Assembly (NCBI RefSeq): GCF_026130175.1 | Contig: NZ_JAIGNI010000016.1 | Coordinates: 22,480 to 86,479, forward strand | Reading direction: 5' to 3' | Length of the DNA stretch: 64,000 bases | Origin: Lyngbya sp. CCAP 1446/10 | GTDB lineage: Bacteria; Cyanobacteriota; Cyanobacteriia; Cyanobacteriales; Microcoleaceae | Shown: positions 1 to 64,000 of the stretch, one piece after another | How the letters are laid out: each line of letters begins with the position of its first letter | Position numbering within the stretch: position 1 is the first letter of the stretch | The notes under the pieces: generated by a model | Database searches by the model: none | What the model was told of the DNA's origin: nothing | Seen by the model: the letters and a program-made list of their open reading frames with translations, nothing else | Translations under genes and position numbers: made by a program

Positions 1-3000
1 CATTTGCGATCGCACCTTTGCACAAATCCAACAACACAGTCATATCCATCGACTTTTCCAACCCGTGATCCTGCGCCATCTGACAATAGCGCCCGACATC
101 CGCCCCAACCTCCGGCTGATACAGGATGTTCGAGAAATCCAAACCCTTAGCCTTCCAGTGTTCCACCGCTTGCTGCGCTTCCAACACATCAGTGCGGCCA
201 ACCATTTCATTCAGCGTGCGGAAACCCAACTGCGCCATAATTTCACGGACTTCTTGGGCGATGAATGTCATAAAGTTTACCGTGTGCTGCGGATCGCCGG
301 TAAAGTTTTTCCGCAACAAGGGATCTTGAGTTGCAACACCCACGGGGCAAGTGTTTTGATGGCAGACGCGCATCATGATACAGCCCAAAGTTACCAGCGG
401 CGCGGTGGCAAAACCGAATTCCTCAGCACCAAGCAGTGCAGCAATTGCTACATCGCGCCCGGTTTTCATTTGACCGTCGGTTTCCACAGCAATGCGACTG
501 CGGAGATTGTTGAGTACCAAAGTCTGGTGAGTTTCCGCCAATCCCAACTCCCAAGGTAAACCCGCGTGTTTGATCGAAGTTTGCGGAGATGCGCCTGTAC
601 CGCCGTCGTAGCCGGAAATTAGCACGACATCGGCGTGGGCTTTAGCAACACCGGCTGCGATCGTCCCGACTCCCACTTCCGACACCAGTTTCACGCTAAC
701 CCGCGCTTCCCGGTTGGCATTTTTCAAGTCATGAATCAATTCGGCCAAATCCTCGATCGAATAAATATCGTGGTGAGGAGGAGGCGAAATCAAACCCACA
801 CCAGGAGTAGAGTTCCGTACTTTCGCAATCCAAGGGTATACTTTTTTACCCGGTAACTGTCCGCCTTCTCCGGGTTTCGCGCCTTGCGCCATCTTAATTT
901 GCAGTTCCCGCGCTTGGGAAAGGTACAAGCTGGTAACGCCGAAACGCCCGGAAGCTACTTGTTTGATCGCACTGTTTTTCGAGTCACCCAGATCGTTCGT
1001 CCAAGTGTAGCGATCGGAATCTTCGCCGCCTTCACCGGTGTTCGATTTGCCACCAATGCGGTTCATGGCGATCGCCAAAGACTCATGCGCTTCTTGGGAA
1101 ATCGAACCGTAACTCATCGCCCCAGTTTTGAAGCGTTTAACAATCGCTTCCACGGGTTCTACTTCTTCAATTGGGATTGATTCCCGCTGCTTGAATTGCA
1201 ACAAACCGCGCAAGGTAAAATGCTGCTGATTTTGTTCGTTTACCAGCCCAGAATACTGTTTGAAAAGCGGATAACTGCCCTCGCGTACCGACTTTTGCAG
1301 CGCGTGAATTGTCTGCGGGCTGAACAAATGCGCCTCGCCTTCTTTCCGCCACTGATATTCGCCGCCGACATCGAGAGTATGTCCGCTGCTGGGGCGTTCT
1401 GGGAATGCGTGGGTGTGGCGCAAAATTGCTTCTTGGGCGATGATTTCCAAGTCTACACCTGCAATCCGCGATGCTGTCCAAGTAAAGTATTTATCGACTA
1501 CGGATTTGTTCAATCCGATCGCCTCAAAAATCTGCGCGCCGCGATAACTTTGAATCGTGGAAATCCCAATTTTTGAGGCAACTTTTGTCACACCCTTAGT
1601 TGCGGCTTTCACGTAGTTTTTGCAAGCTGTTTTGTAATCGACATCTAGCAGCAATTTTTCGCGGATCGAATCGGCGATCGTCTCAAAGGCCAAGTACGGA
1701 TTGATCGCACCGCAACCGTAGCCGATTAAAGTCGCAAAGTGATGCACTTCGCGCGGTTCACCGGATTCGAGAACAAGTCCCGCCCGCGTGCGCGTACCTT
1801 TACTGATCAGGTGGTGATGCAAGCCCGCAACCGCCAGCAGCGCCGGAATTGGAGCGTTTTCGGCGTTGATTCCCCGATCGCTCAAAATGATGATATTCAC
1901 CCCAGAGGCGATCGCGCGATCTGCTGCTGCAAAAACTTCTTCTAACGCCTGTTCGAGACCTTTTACCCCGCTTTTGGGGTTGAACAAAATCGGTAGTGTA
2001 GTAGAGCGAAAATTACCTAGATTTACCTGTTTGAGTTTTGCTAATTCTTCATTGCTGAGAATTGGCGTTTTCAGTTCGATTAAATGGCAGCTTTCCGGTT
2101 CTGGCTTCAGCAAATTGCGTTCAGCGCCGATCGTAGTTTCAGCAGAAGTGACAATTTCTTCGCGGATCGAATCGATCGGCGGATTGGTAACTTGAGCAAA
2201 CAGTTGCTGGAAGTATTCGTAAAGCAGTTTTGGGCGGTTGGAAAGCACGGCTAGCGGCGTATCTGCACCCATTGCACCGATAGCTTCTACACCATTTTTT
2301 GCCATTGGCGCTAACAGCAACCGCAGTTCTTCAAAGGTATAGCCAAAGGCCATTTGGCGCTGGATCAATGTTTCGGGGTCGGATTCTGGGACTGCTGGCG
2401 CATCTGGGAGTTTGGCGATTTCGACCATGTGCTGGTCAATCCACTCGCGGTACGGGTGTTCTGTGGCGATTTTGGTCTTAATTTCCTCATCAGAAACGAT
2501 GCGGCCTTCCTCAGTATTTACTAGGAACATCCGCCCCGGTTGCAAACGGCCTTTTGATAGGATTCTTTCTGGGGCGATCGGCAAAACTCCGGCTTCCGAT
2601 GCCATGATTACTAAGTCGTCTTTGGTGACGCAGTAGCGGGAAGGGCGCAAACCGTTGCGATCGAGCACTGCGCCGATCGATGTACCATCGGTAAATGCGA
2701 TCGAAGCCGGGCCATCCCAAGGTTCTATCAAGCAGGAATGGTATTCGTAGAAAGCTTTTTTCTCGTCACTCATGGACTCGTGGGCTGTCCAAGGTTCGGG
2801 AATCATCATCATCACGGCGTGGGGTAAAGAACGCCCGGCCAAATATAGCAATTCCAAAGCGTTGTCAAAAATCGTCGAGTCGCTACCTTCGATGTTGATT
2901 AAATTCGGGATTTTCTTCAAATCGTCTCCGAACAACTCCGACTCGAACAAGGATTGCCGCGCGTGCATCCAGTTGATGTTGCCGCGCATGGTGTTGATTT

Positions 3001-3763
3001 CGCCGTTGTGGGCGATGTAGCGGTAAGGGTGCGATCGTTCCCAACTCGGAAAAGTATTGGTGCTGAAGCGCGAGTGAACTAGGGCTAGAGCGCTTTCCAT
3101 GTCGGGGTCGTGGAGGTCGGGATAGTAATCTCCCACTTGCACCGGCATTAACATTCCTTTGTAGACGATCGTGCGGCACGACAGAGTGGAATTATACCAG
3201 TATGGGTCTACCTTCGCCCTGCGAATCGCATTGTGAGCGCGTTTGCGGATCACATACAATTTACGTTCAAAGCCCGCCTCGTCAATACCTGCGGCGCGCC
3301 GAACAAACACCTGCTGCATGAAAGGTTCGCTAGATTTGGCGGTGTCGCCGAGGGATGAGTTGTCCGTGGGAACATCGCGCCAGCCGAGCACTTCTTGGCC
3401 TTCTTCTGCCGCGATTTCCTCAAAAATGCGTTTGCCGTTTTCGCGTTCAGTTTGGTTTGCCGACGAGTAAATCGCGCCGACACCGTATTCGCCGGCTTCT
3501 GGAAGTTGGATGTTGAGGGCCGCCGTTACTTTTTTCATGAATTTGTGCGGCACTTGCATCAAAATTCCCGCCCCGTCTCCGGTGTTGGGTTCGCAGCCGC
3601 AGGCCCCCCGGTGGTCGAGATTCAGCAGGATTGTTAGTCCCTGTTCGACGATTTCGTGGGATTTGTTACCTTTCATGTGTACGATGAACCCGACTCCGCA
3701 AGCATCGTGCTCGAACTGCGGATCGTACAGGCCTTGTTTTACTGGCAGTCCGTTGTTGTTCAT
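1..3763 (-). CDS. gltB: Glutamate synthase large subunit, 3' end outside window (NADH/NADPH-type GltB-like)
   Basis: About 1254 codons are visible from the ATG at 3761-3763; the C-terminal roughly 300 residues lie beyond base 1. The enzyme makes two glutamates from glutamine and 2-oxoglutarate in the GS-GOGAT cycle. The N-terminal amidotransferase nucleophile is Cys22 in HDACGVGF, so a 21-residue propeptide is expected to be removed. The [3Fe-4S] ligands are seen as C1128-x5-C1134-x4-C1139 in [16 protein letters not shown]. The FMN/synthase region has [13 protein letters not shown] and [11 protein letters not shown]. Between GEDSDRY and SAIKQVASG there are only about 11 residues, so the ~27-residue ferredoxin loop known from Fd-GOGAT is absent. 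This favours the NAD(P)H-dependent type (inference). No gltD partner is present within the window. Confidence 0.93.
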
Positions 3764-3841
3764 TTTGATGTGTCTCTCAAAGTGATGAAAAGATTTTGAT
3801 CTAGAGTCAAGCGTGGGATGGCGATCGATCTAGTATCATGT

Positions 3842-3847
3842 ATTATA
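3842..3847 (-). promoter_or_regulatory. Possible -10 element upstream of gltB
   Basis: TATAAT on the minus strand, about 80 bases upstream of the gltB start codon, inside an AT-rich run. No convincing -35 hexamer and no GTA-N8-TAC NtcA box was found at the expected distance, so this is a weak call. Confidence 0.25.
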
Positions 3848-3965
3848 TATAGATTTACTCAATTGGGTAGATGCACGAAAAAATCAAAGCTGATGCGATC
3901 GATGGAGCGTGTAAAAATAGTTGAAGCTGATGAGTTAACTATGAAACCCGAAGGTCTAAATATTT

Positions 3966-4178
3966 ATGCTGAAAAATCCTCTAATTATTAGCGTATCTCC
4001 TGAGATTATGGGCGGCACTCCAGTCTTTGCTTGTACTAGAGTTCCAGTACAAACACTTCTGGACTATCTGAAAGCAGGAGAATCCATTGATGATTTTTTG
4101 GATGGATTTCCAACTGTGACTAAAGAGCAAGTTATTGGGTTGCTGGAAGAGGCAGAAAAACAGCTTGTTGGTAATTAG
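3966..4178 (+). CDS. DUF433 antitoxin-like protein, apparently orphan
   Basis: A 70-residue protein with the DUF433 pattern: an N-terminal beta strand, then GGTPVFACTRVPVQTLLDYL, then a helical segment with an FLDGFPTVTKEQV motif. DUF433 proteins are short winged-helix-like proteins usually encoded next to a DUF5615 PIN-like toxin and taken to be its antitoxin. An intact pair of that kind occurs at 24612-25237 in this window. Here no toxin gene follows. The stop codon instead runs straight into a 160-base repeat that is duplicated in tandem, suggesting that the partner was lost by rearrangement (inference). Confidence 0.8.
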   Translation: MLKNPLIISVSPEIMGGTPVFACTRVPVQTLLDYLKAGESIDDFLDGFPTVTKEQVIGLLEEAEKQLVGN

Positions 4179-4546
4179 ATGATAAGTTGATATTTGGATT
4201 TTTTTTAACCGCAGAGGCCGCAGAGAGCGCAGAGGAAGAGAGGAGAGATGAGCAATTCGGATATGTTGTTAATCGGTTTTTCATTAGTCTTTGTGGAACA
4301 GGCATCTTGTCTGTTTTTGAGAAATGAGTTTATCGCACTATTGGATTGTATATTGCCTGTTCATAAATAAGTAAAAAATGGCTTGTTGATGATAAATTGA
4401 TATTTGGATTTTTTTAACCGCAGAGTCCGCAGAGAGCGCAGAGGAAGAGAGGAGAGATGAGCAATTCGGATATGTTGTTAATTAGCCTTCCATTAGTCTC
4501 TGTGGAACAGGCATCTTGCCTGTTTTGTAGAAATAAATTTATCGCA
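4178..4546 (+). repeat. Tandem duplication of a ~160-base noncoding unit
   Basis: Unit 1 is 4178-4337 and unit 2 is 4388-4546, about 90 percent identical by eye. Each contains an AACCGCAGAG-type purine-rich segment, an ATGAGCAATTCGGATATG stretch, and the palindrome-like AACAGGCATCTTGCCTGTT. The units sit between the DUF433 gene and the Fic gene; unit 2 overlaps the apparent 5' extension of the Fic reading frame. Confidence 0.85.
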
Positions 4547-4615
4547 GTCTTAGTACGACTATATCCTCAGCGTCTGGGTGACATCCTCCACCAGCATTTT
4601 CCCTTCTCATCCGCG

Positions 4616-5452
4616 ATGAATCTTTCTGAAAAACTGCAAAAAGTTGATCGCCTCAAAGTCTGGTTAGATAGCTTTCGCCCGCTTTCTCCGACTCTGGTTT
4701 CAGAATTGAAAAAACTCTACGATGTGCGGTTCACTTATCATTCTAACGCGATCGAGGGCAATACCTTGACGCAGCGCGAAACTGAGTTAGTCCTAAAAAC
4801 TGGCATCACTGTCGGCGGCAAAACTCTGCGCGAACATCTAGAAGTTATTGGACATCGAGATGCGATCGACTATATTGAAGCTTTAACGCGATCGGACACT
4901 GCGATCGGTGAATGGGAAATTAAACAAATTCACAACTTAATTATAAGAGCAATCGCGCCGGATGAAGCTGGACGTTATCGGCAGTTAGATGTCAAAGCCG
5001 CTGGTACCGAATACCTCTATCCGCCTCATTATTTGCTTTCGGATTTAATGCCGGAATTTATCCAATGGCTTAACAGCGATCAAATCAAATCGTTGCATCC
5101 ACTAGAGTTTGCAGCCGAAGCACATCTTCGCTTTGTTTCGATTCATCCGTTTCGGGATGGTAACGGGCGAACCGGGCGGTTATTGATGAATCTCCTGCTG
5201 TTGCGGGCCGGATATCCCATTGTGATTGTATCTAACCAGGTGCGTGCTGCGTATATCGAGGCGATCGCCCAAGCACAGCAAAATGATTCCGGGATTCATC
5301 CCCTCCTCGATTTGATTGTAGATGCAGCCCGGTACTCCCTGATCGAAACCCTGCAAATCGTAGCCACCGCCAGCGATAGTCAGAGTCAAGGGCTGCCTTT
5401 CTATCAAGAGATGCTAACAGTTTTGCAACAGCAGTCTCAAGAGCTGGATTAG
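4616..5452 (+). CDS. Fic family protein (putative AMP-transferase), class II
   Basis: A 278-residue Fic protein. The catalytic loop HPFRDGNGRTGR (177-188) matches HPFx(D/E)GNGRxxR completely, with His177 as the base. An autoinhibitory motif SNAIEGN (43-49) fits (S/T)xxxE(G/N) and lies N-terminal of the Fic core, which defines class II. Fic enzymes transfer AMP or other nucleotides to target hydroxyl groups. The frame is open from 4457, but the first 53 codons coincide with repeat unit 2, so the start is placed at ATG 4616, where homology-like sequence (NLSEKLQKVDRLKVWLDSF) begins. No strong ribosome binding site precedes it. Inverted copies of the flanking repeat lie on both sides. The target is unknown. 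Confidence 0.88.
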   Translation: MNLSEKLQKVDRLKVWLDSFRPLSPTLVSELKKLYDVRFTYHSNAIEGNTLTQRETELVLKTGITVGGKTLREHLEVIGHRDAIDYIEALTRSDTAIGEWEIKQIHNLIIRAIAPDEAGRYRQLDVKAAGTEYLYPPHYLLSDLMPEFIQWLNSDQIKSLHPLEFAAEAHLRFVSIHPFRDGNGRTGRLLMNLLLLRAGYPIVIVSNQVRAAYIEAIAQAQQNDSGIHPLLDLIVDAARYSLIETLQIVATASDSQSQGLPFYQEMLTVLQQQSQELD

Positions 5453-5835
5453 GATTCATCTCAAATCCGCTGGTATCGCAATTATTCATCTGTCTCCTCT
5501 CCGACTCTGCGCCCTCTGCGCCCTCTGTGGTTAAATCATTCCAAAACAACCGTAAATCCTACAAGATGCCCCCTTAAATAAAGAACCAGTCGCCGTAGAT
5601 GAAGATTTGATGTAGATTTGGGCGATCGATCACATAACAGGTGACAACTACTGTGATGATTTTGCTATGGTGGTCAAGGTGCGTCGATCGAGCTTTCACA
5701 GGCAAAACTGCAAAAATCTACAGTCCGCTAACCGGTTCGCGCGATCGGAGTTCGGTTTTCAGGATAAATTAGCTAATATCAAACCCAAAGTCGTTTACCA
5801 CAGGATTCAGTAAGCAATCCTCAAGGAGTCAAAAC
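5453..5835. other. Intergenic region with one inverted repeat copy
   Basis: The 5494-5540 segment is an inverted copy of the AACCGCAGAG repeat found upstream of the Fic gene. From 5541 to about 5815 only HIP1-like octamers were seen. A clear AAGGAG (5823-5828) sits before the next ATG. Confidence 0.6.
5494..5540 (-). repeat. Inverted copy of the repeat flanking the Fic gene
   Basis: The reverse complement reads AACCACAGAGGGCGCAGAGG followed by a purine-rich tail. It matches the cores at about 4208 and 4418 in opposite orientation, so the Fic gene is bracketed by inverted copies. Confidence 0.75.
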
Positions 5836-6255
5836 ATGGTTCAAGTTCAAGCAATTTCTAAACTATCTAGTCTGCACGCACCTGGAGCACTCAACGAAAT
5901 AACCGCCACAGAATCGCGGCCTTGGGGCTCATTTACGACTCTAGAAGAAGGCCCAGGATATAAAATTAAGCGCATCGAAGTTAATCCCGGACACCGCCTC
6001 AGCCTGCAAATGCACCACCACCGCAGCGAACATTGGATCGTAGTTTCTGGTACTGCAAAAGTTACTTGTGGCGAAAGTGAACAAGTTTTGTTTACAAATC
6101 AGTCTACCTACGTTCCGCAGTGCACTTCTCACCGTCTGGAAAATCCGGGAGTTATCCCCCTGGTTTTAATTGAAGTGCAGAATGGCGAATATCTCGGAGA
6201 AGATGATATTATCCGGTTTCAAGACGATTATGCCCGCACAGAAAAAGCGAAGTAA
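5836..6255 (+). CDS. Single-domain cupin, mannose-6-phosphate isomerase type II C-domain-like
   Basis: A 139-residue protein containing PWGSFTTLEEGPGYKIKRI and PGHRLSLQMHHHRSEHWIVV, the signature of the type II phosphomannose isomerase cupin. HHHRSEH supplies the metal-binding histidines and glutamate, and the later SHRLENPG gives the second cupin His. In bifunctional enzymes this domain follows a GDP-mannose pyrophosphorylase domain; here it stands alone, as often in cyanobacteria. The likely reaction is fructose-6-phosphate to mannose-6-phosphate for GDP-mannose supply (inference). AAGGAG lies eight bases before the ATG, supporting this start. It appears to be monocistronic. Confidence 0.85.
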   Translation: MVQVQAISKLSSLHAPGALNEITATESRPWGSFTTLEEGPGYKIKRIEVNPGHRLSLQMHHHRSEHWIVVSGTAKVTCGESEQVLFTNQSTYVPQCTSHRLENPGVIPLVLIEVQNGEYLGEDDIIRFQDDYARTEKAK

Positions 6256-6264
6256 TTTACTCTC

Positions 6265-6284
6265 GGTAAGGTGCGCACCTTACC
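6265..6284. repeat. Perfect 20-base palindrome between cupin and iscA-like gene
   Basis: GGTAAGGTGCGCACCTTACC is fully self-complementary. A related GTGCGCATTGCGCACCCTAC palindrome follows at about 6302-6321. Such GTGCGCA repeats are dispersed in cyanobacteria; it could act as a weak terminator. Confidence 0.7.
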
Positions 6285-6352
6285 AGAAAATCTCCTGGTA
6301 AGGTGCGCATTGCGCACCCTACATTTCAATTACAAATTACAAATTACCAATC

Positions 6353-6682
6353 ATGATTAATCTGAGCAAAACAGCAGCCACAGAAGTAAAACGCCTCAAG
6401 TCAAAGTATCGCAGCCCCAATGCTTTGTTTCGTCTGGGCGTGGAATCGAGCGGCTGCTCCGGTTTGTCTTATACAATGGCATTTGACGATGCGCCAGCCC
6501 CAGGCGATGCTGTATGCGAGTCCGAGGGAGTTCAAGTTGCGATCGACCCCCAGCACTTAAAATATCTGAATGAACTCACCTTAGATTATTCAGAAGACTT
6601 GATGGGCGGAGGTTTCCGATATCACAATCCCAATGCCGCCAAAAGCTGTAGCTGCGGCAACTCATTTTCGGCCAGGGAATAA
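6353..6682 (+). CDS. iscA: A-type iron-sulfur carrier (IscA/SufA family)
   Basis: A 109-residue HesB/IscA protein with the three invariant cysteines at C35 (SSGCSG), C99 and C101 (SCSCGNSF), the same spacing as in E. coli IscA. LGVESSGCSGLSY and the GGGFRYHNPNA stretch are typical. A-type carriers bind iron or [2Fe-2S]/[4Fe-4S] clusters and hand them to apoproteins. One unusual point is SCSCG where the usual sequence is SCGCG; the cysteines themselves are kept. There is no suf or isc gene next to it. It starts six bases after an AATTACCAATC run and is followed five bases later by a Uma2 gene, so the two may be cotranscribed. Confidence 0.9.
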   Translation: MINLSKTAATEVKRLKSKYRSPNALFRLGVESSGCSGLSYTMAFDDAPAPGDAVCESEGVQVAIDPQHLKYLNELTLDYSEDLMGGGFRYHNPNAAKSCSCGNSFSARE

Positions 6683-6687
6683 TCAAT

Positions 6688-7257
6688 ATGATGACCATCA
6701 AAGACTTAGAAAAAGTCCAAAAAACCTTCCAAGAAGCCGGTCAAGATTACCAACTAGAACTAGAAAGCGGGAAGATTATCATTGTGGGCCCATCAGATAT
6801 TGTATCTAGCGAAATTGGTGTAATTTTCATTTGGTTGCTCGCCAATTGGGTTTATCCCCGCCGTCTGGGCCGAATATTTGACTCCGCAGGTGGCTTTATT
6901 TTACCTGATGCTAACCTCACAGCACCCGATGTTTCTTTTGTGCGGGCCGCGCGTCTCAGGCAAAGTCCGCGTTATTTCGGAGAATTAGTCCCCGACTTGG
7001 TAGTAGAAATTAAATCACAAAGCGATCACATAAAACCTCTCGAAAAAAAGATTCTGAATTTTATCGCACTCGGAGCACAAGTAGGAATTCTGATCGATCC
7101 AGACGAAGAAACTGTAACAGTTTATCGTCAGGAAGGTGAACCAATTGTGCTAGTAAATGGAGATAATTTGACTGTTACCGAACTTTTCCCTGGTTGGCAA
7201 TTGCCAATTTCTGAACTGTGGCCGCCAATTTTTACAGAAGCAGAAACTCAAGCATAA
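6688..7257 (+). CDS. Uma2 family (DUF820) putative endonuclease
   Basis: A 189-residue Uma2/DUF820 protein, a family with a PD-(D/E)XK nuclease fold that is greatly expanded in cyanobacteria and of unknown role. The core APDVSFV (Asp), PDLVVEIKSQSD (E-x-K) and the GAQVGILIDPDEETVTVY strand are present in the expected order. Start is ATG 6688 or 6691. It begins five bases after the iscA-like stop codon. Two more Uma2-type genes occur in this window (13659-14441 and 56292-56873); they are not close copies. Confidence 0.85.
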   Translation: MMTIKDLEKVQKTFQEAGQDYQLELESGKIIIVGPSDIVSSEIGVIFIWLLANWVYPRRLGRIFDSAGGFILPDANLTAPDVSFVRAARLRQSPRYFGELVPDLVVEIKSQSDHIKPLEKKILNFIALGAQVGILIDPDEETVTVYRQEGEPIVLVNGDNLTVTELFPGWQLPISELWPPIFTEAETQA

Positions 7258-7512
7258 TCTTGCATTTTAATACAATTAGTTTACAACGAATCGCGAAGAT
7301 GCGGTTCATGAGAAAAATATTGATTATGCCAAATTTTTGGATGCTCAATAAGTTGCGGTAGGTAGTAATTTGTAAGCGTTTTTGAATTCATTTTAAATTC
7401 TACAAATATCTTAATTCCTGCAAAAACTCCACGTATTTTCATGTATTATTCATCATAAACTCAATAAGTAACACAGCTTTTTTGAGCCACTAAAATCACA
7501 ATTAATCCTGGG

Positions 7513-7622
7513 TTATACGACACTTACTAAAGGAATCAAGCGCCGATAATTCAGAGCAGTTATATTTCGGTTCACTTAAGAAGATAATTGCTCAGCGCGA
7601 CTTAACCGATAAGTGTCATAAT
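7513..7622. repeat. Possible MITE-like element with TTATxxGACACTTA ends
   Basis: The left end TTATACGACACTTA (7513-7526) and the reverse complement of the right end, TTATGACACTTATC, match over about 12 bases with a two-base gap. The internal 85 bases are non-coding. No target-site duplication could be fixed by eye. Confidence 0.35.
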
Positions 7623-7717
7623 TTCTGCGATTTCTCTCACGCGCGATCGCTGCTGACAAAAAACGTTAAGTTAACCGTATTGATCTATCGCGCAGTAAAT
7701 AAGTAAATTAATAATGA

Positions 7718-7785
7718 AACCGCAGATGAACGCAGATCAAAACACATCTGCGTTAATCTGCGTTCATCTGCTCAAATCTGCGGTT
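7718..7785. repeat. Imperfect hairpin built of CGCAGAT repeats
   Basis: AACCGCAGATGAACGCAGAT (7718-7737) pairs with the segment 7756-7785 that ends in ATCTGCGGTT. It lies 13 bases beyond the acs stop codon and could serve as its transcription end. Related CGCAGAT sequence occurs at 31900-31940. Confidence 0.7.
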
Positions 7786-7797
7786 GCAAAAATACCC

Positions 7798-9768
7798 CTA
7801 GGAACCGCCGCGCAACTTATCCAAAACAGTCCGATCTTCCAAAGTCGAAGTATCCCCAGAAACCTCTTCTCCGGCAGCTAAAGAACGCAGCAAACGGCGC
7901 ATAATCTTACCGCTGCGAGTTTTCGGCAAAGCATCGGTAAATCGAATTTCGCCGGGACGGGCGATCGCCCCAATCTCCTTCACAACGTGCTGCTTCAACT
8001 CCTTAGCCAATGCGTCGCTAGGCTGCTGCGAGTTATCCAGCGTCACAAAAGCGACAATTTCCTCACCTTTAATCTCATCCGGTTTGCCAACAACCGCAGC
8101 TTCCGCCACCGCTGGATGCGATACCAAAGCCGATTCAACTTCCATCGTGCCGAGTCGGTGTCCGGCGACATTAATCACATCATCAACGCGGCCCATTACC
8201 CAGAAATAACCATCTTTATCCTTGTGCGCGCCGTCTCCAGCAAAGTACACAAATTCGCCATTTTTGGGGTGCAAATATTCCCAATAAGTGCGGCGGAAAC
8301 GCTCTGGATCGTTGTAAAGTGTACGCATCATTCCCGGCCAAGGATGTTTTACAACTAAATAACCGCCGCTTTGATTAGTTACTGGTTCGCCATCTTGGTC
8401 AACGACATCGGCGACAATTCCGGGGAATGGAAGGGTTGCAGAACCGGGTTTTGTGGGAATTGCACCGGGCAAAGCGGTAATCATAATTCCGCCTGTTTCT
8501 GTTTGCCACCAAGTATCAACAATCGGACAATTTGAGTTACCAATTACGCGCTGATACCACATCCAAGCTTCGGGATTGATTGGTTCGCCGACGGTTCCTA
8601 ACAATCGTAAAGATGACAAATTGCGCGCGTTGGGCAAGTGTTCGCCCATTTTCATAAAGGTGCGAATTGCTGTTGGTGCGGTGTAGAAAACGGTGACACC
8701 GTATTTTTCAATTACGTCCCAAAAACAGCCGGGATTGGACGTGCGGGGCGCACCTTCATACATTAAAGTTGTTGCACCGTTGGAAAGTGGCCCGTAGAGG
8801 ATGTAACTGTGGCCTGTAATCCAGCCGACATCGGCAGTACACCAATAAACATCGGTATCTTGTAAGTCGAATATCCACTTGGTTGTTATGTGGGTATAAA
8901 GGTTGTAGCCACCGATTGTGTGGACGACTCCTTTCGGTTTGCCGGTGCTGCCGCTGGTGTAGAGTACGAATAGCATATCTTCGCTATCCATCGGTTCGGC
9001 GGGACAATTTGCCGATGCACCTTTTTGCAAATCGTGCCACCAATGATCGCGCCCTGGTTCCATGTGCACTTCTTGTTTGGTACGCTGGACGACGAGAACG
9101 TTGGTAACGCTTGGTACGGCATTATTTCCTAATGCTTTGTCTACTTGTGCTTTGAGGCCGACGGCGGTATCTTTGCGGAAGCCACCGTCGGCGGTGATGA
9201 CGAGTTTTGCTTCGCCGTCGTTGAGGCGATCGCGCAAAGCTTCTGCGCTAAATCCGCCGAATACTACGCTGTGTACTGCACCGATTCTCGCACAGGCTAG
9301 CATGGCGATCGCAGCTTCGGGAATCATGGGCATATAAATGCCGACGCGATCGCCCTTTTGGACACCCAAATCTTTGATGACATTCGCCATTTGACAGACT
9401 TCGCGGTGGAGTTGCGCGTAAGTCAGGGTACGGGAGTCACCGGGTTCGCCTTCCCAGATCAGGGCGGCTTTGTTTTTGCGCCAGGTGGTTAAATGGCGAT
9501 CGAGACAATTGTAAGAAATGTTAATTTTGCCATTGACAAACCATTTAGCAACAGGTGGCTGCCAGTCGAGCACGGTATCCCACTTTTGAAACCAGTGCAA
9601 TTCTTGGGTAGCGAGTTCAGCCCAGAATGCTTGGGGGTCGGCTTTCGCTTTTTCGTAGAGGGCGCGGTATTCTTCTAAGCTTTTGACGTGTGCTTTTTGG
9701 GAGAATTCAGCCGTGGGCGGGAATAGGCGTTTTTCATGCAGAATTGATTCGATGGTATCTTGTGACAT
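7798..9768 (-). CDS. acs: Acetyl-CoA synthetase (AMP-forming)
   Basis: A full-length 656-residue ANL-superfamily enzyme that activates acetate with ATP and CoA through acetyl-AMP. The A3 P-loop [10 protein letters not shown] is at 271-280, the A5 motif WWQTETGG at 420-427, and the A8 hinge [15 protein letters not shown] near 526-540. The catalytic and acetylation-regulated lysine is K621 in [11 protein letters not shown]. The N-terminal acetyl-CoA synthetase domain (FFP-type region with FWAELA and WDTVLDW) is intact. Start at ATG 9768 gives the usual family length. It is monocistronic, with a hairpin just past the stop. Confidence 0.97.
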
Positions 9769-10200
9769 CGCTGTTAGTTTTTAGTTCAGTTACTCTTTTT
9801 AGCTATTGTGTGCATAAATTGGGGCAAAAGTATGTTTATTTTCCTTAAGACGTTGGGAAATTTTGTAAGTATTGGGGATGTGTTAAAAACTATAGCACTG
9901 GTAAATTGTAAATTCTATCTTGGTACTCATTATCAAATGATGCTTCATAAATCAGAAATATTAGTTCAATGTTTTGACCGATATTCAGCTTGAAATTCAG
10001 GATAAATATTCCTGGGATATGGTGATTTTGCTCTAAATGCTCTGTTAAATGAACAGGCATAGAGCAGTCGTTATACGATCGCACTTTTCAATCTTTCTTT
10101 TAGTTCCGTTGGGTTGAGAGTAATTTCAGTCATTGTGGCGACCTCATATCTAATTGAATGATACAAGTCAAAGACTGCACATACTATTGCAAACATTTGT
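9769..10200. other. Region without intact genes
   Basis: 432 bases between acs and the ParE-type toxin. It contains the remnant of a DUF5615 gene (9890-10133). The acs promoter should lie at 9769-9850, but no clear hexamers were picked out. Confidence 0.6.
9890..10133 (-). pseudogene. Decayed DUF5615 (PIN-like toxin) locus
   Basis: On the minus strand, an ATG at 10133 opens a 20-codon frame (MTEITLNPTELKERLKSAIV) that stops at 10071. It is followed by an open stretch to 9890 reading HHIPGIFILNFKLNIGQN and then LIYEASFDNEYQDRIYNLP. The second stretch matches the C-terminal third of DUF5615 PIN-like proteins (PG(I/V)F, IGQ, LL(I)xE, EYxxRIxYLP pattern, from memory of the family). The N-terminal acidic active-site part is missing. 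I read this as a broken toxin-antitoxin locus next to a live ParE pair. The identity of the first short frame is unclear. Confidence 0.45.
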
Positions 10201-10497
10201 TTATGTTCGCACTTGCCACGTTTTTGGATCTCTCCGACTGTGAAAAATTGCTGTCACAATCACCCTACTCGACACAATCCGATAGTAAACAGCATAGGGA
10301 AAGCGTCGCACCACACACCGTCTAACATCACGATAGACAACGGGATATGATTCTGGCATCTGGCAAATTCGATTTAAAATTTCGTCCACACAGTCCAAAA
10401 AATCGTCGCCAAGTTCTAGTTGCTGACTTTCGTACCAACTGTAGGCCCCATCGAGTTCTTCACGAACTTCTGGCCGAAACACTAGCACATAATTCAT
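10201..10497 (-). CDS. ParE/RelE family toxin
   Basis: A 98-residue toxin of the ParE/RelE superfamily. LVFRPEVREELDGAYSWYE is the typical helix alpha1, and CVVRRFPYAVYYRIV followed by VIVTAIFHSRRDP is the C-terminal sheet with the conserved FPY-xxY and H-x-R-R-x-P pattern. Members poison gyrase or cleave mRNA on the ribosome; which applies here cannot be seen. Its ATG overlaps the antitoxin stop by four bases (ATGA), so the pair is translationally coupled. Confidence 0.9.
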   Translation of the reverse strand: MNYVLVFRPEVREELDGAYSWYESQQLELGDDFLDCVDEILNRICQMPESYPVVYRDVRRCVVRRFPYAVYYRIVSSRVIVTAIFHSRRDPKTWQVRT

Positions 10498-10718
10498 GAG
10501 CGTCTTTTTACCGAAGCTTTAATTTCTTCCCAGGTCATTACATCATCTGGATTAGCTTCGCTATCACTAATCCGACGATCTAGTTCCTGTTTTTGTACTT
10601 CTGTAAGATTAGGGTAAGCTTGCTCTGCTGCGATGCTATCCCAAATTGCTTGTACAAGCCTAATTCGGTCTTCAACACTGAGAGATGTAATTTGATTCAA
10701 TGTGACAGTGATATCCAT
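10494..10718 (-). CDS. Addiction-module antitoxin (PF09720 type)
   Basis: A 74-residue protein starting MDITVTLNQITSLSVEDRIRL with the LVQAIWDSIAAE and ELDRRISDSEANPDDVMTWEEIK motifs of the short addiction-module component family, in which the acidic, disordered C-terminus wraps the toxin. The frame is open further upstream to 10826, but ATG 10718 is preferred: it has AAGG nine bases before it and matches the usual family N-terminus. The order antitoxin then toxin, with a four-base overlap, is the standard arrangement. Autoregulation is expected from the family; no operator palindrome was located. Confidence 0.88.
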   Translation of the reverse strand: MDITVTLNQITSLSVEDRIRLVQAIWDSIAAEQAYPNLTEVQKQELDRRISDSEANPDDVMTWEEIKASVKRRS

Positions 10719-10885
10719 ACTAATTAACCTTGATGAAAGACTGGGAAATTGGTACACATAAAATATAGCAGATTTAAGGTAGAGTTGACGGTGGAGTTGA
10801 GGGACAATTAATATTGTATCAGGCAAAATTAGCTTGTAATGCCTCTATAATATATTTTACAGGAAAAGCCGATCGCACAAAAGCT

Positions 10886-11566
10886 ATGACCCAAAATTTA
10901 GAAGCCAGCCAACTTTCGTTAAATGACGTTCGCCGCCTTCTCAAACTGGAAAGACAAACAGAAGGTTCTTTTGCTGAGTCTTTATCTCTGGAACCTCTAA
11001 CAGACTCTGAACAGCAGCAACTCTTGGAAATCAGCAATGATTTTTGGCGCTACCTAGAAACCGGGAAAGTTTCTGAAGAATTGGTGAAGTTTTTAACGCT
11101 TTCGCCGTTAATGCGATTGACGGGATTTTTTAAGATTCCTGTGGTGCTGACTATGGAGGATAGCATTCCGATCGAGGTTGAAGATGAAGATACTTTAATT
11201 AAAGGGCGGTTGGATATTCTCGCAGTAAATGGGCCGGATGCGGAGATTGGGGCGGCGCAGTTCTGGATTTTGGTGGTGGAGGCGAAAAATAGTGCGTTAG
11301 CGAAGCCCTCGAAGAGGATCGCCCCTTTGACCGGTTTACCGCAATTGCTGACTTATGCGTTTAAGAGTTTGCAGGTGCAATCGTCTGTTTGGGGATTGAC
11401 GACGAATGGCGAAAGTTATCGGTTTGTGCGGTTGACGCGGGGAAATCCTTGCACTTATCAGATTTTACCGGAATTGAATTTGATTGACAAAGGGCGATCG
11501 ATCGAATTGGCGCAAGTTTTGAAAGCTATTTGCAAGTTGCAGAATGTGCAGTTGCAATTGGCGTAA
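10886..11566 (+). CDS. PD-(D/E)XK-like protein, HsdR N-domain-like
   Basis: A 226-residue protein with a nuclease-like core: IKGRLDILA (Asp) followed by WILVVEAKNS (E-A-K), then a GLPQLLTYA helix and a WGLTTNGESYRFV strand. This layout resembles the type I restriction subunit R N-terminal nuclease domain found as a free-standing protein in many cyanobacteria. No helicase domain is present, so it is not a restriction motor. The start is set at ATG 10886 (MTQNLEASQ); the frame is open from 10814, but that part overlaps the promoter of the divergent antitoxin. Its substrate is unknown. Confidence 0.7.
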   Translation: MTQNLEASQLSLNDVRRLLKLERQTEGSFAESLSLEPLTDSEQQQLLEISNDFWRYLETGKVSEELVKFLTLSPLMRLTGFFKIPVVLTMEDSIPIEVEDEDTLIKGRLDILAVNGPDAEIGAAQFWILVVEAKNSALAKPSKRIAPLTGLPQLLTYAFKSLQVQSSVWGLTTNGESYRFVRLTRGNPCTYQILPELNLIDKGRSIELAQVLKAICKLQNVQLQLA

Positions 11567-11685
11567 TGGTTGGGAAGTTAGGAAGACGAGTAGAGGAAAT
11601 ATACATAATTTAATTGCCTCGTAAGTTGATCAATAAAAAATGCACAATTGTGCCAATATAGATTTATACCATCATCAACTTAATC

Positions 11686-12534
11686 ATGCTTTTAACTGAC
11701 ATAGTAAATCTTTTAGGTAAACCCTACTTCCAAGCCTCCAACTGCCTCATTTATCAAATGGACTGCTTAGAAGCAATGTCAAAGCTCCCTGATGAATGCG
11801 TGAATCTTACTGTCACCAGTCCCCCCTATAACATTGGCAAAGAATACGAAAAAACACTACCACTTGATAAATATTTGAACTGGTGTGAAAGCTGGATCAG
11901 TGAAAATTATCGGCTAATCCTTCCTAACGGCGCTTTCTGGCTCAACTTGGGGTATCTATCAATTCCCAATCAAGCTAAAGCTATCCCCATTCCCTATCTA
12001 CTTTGGGACAAAATTCCTTTTTACCTCATCCAAGAAGTTATCTGGCACTATGGCGCTGGGGTTGCTGGTAGTAAGTTCTTTTCACCGCGCAATGAAAAGT
12101 TCCTTTGGTATGTGAAAAACCATAAAGATTATACCTTCAACCTAGATGATGTGCGCGATCCAAATGTAAAATATCCTAATCAAAAAAAGAATGGCAAAAT
12201 TAAAGTCAACTCCCAAGGCAAAAATCCGACTGATGTTTGGGAATTCCCCAAGGTAACTTCTGGTAAAAATAGAGCCTCAAAAGAGCGAACATCTCACCCC
12301 GCTCAATTTCCTAGTGCTGTCATACAGCGAATAATCAAAGCTTCATCCAACCCAAATGAAATCATTTTAGACCCTTTTCTGGGTTCAGGAACTACGGCTG
12401 TTGTTGCTTTAGATTTGCAGCGCACTATTATCGGATTTGAGATTTGTCAGGAATACTGCGATTTAGCAGCAAACCGAATTGATAATTTTCTAAGAGAAAA
12501 GCAGATTAGTGAAGCTCAATTATCTTTATTTTAA
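11686..12534 (+). CDS. Type II DNA methyltransferase, beta class, probably N4-cytosine
   Basis: A 282-residue SAM-dependent DNA methyltransferase. The catalytic motif IV TSPPYN (44-49) comes before motif I DPFLGSGTTA (229-238), which is the beta-class order. SPPY is usual in N4-cytosine enzymes, whereas (D/N)PPY marks N6-adenine enzymes. The gene is convergent with the restriction gene and their 3' ends overlap by nine bases (12526-12534). Together with the C protein this forms a complete type II system. Its likely job is to protect host sites; if the nuclease is ScaI-like the site would be AGTACT (inference). Confidence 0.92.
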   Translation: MLLTDIVNLLGKPYFQASNCLIYQMDCLEAMSKLPDECVNLTVTSPPYNIGKEYEKTLPLDKYLNWCESWISENYRLILPNGAFWLNLGYLSIPNQAKAIPIPYLLWDKIPFYLIQEVIWHYGAGVAGSKFFSPRNEKFLWYVKNHKDYTFNLDDVRDPNVKYPNQKKNGKIKVNSQGKNPTDVWEFPKVTSGKNRASKERTSHPAQFPSAVIQRIIKASSNPNEIILDPFLGSGTTAVVALDLQRTIIGFEICQEYCDLAANRIDNFLREKQISEAQLSLF

Positions 12535-13155
12535 AGAGGGTAAATCTTGCTTAATAGGCAATTGCAGTAGCTTATATCGCTCTACATCAGGGCTTAATTT
12601 AGCTTGCTGACCAGTGGCCGCTGTTTGCCCTTGCCAATCTTCTCGATCTATCCATCCAAATCTAACTAAATTAATCTGTAGAGTTTGTACACTTTGAATT
12701 TTTGGATCGAATTTCTGGAAATTAACTACAAGATAATAGCCGGACTTGTCTTTCTTCGGTTTTGCTCCTGTGGCACTTTGTTGGGAATAACTACGATTGC
12801 CGTAAGTGTTACGACTACTTGAAGAAGTTTTAATTTCAATTGAGAAGTCATTGCTCGGGATGTAAACAATATCTTTTTCGATGGCGCTGCGATCGCGCCG
12901 CCAAATTCCGGGGTATTTACTGGCGAGTTCTAATGGGATTAGTTCATGTAAAAAAAAGCCCATAATTTGGGGAGTTGGGAATAAATTTACTCCTATTTTG
13001 TAGCCTCTGCTGGTTATGCTTGATTGAAAAATTTCACTCCAAACTTGAATAACCACGTCATAAATTTCTTGTGGATCTAGTGGGTGTTGATCTATGAGTT
13101 CCCGTGTCTTCTCTTGCCAATCTTGGACAGGAAGCCCCGTATAGGGTGATTGCAT
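12526..13155 (-). CDS. Type II restriction endonuclease, ScaI-like family
   Basis: A 209-residue protein. A PD-(D/E)XK core is visible as K94-D95 IVYIP followed by NDFSIEIKTSS with E107-x-K109. An N-terminal YTGLPVQDWQEKTRELI and the NLFPTPQIMGFFLHELI segment resemble what I recall of the ScaI restriction family; this is recognition from memory, not a search. M.ScaI is an N4-cytosine methyltransferase, which agrees with the partner gene. The ATG follows the C-protein TAA directly (TAAATG), implying translational coupling so that nuclease synthesis follows the controller. The 3' end overlaps the methyltransferase gene. Confidence 0.75.
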   Translation of the reverse strand: MQSPYTGLPVQDWQEKTRELIDQHPLDPQEIYDVVIQVWSEIFQSSITSRGYKIGVNLFPTPQIMGFFLHELIPLELASKYPGIWRRDRSAIEKDIVYIPSNDFSIEIKTSSSSRNTYGNRSYSQQSATGAKPKKDKSGYYLVVNFQKFDPKIQSVQTLQINLVRFGWIDREDWQGQTAATGQQAKLSPDVERYKLLQLPIKQDLPSLK

Positions 13156-13377
13156 TTACTCTATTTCCTGCAATAGTTCGCTGGGCGATACTCCTAAAGC
13201 TTTTGCTAACCGCAAAATGTTTAACAGGGCTATGTTCCTCTCACCCCGCTCAATACCACCAATGTAGTTGCGGTGCAGTCCGGCTAGTTCTGCTAACTTT
13301 TCTTGGGAAAAGCCTTTTGATGTTCTTAGCCTGCGAACTTGCTCTCCAAATTTTTTTAGCTCTGGATTTTCTGCCAC
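13156..13377 (-). CDS. XRE-family controller (C) protein of the restriction-modification system
   Basis: A 73-residue single-domain helix-turn-helix protein (FGEQVRRLRTSKGFSQEKLA, then AGLHRNYIGGIERGERN, then ILRLAKALGVSPSEL). The size and position directly upstream of the nuclease gene are those of C proteins, which first repress and then activate the C-R operon so that methylation is established first. GTG 13377 is chosen as start (VAENPELKKF, read as Met); the longer frame would need TTG 13407 and adds sequence unlike the family. A 15-base palindrome (13414-13428) about 37 bases upstream is a candidate operator. Confidence 0.87.
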   Translation of the reverse strand: MAENPELKKFGEQVRRLRTSKGFSQEKLAELAGLHRNYIGGIERGERNIALLNILRLAKALGVSPSELLQEIE

Positions 13378-13413
13378 ATCAGCAAGATATCGGTGACTGC
13401 ACTCCAAAATCTA

Positions 13414-13428
13414 CACACTATGAGTGTG
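13414..13428. promoter_or_regulatory. Candidate C-box operator
   Basis: CACACT-ATG-AGTGTG is a perfect 6+3+6 inverted repeat just upstream of the C gene. C proteins bind such short dyads and control their own operon. Only one full dyad was found; classical C-boxes often come as two. Confidence 0.5.
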
Positions 13429-13658
13429 ATTTAGGATTAAATGAAGCCAGCACGCCCATAGTCACACCAAGCAGAATCAACTTGATGCCATCACTTTAAT
13501 TGCTTTCATCGGTACTCCGGGTTCTAGGGCGTAGGAAATAGATTGATGTCTAATGCTTCAAGTTATTGATATACCAGATAGCCCGATCGCCCTTCCCGCA
13601 ATTTTGATGAATCGAGAAAAGGGCATCAAGCGCCGCTATCCCCGCAGGAATAGGCATT

Positions 13659-14441
13659 TCAAGCATTCGGATCGATGCCCAATTCCCGAAGTTGACGCGC
13701 GAGTGATTCGCTGCGCTGGCGTTCAGTTTCTAATTGGGCGATCGCACTTTGGGCCCTTTGCCTTTCTTGTTCAGCCCTTTGTCGTTCCAATTCCGATTTT
13801 TCCGAACTCCAAAGCAGCAAATTTCCCGCTGAATCCCACCACCGCAACCAGTGCATAGTTGTACCCAATCGGGTTCCGTACCAAATACCCAAAAACAAAT
13901 TAATTTCTGGTATCCAGTAACGTCCCTCCGCTGTCGGTGACTGCAAAACATATTGATTTTCTTGCAGACAGCGCACTTCCAAATCTGGTTCGTAAGGGTC
14001 AAAAATAACGTAGGTAGAAATCTGCCAAATTTGCTCGTAACAATACAGTTTTCCGTAAGGATATTTGGCGCGCACCGAGTATTCCCCAGCGTCGGTTTCT
14101 GAGATAAATTCCATCGCTATGGCAACTCGATCGCCCTCCAAAGACGGTGTGTAACTGCGGCGAATCACTCCTTCGGCTAACGGCAATACTCGCGGCACGT
14201 ACATCCAGTCTGGCGCTTTCACTACCGTCTTTTGATTGACCGTAGTAGCGATCGCAAAATTCGACGCAATCAACATTTCGGGTTGGATGCGATCGGACGT
14301 ACCGAGGGCATCCGTCAGCGCGGCCGCCAGCGGTGGCTGTTGAATATTTTCCGCCGAATATTCCGGTAAGATAAAGTCTGATGGCAGTTTTTCCCAGGTA
14401 ACAACTGGCTCTTGTTTCGCGGGATTAATTTGGAGAACCAT
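13659..14441 (-). CDS. Uma2 family protein with C-terminal coiled coil
   Basis: A 260-residue protein of the larger Uma2/DUF820 subgroup. Features are KAPDWMYVPRVLP, RVAIAMEFISE and KLYCYEQIWQISTYVIFDP, in the order of the nuclease-like fold. The last 50 residues (from about 212) are rich in E, Q and R in heptads (ELERQRAEQERQRAQ) and should form a coiled coil, typical of this subgroup. The catalytic role is unproven in this family. It starts at ATG 14441 and stands alone. Confidence 0.8.
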   Translation of the reverse strand: MVLQINPAKQEPVVTWEKLPSDFILPEYSAENIQQPPLAAALTDALGTSDRIQPEMLIASNFAIATTVNQKTVVKAPDWMYVPRVLPLAEGVIRRSYTPSLEGDRVAIAMEFISETDAGEYSVRAKYPYGKLYCYEQIWQISTYVIFDPYEPDLEVRCLQENQYVLQSPTAEGRYWIPEINLFLGIWYGTRLGTTMHWLRWWDSAGNLLLWSSEKSELERQRAEQERQRAQSAIAQLETERQRSESLARQLRELGIDPNA

Positions 14442-14651
14442 AGATTAGTTCCTAGCTGTTGCGATGAATCTATTTTATCAGAATTGTTGGCAATTCACTA
14501 TTGTTCTAGTTAACTTTATTCATCACCATCTATTTAATACCTTCGCACGTCAATGTCAAGATTTATTAAATATTCGCAAGCAGGCACTGACAGAACGCCA
14601 AGTTTTATCTAGAATTAAAAATAATTAAGCCGTGAAAATCAAAGTAATAAA

Positions 14652-15677
14652 ATGTCTGAACTTAGACAAAATCTAATTACCAGAGATTGGGTAATCATCG
14701 CCACCGAACGGGCGAAAAGACCGGACGAATTTGCCAACAAAAAAAAGTTGATGGTAGCAGTACCGCCATACCGTGCCGATTGCCCGTTTTGCGTGGGAAA
14801 TGAAGAAGACGGAACCTTAGAAACTTACCGTTTGAGTGATGAAGGGACTGGCTGGAAAGTCAGGGCAATGACTAACAAATATCCCGCCCTCTCCCCGACA
14901 GCAGAACGGCTCAGAATATCATCAGGAATTTACCGCACAATGTCGGGAATCGGCGTTCACGAAGTAATTGTCGAACACCCGCGACATGATTTGACGACTG
15001 CTTTGTTGACCGTTGAAGAAGTTGCCAACATACTTTTAGTATACCGCCAGCGCTATTTAGAAATTAGAAAATATCCTTACATTGAAACAATTGTGATCTT
15101 CAAAAATCACGGCCCAAGTGCCGGAACTTCTATCGAACATCCTCACTCGCAAATAGCAGCTACGCCCGTTGTGCCTAACCAATTTCGCAGGCGGATCGAC
15201 GAAGCTATTAGATATTTTGACGACACGGGAGAATGTTTGTTTTGCCGGACTTTGGAAGATGAGTTAGCGACGGGTGAAAGAGTAATTTTTGAAAGCAAAG
15301 ATTTTGTCGCTTGTATCCCTTTTGCTGCACTTTCGCCCTTTCATATTTGGATTTTTCCGCGCCGACATTCGTCTTCGTTTGATGATATTACTGATGCGGA
15401 AATTATTGGTCTTGCTGATACTTTGAAAACTGTACTCGCTCAGCTTTATTACGGATTGAACGATCCAGATTATAATTATAGTATTCGATCGGTTCCAACT
15501 GCCGAACAAGGAACCAAATACTTTCACTGGTATATCGCAATTATTCCCAGAGTCACGAAGCAGGCTGGGTTTGAGTTGGGTAGCGGGATGTTTATCAATA
15601 CTGCTTTGCCGGAGGAAAGTGCCGAGTTTTTGCGATCGATCGCAATTCCTGGCGATCGTAATTTCCGACCAACCTGA
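14652..15677 (+). CDS. galT: Galactose-1-phosphate uridylyltransferase family
   Basis: A 341-residue HIT-superfamily nucleotidyltransferase. The zinc site CPFC is at C44/C47, and the catalytic H163-P-H165-S-Q follows GPSAGTSIE. A second half-repeat has CLFC and FHWYIAIIPR. GalT swaps UMP between UDP-glucose and galactose-1-phosphate in the Leloir pathway; close relatives are ADP-glucose phosphorylases, so substrate is not certain. The first residues SELRQNLITRDWVIIATERAKRP are characteristic. No gal genes are adjacent. Confidence 0.88.
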   Translation: MSELRQNLITRDWVIIATERAKRPDEFANKKKLMVAVPPYRADCPFCVGNEEDGTLETYRLSDEGTGWKVRAMTNKYPALSPTAERLRISSGIYRTMSGIGVHEVIVEHPRHDLTTALLTVEEVANILLVYRQRYLEIRKYPYIETIVIFKNHGPSAGTSIEHPHSQIAATPVVPNQFRRRIDEAIRYFDDTGECLFCRTLEDELATGERVIFESKDFVACIPFAALSPFHIWIFPRRHSSSFDDITDAEIIGLADTLKTVLAQLYYGLNDPDYNYSIRSVPTAEQGTKYFHWYIAIIPRVTKQAGFELGSGMFINTALPEESAEFLRSIAIPGDRNFRPT

Positions 15678-15837
15678 AGTATAAAAAAATACAATGTGTC
15701 AAGGAATGTCCCAGACGAAGACGGCAGACAATTTAATGATTTTCAATCATCGGTTGAAATAGAGAATTTAAATCTGCAACAGCTTAATTTACGCTCAAAA
15801 TTTATCAACGTACAAATACTGATGGATTTTACCAAAC

Positions 15838-16131
15838 TCAGAATAAACTTTCGACATAATGCCAGCGGTCATCGCTAAAATTAGCTCTCAATATATCTCT
15901 AATTTTACCATCGATCGATAATCTCGCCTCGCCAGACTCAGCACTCTCGCCGATTTCGCAACTGTCATCAGATAAATGTTCTTGGAGGTGGGCCAGAGTA
16001 TTGGCGAAATTAGCCAGAAAATAATGTTCATCCACCCACGCTGTCGGATCTGGGATGTTTGGACTCCCAAAAGCCCGATCGACTAAATCTTGTTTTGCAG
16101 TATCATCAGTCTGGTTTTTCATGGAGCCCAT
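15838..16131 (-). CDS. Conserved-looking small acidic protein, function unknown
   Basis: A 97-residue acidic protein (KNQTDDTAKQDLVDRAF, IPDPTAWVDEHYFLANFANT, LRANFSDDRWHYVESLF). Two starts are possible, ATG 16131 and ATG 16122. There is no recognisable domain, signal or membrane segment. Amino-acid composition and an internal pattern of hydrophobic residues suggest a real globular protein rather than a chance frame. It lies alone between two larger genes. Confidence 0.5.
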   Translation of the reverse strand: MGSMKNQTDDTAKQDLVDRAFGSPNIPDPTAWVDEHYFLANFANTLAHLQEHLSDDSCEIGESAESGEARLSIDGKIRDILRANFSDDRWHYVESLF

Positions 16132-16277
16132 TTAGATAGAATTTGCAACTTATCCCAATCTTAAGCTTAATTTTGAACGCTGGTGCGATCGCGATCGGCC
16201 CACCGCTGTGACAAAATTGTGGAATTTGTGCGATCGCGATCGAGGTTGTTTTGGCGATCGAGTGTTATCATAGCACA

Positions 16278-17255
16278 TCACCGCCAGCGATCCATAATTT
16301 GCACATTCGGCAAAATCGACTTAGGTATCATTCCGTGAACTCCTTTGCGGGGATTATTCACAGCCTGAGTAATCCGAAAATTGACGGCGAGGGAACAGAA
16401 AACATAGGCATCTTCTTCTTGAAAACCTGCATACTTTTGTAGCCAATTAACCGTCTGTTTTACCGCCATATCAAAGGCATCATCTAATGTTTGACCAAAA
16501 CCCATAGTCACAATATGAGTAGGAGTTTCAGCAAACGGAAATATATAAAATAAATCCTTGCGTAAGATGATTTTAATAGTCCCATTCATCGAAGTTTCAA
16601 TCGCCGTACCATTAACTTCACCATCTCCTTGTGCCGAATGTCCATCACCGATAGACAGCAAACCACCACGCACCGCAATAGGTAAAAATAACCGCGTTCC
16701 TGGTTGCAATTCCTGATTATCCATATTACCTCCGTAGCGTTGTGGAGGAATAGAAGAACGGTTGATTTCAAAATCCGCAACGCCGATAATTCCGAAGAAT
16801 GGATTTAGGGGAATCTTAACGCCACTATCTGCGGGAAATTCCGCAATCTTTTCTTCTAAATCTAGCGGAATAAATCGCAATTTAGGATCAGGAAAATATT
16901 TAGGTAAAACTCCCCATCCGGCGCGAATTGCATTGAATCCTACTGATAAACTTGGGTAAACTTCCTCGATATGAATCTCTAAAACGTCTCCGGGTTCTGC
17001 CTTATTAACATAAATCGGGCCTGTTAGCAAGTGCGGGCCTGGGCCGACTTTGCGGTTGTCAGGTAAATTCTGACAAATATCTAAAAATTCCGGGGTAAGA
17101 AATTCCGGCGGGGCCTTGTCAGCAACATAATATCCTGAATAGGTTTCGATATCGATGCGATCGCCCGAATCGACAGTTAAAGCAGGTTCCAGCTTGGGAG
17201 AGAAACCGCCTAAGTGTACGGTTTTGCAGTTAGCCTTGAGAAGGTGGTGAGTCAT
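16278..17255 (-). CDS. Acetamidase/formamidase family protein
   Basis: A 325-residue FmdA/AmdA-type amidase (PF03069), which hydrolyses short amides such as formamide to ammonia and the acid. Recognised stretches are GPGPHLLTGPIYVNKAEPGD, GVADFEINRSSIPPQRYGGN, PIAVRGGLLSIGDGHSAQGD and GEVNGTAIE; the GDGHxxQGDGE segment is the family hallmark. The open frame reaches 17423, but the upstream 56 codons are low-complexity and unlike the family, so ATG 17255 (MTHHLLKAN) is used. It would fit nitrogen scavenging with the GS/GOGAT genes in the window (inference). Confidence 0.88.
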   Translation of the reverse strand: MTHHLLKANCKTVHLGGFSPKLEPALTVDSGDRIDIETYSGYYVADKAPPEFLTPEFLDICQNLPDNRKVGPGPHLLTGPIYVNKAEPGDVLEIHIEEVYPSLSVGFNAIRAGWGVLPKYFPDPKLRFIPLDLEEKIAEFPADSGVKIPLNPFFGIIGVADFEINRSSIPPQRYGGNMDNQELQPGTRLFLPIAVRGGLLSIGDGHSAQGDGEVNGTAIETSMNGTIKIILRKDLFYIFPFAETPTHIVTMGFGQTLDDAFDMAVKQTVNWLQKYAGFQEEDAYVFCSLAVNFRITQAVNNPRKGVHGMIPKSILPNVQIMDRWR

Positions 17256-17554
17256 GTCTATTTGAAATTGAGGATGCTTTAATGGTATTAAGACTGTTAT
17301 ATCGCAAGTCTCAATCATTTTTGAAAAAGATTCTGTTTTGATGAACCGCGGAGGGCACTGACAAAGAAAATGGAGAGAAATGGAGATATAAGAAAATGTA
17401 AAAAAATGGTTGACGTTTGACATAAATAAACGTCCAAACCTGTCAGGGAGATTGCCAAATATAGAATTTGTAATCGCTATTCTTGCTTCACATGACTACT
17501 TACTAATGACTGCTGACTACTGACTACTGACTACAGAATAATGAGCAATAACTT

Positions 17555-19339
17555 ATGTTAACACCATTGCCCGATCAATTAGAAAATTCCCAAGGTTCTT
17601 CTCGTAACCTGTGGTTTTTTTCCGTTTTGATTTTGATTATCCTCTTATTAGGTTTGATTCTGCAATCTTTCCTCAACCAACCCCAACTTTTAACCGATCC
17701 GTTTCTGCAACTCCCAACAACTAACTCAGTGCGAGTTGTTTGGTTCACCGAATTTTACGGAACTCGCAATATTGTTGCTTACGGCGAAAATTTGAGTAAA
17801 ATTGCGACTGCAAATACTACCAAGCTAAGCCGCACTCGCGAAGACAAAGACTCGCACATCTCCGATAAAATGAAACAGGGCATAACTGGCACAAATCCTA
17901 TTATTCGCCCCATCTGGCGACACGAAGCAGAAGTTACCAATTTAATACCCGGTGTTCGCATTCCCTATCTAGTGACTAGCGAAACTAAAGGCGGCGCATC
18001 TGTTAGTAGCAAAATTTTCAGCCTTTCTCCGACACCAGCAGCAGGAATTGGTCTAAAAATTCTGTTCACTTCCGACCATCAATTGATGCCGATGACAGCC
18101 GCTAATCTCCAGAAAGTTGCAGAAACAATTGACAAAGTTGATGCGGTTTTCATGGCAGGTGATTTAATTAATATACCTGATCGCGCTTCCGAATGGTTCG
18201 ACGACAACCGAGGCCGCGCGTTTTTCCCCGGTTTGCAAGGCCGCGCCTTCTCCGAACTCGACAAAAACGGCATCAAAACCCTGTACAAAGGCGGCGAACT
18301 GATCCAAAACGCGCCTATATTTCCCGCGATTGGAGACCATGAAATTATGGGTAGGTTTTCAACTAGCAGCACCCTCAACGACCAGTTTAATGACTCTTTC
18401 CCCCGCGCTGCTGTGGAAAAAATATATCCATACCTAACTCAAAAATATGGGGTGAAAGACAAAGATGTTTTGTTGAAAAACAATAGTTTTAATAGCGATA
18501 CTTACAACGAAATTTTTAGTTTACCCAGTGACGAAAATTATTATGCCGTGACTTTTGGGGACATACGATTAGTGACTTTGTATGCTGCGAATATCTGGCG
18601 GACTCCGAATTTAGATCCGGGGGCTAGAGGCAGGTATCGGGAACGAGACGAAGATTTTGATCGTCCCGAAAAATGGGGATACGGACAGCATATTTTTGAG
18701 CCAATTATGAAAGGTAGTGCTCAATATTCTTGGCTCGAACAAGAGTTATATAGTGCGGAATTTCAGCGGGCTAAATATAAAATTGTGATGTTTCACCATC
18801 CGCCGCATTCTCTGGGTGACAATATTGTACCTGCTTATACTGACCCTGTACAAATAGTTGATCGCACTTCGGATGGTGAGATTAAGATGGTGCGTTACGA
18901 GTATCCGAAACAGCAAGATTATCTGATTCGGGATGTGGCGCCACTGCTAGAAACGGCGGGGGTGCAGTTAGTTTTGTACGGACATTCGCACTTGTGGAAT
19001 CGGTTTGTAAGTTCCAGCGGAATGCACTTTTTGGAGACTTCTAATGTGGGCAACAGTTACGGTGCGTTTGCGGGGAGAAAGCGCCGATTTGTGCCGCCGG
19101 GATATCGGGAGGATTACAGCGCTATTGGAGACCCGAACGGATTGGAACCTGTGGTGCCAACTGTGGCGCCTTTGTTGGGCCAAGATGGGCTGCCATTGCC
19201 GTACATTGAGAGCAATGATATTACGGCTTTTAGTGTTTTTGATACAGGGAACGGTACGGTTAGCAGCTATTATTTTGATACGCGGAAACCGGAATCGGAA
19301 GTGGTGAAGTTTGATGAGTTTAAGTTCAAAAAATTGTGA
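17555..19339 (+). CDS. Membrane-anchored metallophosphoesterase, purple acid phosphatase-like
   Basis: A 594-residue protein with an N-terminal transmembrane anchor (about 20-41), then a fibronectin-like domain with PTTNSVRVVWFTEFYG, then a calcineurin-type phosphoesterase domain. Metal-site motifs in order are SDHQ (173-176), AGDLIN (201-206), GDHE (260-263), FHHPPHS (413-419) and GHSHLW (476-481). Two depart from the textbook D-x-H and GNH(D/E) forms: SDHQ fits D-x-Q/H and GDHE has Asp in place of Asn. The catalytic domain would face the periplasm or thylakoid lumen side. The substrate is not predictable. Both flanks are repeat-rich. Confidence 0.85.
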   Translation: MLTPLPDQLENSQGSSRNLWFFSVLILIILLLGLILQSFLNQPQLLTDPFLQLPTTNSVRVVWFTEFYGTRNIVAYGENLSKIATANTTKLSRTREDKDSHISDKMKQGITGTNPIIRPIWRHEAEVTNLIPGVRIPYLVTSETKGGASVSSKIFSLSPTPAAGIGLKILFTSDHQLMPMTAANLQKVAETIDKVDAVFMAGDLINIPDRASEWFDDNRGRAFFPGLQGRAFSELDKNGIKTLYKGGELIQNAPIFPAIGDHEIMGRFSTSSTLNDQFNDSFPRAAVEKIYPYLTQKYGVKDKDVLLKNNSFNSDTYNEIFSLPSDENYYAVTFGDIRLVTLYAANIWRTPNLDPGARGRYRERDEDFDRPEKWGYGQHIFEPIMKGSAQYSWLEQELYSAEFQRAKYKIVMFHHPPHSLGDNIVPAYTDPVQIVDRTSDGEIKMVRYEYPKQQDYLIRDVAPLLETAGVQLVLYGHSHLWNRFVSSSGMHFLETSNVGNSYGAFAGRKRRFVPPGYREDYSAIGDPNGLEPVVPTVAPLLGQDGLPLPYIESNDITAFSVFDTGNGTVSSYYFDTRKPESEVVKFDEFKFKKL

Positions 19340-19877
19340 GTCTGGACGAAGAGTATTTCCCATTTTTAGCCCAGGCTTTGACAGAACGGACATTGCATCT
19401 CTAAAACTTAAATCATTGTCCTAATTCTATCTATCACAAGTCAGAAAACCAGTGCCCGAATCTTGATGAAGATCGTTTTATTTTTGGGTGTTGCTTAATC
19501 AGGGTATGAAAAAGAATCAGGCAAAAATCAAGAAGCTTTGTGGACAATGGTTTTTATGATTTGCATATTTAGCCGTTCATACCGTAAATCAGCCCGAAGA
19601 CGGCGAACAGAATTCGCGTCTACATAAACGATGTCCGAACTCAGAGGGACTGAGGAAAATAACGTAATTTTAACCACTCATTCTTCAACCGGCGGAGGCG
19701 GGTTTTGTCTGTATCGACGCGAATTCTATTCGCCCGGTATCGACGCGAATTTTATTCGCCCGGTCTTCTGTATTTCATGCGATCGCAATTTACGATATCA
19801 TATCACTACGAGCAACGCAGCAATCCCAAGTCTGACCGATCGCCCGTGGCTACCTGCCTTTTGAACATTGATGATTT
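19340..19877. other. Intergenic region holding an inverted dispersed repeat
   Basis: 538 bases without a supported gene. The 19594-19770 part is a dispersed repeat; the rest shows nothing recognisable apart from one HIP1-like octamer. A short open frame at 19631-19864 is made of repeat sequence. Confidence 0.6.
19594..19770. repeat. Dispersed inverted repeat of the GGCGGAGGCGGG...GACGCGAATTC family
   Basis: The left arm (GGCGAACAGAATTCGCGTCT..., 19601-19647) is matched in reverse by the right arm (19689-19738). The final 25 bases of the right arm are then repeated once more (19738-19762). The same family occurs at 43131-43321, 45179-45230 and 46426-46681. Confidence 0.7.
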
Positions 19878-20489
19878 TTGAGCGCCTTGAAATACTACAG
19901 CCAACATCCTAACGCTTTCTCGATCGACTATCTCAACGATTTACGAGGAGCAATACTAGCCTCACCTTACTTTGCAATCAACAACCTCAACCGCGATTTC
20001 ATCGGCACAAAAGGCTTCTCCGTAGTATTTGGGCGCGCCCAAATCGCCGAAGTAGAGCGTCGCTTCCCCTTCTTCAAACCCTATCTAGACCAAGCATTAC
20101 AGCCTGAATGCAACGCTTTTTACCTCAACCCCCTGTTGCTGGGCGAAGGTTCCCGCGTAGATGCCCATATCGATCGATCCTTGCGATCGTACTGCAAAAC
20201 CGTCGAACCTCCCGCAGCCGTCAGCGTATTGTACGTACAAGTGCCCCCAAATTTGCAAGGAGGAGAGTTAATACTGCGACGCAACAAACAGCAAGTCGGA
20301 CAGATTAAGCCGCAAGCCAACTCACTAATCTATTTTCAAGGAGATTTGACACACTCTGTCAACGCTGTTAAAAGTACCGGGACTCGCTTGAGTTTGGTTT
20401 GCGAACAGTACAGTTTGAGCGCCACAGAATTACAAGATATTCCCGGATTTACGGTGGAATCTAGGGCCGCGAAAGCAAAGAGTAAGTGA
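19878..20489 (+). CDS. 2-oxoglutarate/Fe(II)-dependent oxygenase
   Basis: A 203-residue double-stranded beta-helix dioxygenase. The iron triad is H97-x-D99 (VDAHIDRS) with distal H159 (GDLTHSVNAV), and R170 (TGTRLSL) fits the 2-oxoglutarate-binding arginine. GGELILRRN and NSLIYFQGD complete the pattern seen in prolyl-4-hydroxylase-like proteins. An in-frame TGA at 19872-19874 forbids an upstream start, so translation begins at TTG 19878 or at a later codon; the out-of-frame ATG at 19871 is not usable. No good ribosome binding site is seen. The substrate is unknown. Confidence 0.85.
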   Translation: MSALKYYSQHPNAFSIDYLNDLRGAILASPYFAINNLNRDFIGTKGFSVVFGRAQIAEVERRFPFFKPYLDQALQPECNAFYLNPLLLGEGSRVDAHIDRSLRSYCKTVEPPAAVSVLYVQVPPNLQGGELILRRNKQQVGQIKPQANSLIYFQGDLTHSVNAVKSTGTRLSLVCEQYSLSATELQDIPGFTVESRAAKAKSK

Positions 20490-20853
20490 TGTTTATTCGA
20501 TCCTTGATATCATATCCGTTCAATGAATCACAATGCTTGTAGGTGCGGGTTCACCAAAAATCTCTGACTCAAACTAACAATATCTATAAACCCGCCCCCA
20601 CCACGCCACAAAAATCGATCGCGCGCAATTCAACGGACATGAGATGAGCTAGTATGGTGCGTCAGCTTTAAATCATCAATTATCGATCGCATAACCCGCC
20701 GCCGTGGCACCCTACAAATTTCATCCCATACATCCGCTACATCCGCTACATAATCCGTTGCCGAACTTTCTGCTGTGCGATCGCCACGAGTGTTTCAGTT
20801 TCGCAGTTTGCTATAATTACTTACACGGGTTTTGATGCTAAGGAACCAAGTCT
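20490..20853. other. Intergenic region with one copy of a 38-base direct repeat
   Basis: 364 bases upstream of a toxin-antitoxin pair. Besides the direct repeat (20647-20684) it contains an ATCCGCTACATCCGCTACAT run and HIP1 octamers. No gene was recognised. Confidence 0.6.
20647..20684 (+). repeat. 38-base direct repeat, left copy flanking a toxin-antitoxin pair
   Basis: Begins AGCTAGTATGGTGCGTCAGC. It matches 21452-21489 at 33 of 38 positions in the same orientation. Confidence 0.8.
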
Positions 20854-21104
20854 ATGACTATTGCGATTTCCCTCAGTCCAGAAATAGAGGCACTGCTTCG
20901 CGAAAAAGCCGATCGACAGGGACAAGATATTAGCATTGTGGCTGCCCAATTGCTAACTCTAATTTTGGAATCGGAAACACCAGACTCCCAAGAAGATATT
21001 CAGGCTATCCAGCAGGGTTTGGATGATTTTGATTGCGGACGATTTAGTTCTTTTGACGAATTTGCTGAATCACAGCGGCGCAAGTACAATTTACCAGCCA
21101 ATTG

Positions 21105-21105
<1 letters not shown>
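20854..21105 (+). CDS. Antitoxin of a RelE/ParE-type pair
   Basis: An 83-residue protein with an N-terminal ribbon/helix-like segment (TIAISLSPEIEALLREKADR, QDISIVAAQLL) and an acidic C-terminal tail ending DDFDCGRFSSFDEFAESQRR. Size, charge distribution and position upstream of a RelE/ParE toxin mark it as the antitoxin. Its TGA overlaps the toxin ATG by one base (TGATG). AAGGAACC lies about ten bases before the ATG. The pair is bracketed by 38-base direct repeats. Confidence 0.82.
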
Positions 21106-21449
<344 letters not shown>

Positions 21450-21451
21450 TC

Positions 21452-21489
21452 AGCTAGTATCGTGCGTCAGCTTTCAACTCTCAATTATC
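21452..21489 (+). repeat. 38-base direct repeat, right copy flanking a toxin-antitoxin pair
   Basis: Second copy of the repeat at 20647-20684, starting two bases after the toxin stop codon. The two copies enclose exactly one toxin-antitoxin operon. Confidence 0.8.
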
Positions 21490-21605
21490 AAATAACGCCC
21501 TGCTGACAAACCTTACAACTCAAATCCTGCGGTTACGTGCGCTCCGGGCGATCGACCCTCCGACCAAAAAACTCAAATTCCGTAGCCTACGATACATTTA
21601 TTTTC

Positions 21606-21860
21606 TTAATCATTGTTTACACTTTCCAAGTGTAGAGAGTGTACTCTCCATAATTCTCCAAAATCTAAACAAGTGCGTTGTTTGCTGGACTGCGATTTAT
21701 CGATCGCCCAACAGTGAAAAACCATAAGTAGTTTTGACCAGAATTCATCGGAATTGACTCGCACAAAATTTTTGAGCTTACCAGGGCGAAGATTAGCTAC
21801 TAAATCTGTGCAGCGCCGACATCTATCATGTTGACTCAAGTTAGTACAGGCTCCTGTCAT
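21606..21860 (-). CDS. Small cysteine-containing hypothetical protein
   Basis: An 84-residue frame beginning MTGACTNLSQHDRCRRCTDL, with C-x8-C-x2-C near the N-terminus and two later cysteines. The spacing hints at a small metal site, but no family was recognised. It is flanked by non-coding sequence on both sides. It could equally be a chance frame or a fragment of a larger gene. Confidence 0.3.
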   Translation of the reverse strand: MTGACTNLSQHDRCRRCTDLVANLRPGKLKNFVRVNSDEFWSKLLMVFHCWAIDKSQSSKQRTCLDFGELWRVHSLHLESVNND

Positions 21861-22231
21861 CTATTTTATTGCTAATAACTGAAATTCAACCGCATCTATC
21901 TAACACTGGATTCTCATCAACACGGACGGCCAAGAAATTCCGCCTCGCTCCTCCAATCTTTGAGAGCCTGCCAAAAAAGGCATTCTCCAAAAAGTGAGTT
22001 CAGACTAAAAATGTTGGGTAAATCTCAGATGTTGCACCATTCTCAAGAACAGGCAAGATGCCTGTTACACAAGATATCAAATTTCTTATGGGGTGGGCAT
22101 CCCGCCCTTAAAAGGCTTATTTGTAATGGTGCAAGATGTAAGGTAAACCCAACATATTCATCAATGGTTAGACTTCTGCTAACCTATATTTTTTCACAAT
22201 TACTCGTCCCATAATCCCCATAAAAACAACC
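21861..22231. other. Upstream region of glnN
   Basis: 371 bases with no supported gene. A palindrome AACAGGCAAGATGCCTGTT (22048-22066) belongs to the same family as the ones inside the repeats at 4178-4546. A GTA-N8-TAC site for NtcA was looked for and not found. Confidence 0.55.
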
Positions 22232-24403
22232 ATGAGTGGAAACGAATCGCGCGTACAAGCAATTTCTCAAATCGTCAACCGCCAACTGACTCCTGCCAAG
22301 CCTCCCAAGCGGTTAGAAGAAATTTGGGCAACAGACGTTTTTAGTCTGAGCAAGATGCAAGAAAGCCTGCCCAAGAGCATTTTCAAATCAGTAAAAAACA
22401 CCATTCAAACCGGGCAAACACTCGATCCTTCCGTAGCTGATGTAATTGCAGTAGCAATGAAAGATTGGGCCATTTCCAAAGGAGCCCTGTACTACGCCCA
22501 CGTATTCTACCCGCTAACCAACAGCACCGCCGAAAAACACGACGGTTTCATCTCAGTCCAAAGCGACGGCTCCGTCATCTCAGAATTTGCAGGTAAACTT
22601 CTAGTACAAGGCGAACCCGACGGTTCCTCCTTCCCCAACGGTGGCATTCGCTCCACCGCCGCCGCTCGCGGATACACAGCCTGGGATGTCACCAGCCCCG
22701 CCTATGTCATGGAAACAGACAACGGCATGACATTGTGCATTCCCACTGTTTTCATCTCCTGGACAGGTGAAGCCCTAGACAAGAAAACCCCGCTTTTGCG
22801 CTCCATTGGCGCCATGAACAAAGCAGCAACCAGAGTATTAAAACTGTTAGGAAATACCGAAATTGCTCCCGTAAATTCCAGTTGCGGTTGCGAACAAGAA
22901 TACTTCCTGGTAGATTCTAATTTCGCCCACAGCCGCCCCGACTTACTGCTAGCAGGTCGCACCCTCTTTGGCAAACCTCCCGCCAAAGGTCAGCAATTTG
23001 ACGACCACTATTTTGGAGCAATTCCAGAGCGCGTTCAAGTCTTCATGCAGGAAGTAGAAGAAAGAATGTACCGCCTGGGAATTCCTGCCAAAACCCGCCA
23101 CAACGAAGTAGCACCCGGTCAATTTGAAATTGCACCATTTTTTGAAGCAGCAAACGTCGCCAGTGACCACCAACAATTAACCATGACAATTCTCCGCAAC
23201 ACAGCGAAGAAACATGGTTTTATGTGCTTGCTGCACGAGAAGCCCTTCGCGGGAATCAACGGTTCCGGCAAACACGTTAACTGGTCAGTCGGTAACGCCA
23301 CCCAAGGCAACTTATTAGACCCCGGCGATACACCGCACTCCAACATACAGTTCCTAGTTTTCTGCGGCGCTGTGATTCGCGGCGTTCACAAATACGGGTC
23401 ATTGTTGCGTGCGGTAGTTGCAACTGCCAGCAACGACCACCGATTAGGTGCCAATGAAGCTCCACCAGCGATTATCTCCGTCTATTTGGGCTCGCAATTA
23501 GAAGATATCTTCGAGCAAATTAGCAAGGGAGGAGCTAAGGGTTCTCAAGGTCGGGGCATCATGAATCTAGGCGTAGAAACACTGCCTACTTTCATCAAAG
23601 ATGCCGGCGACAGAAACCGGACTTCGCCCTTTGCGTTTACTGGAAACCGCTTTGAATTCCGTGCAGTAGGTTCAGGTCAGTCTGTTTCCGGCCCGTTGGT
23701 GGCGATGAATACAATTCTTGCAGATTCTTTGGACTGGGTTGCTAACAAATTAGAAAGCGATTTGGCTAAAGGAACTGACCTGAATGCTGCCATCCAAACA
23801 GTTCTGAAAGAAGTGATGGACGACCACGGCGCTGTGGTATTTGGCGGCAACGGCTATTCTGAAGAATGGCACAAAATGGCCGAGGAACGGGGTTTAGCCA
23901 ACTTGCGGACTACCGCCGATGCTTTGCCCGTCTTGAAGGAAGGATACATTGAAGACTTGTTTGAAAAGACAGGTGTTCTGACTCCCGTTGAATTGGAAAG
24001 CCGTTATGATGTCTATGCAGAGCAGTATTTGCTGGCAATTGAAGTCGAAGCAAAACTGGTCGGAAGCATTGCCAAAACCATCATTTATCCGACTGCGGTG
24101 AGATATTTGTCTGATCTTTCCAGCACGATTGCTGGCTTGAAAGAGATTGGGATTGAACTGGAAAAGGAAACTGCGGAAAAAGTCGCGGTGCTGGTTAAGT
24201 CGATGATGAATACTGCGAGCAAGTTGAGTGATGCTTTGAGCAAGCATGATTTTGCTACGACAGAAGATCATATGCAGTATGCTTCGCAAACAATTCGTCC
24301 TTTGATGGATGAGGTTCGCCAGTATGCGGATGCTTTGGAAGGTGAAGTTGCTGATGATTTGTGGCCGCTGCCTACTTATCAAGAAATGCTGTTTGTTAAG
24401 TAA
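22232..24403 (+). CDS. glnN: Glutamine synthetase type III
   Basis: A 723-residue GSIII, which joins ammonia to glutamate using ATP. Motifs in order are [13 protein letters not shown] (catalytic Glu pair near 221-223), [15 protein letters not shown] (291-305), [13 protein letters not shown] (341-353) and the ATP-site [19 protein letters not shown]. The length and the [17 protein letters not shown] segment are specific to GSIII rather than GlnA. In cyanobacteria glnN is usually under NtcA control and induced by nitrogen shortage; no consensus NtcA box was found here. A good intrinsic terminator follows at 24429-24458. Confidence 0.97.
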
Positions 24404-24428
24404 TAGCAAACCTGGTTAGTTTCGGTAG

Positions 24429-24458
24429 GGACATGGCAGTGCTGTGTCCTTATTTTTT
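24429..24458 (+). terminator. Intrinsic terminator after glnN
   Basis: A ten-base stem (GGACATGGCA with TGCTGTGTCC, two G-U pairs) followed by a run of T residues broken once, 26 bases after the glnN stop codon. Confidence 0.75.
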
Positions 24459-24482
24459 GGGTTAATTGCAGGTTAGATTTGT

Positions 24483-24610
24483 TGCATAATTTCCAGAAAC
24501 CCGGTTTCTTCCTAAATATTTCGCCACCCAACCGAGATTTTTCCAGAAACCGGGTTTCTGAGACTTTGCATAATTGCCAGAAATCCGGTTTCTTCCTAAA
24601 TATTTCGCCA
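24483..24610 (+). repeat. Direct repeat of 44 bases with AGAAACCCGGTTTCT palindromes
   Basis: 24483-24526 and 24567-24610 are 42/44 identical. A third palindrome of the same family lies between them (24545-24559). The last copy ends two bases before the stop codon of the DUF5615 gene. Confidence 0.85.
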
Positions 24611-24611
24611 A

Positions 24612-24959
24612 TCAGATATACCGAACCTGATTTTCCATCTCATCCGCCGTTACTTGATTCAAAATTACTAATAATCGTTGCGCTATTTCTTGGGGTGGAC
24701 GACGAAAAGCCAAAATTACGCCGTAGTGCGTTCGTGAGGTATCAAAATAAGCTTGTATAAGTTTTTCAAAGTCGCTTCGGTTGTGCGTAACCAGCGTCCT
24801 TCTTTGGTTAACAGCGTAAGCGAGTTGTTCTTCATCACTTGCCTGAAGCTGTCCTGCGTCTCTTACGGTTAGAGCATCAAATCCTCTCGCTTTCAACAAA
24901 TCTGCGACTAATACATTGACATCCTCATCCAGGTACAAACAAATGAATAAATTACTCAT
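24612..24959 (-). CDS. DUF5615 family PIN-like protein (putative toxin)
   Basis: A 115-residue PIN-like domain. LYLDEDVNVLVADLLKARG holds the first acidic pair, ASDEEQLAYAV the second acidic position, and LVTHNRSDFEKLI the third, as expected for a metal-dependent RNase fold. The C-terminus GVILAFRRPPQEIAQRLL fits the family. DUF5615 proteins are paired with DUF433 proteins in a VapBC-like arrangement; activity is largely unproven. Its ATG overlaps the upstream DUF433 stop by four bases. The 3' end touches a dispersed repeat. Confidence 0.88.
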   Translation of the reverse strand: MSNLFICLYLDEDVNVLVADLLKARGFDALTVRDAGQLQASDEEQLAYAVNQRRTLVTHNRSDFEKLIQAYFDTSRTHYGVILAFRRPPQEIAQRLLVILNQVTADEMENQVRYI

Positions 24960-25237
24960 AAATCTCGCACCAACGGGTCAATTAAATCATCAGGAATTCG
25001 GTTGCGTTCAATATAAGTATTAATCTCATCTTGATGGTCACTGTAATAGCTCAACGCATCGAAGACCTGTGCCAGCGTTAGGTGAGGAAGACCGTTAGGA
25101 ATTTCTTCTGGTGAAATACCCATACGCCAAGTTTCAACGATCGCCCTAACAGATGTCCGCGTGCCCTTGACAATCGGCTCACCGCTGAGAATTTGCTCAT
25201 CTCTGACAATGTAAAGATGTTCCGTTGTTTGAACCAT
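24956..25237 (-). CDS. DUF433 domain protein (putative antitoxin)
   Basis: A 93-residue DUF433 protein with SGEPIVKGTRTSVRAIVETW, a WRMGISPEEIPNGLPHLTLAQV helix pair and FDALSYYSDHQDEI. It precedes and overlaps the DUF5615 gene by four bases, the standard antitoxin-first order. The G(x)P(x)(V/I)xGTR motif is the family core. Compare the orphan relative at 3966-4178. The region just upstream is a doubled 70-base repeat. Confidence 0.88.
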   Translation of the reverse strand: MVQTTEHLYIVRDEQILSGEPIVKGTRTSVRAIVETWRMGISPEEIPNGLPHLTLAQVFDALSYYSDHQDEINTYIERNRIPDDLIDPLVRDL

Positions 25238-25300
25238 AGCTGCAAATACCAGATCGAGTATTTCCCATAATTATAGTGCTTTTACTTGTTACCAGTTAAA

Positions 25301-25440
25301 GCGAGGCAGAGCCTCTAGATATCGGTTCCCAGGGAGAGCCTGGGAACCAGAGGACTAAAGTCCTCACTAAGCGAGGCAGAGCCTCTAGATATCGGTTCCC
25401 AGGCCGTCGCCTGGGAACCAGAGGACTAAAGTCCTCACTA
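25301..25440. repeat. Two tandem 70-base dispersed-repeat units
   Basis: Units 25301-25370 and 25371-25440 differ by a few bases. Each contains GAGGCAGAGCCTC, a GGTTCCCAGG...CCTGGGAACC stem and AGGACTAAAGTCCT. They combine two repeat families also found singly elsewhere in the window. Confidence 0.9.
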
Positions 25441-25452
25441 CAAACCTAATTT

Positions 25453-26850
25453 CTAACTGGATGCTTTCTCGATAGCTGGAGGCTCTACCGTATCGCCAAA
25501 GGCAATCCGTAGAAAAGGCGGAGCCAAAAAAGTCGTCAGAATTACCATGATAATAATCGAAACCTCCAGCGGCTTATCCAAAGCCCCGCTAGCCGAACCG
25601 ATACCGGCAAAAACTAACCCGACTTCGCCCCGAGGAATCATCCCAACTCCGATCGCCAATCGATTGATTCCAGGCTGACCAAACACCGCCCAACCAGTAA
25701 TCAACTTGCCCAAAATCGCCACTACAATCAAAAACACGGCAATCAAAAGTCCCGCCCGATTATCCGGCACTGTTGGGTTCAAAACCCCCAAATCGGCGCG
25801 CGCTCCCACCGTCACAAAAAAGATGGGTACAAACAAATCAGCGACGGGTTTAATCAACTCATCCAACTCGTTGCGGGCATCGCTTTCATCTAACACTAAA
25901 CCAGCCGCAAAGGCACCCAAAATCGCTTCGAGATGAATTGCGTTGCCGATAAAAGCCATGAAAAAAGCAAATATAAATGCCGGCATGACAATATTACCGC
26001 GAGTTTTTAGTTTGTCAACTACAGCGGCAAAGGTTTTATTAAAGATGCCGCCCAACAGAATTGAACCTAGCAGAAATGCAGTTGCACCAATGATTAAATA
26101 GATGACATTAAGAACATCTATTTCACCTGTTTTCGCTAAACTAGCAACTACCGCCAAGACAATAATTCCCAGCACGTCGTCAATTACTGCCGCCCCGACA
26201 ATGATTTGACCTTCTTTAGATTTCAGCCGTCCTAATTCAGACAAAACTTTCGAGGTAATTCCGATGCTGGTTGCCGTCAAAGCAGCCCCTGCAAAAATTG
26301 CCGGAATCGCCGCCGTATGAAAAATTATCATCAAGCCCGCAGTACCCGCAGCAAAGGGAACTGCTACGCCGACAACAGCGACAAAGGTAGCTTGAATTCC
26401 CACTTCTTTGAGTTGTCTGAGATCCGACTCCAAACCAATTTCAAACAATAGAATAATCACCCCCAATTCAGCCAGCACAGAAATGATTTCGCTCTGCGAT
26501 TCAAACACGCTGCTGACGGCGGCCGGGGACATAGGATTTATTGACTGCAAAACAGTCATAATTCCTGAGTTGGAAGCTGACAGTCCGCCTTCGGGAAAAA
26601 CGATCAGGTGTAAAGCGGATACGCCAACAATCACCCCTGCTACAAGTTCACCCAAAACTGGTGGAAGATTAAACTTCAGAGCCGCTTCCGCGCCTAATTT
26701 GCTGGCAAGATAAATCACTACCAAACTGAGCAGAACTCCGCTCAGAATGATCGGCGAATTTTCGGGATCGAGTGTTGCTAGCAAAGGTATGGGAGCAATT
26801 AAGGATGCCATCCCAGAACTTAAAGCTGTAATTGTTGGGTTAAAAAACAT
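25453..26850 (-). CDS. nhaS3: CPA2-family Na+(K+)/H+ antiporter, NhaS3-like
   Basis: A 465-residue polytopic membrane protein with about 12 hydrophobic segments. FNLPPVLGELVAGVIVGVSA, LLFEIGLESDLRQLKEVG, GAAVIDDVLGIIVLA (the conserved Asp pair), LGAFAAGLVL and GMIPRGEVGLVFAGIG are typical of CPA2 exchangers. The family exports Na+ against H+ uptake; Synechocystis NhaS3 is essential and in the thylakoid. The symbol is by resemblance. It is separated from hisA by about 100 bases in the same orientation, so it may share transcription or have its own promoter. Confidence 0.88.
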   Translation of the reverse strand: MFFNPTITALSSGMASLIAPIPLLATLDPENSPIILSGVLLSLVVIYLASKLGAEAALKFNLPPVLGELVAGVIVGVSALHLIVFPEGGLSASNSGIMTVLQSINPMSPAAVSSVFESQSEIISVLAELGVIILLFEIGLESDLRQLKEVGIQATFVAVVGVAVPFAAGTAGLMIIFHTAAIPAIFAGAALTATSIGITSKVLSELGRLKSKEGQIIVGAAVIDDVLGIIVLAVVASLAKTGEIDVLNVIYLIIGATAFLLGSILLGGIFNKTFAAVVDKLKTRGNIVMPAFIFAFFMAFIGNAIHLEAILGAFAAGLVLDESDARNELDELIKPVADLFVPIFFVTVGARADLGVLNPTVPDNRAGLLIAVFLIVVAILGKLITGWAVFGQPGINRLAIGVGMIPRGEVGLVFAGIGSASGALDKPLEVSIIIMVILTTFLAPPFLRIAFGDTVEPPAIEKASS

Positions 26851-26952
26851 GGTACAATGATGATAAGAAAGACATTCTAATCAGATAATTCTGGATGCAG
26901 ACAAACTAAAGGACTCCGGTTTTTTAAAGGCTGGTTGTGCGGATTTAGATGG

Positions 26953-27726
26953 TCAAGCAAAACTAGAAGAACCCAAATCGGGGGGTACATCTTGCCACCG
27001 CCCTTGTCCGACGGCTTGAATTGCTTCTTTTAGCAAGATATCACCGGTATAAATTGCTCTACCGACGATCGCACTTTTGACACCAATTGGTTCTAAAGCC
27101 AACAAAGTCAACAAATCTGCGATCGAACTAACGCCGCCGGAAGCAATCACCGGAATCGAAATAGCGTTAGCAATTTCGCGCAAAGATTCCAAGTTCGGCC
27201 CTTCCATAGTACCATCACGGTGAATGTCGGTGTAAATAATTTCAGCAGCACCTAATTCTGCCATTTTCTGCGCCAATTCTGTTGCTAAAACTTCTGAAGT
27301 TTCTAACCAGCCTCTGGTAGCAACTTTACCATTTCTGGCGTCGATTCCGACGAGAATGCGATCGGGAAATTCGGCGCACAATTCGCCGACTAATTGCGGT
27401 TGTTCGACGGCGACAGTGCCGAGAATGGCGCGCTGAACGCCTAATTTGAGAATTGCTGCGACAGAAGGGCGATCGCGCATTCCACCGCCTAGTTGACAAG
27501 GAATGTCCACTGCGCGGACGATCGCCTCAATGGCTGCTAAGTTTACAGGATGACCGGCTTTTGCCCCATCGAGGTCTACCAAATGCAGCATTGTCGCGCC
27601 TTGATTTACCCACTGTCTGGCGACTTCGACGGGATTGTCGTTAAAAGTTTGAGACTTGGCGTAGTCTCCTTGATACAGTCTGACGCATTTTCCGTCCAAT
27701 AGGTCGATCGCTGGAATTACATTCAT
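26953..27726 (-). CDS. hisA: Phosphoribosylformimino-5-aminoimidazole carboxamide ribotide isomerase
   Basis: A 257-residue TIM barrel of histidine biosynthesis (fourth step, Amadori-type isomerisation of ProFAR to PRFAR). The catalytic Asp8 lies in [17 protein letters not shown], and the second Asp in [16 protein letters not shown]. Phosphate-binding loops are QLGGGMRD and VIASGGVSS. The start is ATG 27726 ([10 protein letters not shown]); eight extra in-frame codons upstream are unlike the family. No other his genes are nearby, as usual for cyanobacteria. Confidence 0.96.
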
Positions 27727-27801
27727 GATTTTGTAATTGGTAATTTGCACTTAATAACGAACTTTTTATCTACAAATTTTGGCTGTTCCCGTTCCCCCTT
27801 C

Positions 27802-28482
27802 TCATTTTTCCTTACCTGTGCAACGGCTATTTAAATGAAACATAATCGATGATGATAGAGTTGACCACAAAGGAGTATTAACCTCAGCTTTTCGCAAAGC
27901 TTCTGCCGTCCAGTCGTTGCAAGTTCTAAAAATCCAGTAACTGTCTTTTGCTTCATAAAAACTGTCGTTTTTGTCGTAGCCGTAGCTAATTTTTATTTTA
28001 TTACCTCCGGCGTCTAATTGGAATGTATTTTTAATAAAATTTACCATCCTCAGATAATTTTCTCCACTAATTTTAACACATTTGGTTTCTGGATTTGGGA
28101 AAAAAATCTGATAACCTTCGACTTGTAGGGTAGATGGATTAGGGAAAATAAGCGCCTTTAAACCAGTAATTGGGTTGATACTTCCTGATGTGGGAGTTTC
28201 CAGCATAAAAGCTCGATCTCCCCAGCCAAAAGATAAATATTTATAATCGGAAGCGGCCTCGCGCCCTATTTTTGTTAGCGGTAAATATTGATTCCAGTCA
28301 AAATATTTATTCTTAACTGGAACAATGATTTCGGTGTGGATGCCTCCGTTATAAATTTGTATGGAAACCGTGCAATCTGCTTGTGAGTAATATCCCCATT
28401 TTGTGGGAGTGAGAAAGCCAATAATTAGGAAAGCGGTAAAAGATAAGATGAAAATTCCTAAGCACTGTATGTTTTTTTTCAT
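27802..28482 (-). CDS. DUF2459/TIGR02117 family protein
   Basis: A 226-residue protein with an N-terminal signal or membrane segment (about 8-25) and the DUF2459 hallmarks NGGIHTEIIVPVK, YLSFGWGDRAFMLET and RTCNDWTAEALRKA. The conserved His, Asp and Cys residues suggest a cysteine-peptidase-like fold, but the activity is not established. It would act outside the cytoplasm. It stands alone, 75 bases downstream of the hisA start on the same strand. Confidence 0.85.
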   Translation of the reverse strand: MKKNIQCLGIFILSFTAFLIIGFLTPTKWGYYSQADCTVSIQIYNGGIHTEIIVPVKNKYFDWNQYLPLTKIGREAASDYKYLSFGWGDRAFMLETPTSGSINPITGLKALIFPNPSTLQVEGYQIFFPNPETKCVKISGENYLRMVNFIKNTFQLDAGGNKIKISYGYDKNDSFYEAKDSYWIFRTCNDWTAEALRKAEVNTPLWSTLSSSIMFHLNSRCTGKEK

Positions 28483-28513
28483 TTTAACGGTGGGTGTGGA
28501 ATTCGGCTTTTTA

Positions 28514-28569
28514 TAAAGACTTTAATCCTTAATAATTCCCAAGATAAGGACTTTAGTCCTTACTACAAA
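28514..28569. repeat. Dispersed GGACTTTAGTCC hairpin
   Basis: AAAGACTTTAATCCTT and AAGGACTTTAGTCCTTACTAC, a degenerate member of the family described at 63034-63092. It lies between DUF2459 and the GHL10 gene. Confidence 0.6.
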
Positions 28570-28583
28570 TATCGTACCAAATT

Positions 28584-29774
28584 TTAAACAGAAGGTCGCT
28601 TCATTTTCGTGGGAAAGAATGCTCGAAATGCTGAATTTCGTTCTTCGGGGGTTTCATTCGCCCAACTCGACAAGCTTTCGTAGAAAAAGAATGAAACACC
28701 TCCAAAGTTTCTTTTTCGGACTTCTTGCACTTGATCTTGAATTTGTTTAAGGGGAACTGGACTATTTTTTAAGCCTGTTAAAATGCCGATCGCAGTTGGA
28801 ATGTGCCCTTTAGCTAATTTAACTTCTTCGCGATCCAATTCGGCATTAAAACGCTTGATATCGCTGCGATAAACCTGGACTATAACTTCTTCGATGTAAC
28901 CGCGTCTTTCCCAGCTAAACCAGTCCTGCAAGTGGGCTGGTAAAGCAAAATGTAGGGGATTGGGAGACAAGGCGACAATACATTTTTGTTTGCGGGCTTT
29001 GATGGCTCTAAAAAGTCGCGCCATAAAGTCGTTGATTCTATCGGCGCGCCAGCGTACCCAGAAGGTTTCGCGGAAGTCGTTGGAGGGACGGGCTTTGATA
29101 TCTTTCTGATACATTAATACTGTCAACGGTTCGTATCCAAATTCTGATGGTAAGCCGAAATGGTCGTCAAATTGAATGCCATCTAGATCGTAATTAGCCA
29201 CAAGTTCGACAACTAACTCTTGGATAAATTTCTGTACTTCAGGATGAAAAGGACTCAGCCAAACGCGATCGTTTGTGCCTTCTTTCCAAATCGTTGAACC
29301 GTCACGCCGTTTCGCCAACCAATCAGGGTGCAGTCTGGCTAATTCTGAGTCGGCGGGGGCCATGAAACCAAACTCAAACCAAGGGATTACTGCTATACCT
29401 TTTTTATGTGCTGCTGTAATGATTTCTTTGAGGACATCTCGCCCTTTTAATGTGGGTGTGGGGTCGTTTAAATATCCGAATACTCGTTTTGCTACAGCAC
29501 TCGGATGAATGGTATAACCCCCTTGCCAAACCGTAGGATAAATGGTATTAAAGTTCAGTTTGTCTAGCCTATTTACAGCGTCTGTGATGTTTTTGGGCGA
29601 AAAGATCACATCGCTATCAATATTAGTCAGCCAAATGCCGCGCAATTCGGTTTTTGGGGTTTTGGGCGGAGTTTGAGCCGAGAGGCTGGGAGAGAAAATC
29701 GCGGAGGAGGTAAGGGCGATCGCAAAAACAACTATTAAAGCCAGTATCCGCTGCCATTTGTGCAGTTTAATCAT
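28584..29774 (-). CDS. Secreted GHL10-type glycoside hydrolase-like protein
   Basis: A 396-residue protein with a signal peptide (IVVFAIALTSSAIFSPSLSA, about 12-31) followed by a GHL10/DUF187 (PF02638) TIM barrel. The family features ELRGIWLTNIDSDVIFS, LNFNTIYPTVWQGGYT, GIAVIPWFEFGFM, ANYDLDGIQFDDHFGLP and GVSFFFYESLSSW are all present. The DGIQFDDH stretch carries the acidic residues thought to be catalytic. The related YngK/DigH enzymes act on denuded peptidoglycan glycan strands; whether this one does is inference. ATG 29774 is used because the signal peptide then starts at the N-terminus. Confidence 0.9.
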   Translation of the reverse strand: MIKLHKWQRILALIVVFAIALTSSAIFSPSLSAQTPPKTPKTELRGIWLTNIDSDVIFSPKNITDAVNRLDKLNFNTIYPTVWQGGYTIHPSAVAKRVFGYLNDPTPTLKGRDVLKEIITAAHKKGIAVIPWFEFGFMAPADSELARLHPDWLAKRRDGSTIWKEGTNDRVWLSPFHPEVQKFIQELVVELVANYDLDGIQFDDHFGLPSEFGYEPLTVLMYQKDIKARPSNDFRETFWVRWRADRINDFMARLFRAIKARKQKCIVALSPNPLHFALPAHLQDWFSWERRGYIEEVIVQVYRSDIKRFNAELDREEVKLAKGHIPTAIGILTGLKNSPVPLKQIQDQVQEVRKRNFGGVSFFFYESLSSWANETPEERNSAFRAFFPTKMKRPSV

Positions 29775-30019
29775 CAATTTTCCGCAAACACCACAGTTTA
29801 ACATCATACTGTAGCGTGCACATTGCAAACCTTACGATTATTCTTCAGTCCGCGTCGGCGGACGAAAGTTTGTCTAGTCGCGCTTTCAACCGCCGAGGGG
29901 CTTAAAAACCTTAGCAATACAGGTTTTGGTATACCTCATTTGTGTGAGAAACGCTACATGACAAGTTAGGATAAATCAAATAGTTATAACATTAAAATTG
30001 TTTTTGAGTCACCATCCAT

Positions 30020-30790
30020 ATGAATCCTGATTCTCTCCGTACCTTGGGCGTACCGCCGAATGCTTGGAAAGTTGATGCCAAAATTGCCGACATTACCCGA
30101 TCGCCGATCGCGCCTCAACCTGTTACCCTAGAAACAGAAACTAAAACCCTGCGTTTGGATTTAGCAAAAGCAGCCATGTTGGTGATAGATATGCAAAATG
30201 ATTTTTGTCACCCCGACGGTTGGCTAGCACATATTGGTGTAGATGTAACGCCCGCAAGAACTCCAATCAATCCTTTAAAGAATTTGCTGCCAAAATTGCG
30301 ATCGCACGCCATACCAATTATTTGGATCAACTGGGGAAACCGCCCCGATTTGCTGAATATTAGTGCAGCTTCCCGCCACGTTTACAATCCCACGGGCGAG
30401 GGCGTAGGTTTAGGAGATCCGCTACCCAAAAACGGCGCATCTGTATTGATGGCGGGGAGTTGGGCGGCGCGGGTTGTCGATGAATTGGAACAGAAACCAG
30501 AGGATATTTGTGTTGATAAATATCGGATGAGCGGCTTTTGGGATACTCCTTTAGATAGTATATTGCGGAACCTCGGCAAAACTACACTTTTCTTCGGAGG
30601 AGTAAACGCCGATCAGTGCGTCATGGCTACACTACAAGATGCTAATTTCCTCGGTTACGACTGTATTTTAGTCAAAGATTGTACAGCTACAACATCTCCA
30701 GAGTATTGCTGGCAGGCTACTCTTTATAACGTTAAACAATGTTTTGGTTTTTTATCGGATTCTCAGGCTATGTTAGAAGCGATTAAATAG
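30020..30790 (+). CDS. Isochorismatase-like cysteine hydrolase
   Basis: A 256-residue cysteine hydrolase. The catalytic triad is Asp in MLVIDMQNDFCHPDG, Lys in CVDKYRMSGFWDT, and Cys in GGVNADQCVMATLQDA. The length and the HIGVDVTPAR segment resemble ureidoacrylate/N-carbamoyl amidohydrolases of the RutB type more than true isochorismatases, but the substrate is not certain. A cupin and a DUF952 protein follow on the same strand with gaps of 113 and 159 bases. Confidence 0.85.
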   Translation: MNPDSLRTLGVPPNAWKVDAKIADITRSPIAPQPVTLETETKTLRLDLAKAAMLVIDMQNDFCHPDGWLAHIGVDVTPARTPINPLKNLLPKLRSHAIPIIWINWGNRPDLLNISAASRHVYNPTGEGVGLGDPLPKNGASVLMAGSWAARVVDELEQKPEDICVDKYRMSGFWDTPLDSILRNLGKTTLFFGGVNADQCVMATLQDANFLGYDCILVKDCTATTSPEYCWQATLYNVKQCFGFLSDSQAMLEAIK

Positions 30791-30903
30791 CAATCACGAA
30801 TTAGCATAGGGGCAATCCCCTGCGGTTCGCCCTCTCGATTAAGACACTGAGTGGGCGGGCACAGGGGGCACCTACGATAATTAACAATTAAAAACAAAAA
30901 ACA

Positions 30904-31356
30904 ATGACAAATCAGTGCATGATTCCTGTTATGAAGTCTCCGAAAGACTACCAAGCATTTCGCATCAGTCCTGGCGATACTAATAGATTGGCGATTGTCT
31001 TCGATCCGGCAACCGCGAATGTTTCATTAACTGTTTGCGTCGAAATTTTCGATGCGGGCGGTAAAACTCCTCCCAACCGCCATCAATTGGCAGTAGAAAT
31101 GTTTTTTGTACTCAAAGGCAGAGGTCAAGCAACCTGTGACGGCAAAACAGTTAGTATTCAACCGGGTGATAGTTTGTTAGTGCCTCCAACCGGCACTCAT
31201 CTAATTGAAAATACGGGCAGCGAACGTTTGTACACTTTGTGCATTATGGTGCCGAATGAGGATTTTGTGGAACTAATTCGCAGCGGTACACCAGTCGAAC
31301 TTGATGAGGAAGATTTGAGAGTTTTAGGGCGATCGGATGTACTTGTATCCTGCTAA
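30904..31356 (+). CDS. Single-domain cupin protein
   Basis: A 150-residue cupin with HQLAVEMFFVLKGRGQATCD (motif 1 with His and Glu) and PGDSLLVPPTGTHLIENTG (motif 2 with the metal-binding His). The ATG follows an AT-rich AAAACAATG and no strong ribosome binding site is seen. The position after the cysteine hydrolase suggests a shared pathway, but the gap is 113 bases and contains a GC-rich dispersed repeat. No substrate can be assigned. Confidence 0.8.
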   Translation: MTNQCMIPVMKSPKDYQAFRISPGDTNRLAIVFDPATANVSLTVCVEIFDAGGKTPPNRHQLAVEMFFVLKGRGQATCDGKTVSIQPGDSLLVPPTGTHLIENTGSERLYTLCIMVPNEDFVELIRSGTPVELDEEDLRVLGRSDVLVSC

Positions 31357-31357
31357 G

Positions 31358-31413
31358 TTGGTAGTCAAGACTTTAGTCTTTTTTTAGAATGATTAAAGTC
31401 TTGATGGCGAACC
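31358..31413. repeat. Dispersed GACTTTAGTC hairpin
   Basis: GTAGTCAAGACTTTAGTC pairs with GATTAAAGTCTTGA and ends in GGCGAACC. It starts two bases after the cupin stop codon, so it may work as its terminator. Confidence 0.7.
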
Positions 31414-31515
31414 AATCGATGATACAATTATGATATTTACAGTTAAGTTGTGGCGGAAATTATCCCTCTCAATTTTATTACCCATTTTCGATTAAATCTA
31501 AAACCCATCTAAACT

Positions 31516-31866
31516 ATGAGCGTTATTTTTCACATTACCCGCAGCCAACAGTGGGAAGAAGCAAAACAAGTGCAATCCTATCGCGGAGATACGCTAGATA
31601 CTGAAGGATTTATCCACTGTTCAACTTTGCCGCAAGTTCTGAAATCTGCCAATAAATTCTTTTTGGGACAAACAGGATTGCTGCTGCTGTGGATTGACTC
31701 AGCAAAAGTAGAATCTGAACTTAAGTATGAATTTGCAGCAGGTGAAGATTACCCGCACATTTACGGGCCGCTGAATATTGATGCTGTGTTGCAAGTTTTT
31801 GAGTTTGAAGCGGGTGCAGATGGTAAGTTTCAATTGCCTGCAGAATTAACAGTCAGTCCTAAATAA
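31516..31866 (+). CDS. DUF952 domain protein
   Basis: A 116-residue DUF952 protein. IFHITRSQQWEEAK, YRGDTLDTEGFIHCSTLPQV, LLLWIDSAKVESELKYE and DYPHIYGPLNIDAV are the family motifs in order; the IHCS and HIYG histidines are invariant. DUF952 proteins resemble glutathione-S-transferase-unrelated ADP-ribosyl-fold proteins in sequence pattern but have no established function. It stands alone after the cupin. Confidence 0.88.
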   Translation: MSVIFHITRSQQWEEAKQVQSYRGDTLDTEGFIHCSTLPQVLKSANKFFLGQTGLLLLWIDSAKVESELKYEFAAGEDYPHIYGPLNIDAVLQVFEFEAGADGKFQLPAELTVSPK

Positions 31867-32057
31867 ACTTATTGCATTATTTTGGGATTGATAATTCAAC
31901 CGCAGATGTCAAGCAGATAAGCACAGATAAACGCGGATAAATGTAGGCGCATTTACAGGTGGTCGCCGGGGCTGGTTTCTAGATATTTGGGATGTGAATT
32001 ACAGATGGTTTGTGAACCTGCCCCTAGCAATATTGTTGTTGCGATATTTCCCAAATA

Positions 32058-33311
32058 TCAATCAATTTCAATCAACTCTGCCGCGAATTTCAGCGCATCT
32101 TCGCGAGTGGCAATTCTCCCTTCTACCCGCGCTAATTGAATCTCCATTAATAATTGACCGATGCGCGGACTTCTGGGAATATTCAACGATTCCATTAACT
32201 CATTGCCGCTAACTAATTGGGTGGGATGAGCGATAATGTCATCAGCATCGAGGTAGCGATTAATTAAGGGTGAAATTTCATCAACCGCAACTCCCGCCGC
32301 TAGGGCTAAAACTGCTAAAACTGGAAATACTATTCCTACATCGCGAAACAAAAAATACTGTTCTCGTAAAGACATTTCCGCAATTGGTTCTGCTTGCAAT
32401 TTGGGTAAATATTTCAAAAGCCCGATCGCACTTTTGATCTCTGCATTGCTGTACTTCAACCGCAGCAACTCAGTTTCAGCGATTGTCGGGTCAGAATTTG
32501 CCAAAATAGCCAACTTCCCAACCGCCAATAACGGCGTTTTAATTGTATCTCGAATCGATCGCCCAAATTCTCTACCCAACTCTGGATAAATTGCCGCCAA
32601 ATCAGCAGCACAGGAGTCAATTTTTGTCAAGATATCAAAACGGTCGATCGCACTTTCAAACCAAATCGAAAACAAACCATCTTCGCAACCCTTACAAATC
32701 CAAGGAACACCGTGATTATTGCTCAACAAATAACCCAATTCCGTCCGCACCCGTTCCACCGCCACCCGACTCAACAACGGCGCTAATTCTCGAATCGCCG
32801 ATTGTGTTTCCGGCTCGATCGCAAAACCCAACTGCGCCGCTTGACGGTAAGCTCTTAATAGCCTCAGCGGATCATCTTCCAAATTCGATCGCGAAATCAT
32901 CCGCAGCAAACCCAACCGCAAATCAGTTTGACCGTCCACAGGATCGATGATTTCTCCAGTAAAAGGATTGCAGGCGATCGCATTTATCCGAAAATCCCGG
33001 CGCCACAAATCCCCCTCCAGACTCCCCCCGAAAGCCTCCGCAAAATCCGCCGTACCGCCCGCAAACACCACCCGCGCAATCTGTCGTTCCGCATCCAACA
33101 ACACAAATCCGGCTTTTGTGCGATCGGCAATTTTTCGAGCAGTCTTCACCGCCCGTGTTAGCATAACGAAATCCAAATCAAAATAGTGCGATCGGCGCCC
33201 CAGCAGCGCATCCCGCACCGCGCCGCCCACCAAATAAGCAGGCGGTGTCAACAGTTCCAAATCGAACGGCCAAGTCTCAGGAGATAACGCAGTTGGCAAA
33301 TTAATCGGCAT
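32058..33311 (-). CDS. cca: Class II tRNA nucleotidyltransferase / poly(A) polymerase family
   Basis: A 417-residue class II nucleotidyltransferase. The catalytic head has GGAVRDALLG (29-38), D45-L-D47, and RRDFRINA (104-111). The nucleotide-selecting motif is EDDPLRLLRAYRQAA (145-159). The C-terminal body is helical. Enzymes of this family add CCA, or only CC or A, to tRNA 3' ends; cyanobacteria often split the task between two enzymes, so the exact activity is open. The start at ATG 33311 gives MPINLPTALS. It is monocistronic and divergent from ycf34. Confidence 0.88.
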   Translation of the reverse strand: MPINLPTALSPETWPFDLELLTPPAYLVGGAVRDALLGRRSHYFDLDFVMLTRAVKTARKIADRTKAGFVLLDAERQIARVVFAGGTADFAEAFGGSLEGDLWRRDFRINAIACNPFTGEIIDPVDGQTDLRLGLLRMISRSNLEDDPLRLLRAYRQAAQLGFAIEPETQSAIRELAPLLSRVAVERVRTELGYLLSNNHGVPWICKGCEDGLFSIWFESAIDRFDILTKIDSCAADLAAIYPELGREFGRSIRDTIKTPLLAVGKLAILANSDPTIAETELLRLKYSNAEIKSAIGLLKYLPKLQAEPIAEMSLREQYFLFRDVGIVFPVLAVLALAAGVAVDEISPLINRYLDADDIIAHPTQLVSGNELMESLNIPRSPRIGQLLMEIQLARVEGRIATREDALKFAAELIEID

Positions 33312-33419
33312 CGCAACAAAAATCTACTTTCCTTACAAACCATTAAACTCTTGCTAAGCTAGATTAACAGAAAGCTCAGAATTAACCAATCTTTTTGAAA
33401 TGCACAGAGGATATCAAGA

Positions 33420-33668
33420 ATGTGTATTTGTATTAACTGCCACTATGTAGACCGCTGCTTCACCTACCACGCCGTAGAAGGACAGCACGAACAAATCCAC
33501 CTCACCGAAACACCCGATTTCGACCCCGTAGAACCCACTATCAACGTCAACATCCGCCCCCGTCAAGACGAAATTGAAATGGAATGGGATGTAGTTGGCT
33601 GTGAAAGTTTCAAGCAAGAGACCGGTAAATGGGCAAAAATGCGGCCCGGCGAACTCGTACCGACTTAA
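33420..33668 (+). CDS. ycf34: Ycf34 family iron-sulfur protein
   Basis: An 82-residue Ycf34 protein starting MCICINCHYVDRCFTYH. The four-cysteine cluster (C2, C4, C7, C13) followed by TYHAVEGQHEQ is diagnostic. The family is found in cyanobacteria and red-algal plastids; in Synechocystis Ycf34 binds an Fe-S cluster and affects photosynthetic electron transport. It is monocistronic. A long purine heptamer tract begins right after the stop codon. Confidence 0.95.
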   Translation: MCICINCHYVDRCFTYHAVEGQHEQIHLTETPDFDPVEPTINVNIRPRQDEIEMEWDVVGCESFKQETGKWAKMRPGELVPT

Positions 33669-33746
33669 CGAAGAAGGAAGAAGGAAGAAGGAAGAAGGAA
33701 GAAGGAAGAGGGAAGAAGGAAGAGGGAAGAAGGAAGAAGGAAGAAA
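33669..33746 (+). repeat. GGAAGAA/GGAAGAG heptamer tract
   Basis: About eleven tandem purine heptamers directly downstream of ycf34. The same unit recurs at 53499-53555 (as pyrimidines) and 58961-59015. Confidence 0.95.
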
Positions 33747-33837
33747 ATAAAACCTGCTGCTTTCTTGTTTCTTCTTTTTCCTCACTTACAAATTACCAAT
33801 TACAAATTACAAATTCTAAAATCCTCAATTCCCCCAA

Positions 33838-33867
33838 TCTAAAATCTAAAATCTAAAATCTAAAATC
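33838..33867 (+). repeat. TCTAAAA heptamer tandem repeat before the kinase gene
   Basis: Four copies of TCTAAAA end three bases before the kinase ATG, occupying the place of the ribosome binding site. This is a typical short tandemly repeated repetitive sequence of cyanobacteria. Confidence 0.9.
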
Positions 33868-33870
33868 AAA

Positions 33871-35580
33871 ATGTCCTATTGCTTAAACCCAACTTGTCAG
33901 AATCCGCAAAATTCAGGGGATGCAGAATTGTGCAAAAATTGCGGATCGAAATTGTTGCTAACTAACGAACAATCGCCATCAGCATCTCGCTACCGTACCA
34001 TAAAGGCGATCGGACAAGGAGGTTTTGGCAGAACTTTCCTAGCAGTTGATGAAACCAAAACCCTGATTTTTTCCCAGTGCGTAATCAAGCAATTTTTACC
34101 ACAAAACACCGCAGCCGAAAAAGCCGCCCAACTATTTCACCAAGAAGCCGCCCAGCTAGAAACCTTGGGGAAACATCCCCAGATTCCAGAATTAATCGCG
34201 CATTTTGAACAAGACGGGAGACAATACTTAGTACAAGAATTTATAGACGGCAAAAACCTAGCCCAAGAATTAGAACAAAAAGGAGCATTCACCGAAACTC
34301 AAATTCGGCAAATCCTCAACGATTTATTACCAGTGCTCCACTTCGTCCACAAATCCAAAGTTATTCACCGCGATATCAAACCCGACAATATCATTCGCCG
34401 CCGACTATCTCCAGCCCCTTTACCCGCCTTAGAAAATTCCTATCAACGCTCTCCTTTCCAGAAAGATATCGTTTTAGTAGACTTTGGTGCAGCCAAAAAA
34501 GTAACAGCAACCGGATTGCCACAAACTGGTACAATTATCGGCAGTGCTGCTTATACAGCCCCAGAACAATTGATGGGAAAAGCAGTTTTTGCCAGCGATA
34601 TCTACAGTTTGGGTGTTACTTGCATTCACTTGCTGACTCACATTCCTCCCTTCGACTTATTCGACAGCGCCGAGGATTCTTGGGCTTGGCGCAATTATTT
34701 GAAGAGTGCTGTTAGCGACGATTTCGGCCGCATTCTCGATACGATGCTCCAAAGTGGCACCAATCGACGCTACAATTCAGCATCCGCAGTCATCCGGCAG
34801 TTGAACCCCAAGCCGGTGTATTTAGAGGGGCAGCCTGTGCTGAATGCACCGGAAACGCCCGCAGAACGGATAGTTACACCTGCGCCCGGTGTGTCGCTTT
34901 TCACTCGCCAACAGCAAGCCGAAATTCAGCAAGCTTTACAAGATGCGATCGCCCCGTACAATGTTAAAATCCAAGTCAGTCAAGCCAAGCAAAAGCTCAA
35001 TATAGTCATCAACAGAACCGAAGACAATCCCGTTCACTATCCGCACTTGTCGCAAATAATTGCCACCAGACTCACCGATTTGCAGTTAAAAAAAGTCGCA
35101 ACCATTAAGCTTTTGGGTAGAGTCAACAATTCTCGCGTCCCCGAGTGGAAGGAAGTATTGCAAATCGATCCCAAGATTCAATTGAGAAACAAACTCCTGC
35201 GGCTGCAACACAATCAATTAGCCAAGAAAATCGCCCCAGTTGCCACCCAAGAATTTTGGCTACCGAAGTTAAAAAATACGGATTTCTGGATCGATTCGCT
35301 AATGTTTGCTTTGGTTTGGTTTATCTTTGGCTCTCAGATAGTCATTTTTAATTCTTGGTTCGCGCTGATAGTTGCTTCAGGTTTTATGGTGGTCAAACAT
35401 CAAGTTTCCCAAAATAAAGAATTTGCGAATAAAAATTTATTTGCCAGTTTAGTAGTCTTATTTTTGATAACAGGTGGGATGGGGAACTCAAGGATTTTAA
35501 ACACTGGAATATTTGGTATTCTTTTAGGTTGCTTAGTTGTAGTTCTGCCGCTGTTTTTTGTTAAGGAAAATTATCAGTAA
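33871..35580 (+). CDS. Zinc-ribbon Ser/Thr protein kinase, membrane anchored
   Basis: A 569-residue protein. An N-terminal zinc ribbon (C4, C9, C21, C24) precedes a Hanks-type kinase domain: glycine loop IGQGGFGRTF (48-57), ATP lysine K73 in CVIKQF, catalytic HRDIKPDN (166-173) and DFGAAK (204-209). The activation loop is followed by GSAAYTAPEQLMG. A middle region (about 340-430) has no recognised domain. Four hydrophobic segments at the C-terminus (from about 475) anchor it in a membrane. This is the cyanobacterial SpkB/SpkF-like layout. The tsaB gene begins two bases after its stop, so the two are likely cotranscribed. Confidence 0.93.
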   Translation: MSYCLNPTCQNPQNSGDAELCKNCGSKLLLTNEQSPSASRYRTIKAIGQGGFGRTFLAVDETKTLIFSQCVIKQFLPQNTAAEKAAQLFHQEAAQLETLGKHPQIPELIAHFEQDGRQYLVQEFIDGKNLAQELEQKGAFTETQIRQILNDLLPVLHFVHKSKVIHRDIKPDNIIRRRLSPAPLPALENSYQRSPFQKDIVLVDFGAAKKVTATGLPQTGTIIGSAAYTAPEQLMGKAVFASDIYSLGVTCIHLLTHIPPFDLFDSAEDSWAWRNYLKSAVSDDFGRILDTMLQSGTNRRYNSASAVIRQLNPKPVYLEGQPVLNAPETPAERIVTPAPGVSLFTRQQQAEIQQALQDAIAPYNVKIQVSQAKQKLNIVINRTEDNPVHYPHLSQIIATRLTDLQLKKVATIKLLGRVNNSRVPEWKEVLQIDPKIQLRNKLLRLQHNQLAKKIAPVATQEFWLPKLKNTDFWIDSLMFALVWFIFGSQIVIFNSWFALIVASGFMVVKHQVSQNKEFANKNLFASLVVLFLITGGMGNSRILNTGIFGILLGCLVVVLPLFFVKENYQ

Positions 35581-35582
35581 TC

Positions 35583-36254
35583 GTGAATAGCAATCCCCCA
35601 GACGGAACATCAGTTAAAAAATACGGTTTAGCCCTGCACACGGCAACTCCCGAATTAGGTTTAGCAATCAGCAATTTTGACGGCGATTCTCGCTACCAAA
35701 CTTGGAATTTGGGCCGCAGTTTAGCCACAGATTTGCATCAGCATTTAGTAGAGTTTATCGCGCCGCAAACTTGGGCAAATTTGGCTTTTATTGCAGTGGC
35801 GAAGGGGCCCGGAGGTTTCACGGGCACTCGCATGGGTATGGTGACAGCGCGGACTTTGGCTCAACAATTGAATATTCCGGTTTTTGCGGTTTCAACTTTG
35901 GCGGCTGTTGCTTGGTTGGAACCCCCCCAACCCCCCCTTGATAAGGGGGGGCTTTTGGATATCGCGCTGCAAATGCCTGCACAGCGGGGGCAATTATTTG
36001 GGGCGGTTTATTCAGTTAACAGTAATTCTGGTTTAACTGAGTTGTTTCCAGATACGGTAATGACGGCGGAATCTTGGCAGGAAAAGTTGGCAAGTTGGGA
36101 AAATTCCTATCAGTTGATTGAAGTTGGCAGCGAGTTGGGTACGTCGGTTTCTGGTGTGTTGGATTTGGCTTATTTGGAGTGGAAACAAGGAAGTCGCCCT
36201 AATTGGTCGGATGCTTTGCCTTATTACGGGCAACATCCTGTGCAGGGAAAATGA
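35583..36254 (+). CDS. tsaB: tRNA N6-threonylcarbamoyladenosine complex dimerisation subunit TsaB
   Basis: A 223-residue actin-like protein starting at GTG 35583, two bases after the kinase stop. YGLALHTATPELGLAI and AVAKGPGGFTGTRMGMVTARTLA (the GPGSFTG-like loop, 75-81) identify TsaB, which scaffolds TsaD in the synthesis of t6A37 in ANN-decoding tRNAs. Residues 113-125 (EPPQPPLDKGGLL) are translated from a dispersed repeat (35921-35952) that is intergenic elsewhere in the window. The insertion keeps the frame and lies between the conserved VSTLAAVA and MPAQRGQLF stretches. Confidence 0.92.
   Translation: MNSNPPDGTSVKKYGLALHTATPELGLAISNFDGDSRYQTWNLGRSLATDLHQHLVEFIAPQTWANLAFIAVAKGPGGFTGTRMGMVTARTLAQQLNIPVFAVSTLAAVAWLEPPQPPLDKGGLLDIALQMPAQRGQLFGAVYSVNSNSGLTELFPDTVMTAESWQEKLASWENSYQLIEVGSELGTSVSGVLDLAYLEWKQGSRPNWSDALPYYGQHPVQGK
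35921..35952 (+). repeat. CCCCCCAACCCCCCCTTGATAAGGGGGGG repeat inside tsaB
   Basis: The core, with a C-rich arm, TTGATAA and a G-rich arm, matches the arms of the element at 39033-39174. Its length adds whole codons, so tsaB stays open. Confidence 0.85.
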
Positions 36255-36537
36255 ATATTGGGAATTGGGAATTTCGCAATTAGTCTATAGCGGTTCTCAA
36301 AAAAGTGAGGAGAGCCTCATGCCCTATGCCCTATGCGCTATGCCGTTCGCGTACCTCATCTTTCTGAGAAAGGCTATATATTGCAACTCAACATACATTT
36401 AGGATGGTGAAAAATCAATTATGACTTTTATGAACTCAAACTTATGACATTTATGAATTGACTTTAAGCTCAGTCTGTTTTAGGATTTTAATTAATTGCT
36501 GTTAGTAAGTCGCATAAAAACTACCGCGTCTTAATAT

Positions 36538-37161
36538 ATGGAAAATCGACTGACTCAAACTCAACTAACGCAAATAGTAGCTGAAGTACAACGCCTTTCT
36601 AACGTTCGGGAAGCTGAACTTAATTCCGCAGAAGTCACACAAATTTTGCAGGAATTGGGCTTGCCGACCGAGTTGCTAGATGAGGCTTTAATCCAGTTGC
36701 AGCGTCGGGAAGCACTGGCACAGCAGCAACGCAGGAATCGGTGGATTGCTGGAGGATTGGCTGCGGTGGCTGTGGGGGCGATCGCCATTACCGGATTTTT
36801 CATTCAACAAAGCCGACAGGCCCTGGATCGCATTTCAGTGCAACAAAACCGCATAACTTCCGTACAAGATGATGGCGGCAACTTGACAGTTGTTTCCCGC
36901 CAAAACAATCCCGAAATCTTTTACCGCGTCACCTTAAAGGATGCACCTTTAGGAAAAAAACTCTCGCTATCCTGCGATTGGATCGATCCCAGCGGTCAAG
37001 TTGTCAAACAAAACAGCTATCAAACTCGCGAAATCGACAAATCTATCTGGAATACTCAATGCCGTTACAAAATTGGTACTGCGGCTACTCCCGGAAAGTG
37101 GCAAGTTAAAATGTTGGTTGAAAATCGGGCGATCGGTAGTACATCCTTTCAACTTAAATAA
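36538..37161 (+). CDS. Cyanobacterial single-span membrane protein, function unknown
   Basis: A 207-residue protein. Residues 1-63 are soluble and helical (LTQTQLTQIVAEVQRLSNVR, ILQELGLPTELLDEAL); a transmembrane helix (WIAGGLAAVAVGAIAITGFF) spans about 69-88; the C-terminal 115 residues form a beta-rich domain with two cysteines (SLSCDW and NTQCRYK) that could pair by a disulfide outside the cytoplasm. No family was recognised with certainty. The downstream asparagine-synthetase-like gene begins 33 bases later on the same strand. Confidence 0.75.
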   Translation: MENRLTQTQLTQIVAEVQRLSNVREAELNSAEVTQILQELGLPTELLDEALIQLQRREALAQQQRRNRWIAGGLAAVAVGAIAITGFFIQQSRQALDRISVQQNRITSVQDDGGNLTVVSRQNNPEIFYRVTLKDAPLGKKLSLSCDWIDPSGQVVKQNSYQTREIDKSIWNTQCRYKIGTAATPGKWQVKMLVENRAIGSTSFQLK

Positions 37162-37194
37162 TCCTTAAAAACTCGCCTATGGATAAATTTTAAC

Positions 37195-39030
37195 ATGAAA
37201 ATTACTAACAAACCGCGTCAATTTGTAGGATACTGGGGCTGCGATTCTCGCGATAAATTGGAAGCGCGGCTGGCGAAAATTATCAGCAAATCTGGCGGAG
37301 AAATCCCAGTGCAAAAAATCGAGAATTCGTCTAATTTGTCCGCCGCAGGAAACGAAAATCACCCAATTTGGAATGTAGCGAGCACCGAGTGCGATCGCCC
37401 GCAGCACTTGCCAACCCAAAAAAGTGATAAAACTTGGCAAATCGCTGCCCTCTCAGCCTCTGGACTATCAACGTATCCATCAACCAACGGTTTGCTGTTA
37501 CCTGATACCTGGGTAAATGTCCGCAAAAATTTCCTAATTTTAGGACGAGAACCCTTTGGGCGAGTAACACTTTACTGGACGCAAATCGAGCAGAGTATTT
37601 GGTTTGCATCGAGTTTACAACTGCTGTTAAATATTTGCGAAAAACCAGATATCAGCATTCCAGGTTTGTACAGTTATAGCTGTTTTTCCTATGTCCCAAC
37701 TCCCTTAACTCCCGTAGAAAAGGTGTTCGCCGTTCCCGCCGGAACCGAATTAACTTGGGAGTGCGATCGAGATAGCGGTGTTATTTTTAAACCCCCATCA
37801 AAACCCTTGTTAGAATGGCGAGAAATTTCAGAAGAAATACAAGACGAAGCAGCAGCCATAACAGAATTACAAGACTTACTTAAAAATGCTGTTGAACGTC
37901 AAATTTCCGATATAAATAGCCATGAAACTGTCGGAGTATTTCTCTCAGGCGGTTTAGATTCCTCAATAGTCGCAGCTTTATTAGTCAAAGCCGGAGTCAA
38001 AGTCCGCGCTTATACTCTCGACTTCGGCGAAGCCGGAATTCCCGAATATCCTTGGGCTCAACAAGTGGCCGATTCGCTGAAAATTCCCTTAGTAAAAGTA
38101 GATGCTACGCCACGCCGGATTAAACAAGTTTTGCATTCTGCTGTGAAAGCTTTAGATTTGCCCTTTGGCGACGGAGTTACAGTCCCACTTTACCTGTTAA
38201 ATGAAGCTGCGAGTCAAGAATGTGCGATCGTTTTTAACGGTGAAGGCGGCGATCAGTTATTTGCAGGATGGACGAATAAACCCCTGATTGCAGCGGCTGT
38301 TTATCAAGCCGCAAATCCCGCCGGAGACCAAACTTTTGCCCTGCAATATCTGCGAACTTTTCACCGACTTTGGGGATACGAATCTAAAGTTTATCAGCCG
38401 GAAATTTACACTGAAATTCAGAATGTGCAACCTCAAGATTGGCTGCTAGAGGCTCTTAATCCTGCGGTGGGCGGGTCTTTGCTGCATCGCCTCCGCCGCG
38501 CGAGTTTGATGCTGAAAGGGGCGCAGAACATCCATCCGCGCGCTGCTAATTTGGCTTTGGCTTTTGGTCTGAAAGTGCGATCGCCCTTTTGCGATTTTGC
38601 CCTCACAGATTGGACGTTTAAACTGTCGGGAGAACTGTGTTTGCGAGGTGCTTGTGAGAAATACATCCTCAAACGGGCGGTAGAAAATTGGCTACCTGCG
38701 GACATAGTTTGGCGGGAAAAGCGCGGTATGGGCGTGCCGTTAACTTCCTGGTGTTTTAATGAATTTTGGCATGACATCGGCGATTGGTTGAATCCTGCCG
38801 TGTTGCAATCAGAGAAACACTGGCAACCCGATTTAGCCGCTCAACTTATCTCCGGCAAATTCGCAGCCGGAATTCAAGGCCGGCGCATTGGCGAGATGAT
38901 TTGGCTGTTGGTGATGTGGCAAAATTGGCGATCGCAAATTCTAGGTGAAAAGGTGAAACACAAATCTTGGAATCATCCATTTTGGTTGCCTCGCCAGGTT
39001 TGGAATTACCGCCAACGGTGGGGAGAATAA
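37195..39030 (+). CDS. Asparagine synthetase-like protein with a degenerate glutaminase domain
   Basis: A 611-residue protein. The N-terminal part aligns with the class II amidotransferase domain from about 95 (ILGREPFGRVTLYW, FASSLQLLL, FSYVPTPLTPVEKVFAVPAG), but the sequence starts MKITNK, so the catalytic Cys2 is missing and the first 90 residues are unlike AsnB. The ATP-pyrophosphatase domain is intact: SGGLDSS (251-257), VFNGEGGDQLF and EKRGMGVPLTSW. Such Cys-less AsnB relatives, like beta-lactam synthetase, adenylate a carboxylate and join it to an amine other than glutamine-derived ammonia. It is followed by a MITE-like element, then a DapDC-like gene. Confidence 0.85.
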   Translation: MKITNKPRQFVGYWGCDSRDKLEARLAKIISKSGGEIPVQKIENSSNLSAAGNENHPIWNVASTECDRPQHLPTQKSDKTWQIAALSASGLSTYPSTNGLLLPDTWVNVRKNFLILGREPFGRVTLYWTQIEQSIWFASSLQLLLNICEKPDISIPGLYSYSCFSYVPTPLTPVEKVFAVPAGTELTWECDRDSGVIFKPPSKPLLEWREISEEIQDEAAAITELQDLLKNAVERQISDINSHETVGVFLSGGLDSSIVAALLVKAGVKVRAYTLDFGEAGIPEYPWAQQVADSLKIPLVKVDATPRRIKQVLHSAVKALDLPFGDGVTVPLYLLNEAASQECAIVFNGEGGDQLFAGWTNKPLIAAAVYQAANPAGDQTFALQYLRTFHRLWGYESKVYQPEIYTEIQNVQPQDWLLEALNPAVGGSLLHRLRRASLMLKGAQNIHPRAANLALAFGLKVRSPFCDFALTDWTFKLSGELCLRGACEKYILKRAVENWLPADIVWREKRGMGVPLTSWCFNEFWHDIGDWLNPAVLQSEKHWQPDLAAQLISGKFAAGIQGRRIGEMIWLLVMWQNWRSQILGEKVKHKSWNHPFWLPRQVWNYRQRWGE

Positions 39031-39032
39031 AA

Positions 39033-39174
39033 TTCAATACAGTTTAATTAAGCCTGATCCCCCCTAGCCCCCCTTGAAAAAGGGGGGAACAAGAAATTAC
39101 TCAAAGTCCCCCTTCTTAAGGGGGATTTAGGGGGATCTCCGGGGAATAAAGATCATTAACTAAACCGTATTGAA
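39033..39174. mobile_element. MITE-like element with 19-base terminal inverted repeats
   Basis: TTCAATACAGTTTAATTAA (39033-39051) pairs with TTAACTAAACCGTATTGAA (39156-39174) at 17 of 19 positions. Inside are further inverted arms of the type GATCCCCCCTAGCCCCCCTT and AAGGGGGATTTAGGGGGATC. It has no coding capacity. It lies between the asparagine-synthetase-like gene and the DapDC-like gene. Confidence 0.75.
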
Positions 39175-39218
39175 ATAAAATAAACATTTTCGATTAAACA
39201 AACACCTGATTTACCATA

Positions 39219-40457
39219 ATGCAAACAATTACCGATCGCAAATCAATCATCAAACAACCGCCTTTCACTCTTTCGCTAGCCCAAGAGTTATTAGCCACCT
39301 ACGGTTCGCCGCTGTACGTTTATCAAAGCGATATTTTGCGCCGAACTATTGCCCGCATTACCAAGGCAATTGACTATCCCAAAACTCAATTTTGTTTTGC
39401 CAGCGTCACCAACGGTAGCATCGCCCTGCTGCAAATTTTTCAGGATTGCGGATGGGGATTACACGCCAATACACCAGGAGATATTTATTTAGGAATTCAA
39501 GCAGGTTTTTTGCCCAAAAATATCGTTTACAGCGGCAGCAATCTGCACCGAGGTGAGATGGAACAAGTTCTAAAATGGGGTGTCAAAACTCTGAATTTCG
39601 ACAGTCTCGCTCAATTGCAGTTATGCTGCGAAGTGTACCAATCTCTCAGGGAAAACCAGCAGGCTTTAGAACCGCCCAGTCTGGGTTTGAGGCTGAATTT
39701 GCCCGAATTAACGGGGGATAGTCGCATTGGAGTGCGATCGTCCGAATTTCCCGCAGCAATTGCGATCGCCAAAACAGCCGGATTAAAGCTCACTGGCTTG
39801 CATTTTTATCGCGGAACCGGCACTAATTCCACCGCAGCGTTTACTCAAGTAATTGATACGATAATTGCCACCGCGCAGCAATTGCCAGATTGGGAATATC
39901 TCGATTTTGGCGGCGGCTTTGGCTATCCTTACCAAGGCGGTATAGCGTTTGATTGGGAACTGTTTGGGGCAGAATTAACCAGCAGAATTAGTCAACTAGA
40001 CCGCGAAATTGAGTTAATAATTGAACCAGGAAGAGCCGCCATAGCAGGATGTGCTACTTTGCTCGCTCAAGTTGTTTCCACAAAATGGCAGTCAGCTAAA
40101 CAAATTGTCGGTGTAGATACGACTGTTGCCAATCTTTCAGTGCCGTCAGTTCATGGCGGTTATCGAGAGATTTGTACCTGGAATTGTCGGGATGCTCTAC
40201 ATTTTACTGATATTTGTGGCAATACGACTTATTCGCGGGATTATCTGGGGAAAAACTGTCAACTTCCGGCTTTGGCAATTGGGGAAATTCTTGGTATTTT
40301 GGATGTGGGAGCTTACGGATATGCCATGTCGTCGCACTTTTTACACCGCCCCAAACCTGCGGAAGTGCTGTTAGAAAATGGCGGTCATCGGCTAATTCGC
40401 CACAGAGAAGATTACAGCGTTTTGTTAGCAAATCAAGTTTTTTTGAACAATCACTAG
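39219..40457 (+). CDS. Fold-type III PLP decarboxylase-like protein lacking the PLP lysine
   Basis: A 412-residue homologue of diaminopimelate decarboxylase. Kept features are YGSPLYVYQSDILRR, LNLPELTGDSRIGV, GLHFYRGTGTN (DapDC GLHxHxGS), YLDFGGGFGYPY, LIIEPGRAAI and ILDVGAYGYAMSSHF. The Schiff-base lysine, which sits in an A-V-K-A-N motif in the family, is replaced: residues 61-65 read A-S-V-T-N, putting Val63 at the lysine position. The Cys of the C-E-S-x-D motif is also absent (CGNTTYSRD). The fold is complete and not frame-broken, so it looks like a maintained pseudoenzyme or one with a changed chemistry. The next gene starts nine bases later. Confidence 0.85.
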   Translation: MQTITDRKSIIKQPPFTLSLAQELLATYGSPLYVYQSDILRRTIARITKAIDYPKTQFCFASVTNGSIALLQIFQDCGWGLHANTPGDIYLGIQAGFLPKNIVYSGSNLHRGEMEQVLKWGVKTLNFDSLAQLQLCCEVYQSLRENQQALEPPSLGLRLNLPELTGDSRIGVRSSEFPAAIAIAKTAGLKLTGLHFYRGTGTNSTAAFTQVIDTIIATAQQLPDWEYLDFGGGFGYPYQGGIAFDWELFGAELTSRISQLDREIELIIEPGRAAIAGCATLLAQVVSTKWQSAKQIVGVDTTVANLSVPSVHGGYREICTWNCRDALHFTDICGNTTYSRDYLGKNCQLPALAIGEILGILDVGAYGYAMSSHFLHRPKPAEVLLENGGHRLIRHREDYSVLLANQVFLNNH

Positions 40458-40466
40458 GAGATTTTT

Positions 40467-41759
40467 ATGAAGTGCATTAAATGCCAAACTGACAATAAGT
40501 TAAAAGAGCGCACAGCCAATGGTGGTCGCTGTAAACAATGCAATCATAAGTTTGCTTTTGAACCGACTGCTATGACTGATCTCAAAATAACTGACTCCAT
40601 GTTTGCCAAGGCGATTACCGATGTTTCTGTGAACGATACGCTGTTTTTTACTCCCCGACAGTTATTTTACTTTCTAGATCAGCGATCTAGAGTACAAAAT
40701 GAGAATTTGTTTGGCTTGGTTTATCAGTGTATGTTTTATAATTTTTGGAGCTTTTTTTTTGGTGGTATGTTTTTATTATCTTCTGGAATGACAAATGAAT
40801 TTATTTGCGCCATGTTCGCATTAAATAGTTTATTGTTAGCGGTATTTTTTGTTAAAAGTCGTTCTAGCAAATATTCATATAAACAACGCCAGACTTTTGC
40901 AAGAGTTTTGCAAGTTTGGGGAGGAATAGTTCTGGTGTGCGGAATTGGCTTTAGTCAGTTGCTATATTCCTCTGTAGTGCTTGTCGCTAGTTCTGCGATC
41001 GGAATCCTATCTATCTATTTCGGAAGCCTAAAAATTCCTAAAGTAACTCAAGAAGTTATTATTACAGACAGGCTGTTTCAATACTGGATTAATAAGTGGA
41101 CAGAAATCAACTCCTCGATCGCAAAAATGCTGCCTTCTCCCCGCGATACAAATAAAAACGCTGCCGTCAGTCCCGATGTCAGCGCTTACAGTTTTGACAG
41201 ATTAGTTGTGTGCGATCGCCCGGAAATTGCCCAATTTTTAATCGCCAACAATTTTCACTTTGAAAACAACTGTGCAGTCCTCAGCATTACCGGATATCCT
41301 CAAAGTATCTTTGATACAACGATGGAAATGCTGCGCCGCAATCCCGACTTAAAAGTGTACGCTTTGCACGATTGCAGTCCCAAAGGAATTGGTTTAGTTA
41401 ATCACCTACGCACGAGTTCTAATTGGTTCCCAAATAACAGGGCGATAATTATTGATATCGGATTGTTACCGAAGCAAATTCTGGCGGGTGGCGGCAGTAT
41501 GTTGGTTATGAGTTCTCAGGAAAATGCACAAAATGCTGCACAATTATCAGCAGAGATTCGCCAAGATTTATCCGCTGAGGAATTGCAGTGGTTGGAATTA
41601 GGGAATTATGTGGAATTGGAATCGTTTACTCCTCAAAGATTGATTCAAATTCTGAATCGAGGAATTGCCGGCAGTCGAGATTTAGGCAGCGATGATAGTA
41701 GTTTAATTCTGCTAGGTGGTACGGATAGTTCTATCTATGTTGTTGATAGTTTTGGTTGA
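40467..41759 (+). CDS. Zinc-ribbon membrane protein with a C-terminal TOPRIM-like domain, copy 1
   Basis: A 430-residue protein of unknown function. The N-terminus has a zinc ribbon (CIKC at 3-6 and CKQC near 23-26). A central region (about 85-190) holds four hydrophobic segments. The C-terminal 200 residues begin with AYSFDRLVVCDRPEIAQFL and continue with CAVLSITGYP and LKVYALHDCSPKGIGLV. The last three motifs recall the metal-binding pattern of the TOPRIM domain of topoisomerase VI-A/Spo11 (GYP and D-x-D-P-x-G); this is an inference from pattern only. AGGAG lies before the ATG. The next gene is its tandem paralogue. Confidence 0.7.
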   Translation: MKCIKCQTDNKLKERTANGGRCKQCNHKFAFEPTAMTDLKITDSMFAKAITDVSVNDTLFFTPRQLFYFLDQRSRVQNENLFGLVYQCMFYNFWSFFFGGMFLLSSGMTNEFICAMFALNSLLLAVFFVKSRSSKYSYKQRQTFARVLQVWGGIVLVCGIGFSQLLYSSVVLVASSAIGILSIYFGSLKIPKVTQEVIITDRLFQYWINKWTEINSSIAKMLPSPRDTNKNAAVSPDVSAYSFDRLVVCDRPEIAQFLIANNFHFENNCAVLSITGYPQSIFDTTMEMLRRNPDLKVYALHDCSPKGIGLVNHLRTSSNWFPNNRAIIIDIGLLPKQILAGGGSMLVMSSQENAQNAAQLSAEIRQDLSAEELQWLELGNYVELESFTPQRLIQILNRGIAGSRDLGSDDSSLILLGGTDSSIYVVDSFG

Positions 41760-41832
41760 GTTTTTTTACTAGAATCAATTGAAGACTTTTCGCGAATACA
41801 ATTAGATTTGAAAACCCTCAATAGGAGATTTT

Positions 41833-43125
41833 ATGAAGTGCATTAAATGTGGAACTGATAATAAGTTAAAAGATCGCACAGCTTGGGGTCGTCGCTGTTT
41901 CAAGTGCCGCCATCCGTTTGCTTTTGAACCGACTACAATGACTGGTGTCAAAATAACTGACCCCATGTTTGCCAAGGCGATCGCGGATATTTCGGTTAAT
42001 GATACGCTGTTTTTTACCCCTCAGCAGTTATTTTACTTTTTAGACCAGCGATGGAAGTTAAAAAATGTTGATTTTTTACACACAGTTGAAGGATACACAA
42101 TGATTAATATACCATTTGGTTTCTTGGCTGCTCTCTGGGCATTGGTATCGCTAGATATATTTATTTTCGGAATGTTGGCAATAAACAGTTTCTTGGTATG
42201 GAAAACTTTTGTTGCGAGCCGTTCTGCAAAACATCTGTATAAACACCGCCAGATTTTTGCCGAGACTTTGCAAAATTGGGGAAAAATAGTTTTGGTTTGC
42301 GGAATCGGTATTAGTTTGTTATCAAGTTCCTATCTGCTATTTTTAGTGAGTTGTGGTCTCGGAATATCAGCTATCTACTTGGGAACCAGAGAAATCGAAA
42401 ATAAACCTGCAAATAGTCAAAAATTTACTATTGACTCCAACCAGTTTCAAGGCTGGCTTAATACTTGGACAGAAATTAACTCTCTGACTAAATTGCTACC
42501 ACCTCCCCGCGATACAAATGAAAATGCCGCCGTCAGTTCCGATGTCAGCGCTTACAGTTTTGACAGATTAGTTGTGTGCGATCGCCCGGAAATTGCCCAA
42601 TTCTTAATCGCCAACAATTTTCACTTTGAAAACAACTGTGCAGTCCTCAGCATTACCGGATATCCTCAAAGTATCTTTGATACAACGATGGAAATGCTGC
42701 GCCGCAATCCCGACTTAAAAGTGTACGCTTTGCACGATTGCAGTCCCAAAGGAATTGGTTTAGTTAATCACCTACGCACGAGTTCTAATTGGTTCCCAAA
42801 TAACAGGGCGATAATTATTGATATCGGATTGTTACCGAAGCAAATTCTCGCTGGTGGCGGCAGTATGTTTGTTTTGAGTTCTCAGGAAAATGCACAAAAT
42901 GCTGCACAATTATCAGCAGAGATTCGCCAAGATTTATCCGCTGAGGAATTGCAGTGGTTGGAATTAGGGAATTATGTGGAATTGGAATCGTTTACTCCTC
43001 AAAGATTGATTCAAATTCTGAATCGAGGAATTGCCGGCAGTCGAGATTTAGGCAGCGATGATAGTAGTTTAATTCTGCTAGGTGGTACGGATAGTTCTAT
43101 CTATGTTGTTGATAGTTTTGGTTGA
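41833..43125 (+). CDS. Zinc-ribbon membrane protein with a C-terminal TOPRIM-like domain, copy 2
   Basis: A 430-residue paralogue of the preceding gene with the same length and layout. The zinc ribbon (CIKC and CFKC) and the ITDPMFAKAIADISVND stretch are close to copy 1. The membrane segment (about 85-195) has diverged strongly. From about residue 228 to the end the two proteins are almost identical, and the DNA (42540-43124 against 41181-41758) differs at only a few bases. That pattern indicates recent gene conversion or a partial recent duplication. AGGAG precedes the ATG. No function is assigned. Confidence 0.7.
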   Translation: MKCIKCGTDNKLKDRTAWGRRCFKCRHPFAFEPTTMTGVKITDPMFAKAIADISVNDTLFFTPQQLFYFLDQRWKLKNVDFLHTVEGYTMINIPFGFLAALWALVSLDIFIFGMLAINSFLVWKTFVASRSAKHLYKHRQIFAETLQNWGKIVLVCGIGISLLSSSYLLFLVSCGLGISAIYLGTREIENKPANSQKFTIDSNQFQGWLNTWTEINSLTKLLPPPRDTNENAAVSSDVSAYSFDRLVVCDRPEIAQFLIANNFHFENNCAVLSITGYPQSIFDTTMEMLRRNPDLKVYALHDCSPKGIGLVNHLRTSSNWFPNNRAIIIDIGLLPKQILAGGGSMFVLSSQENAQNAAQLSAEIRQDLSAEELQWLELGNYVELESFTPQRLIQILNRGIAGSRDLGSDDSSLILLGGTDSSIYVVDSFG

Positions 43126-43130
43126 AGATG

Positions 43131-43321
43131 AGACGGCGGTTGAAACCGCGTCTACAAAAACGAAGAAGACAAGACGGCAGACAAGACGGCGGTTGAAACC
43201 GCGTCTACACAAACAATGTCCGCCTCCGCGGACTCAAGAGCATAATATAATTTTCACCGCGCATTCTTCAACCCGCGGAGGCGGGTTTCGTTTGTATAGA
43301 CGCGGTTTCAACCGCCCGGTT
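43131..43321. repeat. Long inverted dispersed repeat between convergent genes
   Basis: The arm 43185-43231 pairs with 43272-43320 over about 46 bases with about five mismatches (GACGCGGTTTCAACCGCC and CCGCGGAGGCGG cores). A partial extra copy precedes it. It lies between two convergent genes and could end transcription from both sides. Confidence 0.8.
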
Positions 43322-43348
43322 TTCTACCGTTTCCCTACCGGAAAGATA

Positions 43349-45103
43349 TTACTTATTACCTTGCAGCCAAAGTTCTAAACTCGTCAACAGCCACAACTTA
43401 ACACCATAACGCCCCCAAGTATCTCCCTCATAATCTAACCATTGAGCAATTAAAGATTGATTAAAATAAGGAGCAATAGCAGCCCTTTTTGACAGCAGCA
43501 AACCCCTAGCCTCCCGCTGCCAAAACTTCTTAAATCCCAACTGTACGGGAACCAGCATCCCGCTTTTGGGCCTGTCCAAAATTTGAGCCGGCAGCAGATT
43601 TGCCACCGCTTGTTTGAGCACAGCTTTCTCCACAACCCCGGACAATTTGTACTCAGGCGGAATTGTCATACTCAAATCCACGATTCGCTGGTCAAACAAA
43701 GGCGATCGCCCGTGCAAGCCCGCAGCTTGAGTCAAATTGTTCACTTTGGTCAAAATCTGGTCTGCCCCCTTAAACTTGATATTTAACGCCATTAATCGAT
43801 TTAGATAATTGCCGCTAGCATTCAAATCCGCACTAAATACCGAAGGTTCTGTTTGCATCGCTGCCCAAATTTCCGGTTTTAACAATTGAGGTAAATCCGC
43901 CGCGCACTTTTGAAATGACAGCAAATATGCTGGTAGCGCATCCAGATTACTGACAGAATTGTACAAGCTATTCATTAGCATCGGTTGATTTTTGGGGCCG
44001 CCAAAACAGGGATCGCCACCTTCGCCGTTCAGAATAACTTCGACAGATTCCCGCGCCATTCTTCCTAATAGCAAGTTTGGCACTGTCAGCGGATCGCCGA
44101 TCGGATCGTCTAAATATGCGATCGTCTCTGGTAACTTTTCCCACATATCCCGAAAGCTAATTTCTAAAATGTGGTGTTCAGTTTGGCAATGTTCGGCGAC
44201 TAAACTGGAAAATTCTAATTCGTTGGCGCATTCTTCTCCAAAATGAATTGAGTAAGTGTGAATTGGCCGATCGCAAAATTGAGCAGCTAAGGCCGCGATA
44301 CAGCTAGAATCTAACCCGCCGGAAAGAAACACGCCTACAGGTTGATTTGCTGGCAAATATTCTTGGACAATTTCATCTAAAAGAGAGCGCAATCTAGCGC
44401 CGTGCCATTCTAAAGATTGTGCGGCCTCGACAACTTGTTCTCGCAGTTCCCAGTAAGCCGAAATTGTCTCATCAGGGAAGCTTAAAACGCATCCTGGGCG
44501 CAGTTCTCGGACTTTTTCCCAGAGGGTACGATCGCCCGGAACGAACGAACAACACAGGTAATCTCGCAGGGCTGTGAGGTCGATCGCTCTTGAGTGGTAT
44601 TTGGCGATCGCCCGCAGTTGAGGCGCAATCCAGCGAGTCGCGCCAACATTAGTATAGTAGAGAGTTCGTGCGCCCGTGCGATCGCGCGCCAGCCGCAAAA
44701 CCTGCGATTCCCTATCCCAAACCGCAAACGCAAACATACCCGCCAGCAGCGCGGCGCATTCAACGCCCCAACGTTCCCACAGTTGAGCTACTAATTGGCG
44801 ATCGCACCCCTGCCAACTACTAGCAGAAATCCCCAATTTTTCCAGCAATTGCGATCGATTGCTTAGCCAAATATCGCCTACAATAACAAATTTTTCAGAG
44901 GGACTGAGAATAAGCTGAACGCTTGGGTTAGAGCAAATAATCGCAATTTGACCTTCTCGCCACGCTGTATCATCTGCGATTCCGTCTGTTTTTCCCCAAG
45001 CTATCCGCCAACTTGAGGCAAATTCAACTAGAGGATTTGGAGGAACTGAGATTTTTGGTTTTTGGCTACCCTTGTAATTCAGGAATGATTTTATATGGTT
45101 CAT
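43349..45103 (-). CDS. Asparagine synthetase-like protein without the glutaminase cysteine
   Basis: A 584-residue AsnB/beta-lactam-synthetase-like protein. The amidotransferase-like domain is better preserved than in the paralogue at 37195 (GMFAFAVWD, LARDRTGARTLYY, LRPGCVLSFP), but it starts MNHIKSFLNY and has no Met-Cys. The synthetase domain has SGGLDSS (261-267), NGEGGDPCFGG and PKSGMLVPV. The frame is open from 45160; ATG 45103 is preferred because a 14-base inverted repeat lies just upstream. It converges with the tandem membrane genes and lies downstream of the SDR gene on the same strand. Confidence 0.85.
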   Translation of the reverse strand: MNHIKSFLNYKGSQKPKISVPPNPLVEFASSWRIAWGKTDGIADDTAWREGQIAIICSNPSVQLILSPSEKFVIVGDIWLSNRSQLLEKLGISASSWQGCDRQLVAQLWERWGVECAALLAGMFAFAVWDRESQVLRLARDRTGARTLYYTNVGATRWIAPQLRAIAKYHSRAIDLTALRDYLCCSFVPGDRTLWEKVRELRPGCVLSFPDETISAYWELREQVVEAAQSLEWHGARLRSLLDEIVQEYLPANQPVGVFLSGGLDSSCIAALAAQFCDRPIHTYSIHFGEECANELEFSSLVAEHCQTEHHILEISFRDMWEKLPETIAYLDDPIGDPLTVPNLLLGRMARESVEVILNGEGGDPCFGGPKNQPMLMNSLYNSVSNLDALPAYLLSFQKCAADLPQLLKPEIWAAMQTEPSVFSADLNASGNYLNRLMALNIKFKGADQILTKVNNLTQAAGLHGRSPLFDQRIVDLSMTIPPEYKLSGVVEKAVLKQAVANLLPAQILDRPKSGMLVPVQLGFKKFWQREARGLLLSKRAAIAPYFNQSLIAQWLDYEGDTWGRYGVKLWLLTSLELWLQGNK

Positions 45104-45110
45104 TTTTACG

Positions 45111-45141
45111 AGCTTAATATTATTTAGAATAATATCAAGCT
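45111..45141. promoter_or_regulatory. Inverted repeat just upstream of the second asparagine synthetase-like gene
   Basis: AGCTTAATATTATT-TAG-AATAATATCAAGCT, 13 of 14 arm positions paired, begins eight bases before the ATG. It could be a repressor operator or an mRNA leader hairpin. Confidence 0.5.
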
Positions 45142-45178
45142 TAACAGAAACATACACCATGCGATCACTTTATTTCTT

Positions 45179-45254
45179 AGTCCGCGGAGGCGGACATCGT
45201 TTGTGTAGGCGCTAATTCCATTCGCCGACTAACTCGCCGCCGAGTTAATCGGCG
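45179..45254. repeat. Dispersed repeat with a 14-base hairpin after the SDR gene
   Basis: 45179-45230 is a single copy of the GTCCGCGGAGGCGGACATCG family. It overlaps a hairpin with arms 45223-45236 and 45241-45254 (one mismatch, four-base loop) that begins 12 bases past the SDR stop. There is no T run. Confidence 0.65.
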
Positions 45255-45266
45255 GCGAAAAAAGAT

Positions 45267-46091
45267 TTATCGCCCGCTAGCTAAAGCCTCCCGCAATTTG
45301 CGATCGCCCCGCGATTTACCATGAAGTTGTGGAGTCGCCATCCGCAACACAAAATCCAGCAACCAAGGAGCAATTCGGTGACACCAAACCGCTAAATGAC
45401 TTTGGTATCCTACCAAAATTTCCGGCGCATCTTTGTGCAAACCCGCAACAAGTGCTAGGGCAACTTTTTCGGGAGTTGTCGGTACTACCCAGCGAAATTG
45501 CTCCAAGTCTCGCACCATGTCCGTATCTGTTAGAGATGGTAGCAAAGCTGTGACTCGAACATTGTACTGAGTTAACTCGCTGCGTAAAGCTTGAGTGAAT
45601 CCCAAAATGGCAAATTTGGTAGCAGAATAAGTTGCCATTGTCGGAGCGGCAATTTTGCCCATCAAGCTCGAAACATTGACGATTGTTCCGTCTTCTTGCG
45701 TCGCCATTCTGCGAGCTATCAAGCGGGTAATTGTGTAGGTTCCCAGCAAATTCAAGGCGATTTCTTCCTCGATTAACGGTAGCGGGGAACGCAAGAAAGA
45801 CGCTTGGTGTGCAACGCCCGCACAGTTGACTAGCAGGTGAATTGGGCCGCAATCTCGCCAAGCTTGGGCGATCGCAATATTCACCGCTACTGACTGAGTT
45901 AAATCCAAGGCTAACGGCACTACTTCTGTACCAAAAACATCGATTTCCTCAGCCAATTCGATTAATTGCTTGCGGTTGCGCGCTACAATCACCAAGCGTT
46001 TGACTCCTTGTCTGGCTAATTCCAGGGCGATCGATCGCCCAATACCACGCGAAGCCCCTGTAACTAGAGCTGTTTTTCCTTGAAGTTGCAT
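45267..46091 (-). CDS. Short-chain dehydrogenase/reductase
   Basis: A 274-residue classical SDR. The cofactor motif TGASRGIG is at 11-18, NCAGVAH near 89-95, and the catalytic residues S141/S142, Y155 and K159 (YSATK). LALDLT after the second beta-alpha unit and an R at position 38 favour NADP(H), but this is a weak inference. The C-terminal extension (LAVWCHRIAPWLLDFVLRM) is hydrophobic and could touch a membrane. The substrate is unknown. It is 164 bases upstream of the asparagine-synthetase-like gene on the same strand. Confidence 0.92.
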   Translation of the reverse strand: MQLQGKTALVTGASRGIGRSIALELARQGVKRLVIVARNRKQLIELAEEIDVFGTEVVPLALDLTQSVAVNIAIAQAWRDCGPIHLLVNCAGVAHQASFLRSPLPLIEEEIALNLLGTYTITRLIARRMATQEDGTIVNVSSLMGKIAAPTMATYSATKFAILGFTQALRSELTQYNVRVTALLPSLTDTDMVRDLEQFRWVVPTTPEKVALALVAGLHKDAPEILVGYQSHLAVWCHRIAPWLLDFVLRMATPQLHGKSRGDRKLREALASGR

Positions 46092-46842
46092 AGATTAAAC
46101 CCTCTGGTTTTGATGCTCACCGCGGCACGGAGTTATGAGTTGTGAGTTATGAATTATCAGTTATGAGTTGAATATTTTCGCGGTAACAACTCAGAATTGA
46201 CAATTTTGGCAAAGGCTATCTTGTTTCGATAGACCTAATTGATTTGTGGAGTTAACTCAAAACTCAAACCTTTTGAATCGTGGACGTGTGCGTGAGCTGA
46301 ACTAAACTTTTGATTGACCATAAATCGATCTAAATCTGGTCAATCAAACTCATTCAAGCAGACAAACCTGAGATGAGAAAACGTAGTCATGAATAATATT
46401 AAAGCGGACTTTTTTACCGCTTTTTCTTGAGTCTGCGGAGGCAGGCTTTGCTTGTGTAGCCGCGAATTCATTCGCCGGGATTGTTGTTTCTTGAGTCTGC
46501 GGAGGCAGACTTTGCTTGTGTAGCCGCGAATTCATTCGCCGGGATTGTTGTTTCTTGAATCTGCGGAGGCAGGCTTTGCTTGTGTAGCCGCGAATTCATT
46601 CGTCGGGATTGTTGTTTCTTGAGTCTGCGGAGGCAGACTTTGCTTGTGTAGCCGCGAATTCATTCGCCGAGAATATTCGCCGGGGATTCGCCTGAATTGG
46701 CACAGGATAATTGAGCAATACAGATTGTCAATTCCACACCTCCTAGATATGAGAACTTTCTGTCTACACACACCTTAACAACTAGAAGCTAAAGTGGCAA
46801 CAATTTTTAATAAATCTTGCGCAACACTTCTTTACAATCTTC
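46092..46842. other. Intergenic region with a four-copy tandem repeat
   Basis: A 750-base gene-free stretch. It contains AGTTATGAGTT short repeats (46130-46170) and the 64-base tandem array (46426-46681). The short open frames here consist of repeat sequence. Confidence 0.7.
46426..46681 (-). repeat. Tandem array of four 64-base units
   Basis: Units start at 46426, 46490, 46554 and 46618 with a constant 64-base period and few differences. Each contains GTCTGCGGAGGCAG and GCCGCGAATTCATTCGCCG. There are no spacers, so it is not a CRISPR array. Confidence 0.95.
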
Positions 46843-48276
46843 TCAGACGGCAGATTTCCAAGTGCCGTGAAAGCTCAAAGGTATGACACCGGGCAATTCT
46901 AGCTGACAAATAGGGGGGCGAGAAAGTCCGTCGCTGTCAAATATGCAGACTTCGCTGCTATCAGAATTGCCGTCGTAAACAACTGTCAAAATCCAACCTT
47001 TCTCCGATGAAATATCTGGAACGTAGATGGGCTCTGCGGGATAGCGATTTTCGCCGCAGTCGGCAATTGTGAGATTGCCATTTTGTGTGTCCAAACGGGC
47101 GATCGCCCCGTAACGTTCCGCTACAATATCAACATCAGCCCGATACATTGCTAGATAAATATATCGTGAAGCTTGCCCTATTTCGGCAGCAGGTACGATC
47201 GGAAATTCGCAAGGTTGATCCAACAATTCTGCTATTTGTGTCACTTTCCCAGTCAAAGGATTGAGATGCACTCGGCAAAGAGTACCCTCCGCATCGGTGT
47301 GAGTTTCACCTGTCGCCACCTCCTTAAGTCGCTGATTAGTTTGCAAGTCAGCATAGCGGACAAAATCAACTGCAACTTCACCATTTTCGGTGACAAAACC
47401 ATTAGCAAAATGCCACTGAAACCAAGCATCGGTTTCGCCACGACTAACTAAATCAAGAGTTTCTGAGTCAAAAACTAAGATCTGAGTCCCTAACTCCGGC
47501 TTCCACTCAAAGGAATCGCCATAACTGCCAATTCCTGCTAACACTGGCGCTAGATTTAGTCGCACTGGTGGCACAAAAAATATCAGATACTTGCCAGCAA
47601 GTACAAAATCGTGCAACAGCGGTATTCCATCTAAAGTAACTGTTGATTTTTTAACAATTTTTCCTGTATAATCACTCTTATAAACATTCAACTTAGCTTT
47701 CAAACCTGGGGTGATTCCAAAGTTAAAAATATTCCCAGTAATCGGATCGCGCTTACAATGAGCTGAATAAGCAAATTTACTATCTAAATTGCCTAAATTG
47801 TCGATTCCGTGAGTTTCCAGAGTTGCCAAATCGAGGCTGTGAGGCGCGCCGCCTTCCCATAATGCCAAAAGGCGATCGGGCAAAGCTAACACAGAAGTAT
47901 TCGCAGCATTTTTAACAGGTTTAGTCCACCGTAACAACGCAGGCCCCGGTGCAGTCATGCCGTAATTAGTATAGAGAAATTTATCAGCTTTTTCTTCAGC
48001 TTGATATCCCGCCGTCTGTACGTAGCGATAAACAGCAGTAGCACCAACATCCGTAAAATTGACCGCCAAAATTGCACCATCTCCATCAAACCAGTGTCCC
48101 ACAGGAATGCCACCGCGTTCAAAACGTGCCGGCCCATTGCGGTAAAGAGTGCCACGCAATCCGTCTGGAATTTTACCAGTTTTAACTGATAGCTGAGTTA
48201 GCGGAAACTCGGCAGCAGGAAGGGCAAAAGCTTGAACCCAGGATTTTTTAGCTGAGATTTTACTGGCTGTTTTCAT
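46843..48276 (-). CDS. Carotenoid oxygenase (apocarotenoid cleavage type)
   Basis: A 477-residue carotenoid cleavage dioxygenase of the RPE65/ACO family. The four iron-ligand histidines are H173 (YSAHCKRD), H222 (LLHDFVL), H289 (FQWHFANGF) and H470 (LSFHGTW), in the expected spacing. GTLYRNGPARFERGG and HWFDGDGAI are typical N-terminal motifs. The size matches the Synechocystis apocarotenoid 15,15'-oxygenase, which cuts beta-apocarotenals to retinal; the exact substrate is inferred. It is monocistronic and divergent from the LD-carboxypeptidase gene. Confidence 0.94.
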   Translation of the reverse strand: MKTASKISAKKSWVQAFALPAAEFPLTQLSVKTGKIPDGLRGTLYRNGPARFERGGIPVGHWFDGDGAILAVNFTDVGATAVYRYVQTAGYQAEEKADKFLYTNYGMTAPGPALLRWTKPVKNAANTSVLALPDRLLALWEGGAPHSLDLATLETHGIDNLGNLDSKFAYSAHCKRDPITGNIFNFGITPGLKAKLNVYKSDYTGKIVKKSTVTLDGIPLLHDFVLAGKYLIFFVPPVRLNLAPVLAGIGSYGDSFEWKPELGTQILVFDSETLDLVSRGETDAWFQWHFANGFVTENGEVAVDFVRYADLQTNQRLKEVATGETHTDAEGTLCRVHLNPLTGKVTQIAELLDQPCEFPIVPAAEIGQASRYIYLAMYRADVDIVAERYGAIARLDTQNGNLTIADCGENRYPAEPIYVPDISSEKGWILTVVYDGNSDSSEVCIFDSDGLSRPPICQLELPGVIPLSFHGTWKSAV

Positions 48277-48348
48277 TGGAAACTGGCAAATTTAACTGAT
48301 CTGGCGGAAGTTTTGTTATAAAATTATAGCACAAATTACCTAACATTT

Positions 48349-49362
48349 ATGCCTCTCCCCCGCCGCTATCTGTTGAAAACTTTTGGCCTGACTGCTATTG
48401 GTACTCAGCTTTTGCCGATCGCCCAAACTAACCTATTTACCAAAAGTGCGATCGAGCCGCGCCGCCTACAAGTTGGCGATACCGTAGCCTTAATCAATCC
48501 TGCCGCCTTCAACTACGAAAAAGAAGTGCAGCCATTTTTTAAAGTTCTGGATAACCTGGGCTTAAAAATTAAGCTGGGAGAGCATTTTTACGACCGCTAC
48601 GGCTATTTGGCAGGCAAAGATGCCGATCGCGCCGCCGATGTCAACGCAGCCTTTGCCGACGACTCAGTGCAAGCTATTTTTACCGGGATGGGCGGCTGGG
48701 GCTGCGGTCGGATCTTGCCGCTTTTGGATTACAATATGATCCGCAACAATCCCAAAATCATTATGGGATTCAGCGATATTACTGCGCTATTATTGGCAAT
48801 TCATGCTAAAACTAATCTAGTTACTTTTCACGGCCCTTTAGGTGTATCAAGTTGGAGTCCTTTTACAGTAGATTACGTCAAGAAAATTTTGTTTGACGGA
48901 GGTTCTGCGATCATGCAAAATTCCCAAACTATGCCCATTGAAACAATCCGGCGCGGCACAGCTAGGGGGAAATTAATCGGTGGCAATTTATCAGTAATAG
49001 CAGCATTGGTGGGTTCGGCTTATTTGCCGGAGTGGGAAAAAAGTATTTTGTTTATCGAGGAAGTTAGCGAAGAAGTTTATCGCATCGATAGAATGTTAAC
49101 GCAGCTCAAGTTAGCTGGAATTCTTGATAAAATATCTGGTTTTATTTTCGGACAGTGTACTAAGTGCGAGGCCGAAAAACCGCAAGAGTCCCTAACCTTA
49201 ACTCAAGTCTTGACGGATCACATTCGCCCCTTAAATATTCCCGCTTGGTACGGTTCGATGGTGGGACACATTCGGGATAAGTTCACTTTGCCGATCGGCA
49301 AAGAAGTCGAAATCGATGCAAATGCTGGTACAATCAAATTATTATCATCCGCCGTCAATTAA
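48349..49362 (+). CDS. ldcA: LD-carboxypeptidase (peptidase family S66), Tat-exported
   Basis: A 337-residue S66 peptidase. The N-terminus PLPRRYLLKTFGLTAIGTQL has a twin-arginine signal, which suggests Tat export. Catalytic residues are S142 (MGFSDITALL), E237 or E238 (LFIEEVSEEVYR) and H307 (MVGHIRDKF). It should remove the terminal D-Ala from tetrapeptide stems in peptidoglycan recycling. Most characterised LdcA enzymes are cytoplasmic, so a Tat signal makes this one unusual. No operon partner is evident. Confidence 0.9.
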   Translation: MPLPRRYLLKTFGLTAIGTQLLPIAQTNLFTKSAIEPRRLQVGDTVALINPAAFNYEKEVQPFFKVLDNLGLKIKLGEHFYDRYGYLAGKDADRAADVNAAFADDSVQAIFTGMGGWGCGRILPLLDYNMIRNNPKIIMGFSDITALLLAIHAKTNLVTFHGPLGVSSWSPFTVDYVKKILFDGGSAIMQNSQTMPIETIRRGTARGKLIGGNLSVIAALVGSAYLPEWEKSILFIEEVSEEVYRIDRMLTQLKLAGILDKISGFIFGQCTKCEAEKPQESLTLTQVLTDHIRPLNIPAWYGSMVGHIRDKFTLPIGKEVEIDANAGTIKLLSSAVN

Positions 49363-49506
49363 AGTTGGTCAGAATTAGATGGAGATCAATAAACCCCATC
49401 ATGTCATTGCGAAGAACGAAGCAATCGCAGAGTTTGATGATAATTAAAGATTTTGCACCCGATCGCAAGCAAACATTCAAATACCAAATACAAAATCAGA
49501 AATATT

Positions 49507-50265
49507 GTGAAAAAGACTGCACAATCAATTAAACCATTAACAGTAATCATCCTGACAATTCTTTGCCTGTTGCCGCTCAATGCCTGCGCTGCACAAGCAT
49601 TGAGTGGCAACAACGACACCATTTATCAGCAGCGAACAATCCACAATCCCGACGGAATTGGTAAATTTTACATGGGTAGAGAAATTGCCCAAGTCATGGG
49701 CTATCAAGGCGCTGGTTGGCTAGAAAGACCCTCTCGCGGCATGGAAGAAAAATCAGCTCGATTAGTGAACAATCTTGATTTAAAACCCACAGATATTGTA
49801 GCAGACATTGGAGCCGGAACCGGATATTTTAGCTTTCGCATCGCTCCCTTAGTTCCAGACGGCAAGGTTTTAGCAGTTGACGTGCAGCCGGAGATGATTA
49901 ATTTTATTGAGTTGAATAAACAAGAAAAAAATATTGCTAACGTTGAGCCTGTGTTGGGAAGTATTGACAATCCGAATTTGCCGAAAAATAGCGTCGATTT
50001 AGTTGTAATGGTCGATGCTTATCACGAATTTGCATATCCCAGAGAAATGATGCAAGGAATTGTCAAAGCCCTCAAACCCGGAGGCCGCACGGTATCGATC
50101 GAGTATCGGGGCGAAAATCCGCTGATTCCCATTAAAGGCTTGCACAAAATGACACAGAAGCAGGTTAAAAAAGAAATGGCCGCCGTTGGTTTAGTATGGA
50201 AAGAGACAAAAGAGATGTTGCCACAGCAGCATTTAATGGTGTTTGAGAAACAATCTCAAATTTAG
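49507..50265 (+). CDS. SAM-dependent methyltransferase with a lipoprotein signal
   Basis: A 252-residue class I methyltransferase. The SAM motif I is VADIGAGTGYFSF, followed by LAVDVQPEMINF and LVVMVDAYHEFAYP. GTG 49507 is chosen as start: translation from there gives KK, then a hydrophobic helix and the lipobox LNAC, a type II signal. The longer TTG 49453 start would bury the signal. A predicted lipid-anchored, exported methyltransferase is unusual because SAM is cytoplasmic. Similar cyanobacterial proteins are known to me only as family members without assigned substrate. Confidence 0.83.
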   Translation: MKKTAQSIKPLTVIILTILCLLPLNACAAQALSGNNDTIYQQRTIHNPDGIGKFYMGREIAQVMGYQGAGWLERPSRGMEEKSARLVNNLDLKPTDIVADIGAGTGYFSFRIAPLVPDGKVLAVDVQPEMINFIELNKQEKNIANVEPVLGSIDNPNLPKNSVDLVVMVDAYHEFAYPREMMQGIVKALKPGGRTVSIEYRGENPLIPIKGLHKMTQKQVKKEMAAVGLVWKETKEMLPQQHLMVFEKQSQI

Positions 50266-50484
50266 TAGCCAAAAAAACCAATTTATTACCATTTTTACTG
50301 ATTTTTGTCAAGTGACCTAAACCGTATCAATGCGAACAAGCGATCGCCCAAACATACGAAGCCTTAAGTAAGCGTTAAGATAGGGATTGCCCTCAAAATG
50401 TCAACCTACAATTAAAAATTGACAACCCAGAGGCGCTTCCCTAATTGTTCAAGCGAAGAAGTGTCGCTACTATAAGGTACCAGC

Positions 50485-51492
50485 GTGAACATTCCAAGTT
50501 CCATCCTCACCATGCTCGCCGGCATCGGAGTGACTCTGATCAGTCTCTGGTACGGGCAGAATCATGGCTTAATGCCGATCGCCGCCTCGGCTCAAGCATC
50601 CCAGATAGACGGACTATTCAACACAATGATGACCATCTCCATAGGATTATTTATCCTAGTCCACGGAGTGCTGATCGTTGCTGCAATTAAATATCGCCGT
50701 CGTGAAGGAGACAACACAGATGGGCCGCCTTGGCATGATAACTTTCCCTTAGAAATTCTTTGGACAGCCCTACCAGCGGTGATTATTTTAGGTATCGGAG
50801 TCTACAGTTTTGAGATTTACAACTCAATGGGTGGCCTAGATCCGATGGGCAATCACGATCACGGCACCATGCAATCGCACTCTAATATGCGCGGAAGTGC
50901 GATCGCAGCTACACTCTCAGATACACCACAAAACGCCCCTCAAATTCAGCCACAAAAACAAATTGCCCTAGGCGTAGGCGCTGCCCCAGAAAACGAAAAC
51001 AAACCAGCAGACTTAGTAGTAAATGTCATGGGTTTGCAGTATGCCTGGATTTTTAGCTATCCAGAAAGTGGCGTTAGTTCCGGTGAACTGCATATGCCAG
51101 CCAACCGCGACGTACAGCTAAATCTTGCAGCTCAAGACGTGCTGCACGCATTTTGGATCCCCGAATTTCGGCTCAAACAAGATGTAATTCCTGGACGAAC
51201 AAGCGAACTAAGATTTATACCAAACAAAGTCGGCGAATACCGAGTTGTTTGTGCTGAATTGTGCGGCGCATATCACGGAGCAATGAAAGCTGTAGCATTC
51301 GTTCACACACCCGAAGACTTTGACAGTTGGCTGAAAGAACAGCAAGTTGCTAGCACTCTCAACTTAGAGCAAGCAGTTGCCATCAATACAGAAAAAATGT
51401 CAGACGGGGAATTCTTAGCTCCCTACGTCAGGGAAATAAAAATTAATTCCGAAAGTCTAGAACAACTTCATCCAACTCATCACAAAAAATAG
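50485..51492 (+). CDS. ctaC: Cytochrome c oxidase subunit II
   Basis: A 335-residue aa3-type oxidase subunit with two transmembrane helices (about 5-24 and 48-70, plus a hydrophobic stretch near 90-108) and a CuA cupredoxin domain. CuA ligands are H221 (VLHAFWIPEF), C256, E258, C260, H264 and M267 (CAELCGAYHGAMK). Residues 114-135 form a His/Met-rich linker (MGNHDHGTMQSHSNM) before the CuA domain. The start is GTG 50485 with AAGG about ten bases upstream. The first gene of the ctaCDE operon; it takes electrons from cytochrome c6 or plastocyanin. Confidence 0.95.
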   Translation: MNIPSSILTMLAGIGVTLISLWYGQNHGLMPIAASAQASQIDGLFNTMMTISIGLFILVHGVLIVAAIKYRRREGDNTDGPPWHDNFPLEILWTALPAVIILGIGVYSFEIYNSMGGLDPMGNHDHGTMQSHSNMRGSAIAATLSDTPQNAPQIQPQKQIALGVGAAPENENKPADLVVNVMGLQYAWIFSYPESGVSSGELHMPANRDVQLNLAAQDVLHAFWIPEFRLKQDVIPGRTSELRFIPNKVGEYRVVCAELCGAYHGAMKAVAFVHTPEDFDSWLKEQQVASTLNLEQAVAINTEKMSDGEFLAPYVREIKINSESLEQLHPTHHKK

Positions 51493-51564
51493 TCATTAGT
51501 TCTTGGCAATGGATATTTCATCCTGAGCTAATAACTAATGACTAATAACTAATGACTAATAACT

Positions 51565-53376
51565 ATGACACAAGCACAGTTCCAAGAAACTGCCAACATA
51601 GATGCTCGCGGAACAGCACCCGCCGACAGACATTGGCGAGATTACTTCGGTTTTAGTACCGATCACAAAGTAATCGGTATTCAATACCTGGTAACAACAT
51701 TTTGTTTTTATCTAATCGGCGGCGTGATGGCGACAATAGTGCGAACAGAACTCGCCACACCCGAATCCGATTTTGTCACCCCCGAACTCTACAACAGTTT
51801 ATTTACTGTTCACGCCACGGTGATGATCTTCCTGTGGATCGTACCCGCAGGCGCCGGATTTGCTAACTTTTTGATCCCCTTAATGATTGGGGCAAAAGAC
51901 ATGGCATTTCCCAGGCTGAATGCCGTTGCCTTTTGGTTGATTCCCGTAGGCGGCATATTGCTGTTGAGCAGTTTTTTAGTGGGAGCTCCGCAGGCGGGTT
52001 GGACTTCCTATCCGCCTTTGAGCTTAGTTACTGCTCAAGCCGGAGAAGAAATCTGGATTCTCAGCGTTTTGATCCTCGGAACTTCTTCGATTTTGGGGGC
52101 GGTGAATTTTGCCGTTACCATCTTCACGATGCGGGTTCCGAGCATGAGTCTCAATGAAATGCCTTTGTTTTGCTGGGCAATGATTGCGACGGCAGCGCTG
52201 ACTTTAATTGCTACTCCAGTGTTAGCCGCAGCTTTGATTTTGCTGTCGTTTGACTTGTTAGCTGGAACGGCATTTTTCAATCCCACAGGTAACGGCGATC
52301 CCATCGTCTACCAGCATTTATTCTGGTTTTATTCGCACCCGGCAGTTTACATTATGATCATGCCCTTTTTTGGGGTGATTTCAGAAGTTTTGCCAGTGCA
52401 TTCGCGCAAGCCAATTTTTGGTTATTTGGCGATCGCCTATTCCAGTCTCGCGATCAGCTTTTTGGGCTTAATCGTGTGGGCGCACCATATGTTCACCAGC
52501 GGCACTCCTGGCTGGCTGCGGATGTTTTTCATGATCACAACTATGATCATCGCCGTGCCCACTGGGATTAAAATATTTAGCTGGTTGGCCACTATTTGGG
52601 GAGGCAAACTCCGCCTAGTTAGCGCCATGCTATTTGGGATGGGTTTTATCTCAACATTCGTCCTCGGTGGCATCACCGGGATCATGGTAGCTTCGGTACC
52701 TTTCGACATTCACGTTCACGATACTTATTTTATCGTCGCTCACTTACACTACGTGCTGTTTGGCGGCTCAGTGTTTGGAATTTACGCTGCTTTTTACCAC
52801 TGGTTCCCCAAAATGACTGGGCGGATGCTTAACGAATTTTGGGGTAGAGTTCACTTTGTTTTAACCTATGTGGGCTTTACTGTAACTTTCTTGCCGATGC
52901 ACGCTTTGGGGATGCAAGGAATGCCCCGGCGGGTGGCAATGTACGACCCGAAATTTACCACGATTAATGTCATTTGTACGATCGGCGCTTATATGCTGGC
53001 AGTCTCTACAATCCCGTTTATCGTTAACGTGATTTGGAGTTGGAGGTACGGCCCGAAAGCAGGTGATAATCCTTGGGAAGCTTTGAGTTTGGAATGGATG
53101 ACGACTTCGCCACCACCAATCGAAAATTTTGAAGGAGTGCCAGTATTGGCAACCGGGCCTTACGATTACGGCATGGAAAAAATTCAGAACACTGGGGAAC
53201 GTCTCAGGCTGAAGTTGAGGGAAAATGCGATCGCCAGCGCCAGCGGCCAGAAACGCGGTATTCCGATCGCAGAAGCTCAAGCTTCCACTTTCTTCGGCGG
53301 TACTGCAACTTTGGTCGATCCTGAATCAGAAATCAACGTTGATTCTCCAGCAGATGAAAGTCAAGATGACGAGTAG
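51565..53376 (+). CDS. ctaD: Cytochrome c oxidase subunit I
   Basis: A 603-residue 12-helix haem-copper oxidase catalytic subunit. The low-spin haem ligand is H83 (VHATVMIFLW), CuB ligands lie in HPAVYIMIMP and WAHHMFTSG, and the haem a3 and a ligands lie in DTYFIVAHLHYVLFGG. The Tyr of SHPAVYI is the crosslinked tyrosine position. The C-terminal tail of about 70 residues is charged. It starts 72 bases after ctaC, a gap filled with TAATGAC-type heptamer repeats. Confidence 0.97.
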   Translation: MTQAQFQETANIDARGTAPADRHWRDYFGFSTDHKVIGIQYLVTTFCFYLIGGVMATIVRTELATPESDFVTPELYNSLFTVHATVMIFLWIVPAGAGFANFLIPLMIGAKDMAFPRLNAVAFWLIPVGGILLLSSFLVGAPQAGWTSYPPLSLVTAQAGEEIWILSVLILGTSSILGAVNFAVTIFTMRVPSMSLNEMPLFCWAMIATAALTLIATPVLAAALILLSFDLLAGTAFFNPTGNGDPIVYQHLFWFYSHPAVYIMIMPFFGVISEVLPVHSRKPIFGYLAIAYSSLAISFLGLIVWAHHMFTSGTPGWLRMFFMITTMIIAVPTGIKIFSWLATIWGGKLRLVSAMLFGMGFISTFVLGGITGIMVASVPFDIHVHDTYFIVAHLHYVLFGGSVFGIYAAFYHWFPKMTGRMLNEFWGRVHFVLTYVGFTVTFLPMHALGMQGMPRRVAMYDPKFTTINVICTIGAYMLAVSTIPFIVNVIWSWRYGPKAGDNPWEALSLEWMTTSPPPIENFEGVPVLATGPYDYGMEKIQNTGERLRLKLRENAIASASGQKRGIPIAEAQASTFFGGTATLVDPESEINVDSPADESQDDE

Positions 53377-53498
53377 TCATTAGTCATGAGTCATTAGTCA
53401 TGAGTCATTAGTCATTAGTTATTGCTCATTGCAATATCACAACTTTGGACTAATGACTGATGACAGCACAGCAGCGATATACGGATAATTTTTTGTAT

Positions 53499-53555
53499 CT
53501 CTTCCCTCTTCCCTCTTCCTTCTTCCTTCTTCCCTCTTCCTTCTTCCTTCTTTCC
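53499..53555 (-). repeat. Polypyrimidine (GGAAGAA on minus) heptamer tract between ctaD and ctaE
   Basis: About eight tandem CTTCCTT/CTTCCCT heptamers. Same unit as at 33669-33746 and 58961-59015, but in opposite orientation and within an operon. It follows TAGTCAT short repeats (53375-53420). Confidence 0.95.
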
Positions 53556-53576
53556 ATTACCAACTAGCAATTTATT

Positions 53577-54203
53577 ATGCAACAAATTCCAGCGATCGAT
53601 CCAGCAAAAACAGCTCTTAATTACCACCACAGCGCCGAAATAGAAGCCCACGGCGAAGAACATCCCGACCACCGAATCCTAGGCGTACTTGTATTCTTGG
53701 GATCTGAAGGCATGATATTTATGGGTATGTTTGCCGCGTATTTGATTTATCGGGCGATGGCCCCCATGTGGCCACCCGAAGGAACACCCGCGCGAGAGTT
53801 ATTGCTGCCAGGAATTAACACGGTAATTCTGATTGCTAGCAGTTTTGTGATTCACAATGCTGATACTGCAATCAAAAAGAACGATGTGGCGGGTATGAGG
53901 AATTGGTTGATCGCAACTATCCTAATGGGCGTCGTTTTCTTGTGCGGTCAGGTTTACGAATACACTCATTTAGAGTTTGGCCTGACAACTAATTTGTACG
54001 CCAGTTGCTTTTACGTTTTGACTGCTTTTCACGGCTTGCACGTTACATTTGGAGTGCTGCTGATGTCGGGGGTAGTTTGGCGATCGCGCGTGGAAGGTCA
54101 CTATTCTAGCGAACACCACTTCGGCATCGAAGCGACTGAGATTTACTGGCACTTTGTCGATGTGATTTGGATTGTTTTGTTTGTACTGCTGTACGTGATT
54201 TGA
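53577..54203 (+). CDS. ctaE: Cytochrome c oxidase subunit III
   Basis: A 208-residue five-helix haem-copper oxidase subunit III. HRILGVLVFLGSEGMIFMGM, AFHGLHVTFGVLLM and HHFGIEATEIYWHFVDVIWI are the family landmarks. It supports stability and proton uptake of subunit I. The gene is 200 bases downstream of ctaD, with the gap taken up by short and heptamer repeats. A strong terminator follows at 54266. Confidence 0.95.
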   Translation: MQQIPAIDPAKTALNYHHSAEIEAHGEEHPDHRILGVLVFLGSEGMIFMGMFAAYLIYRAMAPMWPPEGTPARELLLPGINTVILIASSFVIHNADTAIKKNDVAGMRNWLIATILMGVVFLCGQVYEYTHLEFGLTTNLYASCFYVLTAFHGLHVTFGVLLMSGVVWRSRVEGHYSSEHHFGIEATEIYWHFVDVIWIVLFVLLYVI

Positions 54204-54265
54204 ACCTGTAGGTTTTTCTACTTAGCGGGCAGGCTTTTCGGCCTGCCCCACCAGAAATTAAGACG

Positions 54266-54286
54266 CCCCCCGTTGGGGGTTTTTTA
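54266..54286 (+). terminator. Intrinsic terminator of the ctaCDE operon
   Basis: CCCCC-GTT-GGGGG stem followed by six T residues. A second GC-rich stem (GGGCAGGC/GCCTGCCC) lies just upstream (54228-54247). Confidence 0.9.
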
Positions 54287-54393
54287 TTGTTTGCGAAGTG
54301 CGATCGACCTTTACTCACTTTCTGAAAGCCGATCGCCCTAAACTGCGCTAAATTAAAAGAAGCAATTGCCTATCAAACAGCATTGAGAAAATT

Positions 54394-54687
54394 ATGCAGT
54401 GCGAATTGTGCGATCGACAAATGGAAGCATTAACCGCCCACCACCTCATCCCCAAACAAAACACCAAGCGGAAAAACGAAGAGCCCAGTCTGGCGATCGA
54501 CATTTGCTCAGCTTGTCACCGCCAAATTCACACTCTCTTCGACAACAAACACCTCGCCCAAGAGCTCAACACCCTAGAAAAGCTCAAAAATGACCCCCAA
54601 CTCCAGAAATTTCTCTCTTGGGTGAAGAAACAAAAAACCGACAAACGCATTCAAGTACACGGCAAAAAAGCGCGACTGCAAAACTAG
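54394..54687 (+). CDS. HNH endonuclease-fold small protein
   Basis: A 97-residue HNH protein: CELC (3-6), LTAHHLIPKQ with the catalytic His pair, then CSACHRQIH and DNKHLAQ, which complete the His-Asn-His and zinc ribbon pattern. The last 20 residues are basic. Such small HNH proteins are widespread in cyanobacteria; a role in DNA repair or defence is unproven. It has its own AT-rich upstream region after the cta terminator and does not appear to be linked to another gene. Confidence 0.88.
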   Translation: MQCELCDRQMEALTAHHLIPKQNTKRKNEEPSLAIDICSACHRQIHTLFDNKHLAQELNTLEKLKNDPQLQKFLSWVKKQKTDKRIQVHGKKARLQN

Positions 54688-54708
54688 CACTCAGATATCT
54701 AGTCCCAA

Positions 54709-54767
54709 GGTTCGTAGTGAGGACTTTAATCCGCATTCATGAAGGACTACAGTCCTCACTACAAACC
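54709..54767. repeat. Dispersed GGTTCGTAGTGAGGACTTTA hairpin
   Basis: Arms GGTTCGTAGTGAGGACTTTA and AGTCCTCACTACAAACC with a short loop. It separates the HNH gene from the convergent ferredoxin-like gene. Confidence 0.85.
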
Positions 54768-54820
54768 AATTTTATTATTTTTAATTAATAAATACCAATT
54801 GCTTAAACACCGGGTTATGG

Positions 54821-55120
54821 CTACCGAGAAAGCCCGTGAAACTTGCGATAAAGCATCGCCTCTACCCGCTTTTCTCCCCGCAAATGTTGCTCGGTAATTG
54901 CCGCAACTTCCTCAGCACAAACTCCACTGTACCAAACCTCTTCTGGCAGCACCAACACCATCGGCCCGTTGCCGCACTGTCCCAAACAACTGCTAGCAAC
55001 AACTTCAACTTCTGAGGGGGACAATTTCTCAAACGCTGCTAATACCTTTGCAGCACCTTGCTTGCGACAAGTGCGGTTTTGGCAAACAAGAACTCGCCTA
55101 GAAGATTCTGTGATTTTCAT
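54821..55120 (-). CDS. Thioredoxin-like [2Fe-2S] ferredoxin protein
   Basis: A 99-residue protein with VLVCQNRTCRKQGAAKVL and VVASSCLGQCGNGPMVLVLP, i.e. C-x4-C followed by C-x3-C, the ligand set of thioredoxin-like [2Fe-2S] proteins (as in NuoE and cyanobacterial stand-alone relatives). VWYSGV completes the fold. The role is probably electron transfer, with an unknown partner. It is separated from cysK by about 130 bases on the same strand. Confidence 0.88.
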   Translation of the reverse strand: MKITESSRRVLVCQNRTCRKQGAAKVLAAFEKLSPSEVEVVASSCLGQCGNGPMVLVLPEEVWYSGVCAEEVAAITEQHLRGEKRVEAMLYRKFHGLSR

Positions 55121-55254
55121 GTTTTTTTACTTGACATTCTGCTACATATATGCTATTTTTTTATCATGGGAATAGGTGCGGCCATATATGCCAAAATTGT
55201 AGAAAAAGTGTTGCGGATTTTGGACGGGCTAGAAGCCCATCCCACAAATCATGA

Positions 55255-56229
55255 TTAATCAGATGATAAACCTTTTGAGGCCAGCCATTGGCGATCGAAC
55301 AAACGCGACTGATACCTAGCCCCGCCGTCGCAGAGTACCGTAACAATCGTATGTCCCGGCCCAATTTGCTTCGCTAAAGCCACCGCCGCCCCCACATTAA
55401 TTCCCACAGAACCGCCCATAAACAGCCCTTCTTTCCTCAACAATTGGTAAACCACGCGGACAGCTTCAGCATCATCAATTTGGATAGCATCATCTACCGG
55501 GGCATTCTCCATATTCCCAGTGATGCGGCTGGTACCAATTCCCTCAGTAATCGAACTACCTTCTGTCTTAATTTCCCCAGTTTTGAAATAACTGTAAAGC
55601 CCGCTACCCATCGGGTCTGCCAAAACAGCTTTAATTGCGAGATTTTTTGATTTCAAAAACATTGCTACACCCGCAAAAGTCCCGCCCGTACCAGTCGCAG
55701 CTACCCAAGCATCAATTTTTCCCTCGGTTTGTTCCCAAATTTCCGGGCCGGTTGTCTCGAAATGAGCTTGGCGATTGGCTAAATTGTCAAACTGATTTGC
55801 CCAAACTGCATTGTCCATTTCGGCTGCTAATTTTCCCGACAATTTAACATAATTATTCGGGTCTTTATAAGGAACAGCGGGAACTGTCCGAACTTCCGCG
55901 CCCAAGGTTTTTAAAGCATCGATTTTTTCTTGGGATTGAGTATCGGGAATCACAATCAAACATTTGTAACCTTTGGCGTTGCAAATATGTGCTAAGCCGA
56001 TGCCTGTATTGCCAGCAGTGCCTTCTACAACGGTGCCACCAGGTTTTAACAAGCCTTTTTCTTCGGCATCTTGGATGATGTAAAGTGCGGCCCTATCTTT
56101 AACGGAACCGCCGGGATTGAGAAACTCTGCTTTGCCGAGAATTTCGCAGCCTGTTTCATCGCTGAAGCTATTTAACCGAATTAGCGGCGTGTTGCCGATT
56201 GTGCCGATAAAGCCGTTTTTGATATCCAT
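55255..56229 (-). CDS. cysK: Cysteine synthase (O-acetylserine sulfhydrylase)
   Basis: A 324-residue PLP enzyme that forms cysteine from O-acetylserine and sulfide. The PLP lysine is K44 in NPGGSVKDR, the substrate loop is EGTAGNTGIGLA, and the phosphate loop is GTGGTFAG. IDALKTLGAEV and GGSVGINVGAA are typical of the A2-type/CysM-related branch in cyanobacteria. The frame is open 23 codons upstream, but ATG 56229 (MDIKNGFIGTIGNTPLIRL) matches the usual start. The Uma2 gene upstream ends 62 bases before this start. Confidence 0.93.
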   Translation of the reverse strand: MDIKNGFIGTIGNTPLIRLNSFSDETGCEILGKAEFLNPGGSVKDRAALYIIQDAEEKGLLKPGGTVVEGTAGNTGIGLAHICNAKGYKCLIVIPDTQSQEKIDALKTLGAEVRTVPAVPYKDPNNYVKLSGKLAAEMDNAVWANQFDNLANRQAHFETTGPEIWEQTEGKIDAWVAATGTGGTFAGVAMFLKSKNLAIKAVLADPMGSGLYSYFKTGEIKTEGSSITEGIGTSRITGNMENAPVDDAIQIDDAEAVRVVYQLLRKEGLFMGGSVGINVGAAVALAKQIGPGHTIVTVLCDGGARYQSRLFDRQWLASKGLSSD

Positions 56230-56291
56230 ATTTTTTGAATGTTTGTATTCTATTAATTCTGAGCATAAGTTGATATTTATTGCTAGCATTT

Positions 56292-56873
56292 CTACCAAAT
56301 TTTACTCATATTTAGCACAAATCCCGGCAAAACTGGGTCACCGCTAACTGTCGCGGGATTCTCTAAACATTCCTCTGGTAAACCCGGACGGTAAATATAA
56401 ACTCTGCGATTTTTGCGGTCAATTAACCAGCCTAACTGTACTCCCGGTTCTCTCATATATTCTTGCATCTTTTCTTGCAATGGCTTGAGATTGTCAGAAG
56501 CAGACCTGAGTTCTACTACAAAATCTGGGCAAATCGGAGCAAATTTATCTTGCTGTTCTTGAGATAAAGTATTCCACCGTTCCAGTTTAATCCACGAGGC
56601 ATCTGGAGACTTGTCACCCATTGAAAGCTTAAATCCCGTACTGGAGTCAAAACAAAGACCGGTTCCATCTTGTCGAGACCAAATATACAACTCTCCAAAG
56701 ACGCTACCACTGCGATTTCCTGTTGTTCCGCCAGTAGGGGACATAATTAGCAGTTCTCCAGATTTGTTGCGTTCAATGCGTAATTCACTATTGATTTGAC
56801 ATAACTCGAAAAACTCGTCGTCTGTCATTTGCAATTTTGGCGGTATTTGCAACACGATTTTTGATGTCAACAT
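56292..56873 (-). CDS. Uma2 family (DUF820) putative endonuclease
   Basis: A 193-residue Uma2 protein with MTDDEFFELCQINSELRIER at the N-terminus, then ELLIMSPTGGTTGNRSG, SPDASWIKLERW and CPDFVVELRSASDNLKPLQ (E-x-R/K) followed by GVQLGWLIDRKNRRVYIYRP. These match the PD-(D/E)XK-like core of the family. Activity is not established. It is upstream of cysK on the same strand and may be cotranscribed with it. Confidence 0.88.
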   Translation of the reverse strand: MLTSKIVLQIPPKLQMTDDEFFELCQINSELRIERNKSGELLIMSPTGGTTGNRSGSVFGELYIWSRQDGTGLCFDSSTGFKLSMGDKSPDASWIKLERWNTLSQEQQDKFAPICPDFVVELRSASDNLKPLQEKMQEYMREPGVQLGWLIDRKNRRVYIYRPGLPEECLENPATVSGDPVLPGFVLNMSKIW

Positions 56874-56930
56874 AATTGATTTCTCTCAAATCTAAATAGT
56901 TGCGACACAATTGCATAATTTGCCTGTTTT

Positions 56931-56989
56931 TAGTGATGACTTTAGTCCTAAAACATGGGGCTTAAGGACTAAAGTCATGACTACGAACC
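56931..56989. repeat. Dispersed TAGTGATGACTTTAGTCCTA hairpin
   Basis: TAGTGATGACTTTAGTCCT pairs with AGGACTAAAGTCATGACTA. It lies just downstream of the peroxiredoxin stop codon and may act as a terminator. Confidence 0.8.
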
Positions 56990-57005
56990 TGTTTGTAAAT
57001 TAAAC

Positions 57006-57644
57006 CTATTTATTCGGCTGAGGAGTCATCCGCAAATAAGGCTTAATCGGCGTGTAACCTTTAGGAAATTTCTCTGCCAACTCTGCGGGGTCGGTAATCG
57101 AAGGTACAATGACGCAATCGTCGCCATCTTTCCAATCAACTGGAGTCGCAACGCTGTATTTGTCAGTAAGTTGCAGGGAATCAATTACTCGCAGAATTTC
57201 ATTGAAATTCCGACCAGTGCTCGCTGGATAAGTAATGCTCAAACGCAATTTCTTGTCGGGGTCAATTACAAAAACTGTGCGAATTGTTAAGTTGTTTAGC
57301 GAGTTGGGATGGATCATGTCGTAAATGTCGGAGACTTTACGATCGCCATCTGCTAAAATTGGATAGTTGAGAGTAACTTTTTGAGTTTCCTCAATATCTT
57401 TAATCCAACCCATGTGAGAATCCACATCATCGACGCTGAGGGCAATGGTTTTCACGCCACGCTTTTCAAATTCAGACTTGAGACGGGCGACTGCACCGAG
57501 TTCGGTGGTGCACACTGGAGTATAGTCTTTCGGGTGTGAAAACAACACCACCCAACTATCGCCGGCCCAGTCGTAGAAGTTGATTTCGCCTTTAGACGAG
57601 GCTTGGGTAAAGTTGGGAACTGTATCGCCTAATCGCAGTGACAT
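57006..57644 (-). CDS. 1-Cys peroxiredoxin (Prx6 type)
   Basis: A 212-residue peroxiredoxin. The peroxidatic C45 lies in SHPKDYTPVCTTELG. Length and the C-terminal PVDWKDGDDCVIVPSI domain are those of the Prx6 (1-Cys) group, which reduces hydrogen and lipid peroxides. A second cysteine in the C-terminal domain (DDCVIV) is not a canonical resolving cysteine. Start at ATG 57644 (MSLRLGDTVPNF). It is monocistronic, with a hairpin repeat beyond its 3' end. Confidence 0.95.
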   Translation of the reverse strand: MSLRLGDTVPNFTQASSKGEINFYDWAGDSWVVLFSHPKDYTPVCTTELGAVARLKSEFEKRGVKTIALSVDDVDSHMGWIKDIEETQKVTLNYPILADGDRKVSDIYDMIHPNSLNNLTIRTVFVIDPDKKLRLSITYPASTGRNFNEILRVIDSLQLTDKYSVATPVDWKDGDDCVIVPSITDPAELAEKFPKGYTPIKPYLRMTPQPNK

Positions 57645-57803
57645 AACTGATTTCCTCTAATTTTATTTAACGACAGTTCCCTATCATCCCATAATTGCTG
57701 GGTTTCTCGATCGCACTGTAAATGATTTTAAACTTTTTGGTCGATCGCCCGCCCATGCCATTACTCTAATGTATATGCGACTTCTACCCTAAATTTTGTT
57801 GCT

Positions 57804-58079
57804 ATGCTGTACTTTTTGCTTAAGACAATACAGCCTGTTTTAGTCCCGCTGTGTTTTGTCTGTGCCTGGGGTTTAGTTTTTATGGTGTGTTTGAGTATCG
57901 GGCGTGCTATAGGCGATTCCGTGCGTCGAGCTCAGCGGATGCACCAAATCCCTTGTGCTAACTGCGTGTTTTTTACCGGCGATTACCATCTCAAGTGTCC
58001 CGTTCAGCCTACCATAGCTTTATCTGAAAGTGCGATCGACTGTCCTGATTATCGATCGCAATCGGGAACTTACGGTTAA
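57804..58079 (+). CDS. Small cyanobacterial membrane protein with cysteine cluster
   Basis: A 91-residue protein with an N-terminal transmembrane segment (LVPLCFVCAWGLVFMVCLSI, about 13-32) followed by a basic stretch (RRAQRMHQ) and a cysteine set (PCANCVFF, LKCPV, IDCPDY) that could bind metal or form disulfides. The pattern C-x2-C ... C ... C is conserved in my recollection of similar cyanobacterial proteins, but no function is known. It is alone between prx and a cupin gene. Confidence 0.72.
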   Translation: MLYFLLKTIQPVLVPLCFVCAWGLVFMVCLSIGRAIGDSVRRAQRMHQIPCANCVFFTGDYHLKCPVQPTIALSESAIDCPDYRSQSGTYG

Positions 58080-58173
58080 AAAATCGATCGCCGCTTTAAA
58101 CATTTCTTAACATCTCTCGCTATTTCAATTAAAATTAAGTTGTGCTCAAGAGATTTTCAGGAGTGTGGAAAGA

Positions 58174-58470
58174 ATGCTCATTCAAAAGCTAAATGACTGT
58201 GACGAGTTTATTGCTGGCGACGGTACTCAACTGCGAGAATTGCTGCATCCAGACAAACAAGCTGTGGATTTGCGTTACAGTTTGGCCCACGCCACTTTGC
58301 CACCGGGACAAACTTCTGCGCTGCACACCCTGACAACTTCTGAAGTTTACTATATCCTCAGCGGCGTTGGGGAAATGCACATCGATGATGAGACTCAATT
58401 GGTGCAAGTCGGAGATGCGGTTTACATTCCGCCCAACGCCAAGCAGTTTATTTACAACTGTGGCACATAA
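58174..58470 (+). CDS. Cupin protein ending at a premature stop
   Basis: A 98-residue cupin: PPGQTSALHTLTTSEVYYIL (His and Glu of motif 1) and VGDAVYIPPNAKQFIYN (motif 2; the usual His after PPNA is replaced by Gln in KQF). The frame stops at TAA 58468-58470, but the next 21 codons are open in the same frame and read LIFICIVDPAW then RKEDE, which is exactly the usual C-terminus of this family. So one nonsense codon truncates the protein. ATG 58174 is preferred to GTG 58165, because AGGAG at 58159-58163 is ten bases from the ATG. Confidence 0.8.
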   Translation: MLIQKLNDCDEFIAGDGTQLRELLHPDKQAVDLRYSLAHATLPPGQTSALHTLTTSEVYYILSGVGEMHIDDETQLVQVGDAVYIPPNAKQFIYNCGT

Positions 58471-58634
58471 CCGCTAATATTTATTTGTATCGTAGATCCT
58501 GCGTGGCGAAAGGAAGACGAGACAATTTTTCAGTAATTTTGCTGTTTCTAGCTACCAGGCTCTGCCTGGTAATGGCTATCTAGAGGCTCTGCCTCCACCT
58601 CTCAAAACACCTTCAACCGCCCTAAATTACTGTT

Positions 58635-58790
58635 AACAACAACAGCACCCAGCCATATGTACCGAGTGATTTCCTCTTTTTAAAACTTCGATGCGGAGTT
58701 GCAATAATCCTCGGATTCAGTTGCATTGCTCCCCTCTAATTAGTTGAGGAAGTATCAGCTTTGTTGGTGGGTGCTGCTATTGGTTTTTAA
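58635..58790 (+). ncRNA. ssaA: Probable 6S RNA
   Basis: The segment folds like 6S RNA by eye. A closing stem pairs AGCACCCA (58644-58651) with TGGGTGCT (58768-58775). An inner stem pairs TGATTTCCTC (58667-58676) with GAGGAAGTATCA (58746-58757). A central single-stranded bubble comes next, then an apical hairpin near 58694-58730 (GGAGTTGCAATAATCCTCGG...TTGCATTGCTCC). A -10-like TAAATT (58623-58628) lies just upstream and a T run (58784-58788) at the end. 6S RNA mimics an open promoter and binds RNA polymerase. The call rests on architecture only. Confidence 0.55.
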
Positions 58791-58960
58791 TGGGACAGAT
58801 GTGAGATTATACAGCGTTTTACTCCTTTGATTCTATTTTGAACTTCGCTGTGATATCTAGATATTGTATCTGTCGGAGAAGCTTTTTGTTTGCTTCATAT
58901 TATTAATTTAGCACCTTTTTCTAGAAGCGCAAGCACCTGCAACTAAACTTTACAAAAGAA

Positions 58961-59015
58961 TGAAGAAGGAAGAGGGAAGAAGGAAGAGGGAAGAAGGAAA
59001 AAGGAAGAGGGAAGA
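58961..59015 (+). repeat. GGAAGAA/GGAAGAG heptamer tract
   Basis: About eight purine heptamers. Same unit and orientation as 33669-33746. Confidence 0.95.
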
Positions 59016-59146
59016 CAACCCTCTAGGGGCGTAGATAATTGCGAATAATTGTGAAGTTAAATGAAGCATCGAGCTTTGTGGATGCCCAGCTAAAATCCTA
59101 AAGTTCGGCTGTGGCTGCTGCTGCGAGAAACAGGCATAATATTTTT

Positions 59147-60031
59147 ATGAAAACAACCAAACTCATCAAACTGTGTGTTTTATCGCTGAGCATTTTCCTG
59201 CTGTGTAGCAATGTGATAGCGACAGCAGAACCGACTGTGAAGCCTCAACCGCAGCAAACTTACACTAACCAAGAGATTCTGCAACAGTTGGTGAAGGCGA
59301 AAATTGTGTATCTGGGAGAAACTCACGATAGAGCGGCAGACCACCAGGCTCAACTGAAAATTATTCGAGAAATGCAGCGGCAAAATCCGAAAATTGCGAT
59401 CGCAATGGAGATGTTTCAGCGTCCGTTCCAAAGTGCGATCGACAACTACTTAGCAGGTAAACTGACAGAACAGCAATTAATCGAGCAAACAGAGTACGAT
59501 CGCAGATGGCGCTTTCCCTGGGAATATTACGCCCCATTGTTGCAGTTTGCCGCATTAAAACAACTGCCAGTCCTCGCCTTAAATACCCCGTCAGAAGTCA
59601 CGAGAAAAGTTGCCACTCAAGGTCTAGAAAGCCTCACAGCAGAGGACAAACAGCACATTCCGCCAATTTCCGAAATTCGCACCGACAACGCCGAATATCG
59701 ACAAATGCTGCTCGAAGTTTACCAGCAGCACCAAAAGGCAGCACAGGGAAATAGTACAGCCTTTGAAAGATTTTTGCAAGCTCAAGTTTTGTGGGACGAA
59801 ACTATGGCGGAAAGTATAGCTAAATTTGTCAAAGCTAACCCCGATTATCAAGTTGTGGTGTTGGCGGGGACAGGACATATTATGTTCGGTTACGGAATTC
59901 CCAGCCGTGTCGAGAGACGTTTGGGAGTCGGGAAGGTGAAAATGCGATCCGTTGTATTCAGTTCGCCCACAGATACTCCTTTGTCCGCAGACAAACCCAT
60001 TGCTGACTTTGTTTGGAAGCACTCGGAATAG
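59147..60031 (+). CDS. ChaN/Tiki-superfamily haem-binding-like protein, exported
   Basis: A 294-residue ChaN family protein. The signal peptide covers about the first 27 residues (LCVLSLSIFLLCSNVIA). IVYLGETHDRAADHQAQ and AIAMEMFQRPFQ are the conserved EHP/Tiki-type motifs; VVVLAGTGHIMFGYGIPSRV is the distal histidine motif. Some ChaN members bind haem for iron uptake. In cyanobacteria the role is open. ATG 59147 (MKTTKLIKL) is used because a proper signal peptide then begins. The next gene starts 37 bases after its stop. Confidence 0.88.
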   Translation: MKTTKLIKLCVLSLSIFLLCSNVIATAEPTVKPQPQQTYTNQEILQQLVKAKIVYLGETHDRAADHQAQLKIIREMQRQNPKIAIAMEMFQRPFQSAIDNYLAGKLTEQQLIEQTEYDRRWRFPWEYYAPLLQFAALKQLPVLALNTPSEVTRKVATQGLESLTAEDKQHIPPISEIRTDNAEYRQMLLEVYQQHQKAAQGNSTAFERFLQAQVLWDETMAESIAKFVKANPDYQVVVLAGTGHIMFGYGIPSRVERRLGVGKVKMRSVVFSSPTDTPLSADKPIADFVWKHSE

Positions 60032-60068
60032 TACAATTTTACTCGCAAGCAATAATCGGGAAAAGTCA

Positions 60069-60647
60069 ATGATAAACAGACCAAAAATACTTGCATTTGC
60101 CGGAAGTACCCGCGAAGCATCCTACAACAAACTGCTGGTAAAAGTTGCGGCGGCTGGGGCTAGGGCGGCGGGCGCGGAAGTTACTTATGTAGATTTGCGC
60201 GATTTGCCATTGCCAATATTTGACGAAGATTTGGAAGCCAAGGGAATCCCAGAAAATGCCCGGAAGTTAAAGGAGTTGATGGTAGCTCATGACGGGTTTT
60301 TGATAGCTTCCCCTGAGTATAACAGTTCGATTACGGCTGTGTTGAAAAATGCGATCGACTGGGTATCGCGCCCAGCACCGGGTGAACCGGGATTGGTGGC
60401 ATTTACGGGCAAAGTAGCGGTAATTATGAGCGCTTCCCCAGGCGGACTTGGTGGTTTGCGGGGATTGGTGCATTTGCGATCGATCCTGGGGAATATTAAC
60501 GTGTTTGTCCTCCCGGATCAGAAAGCAATTTCTCAAGCTTTTGAAGCATTTAATGCTGACGGTACGATGAAAGATCCCAAACAGCAGGACTCTGTTGAGA
60601 ATCTCGGTGCTAAGTTGTCTAATATCCTGTCTAAATTAATCGCATAA
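60069..60647 (+). CDS. NADPH-dependent FMN reductase (flavodoxin-like fold)
   Basis: A 192-residue flavoprotein. ILAFAGSTREASYNKLL is the FMN phosphate loop and FLIASPEYNSSITAVLKNAIDW is the family hallmark; KVAVIMSASPGGLGGLRG is the second flavin loop. It reduces FMN, quinones or chromate-like compounds with NAD(P)H. The frame extends upstream to 59952 inside the ChaN gene; ATG 60069 is the sensible start. It is in the same orientation as the ChaN-like gene and likely cotranscribed. Confidence 0.93.
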   Translation: MINRPKILAFAGSTREASYNKLLVKVAAAGARAAGAEVTYVDLRDLPLPIFDEDLEAKGIPENARKLKELMVAHDGFLIASPEYNSSITAVLKNAIDWVSRPAPGEPGLVAFTGKVAVIMSASPGGLGGLRGLVHLRSILGNINVFVLPDQKAISQAFEAFNADGTMKDPKQQDSVENLGAKLSNILSKLIA

Positions 60648-60660
60648 GGCGATTTTACTC

Positions 60661-60687
60661 GTTACCAGGCACAAAGCGCCTGGTAAC
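60661..60687 (+). repeat. GTTACCAGGC...GCCTGGTAAC hairpin
   Basis: A perfect ten-base stem with a seven-base loop, 13 bases beyond the FMN reductase stop. It has no T run, so it is a dispersed repeat or a weak terminator. Confidence 0.8.
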
Positions 60688-60881
60688 GCAGAACCGGTTG
60701 CATAAATCTTTGGTTGAGCCGATCAACCGATCCTTCAAGGAAGATTAACACAGATGCAACGCAGATAATCTTAAGATAGTTTACTAATTTGGCAATCTTG
60801 TCTATTGTTGACTATATTTGGCAGTATTGATTTGATATAATCTCAAAAATATAACCTACTCAGCCAGAACAAGAACCAATC

Positions 60882-62135
60882 GTGAAAGTCAAGCGTCTAA
60901 AAATGAACTCATTCCGAGGCTTCAGCGATTTGAGCCTGGAGTTGGATAAAGATGAGCCGACTGTGTTCATCGGTATCAACGGTGTGGGGAAATCCAGCAT
61001 ACTTGAGTGTTTGGCTGTTCTTCTGTATTTGCTGACCAAGCGAATTCAAACTTCCAATAGTCATGGACGTTTTTTCAACGAAGATGATATCAAAAAAGGA
61101 TGCAAAGAAACTCACAACGAAATTACAATTTCAATCAATGACTGGCCGGAAGTGGTATGGTCTTTAACCAAGGTCAGGAAAGGGCGAAGCCCGGATACTA
61201 GCAGCAACATTGGGGACTTAAAAAGAGTTGTTGAGCACATATACAGTCAGTTAGATGCTAATTCTTACGCAGCATTGCCTCTGGCTGTTTACTACCCAAC
61301 TAACCGTGCCGTACTTGATATTCCTTTGAAGATTAGGACGAAACATTCGTTTGAGCAGATAACCGTTTATGACGAGGCTCTCACGGGAGGGCAAATCGAT
61401 TTTAGGCGCTTTTTTGAATGGTTTAGAGATCGGGAAGATTTGGAAAACGAATTACGACTAAATACTTCTAATGAGTATCGCGATCGCCAATTAGAAGCAG
61501 TCAGAGATGCGATCGCTAATTTACTAAACGGCTTCTCAAATTTACGGGTTAGACGATCGCCTTTGCGAATGACTGTAGACAAACAAGGCGATGAACTTAT
61601 CATCAATCAACTATCCGATGGTGAAAAATGCTTGTTAGCACTGGCAGGAGATTTAGCAAGGCGTTTGGCGATCGCAAATCCGAATCCATCATGCAATCCA
61701 CTTCAGGGTTTCGGCGTTGTTTTAATCGACGAGATTGAGCTACACTTGCACCCAAAATGGCAACGGGCTATTATTCCGAATCTGGCAAAAACTTTCCCTA
61801 ATTGCCAGTTTATAGTTACCACTCATTCGCCACAGGTAATCAGCGATCTCAAATGGGTTCATCTTTTGAGGTCAACATCTGAAGGAATTGCGATCGAGCG
61901 AATACCATCCTATGGGAAAGATAGCAATCGGATTTTAGAAACGCTCATGGGAACCCCTGAACGTCCGCAGGAAATTAAGGAAGATTTACGTGACTTGTTT
62001 CGCTTCATAGACAAGGGTGAACTTGACAACGCACGGCGATTGCGCCAAGAATTAGCGCACAGAATGGGAGAAGAAGATCCAGAATTTGTGAGAGCAGATT
62101 GGCTAATTCAACGCAAGGAAATTCTCAATAAATGA
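60882..62135 (+). CDS. ptuA: Septu-type AAA/ABC ATPase (PtuA)
   Basis: A 417-residue SMC/OLD-like ATPase. Walker A GINGVGKSS is at 31-39, the ABC signature LSDGEK at 244-249, Walker B and following motif VLIDEIELHLHP at 280-291, and the His switch TTHSP at 313-317. Followed immediately by an HNH nuclease gene with a four-base overlap, it forms the type I Septu anti-phage system, where PtuA holds PtuB until phage cues activate it. Start is GTG 60882 (MKVKRLKMNSFRGF) or ATG 60903. Upstream is a promoter-sized AT-rich gap of about 195 bases after the hairpin. Confidence 0.88.
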   Translation: MKVKRLKMNSFRGFSDLSLELDKDEPTVFIGINGVGKSSILECLAVLLYLLTKRIQTSNSHGRFFNEDDIKKGCKETHNEITISINDWPEVVWSLTKVRKGRSPDTSSNIGDLKRVVEHIYSQLDANSYAALPLAVYYPTNRAVLDIPLKIRTKHSFEQITVYDEALTGGQIDFRRFFEWFRDREDLENELRLNTSNEYRDRQLEAVRDAIANLLNGFSNLRVRRSPLRMTVDKQGDELIINQLSDGEKCLLALAGDLARRLAIANPNPSCNPLQGFGVVLIDEIELHLHPKWQRAIIPNLAKTFPNCQFIVTTHSPQVISDLKWVHLLRSTSEGIAIERIPSYGKDSNRILETLMGTPERPQEIKEDLRDLFRFIDKGELDNARRLRQELAHRMGEEDPEFVRADWLIQRKEILNK

Positions 62136-62767
62136 AATATATTAAAAAGGGAAAAGAACCTCAAGATTTTTCGGACTGGAAGGCTACACAGAAGTCTCTT
62201 GGTGTCAACTATGGTTACAAAAATCTTCAAAACCCTGAGAAAGGAGCGGTACACAGTTATTTGCTAAGTGAACAAGGCTACATTTGCTGCTACTGTTGTC
62301 AGAGAGTTGAGCAAAGCAATAGCCATATTGAACATTTAGCCCCGCAGAGCAAGACTGATTCAGAATTATCTCTTGATTACACAAATATGCTAGGCTCTTG
62401 TGGTAGAGTTCCAAATTGGCCTGAGTATTGTGGCAATAAGAAGCAGAATATTGCGATCGCAGTTTCACCACTAAAGTCGAACTGTGAAGATTTTTTTAGT
62501 TACTCTAGCACTGGTGAGATACTGCCAACTACAAATAATTTAGATGAGGAAAAAGACGCTGAAATAACAATTAAAGTTTTGGGACTCAACCATTATGACT
62601 TAACGCAGGGACGAATTCAAGCGCTGGAAGCACTGAAAGGAATGACGACGCAGGAAGAGGCAGAATTATTAGGTGAAGTTTGTCAACAAATGGATGCACA
62701 AGGGCGATACCAGCCTTTTTGTAATGCGGTTTTGTATTTTCTCAAGAATTATTTTGGTGTTTGTTAA
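62132..62767 (+). CDS. ptuB: Septu HNH nuclease (PtuB, TIGR02646-like)
   Basis: A 211-residue HNH nuclease of the retron-Ec78/Septu type. CCYCCQRV (52-58) starts the zinc site; HIEHLAPQS (65-73) carries the catalytic H-x-E-H; LDYTNML gives the Asn, and C90 and C100 (YCGNKK) complete the metal site. The N-terminus MKYIKKGKEPQDFSDWK is typical of PtuB. Its ATG overlaps the ptuA stop (ATGA), so the two are translationally coupled. Without a retron nearby, this is plain Septu. The predicted action is nucleic-acid cleavage during infection, causing abortive defence. Confidence 0.88.
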   Translation: MKYIKKGKEPQDFSDWKATQKSLGVNYGYKNLQNPEKGAVHSYLLSEQGYICCYCCQRVEQSNSHIEHLAPQSKTDSELSLDYTNMLGSCGRVPNWPEYCGNKKQNIAIAVSPLKSNCEDFFSYSSTGEILPTTNNLDEEKDAEITIKVLGLNHYDLTQGRIQALEALKGMTTQEEAELLGEVCQQMDAQGRYQPFCNAVLYFLKNYFGVC

Positions 62768-62939
62768 GTTTAATCTCACCCAAAGATTGCGAGATGGAGA
62801 ATCAGACTTACCATAAATTTTACCAGTACCGCATCACCCGATCGACCTAAAGAAAACCACCCGATCGCACATTGGCAGAAATACACCAGAACAAGCATAA
62901 TTTAACCATCGGTCATCGGTCGGTTATACTTGTTACAAA

Positions 62940-62985
62940 CCGCACGGCAGGCGTGGGAGACTCCTCCGTCACACCTGCCATGCAG
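62940..62985 (-). repeat. 16-base-pair hairpin between convergent genes
   Basis: CTGCATGGCAGGTGTG and CACGCCTGCCGTGCGG (minus-strand reading) pair fully if G-U is allowed (three G-U). The plus-strand transcript would have three C-A mismatches, which hints at transcription from the minus strand, downstream of 63118. Confidence 0.65.
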
Positions 62986-63033
62986 TTTTATTTAAAATTG
63001 TCCGATTGTGCATCCCTAGACTAGGATAAAACA

Positions 63034-63092
63034 GGTTCGTAGTGAGGACTTTAGTCCTTCTTTCTTGCGGACTAAAGTCCTCACTACAAACC
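63034..63092. repeat. Dispersed GGTTCGTAGTGAGGACTTTA hairpin, well preserved copy
   Basis: GGTTCGTAGTGAGGACTTTA and GACTAAAGTCCTCACTACAAACC form a 20-base stem. It is nearly identical to 54709-54767 and related to 56931-56989, 31358-31413 and 28514-28569. Confidence 0.9.
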
Positions 63093-63117
63093 AATTCGAT
63101 TCGAGGCGAGATTAATA

Positions 63118-63951
63118 TCAGCCCATTTTTTTCTTCTTCCAAGCTTCCACAAACGGCAAGAAAACCGACACTAACTCCTGCCGGTTCATCACCAAAGTTG
63201 GATAAGAAACCCTCCCGTAATTCTTCCCTACTTCCAACGGAAAAATCGCCTGGGACTCCAGCGGTAGCCAAACCGCACCCGCAGCCTTCACAATTACCCA
63301 ACTCCCGGCAATATCCCAAATTTTTGGAGTCGCTTCCACGCCTCCCATAGCCACACCCGAAGCCACCAGCAAAAAATTGTAACTAGCCATCCCCAACATC
63401 CGAATTTTACTCGGAAGATGAGGCCCGATTCCCACACTGCGGGAACACAAATTAAAAATATGATTTCCGCTCATTTTATCAGGACTAGGGCGAATCGGGC
63501 GATCGTTTAAAAACGCACCTTGAGGCATATTTGTCAATATATCATCCCCCGCTAAATCTTCTGCATAAAAACCGTGAAAAGTTTGATTCAACGGCGGCAA
63601 ATGCACGCAGCCAAAAACTGGAGTTCCGCGATACAATAAGCCTAAAGAAATCCCCCAAATTGGAATTCCGCGAGCAAAATTAGTCGTAGCATCCAAGGGA
63701 TCGACAACCCAACACCATTCAGTATCGGGCAAAACGTGTTCTCCTTCTTCGCTCAAAATCCCGTGGCTGGGAAACGCAATTGCGATCGCACTTCTAATTT
63801 CCGCATCCGCCCAATTGTCAGATTGCGTAACCAAAGTGCCATCATCCTTTTCATCCGCTTGTGCAGAACCGAAATCTTTCAAAAACTGCTGTCCGATTGT
63901 CTTGACAGTAGTTTGAGAAAAAGTTAAAATAGAGTTCCAAAAATCTTTCAT
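63118..63951 (-). CDS. Inositol monophosphatase family protein
   Basis: A 277-residue IMPase-family phosphatase. ILSEEGE (65-71) supplies the metal-binding Glu, VVDPLDATTNF (82-92) is the DPLDxTxNF motif with Ala in place of the usual Gly, and WDIAGSWVIVKAAGA is the WDxxAG motif near the C-terminus. The family removes phosphate from inositol, histidinol or sugar phosphates; the substrate is not deducible. The start at ATG 63951 gives MKDFWNSILT. It is convergent with ptuB across two hairpins. Confidence 0.9.
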   Translation of the reverse strand: MKDFWNSILTFSQTTVKTIGQQFLKDFGSAQADEKDDGTLVTQSDNWADAEIRSAIAIAFPSHGILSEEGEHVLPDTEWCWVVDPLDATTNFARGIPIWGISLGLLYRGTPVFGCVHLPPLNQTFHGFYAEDLAGDDILTNMPQGAFLNDRPIRPSPDKMSGNHIFNLCSRSVGIGPHLPSKIRMLGMASYNFLLVASGVAMGGVEATPKIWDIAGSWVIVKAAGAVWLPLESQAIFPLEVGKNYGRVSYPTLVMNRQELVSVFLPFVEAWKKKKMG

Positions 63952-64000
63952 TTCACTAACAATTAAGGGAGAGGTTGGGGAGAGGGGGAGAGGGGGAGAG

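What the first reader, a model, noticed from the sequence alone, without database searches (positions are those of the whole stretch)
39219..40457. A DapDC-like protein that lacks the PLP-binding lysine
The fold-type III decarboxylase frame is intact and keeps the GGGFG, EPGR and GAYGYAMSS motifs. At the invariant lysine (A-V-K-A-N in the family) it reads A-S-V-T-N, so Val63 is in place of Lys. The substrate-side Cys of C-E-S-x-D is missing too. With no stop or frameshift, this looks like a maintained pseudoenzyme, perhaps a binding or structural partner of the two neighbouring synthetase-like proteins.
Basis: partly seen in the sequence, partly recalled or inferred. Interest (0 to 1): 0.7.

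Follow-up and report, generated by a model that had tools for sequence, protein, structure and literature searches.

The report
Lysine-less decarboxylase-like protein in conserved operon
A bacterial protein built like a vitamin-B6-dependent decarboxylase has valine where the vitamin-holding lysine should be, as do 240 of its relatives that were compared, and in cyanobacteria its gene almost always lies beside the gene of one particular tailed partner protein, so it likely works as a binding subunit of an apparently undescribed protein-modifying system rather than as a decarboxylase.

Summary
The 412-aa protein D (39219-40457, +) aligns end to end with diaminopimelate decarboxylases but has Val63 at the PLP lysine. 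Val is there in 121 of 121 sequences of the near set and 120 of 120 of a distant set whose few named members include Hyalangium, Acidobacteria and Armatimonadetes; two remote rhizobial relatives have Met. The stacking His (Tyr197) and Cys-Glu of C-E-S-x-D (Thr337-Tyr/His338) are replaced too, while GGG loop, E269, R272, R158 and Y366 are kept. The lysine-less rows form one side of a branch (100/100, long-branch warnings). D is under purifying selection (dN/dS 0.105-0.140 in near pairs); the genome has a separate LysA. D belongs to a cassette M, AsnB-like A1, D, T, AsnB-like A2. T (zinc ribbon, Toprim-like domain) is the most constant partner (76 of 77 loci) and ends in Phe-Gly in 88 of 90 ORFs. 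Best reading: an ancient non-decarboxylating PLP-fold subunit, probably binding a phosphate-bearing ligand non-covalently, in a system whose AsnB-like ligases may modify the tail of T. Ligand, chemistry and tail modification are inferred.

The parts
39219..40457 (+). D: lysine-less fold-type III decarboxylase-like protein, 412 aa
39405..39407 (+). codon of Val63, at the place of the PLP Schiff-base lysine
39807..39809 (+). codon of Tyr197, at the place of the PLP-stacking His
   Evidence: role of the His in FigC from PMC7857480 (passages)
39909..39917 (+). Gly231-233, PLP-phosphate loop, retained
40023..40034 (+). E269-P-G-R272, pyridine-N and phosphate contacts, retained
   Evidence: roles from PMC7857480 (passages), mapped by motif
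40215..40241 (+). CGNTTYSRD (333-341), the loop that replaces C-E-S-x-D; Cys to Thr337, Glu to Tyr338
36538..37161 (+). M: 207-aa protein with no Pfam match, first gene of the cassette
37195..39030 (+). A1: AsnB-like amide ligase, PP-loop SGGLDS intact, no Met-Cys start (glutaminase Cys)
40467..41759 (+). T copy 1: zinc-ribbon motif, long helices, Toprim-like domain, tail ending -SFG
41833..43125 (+). T copy 2 (tandem), same layout, ends -DSFG
43117..43122 (+). codons of the near-invariant C-terminal Phe-Gly of T
   Evidence: 88 of 90 T ORFs, 117 of 120 listed distant T
43349..45160 (-). A2: second AsnB-like ligase, convergent; PP-loop intact, no Met-Cys start; start codon uncertain

Best explanation
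D is a widely conserved PLP-fold protein without the cofactor-holding lysine that likely acts as a non-decarboxylating, ligand-binding subunit of a protein-modifying cassette whose probable client is its neighbour T. Shown: the loss of Lys, stacking His and catalytic Cys; retention of the residues that, by motif mapping, hold the PLP phosphate, pyridine nitrogen and ring hydroxyl; one lysine-less group in the tree; purifying selection; linkage to T, A1, M and A2; a near-invariant Phe-Gly end on T; AsnB-like ligases with intact ATP loop and without the Met-Cys start of glutaminases. Inferred: D holds PLP, PMP or another phosphate-bearing ligand non-covalently at the usual dimer-interface pocket; D works with T; A1 and A2 activate a carboxylate by adenylation (tail Asp or terminal Gly of T) and join it to an amine, with D as the subunit that positions or supplies one partner. 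Untested: the ligand, any reaction, and any contact between D and T.
Against: No ligand, complex or reaction was tested. The model's active-site loops (307-314, 337-340, 367-373) have pLDDT under 50 and no dimer was modelled, so pocket geometry is not established. The Ser of the H-x-G-S stretch (S in 30 of 30 LysA) is Thr200 in all D rows, so the phosphate site is not kept letter for letter. A2 is not found around 11 of 45 well-flanked loci and A1 not around 5 of 72, so D and T may work without the ligases, or these lie elsewhere; one of 77 loci (L050) has no T. The T tail could be a localisation or degradation signal. The tree program warned of meeting long branches, among them the D group with L114 and the rhizobial rows.
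Confidence: 0.45

Rival explanations
1. D is still an enzyme: it would bind PMP or PLP without a lysine and catalyse a different reaction, with Tyr197, Thr337 and Tyr/His338 as the new catalytic residues.
For: R158, G231-233, E269, R272 and Y366 are kept and the replaced positions are themselves fixed or nearly so. PMP-dependent sugar dehydratases of another fold type work without a lysine (recalled, no call).
Against: The paper searches run here brought up no lysine-less catalytic member of this fold. The Arg of R-P is also lost (V308) in the cyanobacterial and distant groups.
Confidence: 0.25
2. D is a pure scaffold or regulator, like antizyme inhibitor or the prozymes, with an empty pocket.
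For: Catalytically dead decarboxylase homologues that regulate partners are known (PMC3084279, passages; PMC10211241, passages).
Against: The pocket columns printed are invariant or nearly so in both sets, which a pure scaffold would not obviously need; I did not rank them against all other columns.
Confidence: 0.2
3. D is an ordinary DapDC of this strain damaged by mutation, or a leftover gene under decay.
For: Only the general family resemblance; in one genome of the order (G584) the cassette is indeed broken.
Against: V63 in 241 of 241 sequences; dN/dS about 0.1; separate LysA present.
Confidence: 0.02
4. A lysine from elsewhere has migrated into the pocket and restores normal PLP chemistry.
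For: Migrated catalytic lysines exist in pseudokinases (PMC10211241, passages).
Against: Among lysines of the query only K289 and K294 are conserved in the near set; K294 is Arg in the distant set, and K289 is also Lys in 30 of 30 LysA beside their normal lysine. No distances were measured.
Confidence: 0.05

Closest known systems
Diaminopimelate decarboxylase (LysA, TIGR01048)
   Different: No Schiff-base Lys, no stacking His, no Cys-Glu of C-E-S-x-D; scores 224.9 against a cut-off of 297.9; the host has a LysA above cut-off elsewhere
BtrK and FigC, alanine-racemase-fold decarboxylases of natural products
   Different: FigC has K63, H198 and C354; D has none of the three, by motif mapping
Antizyme inhibitor (ODC homologue without activity)
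   Same: Decarboxylase fold kept without decarboxylase activity, as a regulator (PMC3084279, passages)
   Different: Animal regulator of antizyme; D is bacterial, in a cassette with AsnB-like ligases; an antizyme-like gene was not searched for
XrtA/PEP-CTERM decarboxylase and amidotransferase pair (TIGR03099, TIGR03108)
   Same: A decarboxylase-fold protein together with an AsnB-like protein; best NCBIfam match of A2 is TIGR03108
   Different: Scores far below cut-offs (89.1 against 478.45 for D; 258.1 against 816.9 for A2); exosortase not searched for; Lys absent here
Beta-lactam synthetase, CarA and lasso cyclases (for A1 and A2)
   Same: AsnB fold with ATP loop and no Met-Cys start; sequence matches of A2 to 1jgt and 1q15 and of A1 to 1q15
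   Different: Two such ligases per cassette, and a larger tailed protein in place of a small substrate or short precursor peptide (inferred)

Membership tests
Diaminopimelate decarboxylase (LysA) | Schiff-base lysine in the A-x-K motif | tested here: not met
   Val in D, Lys in 30 of 30 LysA
Diaminopimelate decarboxylase (LysA) | C-E-S-x-D loop with catalytic Cys | tested here: not met
   Thr337-Tyr338 against Cys-Glu in 30 of 30 LysA
Diaminopimelate decarboxylase (LysA) | Score above the curated TIGR01048 cut-off | tested here: not met
   224.9 against 297.9 bits
Diaminopimelate decarboxylase (LysA) | Decarboxylation of meso-DAP | not testable with these tools
   needs purified protein
Alanine-racemase-fold (fold type III) decarboxylase superfamily | Pfam PF02784 and PF00278 above gathering score, and fold | tested here: met
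Alanine-racemase-fold (fold type III) decarboxylase superfamily | Non-covalent PLP contacts: Gly loop, Glu at pyridine N, Arg at phosphate | tested here: met
   G231-233, E269, R272, R158, Y366 kept; Ser200 to Thr. Sequence columns only, no bound cofactor seen
Pseudoenzyme (decarboxylase without catalytic residues) | Catalytic motif lost while the gene is under purifying selection | tested here: met
Pseudoenzyme (decarboxylase without catalytic residues) | No activity | not testable with these tools
   needs purified protein
Asparagine synthetase B (A1 and A2) | Glutaminase Cys at residue 2 | tested here: not met
   no Met-Cys in the first 60 residues of 71 of 71 A1 and 54 of 54 A2 ORFs (start codons not verified)
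Asparagine synthetase B (A1 and A2) | ATP-binding SGG-x-DS loop | tested here: met
   71 of 71 and 54 of 54
Topoisomerase VI A / Spo11 Toprim (T) | Pfam PF21180 above gathering score | tested here: not met
   22.5 and 22.0 against 24.1 bits
Topoisomerase VI A / Spo11 Toprim (T) | Toprim fold | tested here: met
   Foldseek 1d3y_B E 2.3e-4, prob 1.00, TMt 0.42, rmsd 4.3 over 171 columns; a domain-level match of a predicted model

The most novel reading that the evidence does not exclude
A bacterial protein-modification system not yet described: a lysine-less PLP-fold protein D and a membrane zinc-ribbon/Toprim-like protein T are its core; two AsnB-like ligases activate the acidic, Phe-Gly-ended tail of T (its Asp side chains or C-terminal Gly), and D supplies or holds the amine partner through non-covalently bound PLP or PMP, so that a decarboxylase fold has been turned into a cofactor-holding subunit without Schiff-base lysine.
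Probability: 0.2. Interest if true: 0.9.

Novelty: new variant of a known kind. Interest (0 to 1): 0.66.

Why it matters
The lysine is treated as the hallmark of PLP enzymes, and many of these genes carry the source name diaminopimelate decarboxylase, so annotation would credit them with a lysine-making step that their residues do not support. A whole conserved group without the lysine, yet with most of the rest of the cofactor site, makes it testable whether a PLP fold can be re-used for non-covalent cofactor handling. The cassette, with its Phe-Gly-tailed partner, points to an apparently unstudied system in filamentous cyanobacteria, with D and T also found together on contigs of the myxobacterium Hyalangium (contig lengths shared).

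Tried and rejected
Strain-specific mutation: rejected. Decaying gene: rejected for this window. D as the cell's LysA: rejected, a separate LysA scores far above cut-off. A migrated lysine: no newly conserved lysine. General loss of the lysine among decarboxylase paralogues of the phylum: rejected, 8 of 8 fetched paralogues keep Lys. Known defence system: PADLOC, 8 proteins given, gave a weak QueC match for A1 and PDC-M51A for the two rhizobial radical-SAM proteins, nothing for the others; not pursued. T by sequence against solved structures: nothing, single or as profile. Papers: searches for the gene combination returned 0, 1 (a Geobacter genome paper, listing only), 0 and 0 papers; this covers only the open-licence library. 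Other paper searches: (0 papers). One search fetched many LysA rows on the wrong strand and is superseded. Lysine-to-C4' distance was not measured: no model coordinates were among the files I could read, and the loops concerned have low confidence. Two further dN/dS pairs of D (L079, L092) had saturated synonymous sites and give no ratio; L053 gave 0.086 with dS 2.2.

Limits of counts: one search used the 120 listed of 2877 hits plus the query; the 120 listed of 2144, the query's own protein included; the 120 listed of 1590, likewise. Few rows of the distant listings bear an organism name. One search kept 80 of 139 loci, the most similar ones, all cyanobacterial by title. Alignments, rows chosen by hand for spread: D 54, T 44, A2 19, A1 20. 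In one search a neighbour counts if it lies anywhere in the fetched locus. One search dropped rows without a contig length (119 and 118 kept), its chance value is from jittered lengths, and one of the 12 matches is the query's own contig. One search counts 62 of 291 genomes; G160 and G185 match at 28% identity only, and some others match over part of the protein (for example G051, G267, G281).

Full report
Observation. The frame at 39219-40457 (+) codes for 412 aa without a stop. Pfam finds both domains of the fold-type III decarboxylases above gathering score, and the best solved matches are diaminopimelate decarboxylases (2p3e, E 7e-44). In the alignments shown V63 lies opposite the PLP lysine. 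The curated LysA model gives 224.9 bits against a cut-off of 297.9.

Conservation. In the 120 listed of 2877 homologues plus the query, residue 63 is Val in 121 of 121. A second search, started from a distant member (Cyanobacteria bacterium RYN_339, locus L113), listed 120 of 2144 proteins; the few with names include Hyalangium, Acidobacteria, Armatimonadetes, Acidimicrobiales, Gaiellaceae, Kofleriaceae, Blastocatellia and Rubrivivax, mostly from metagenome bins. Val is there in 120 of 120. Two rhizobial plasmid relatives have Met. By contrast, 30 of 30 LysA of the phylum have Lys, and 8 of 8 other fetched decarboxylase paralogues keep it. A maximum-likelihood tree of 59 rows puts the 28 lysine-less rows on one side of a branch with support 100/100. 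The program warned that long branches meet there (rhizobial rows, L114, the D group), so the place of the rhizobial rows in particular is unsure.

What changed and what stayed. PLP contacts of this fold are described for FigC: K63 forms the Schiff base, H198 stacks on the ring, R151 lies near the hydroxyl, a glycine loop and R290 hold the phosphate, E287 the pyridine nitrogen, and C354 comes from the other subunit (PMC7857480, passages seen). FigC itself was not in my alignment; I mapped these by motif. In D the Lys, His and Cys positions are V63 (Met in the two rhizobial rows), Y197 and T337 (28 of 28 D rows each). Glu of the same loop is Tyr in cyanobacteria and His in the distant group; Gly is Arg340 in all but one row; the Arg of R-P is V308 in both main groups but Arg in the rhizobial ones; Ser200 is Thr. 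R158, G231-233, E269, R272 and Y366 are unchanged. So the lysine chemistry is gone, while most of the site that could hold PLP, PMP or another phosphate compound is kept. K289 is the only lysine conserved in both D sets, and LysA has it as well, so no substitute lysine is visible in the sequences.

Maintenance. dN/dS of D against four near relatives is 0.105 to 0.140, lower in matched pairs than A1 (0.22-0.23), A2 (0.15-0.17) and T (about 0.45, possibly raised by the tandem copies). The genome carries a separate LysA on contig 112 with 490 bits, where D scores 223.7. D is patchy: 62 of 291 genomes drawn from the order match at E up to 1e-30, two of them only at 28% identity, and 11 of the 16 drawn from the genus, own genome included. 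In Gloeothece verrucosa PCC 7822 the cassette, as judged from annotation, order and gene sizes, lies on a plasmid typed as conjugative.

The cassette. In 80 named loci plus the window, clustering of ORFs gave five recurrent families: D 81, T 78, A1 71, M 68, A2 54 of 81. Counting only loci with enough flank: T 76 of 77, A1 67 of 72, M 65 of 72, A2 34 of 45, and the order M-A1-D-T in 61 of 69. Outside the cyanobacterial class, L113 has D, A1, T and A2 in a row, with D-A1 and A1-T overlapping by 4 bases, and L112 has D, T and A2. For other phyla I could not fetch neighbourhoods, but the D and T listings share 12 contig lengths above 4 kb, against 0.16 expected; one is the query's own contig, and two are Hyalangium by name on both sides. 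D and T thus look like the core pair.

Partners. A1 and A2 are AsnB-like; their ATP loop is intact in 71 of 71 and 54 of 54, and none has Met-Cys within the first 60 residues, so they likely do not use glutamine, as in beta-lactam synthetase (family knowledge). The lysine of the AsnB W-R-x-K stretch is aligned with K in both (its role is recalled). T begins with four invariant Cys in a zinc-ribbon pattern, has long predicted helices (likely membrane) and a Toprim-like domain resembling topoisomerase VI A (model pLDDT 81.3; 1d3y_B E 2.3e-4). T ends in a variable tail closing with Phe-Gly: 88 of 90 ORFs in the cyanobacterial loci against 5 of 1154 other ORFs there (two of these five look like T-tail pieces), and 117 of 120 in the distant listing, where the tail is rich in Asp, Ser and Gly.

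Mechanism. Shown: loss of the three catalytic residues, retention of most non-covalent cofactor contacts, one group in the tree, purifying selection, cassette and tail. Inferred: D binds a phosphate-bearing ligand without Schiff base and is a subunit of a complex with T; A1 and A2 form amide bonds on a carboxylate, probably in the tail of T. Rhizobial relatives next to SPASM and B12 radical-SAM genes fit a peptide-modifying setting but are remote. Against it: A2 or A1 is missing near some D-T pairs, and nothing biochemical was tested. I give this reading 0.45, lysine-free catalysis 0.25 and a pure scaffold 0.2.

Known and new. Decarboxylase-fold proteins without activity are known, such as antizyme inhibitor (PMC3084279, passages), and a dead decarboxylase homologue activates its partner (PMC10211241, passages). 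I found no description of this family or cassette in the searches, which cover open-licence papers only. I rate it a new variant of a known kind, with the possibility of a new kind of system.

Noticed in passing
40467-41759 and 41833-43125: The two tandem T copies are 96-100% identical in DNA over their last 590 bases but 24-55% over bases 200-700 in an ungapped comparison, which overstates the difference if there are indels (76% amino-acid identity overall); this looks like homogenisation of the C-terminal half by gene conversion or a recent partial duplication.
   Followed up: partly
L120 (G584:C1:3540000-3558000): In one genome of the order the cassette is present only as broken pieces of A1, D, T and A2: loss as a unit.
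   Followed up: partly
L125 7962-9155 and L126 5953-7059: Rhizobial plasmid relatives have Met at the lysine position and follow a SPASM radical-SAM gene and a B12-binding radical-SAM gene; a TldD-related (L125) or Rce1-like (L126) peptidase gene lies near.
   Followed up: partly
L113 (G324:C450), 10089-15742: A compact D-A1-T-A2 operon outside the cyanobacterial class; its A1 starts MSGICGW, with Ser at the glutaminase Cys position.
   Followed up: partly
L124 (Gloeothece verrucosa PCC 7822 plasmid Cy782202): The cassette, judged from annotation and gene sizes, sits on a linear plasmid typed as conjugative, near a protelomerase-family gene.
   Followed up: no
46340-46770: Intergenic DNA that seems to hold several copies of a short repeat (seen as a recurring peptide in the ORF list); a similar stretch lies near 43080-43380.
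   Followed up: no
T, residues 245-332 of the window protein (41833-43125): The Toprim-like domain reads H-D-x-S/T where Toprim enzymes carry two Asp (recalled motif), so it too may be catalytically inactive.
   Followed up: no
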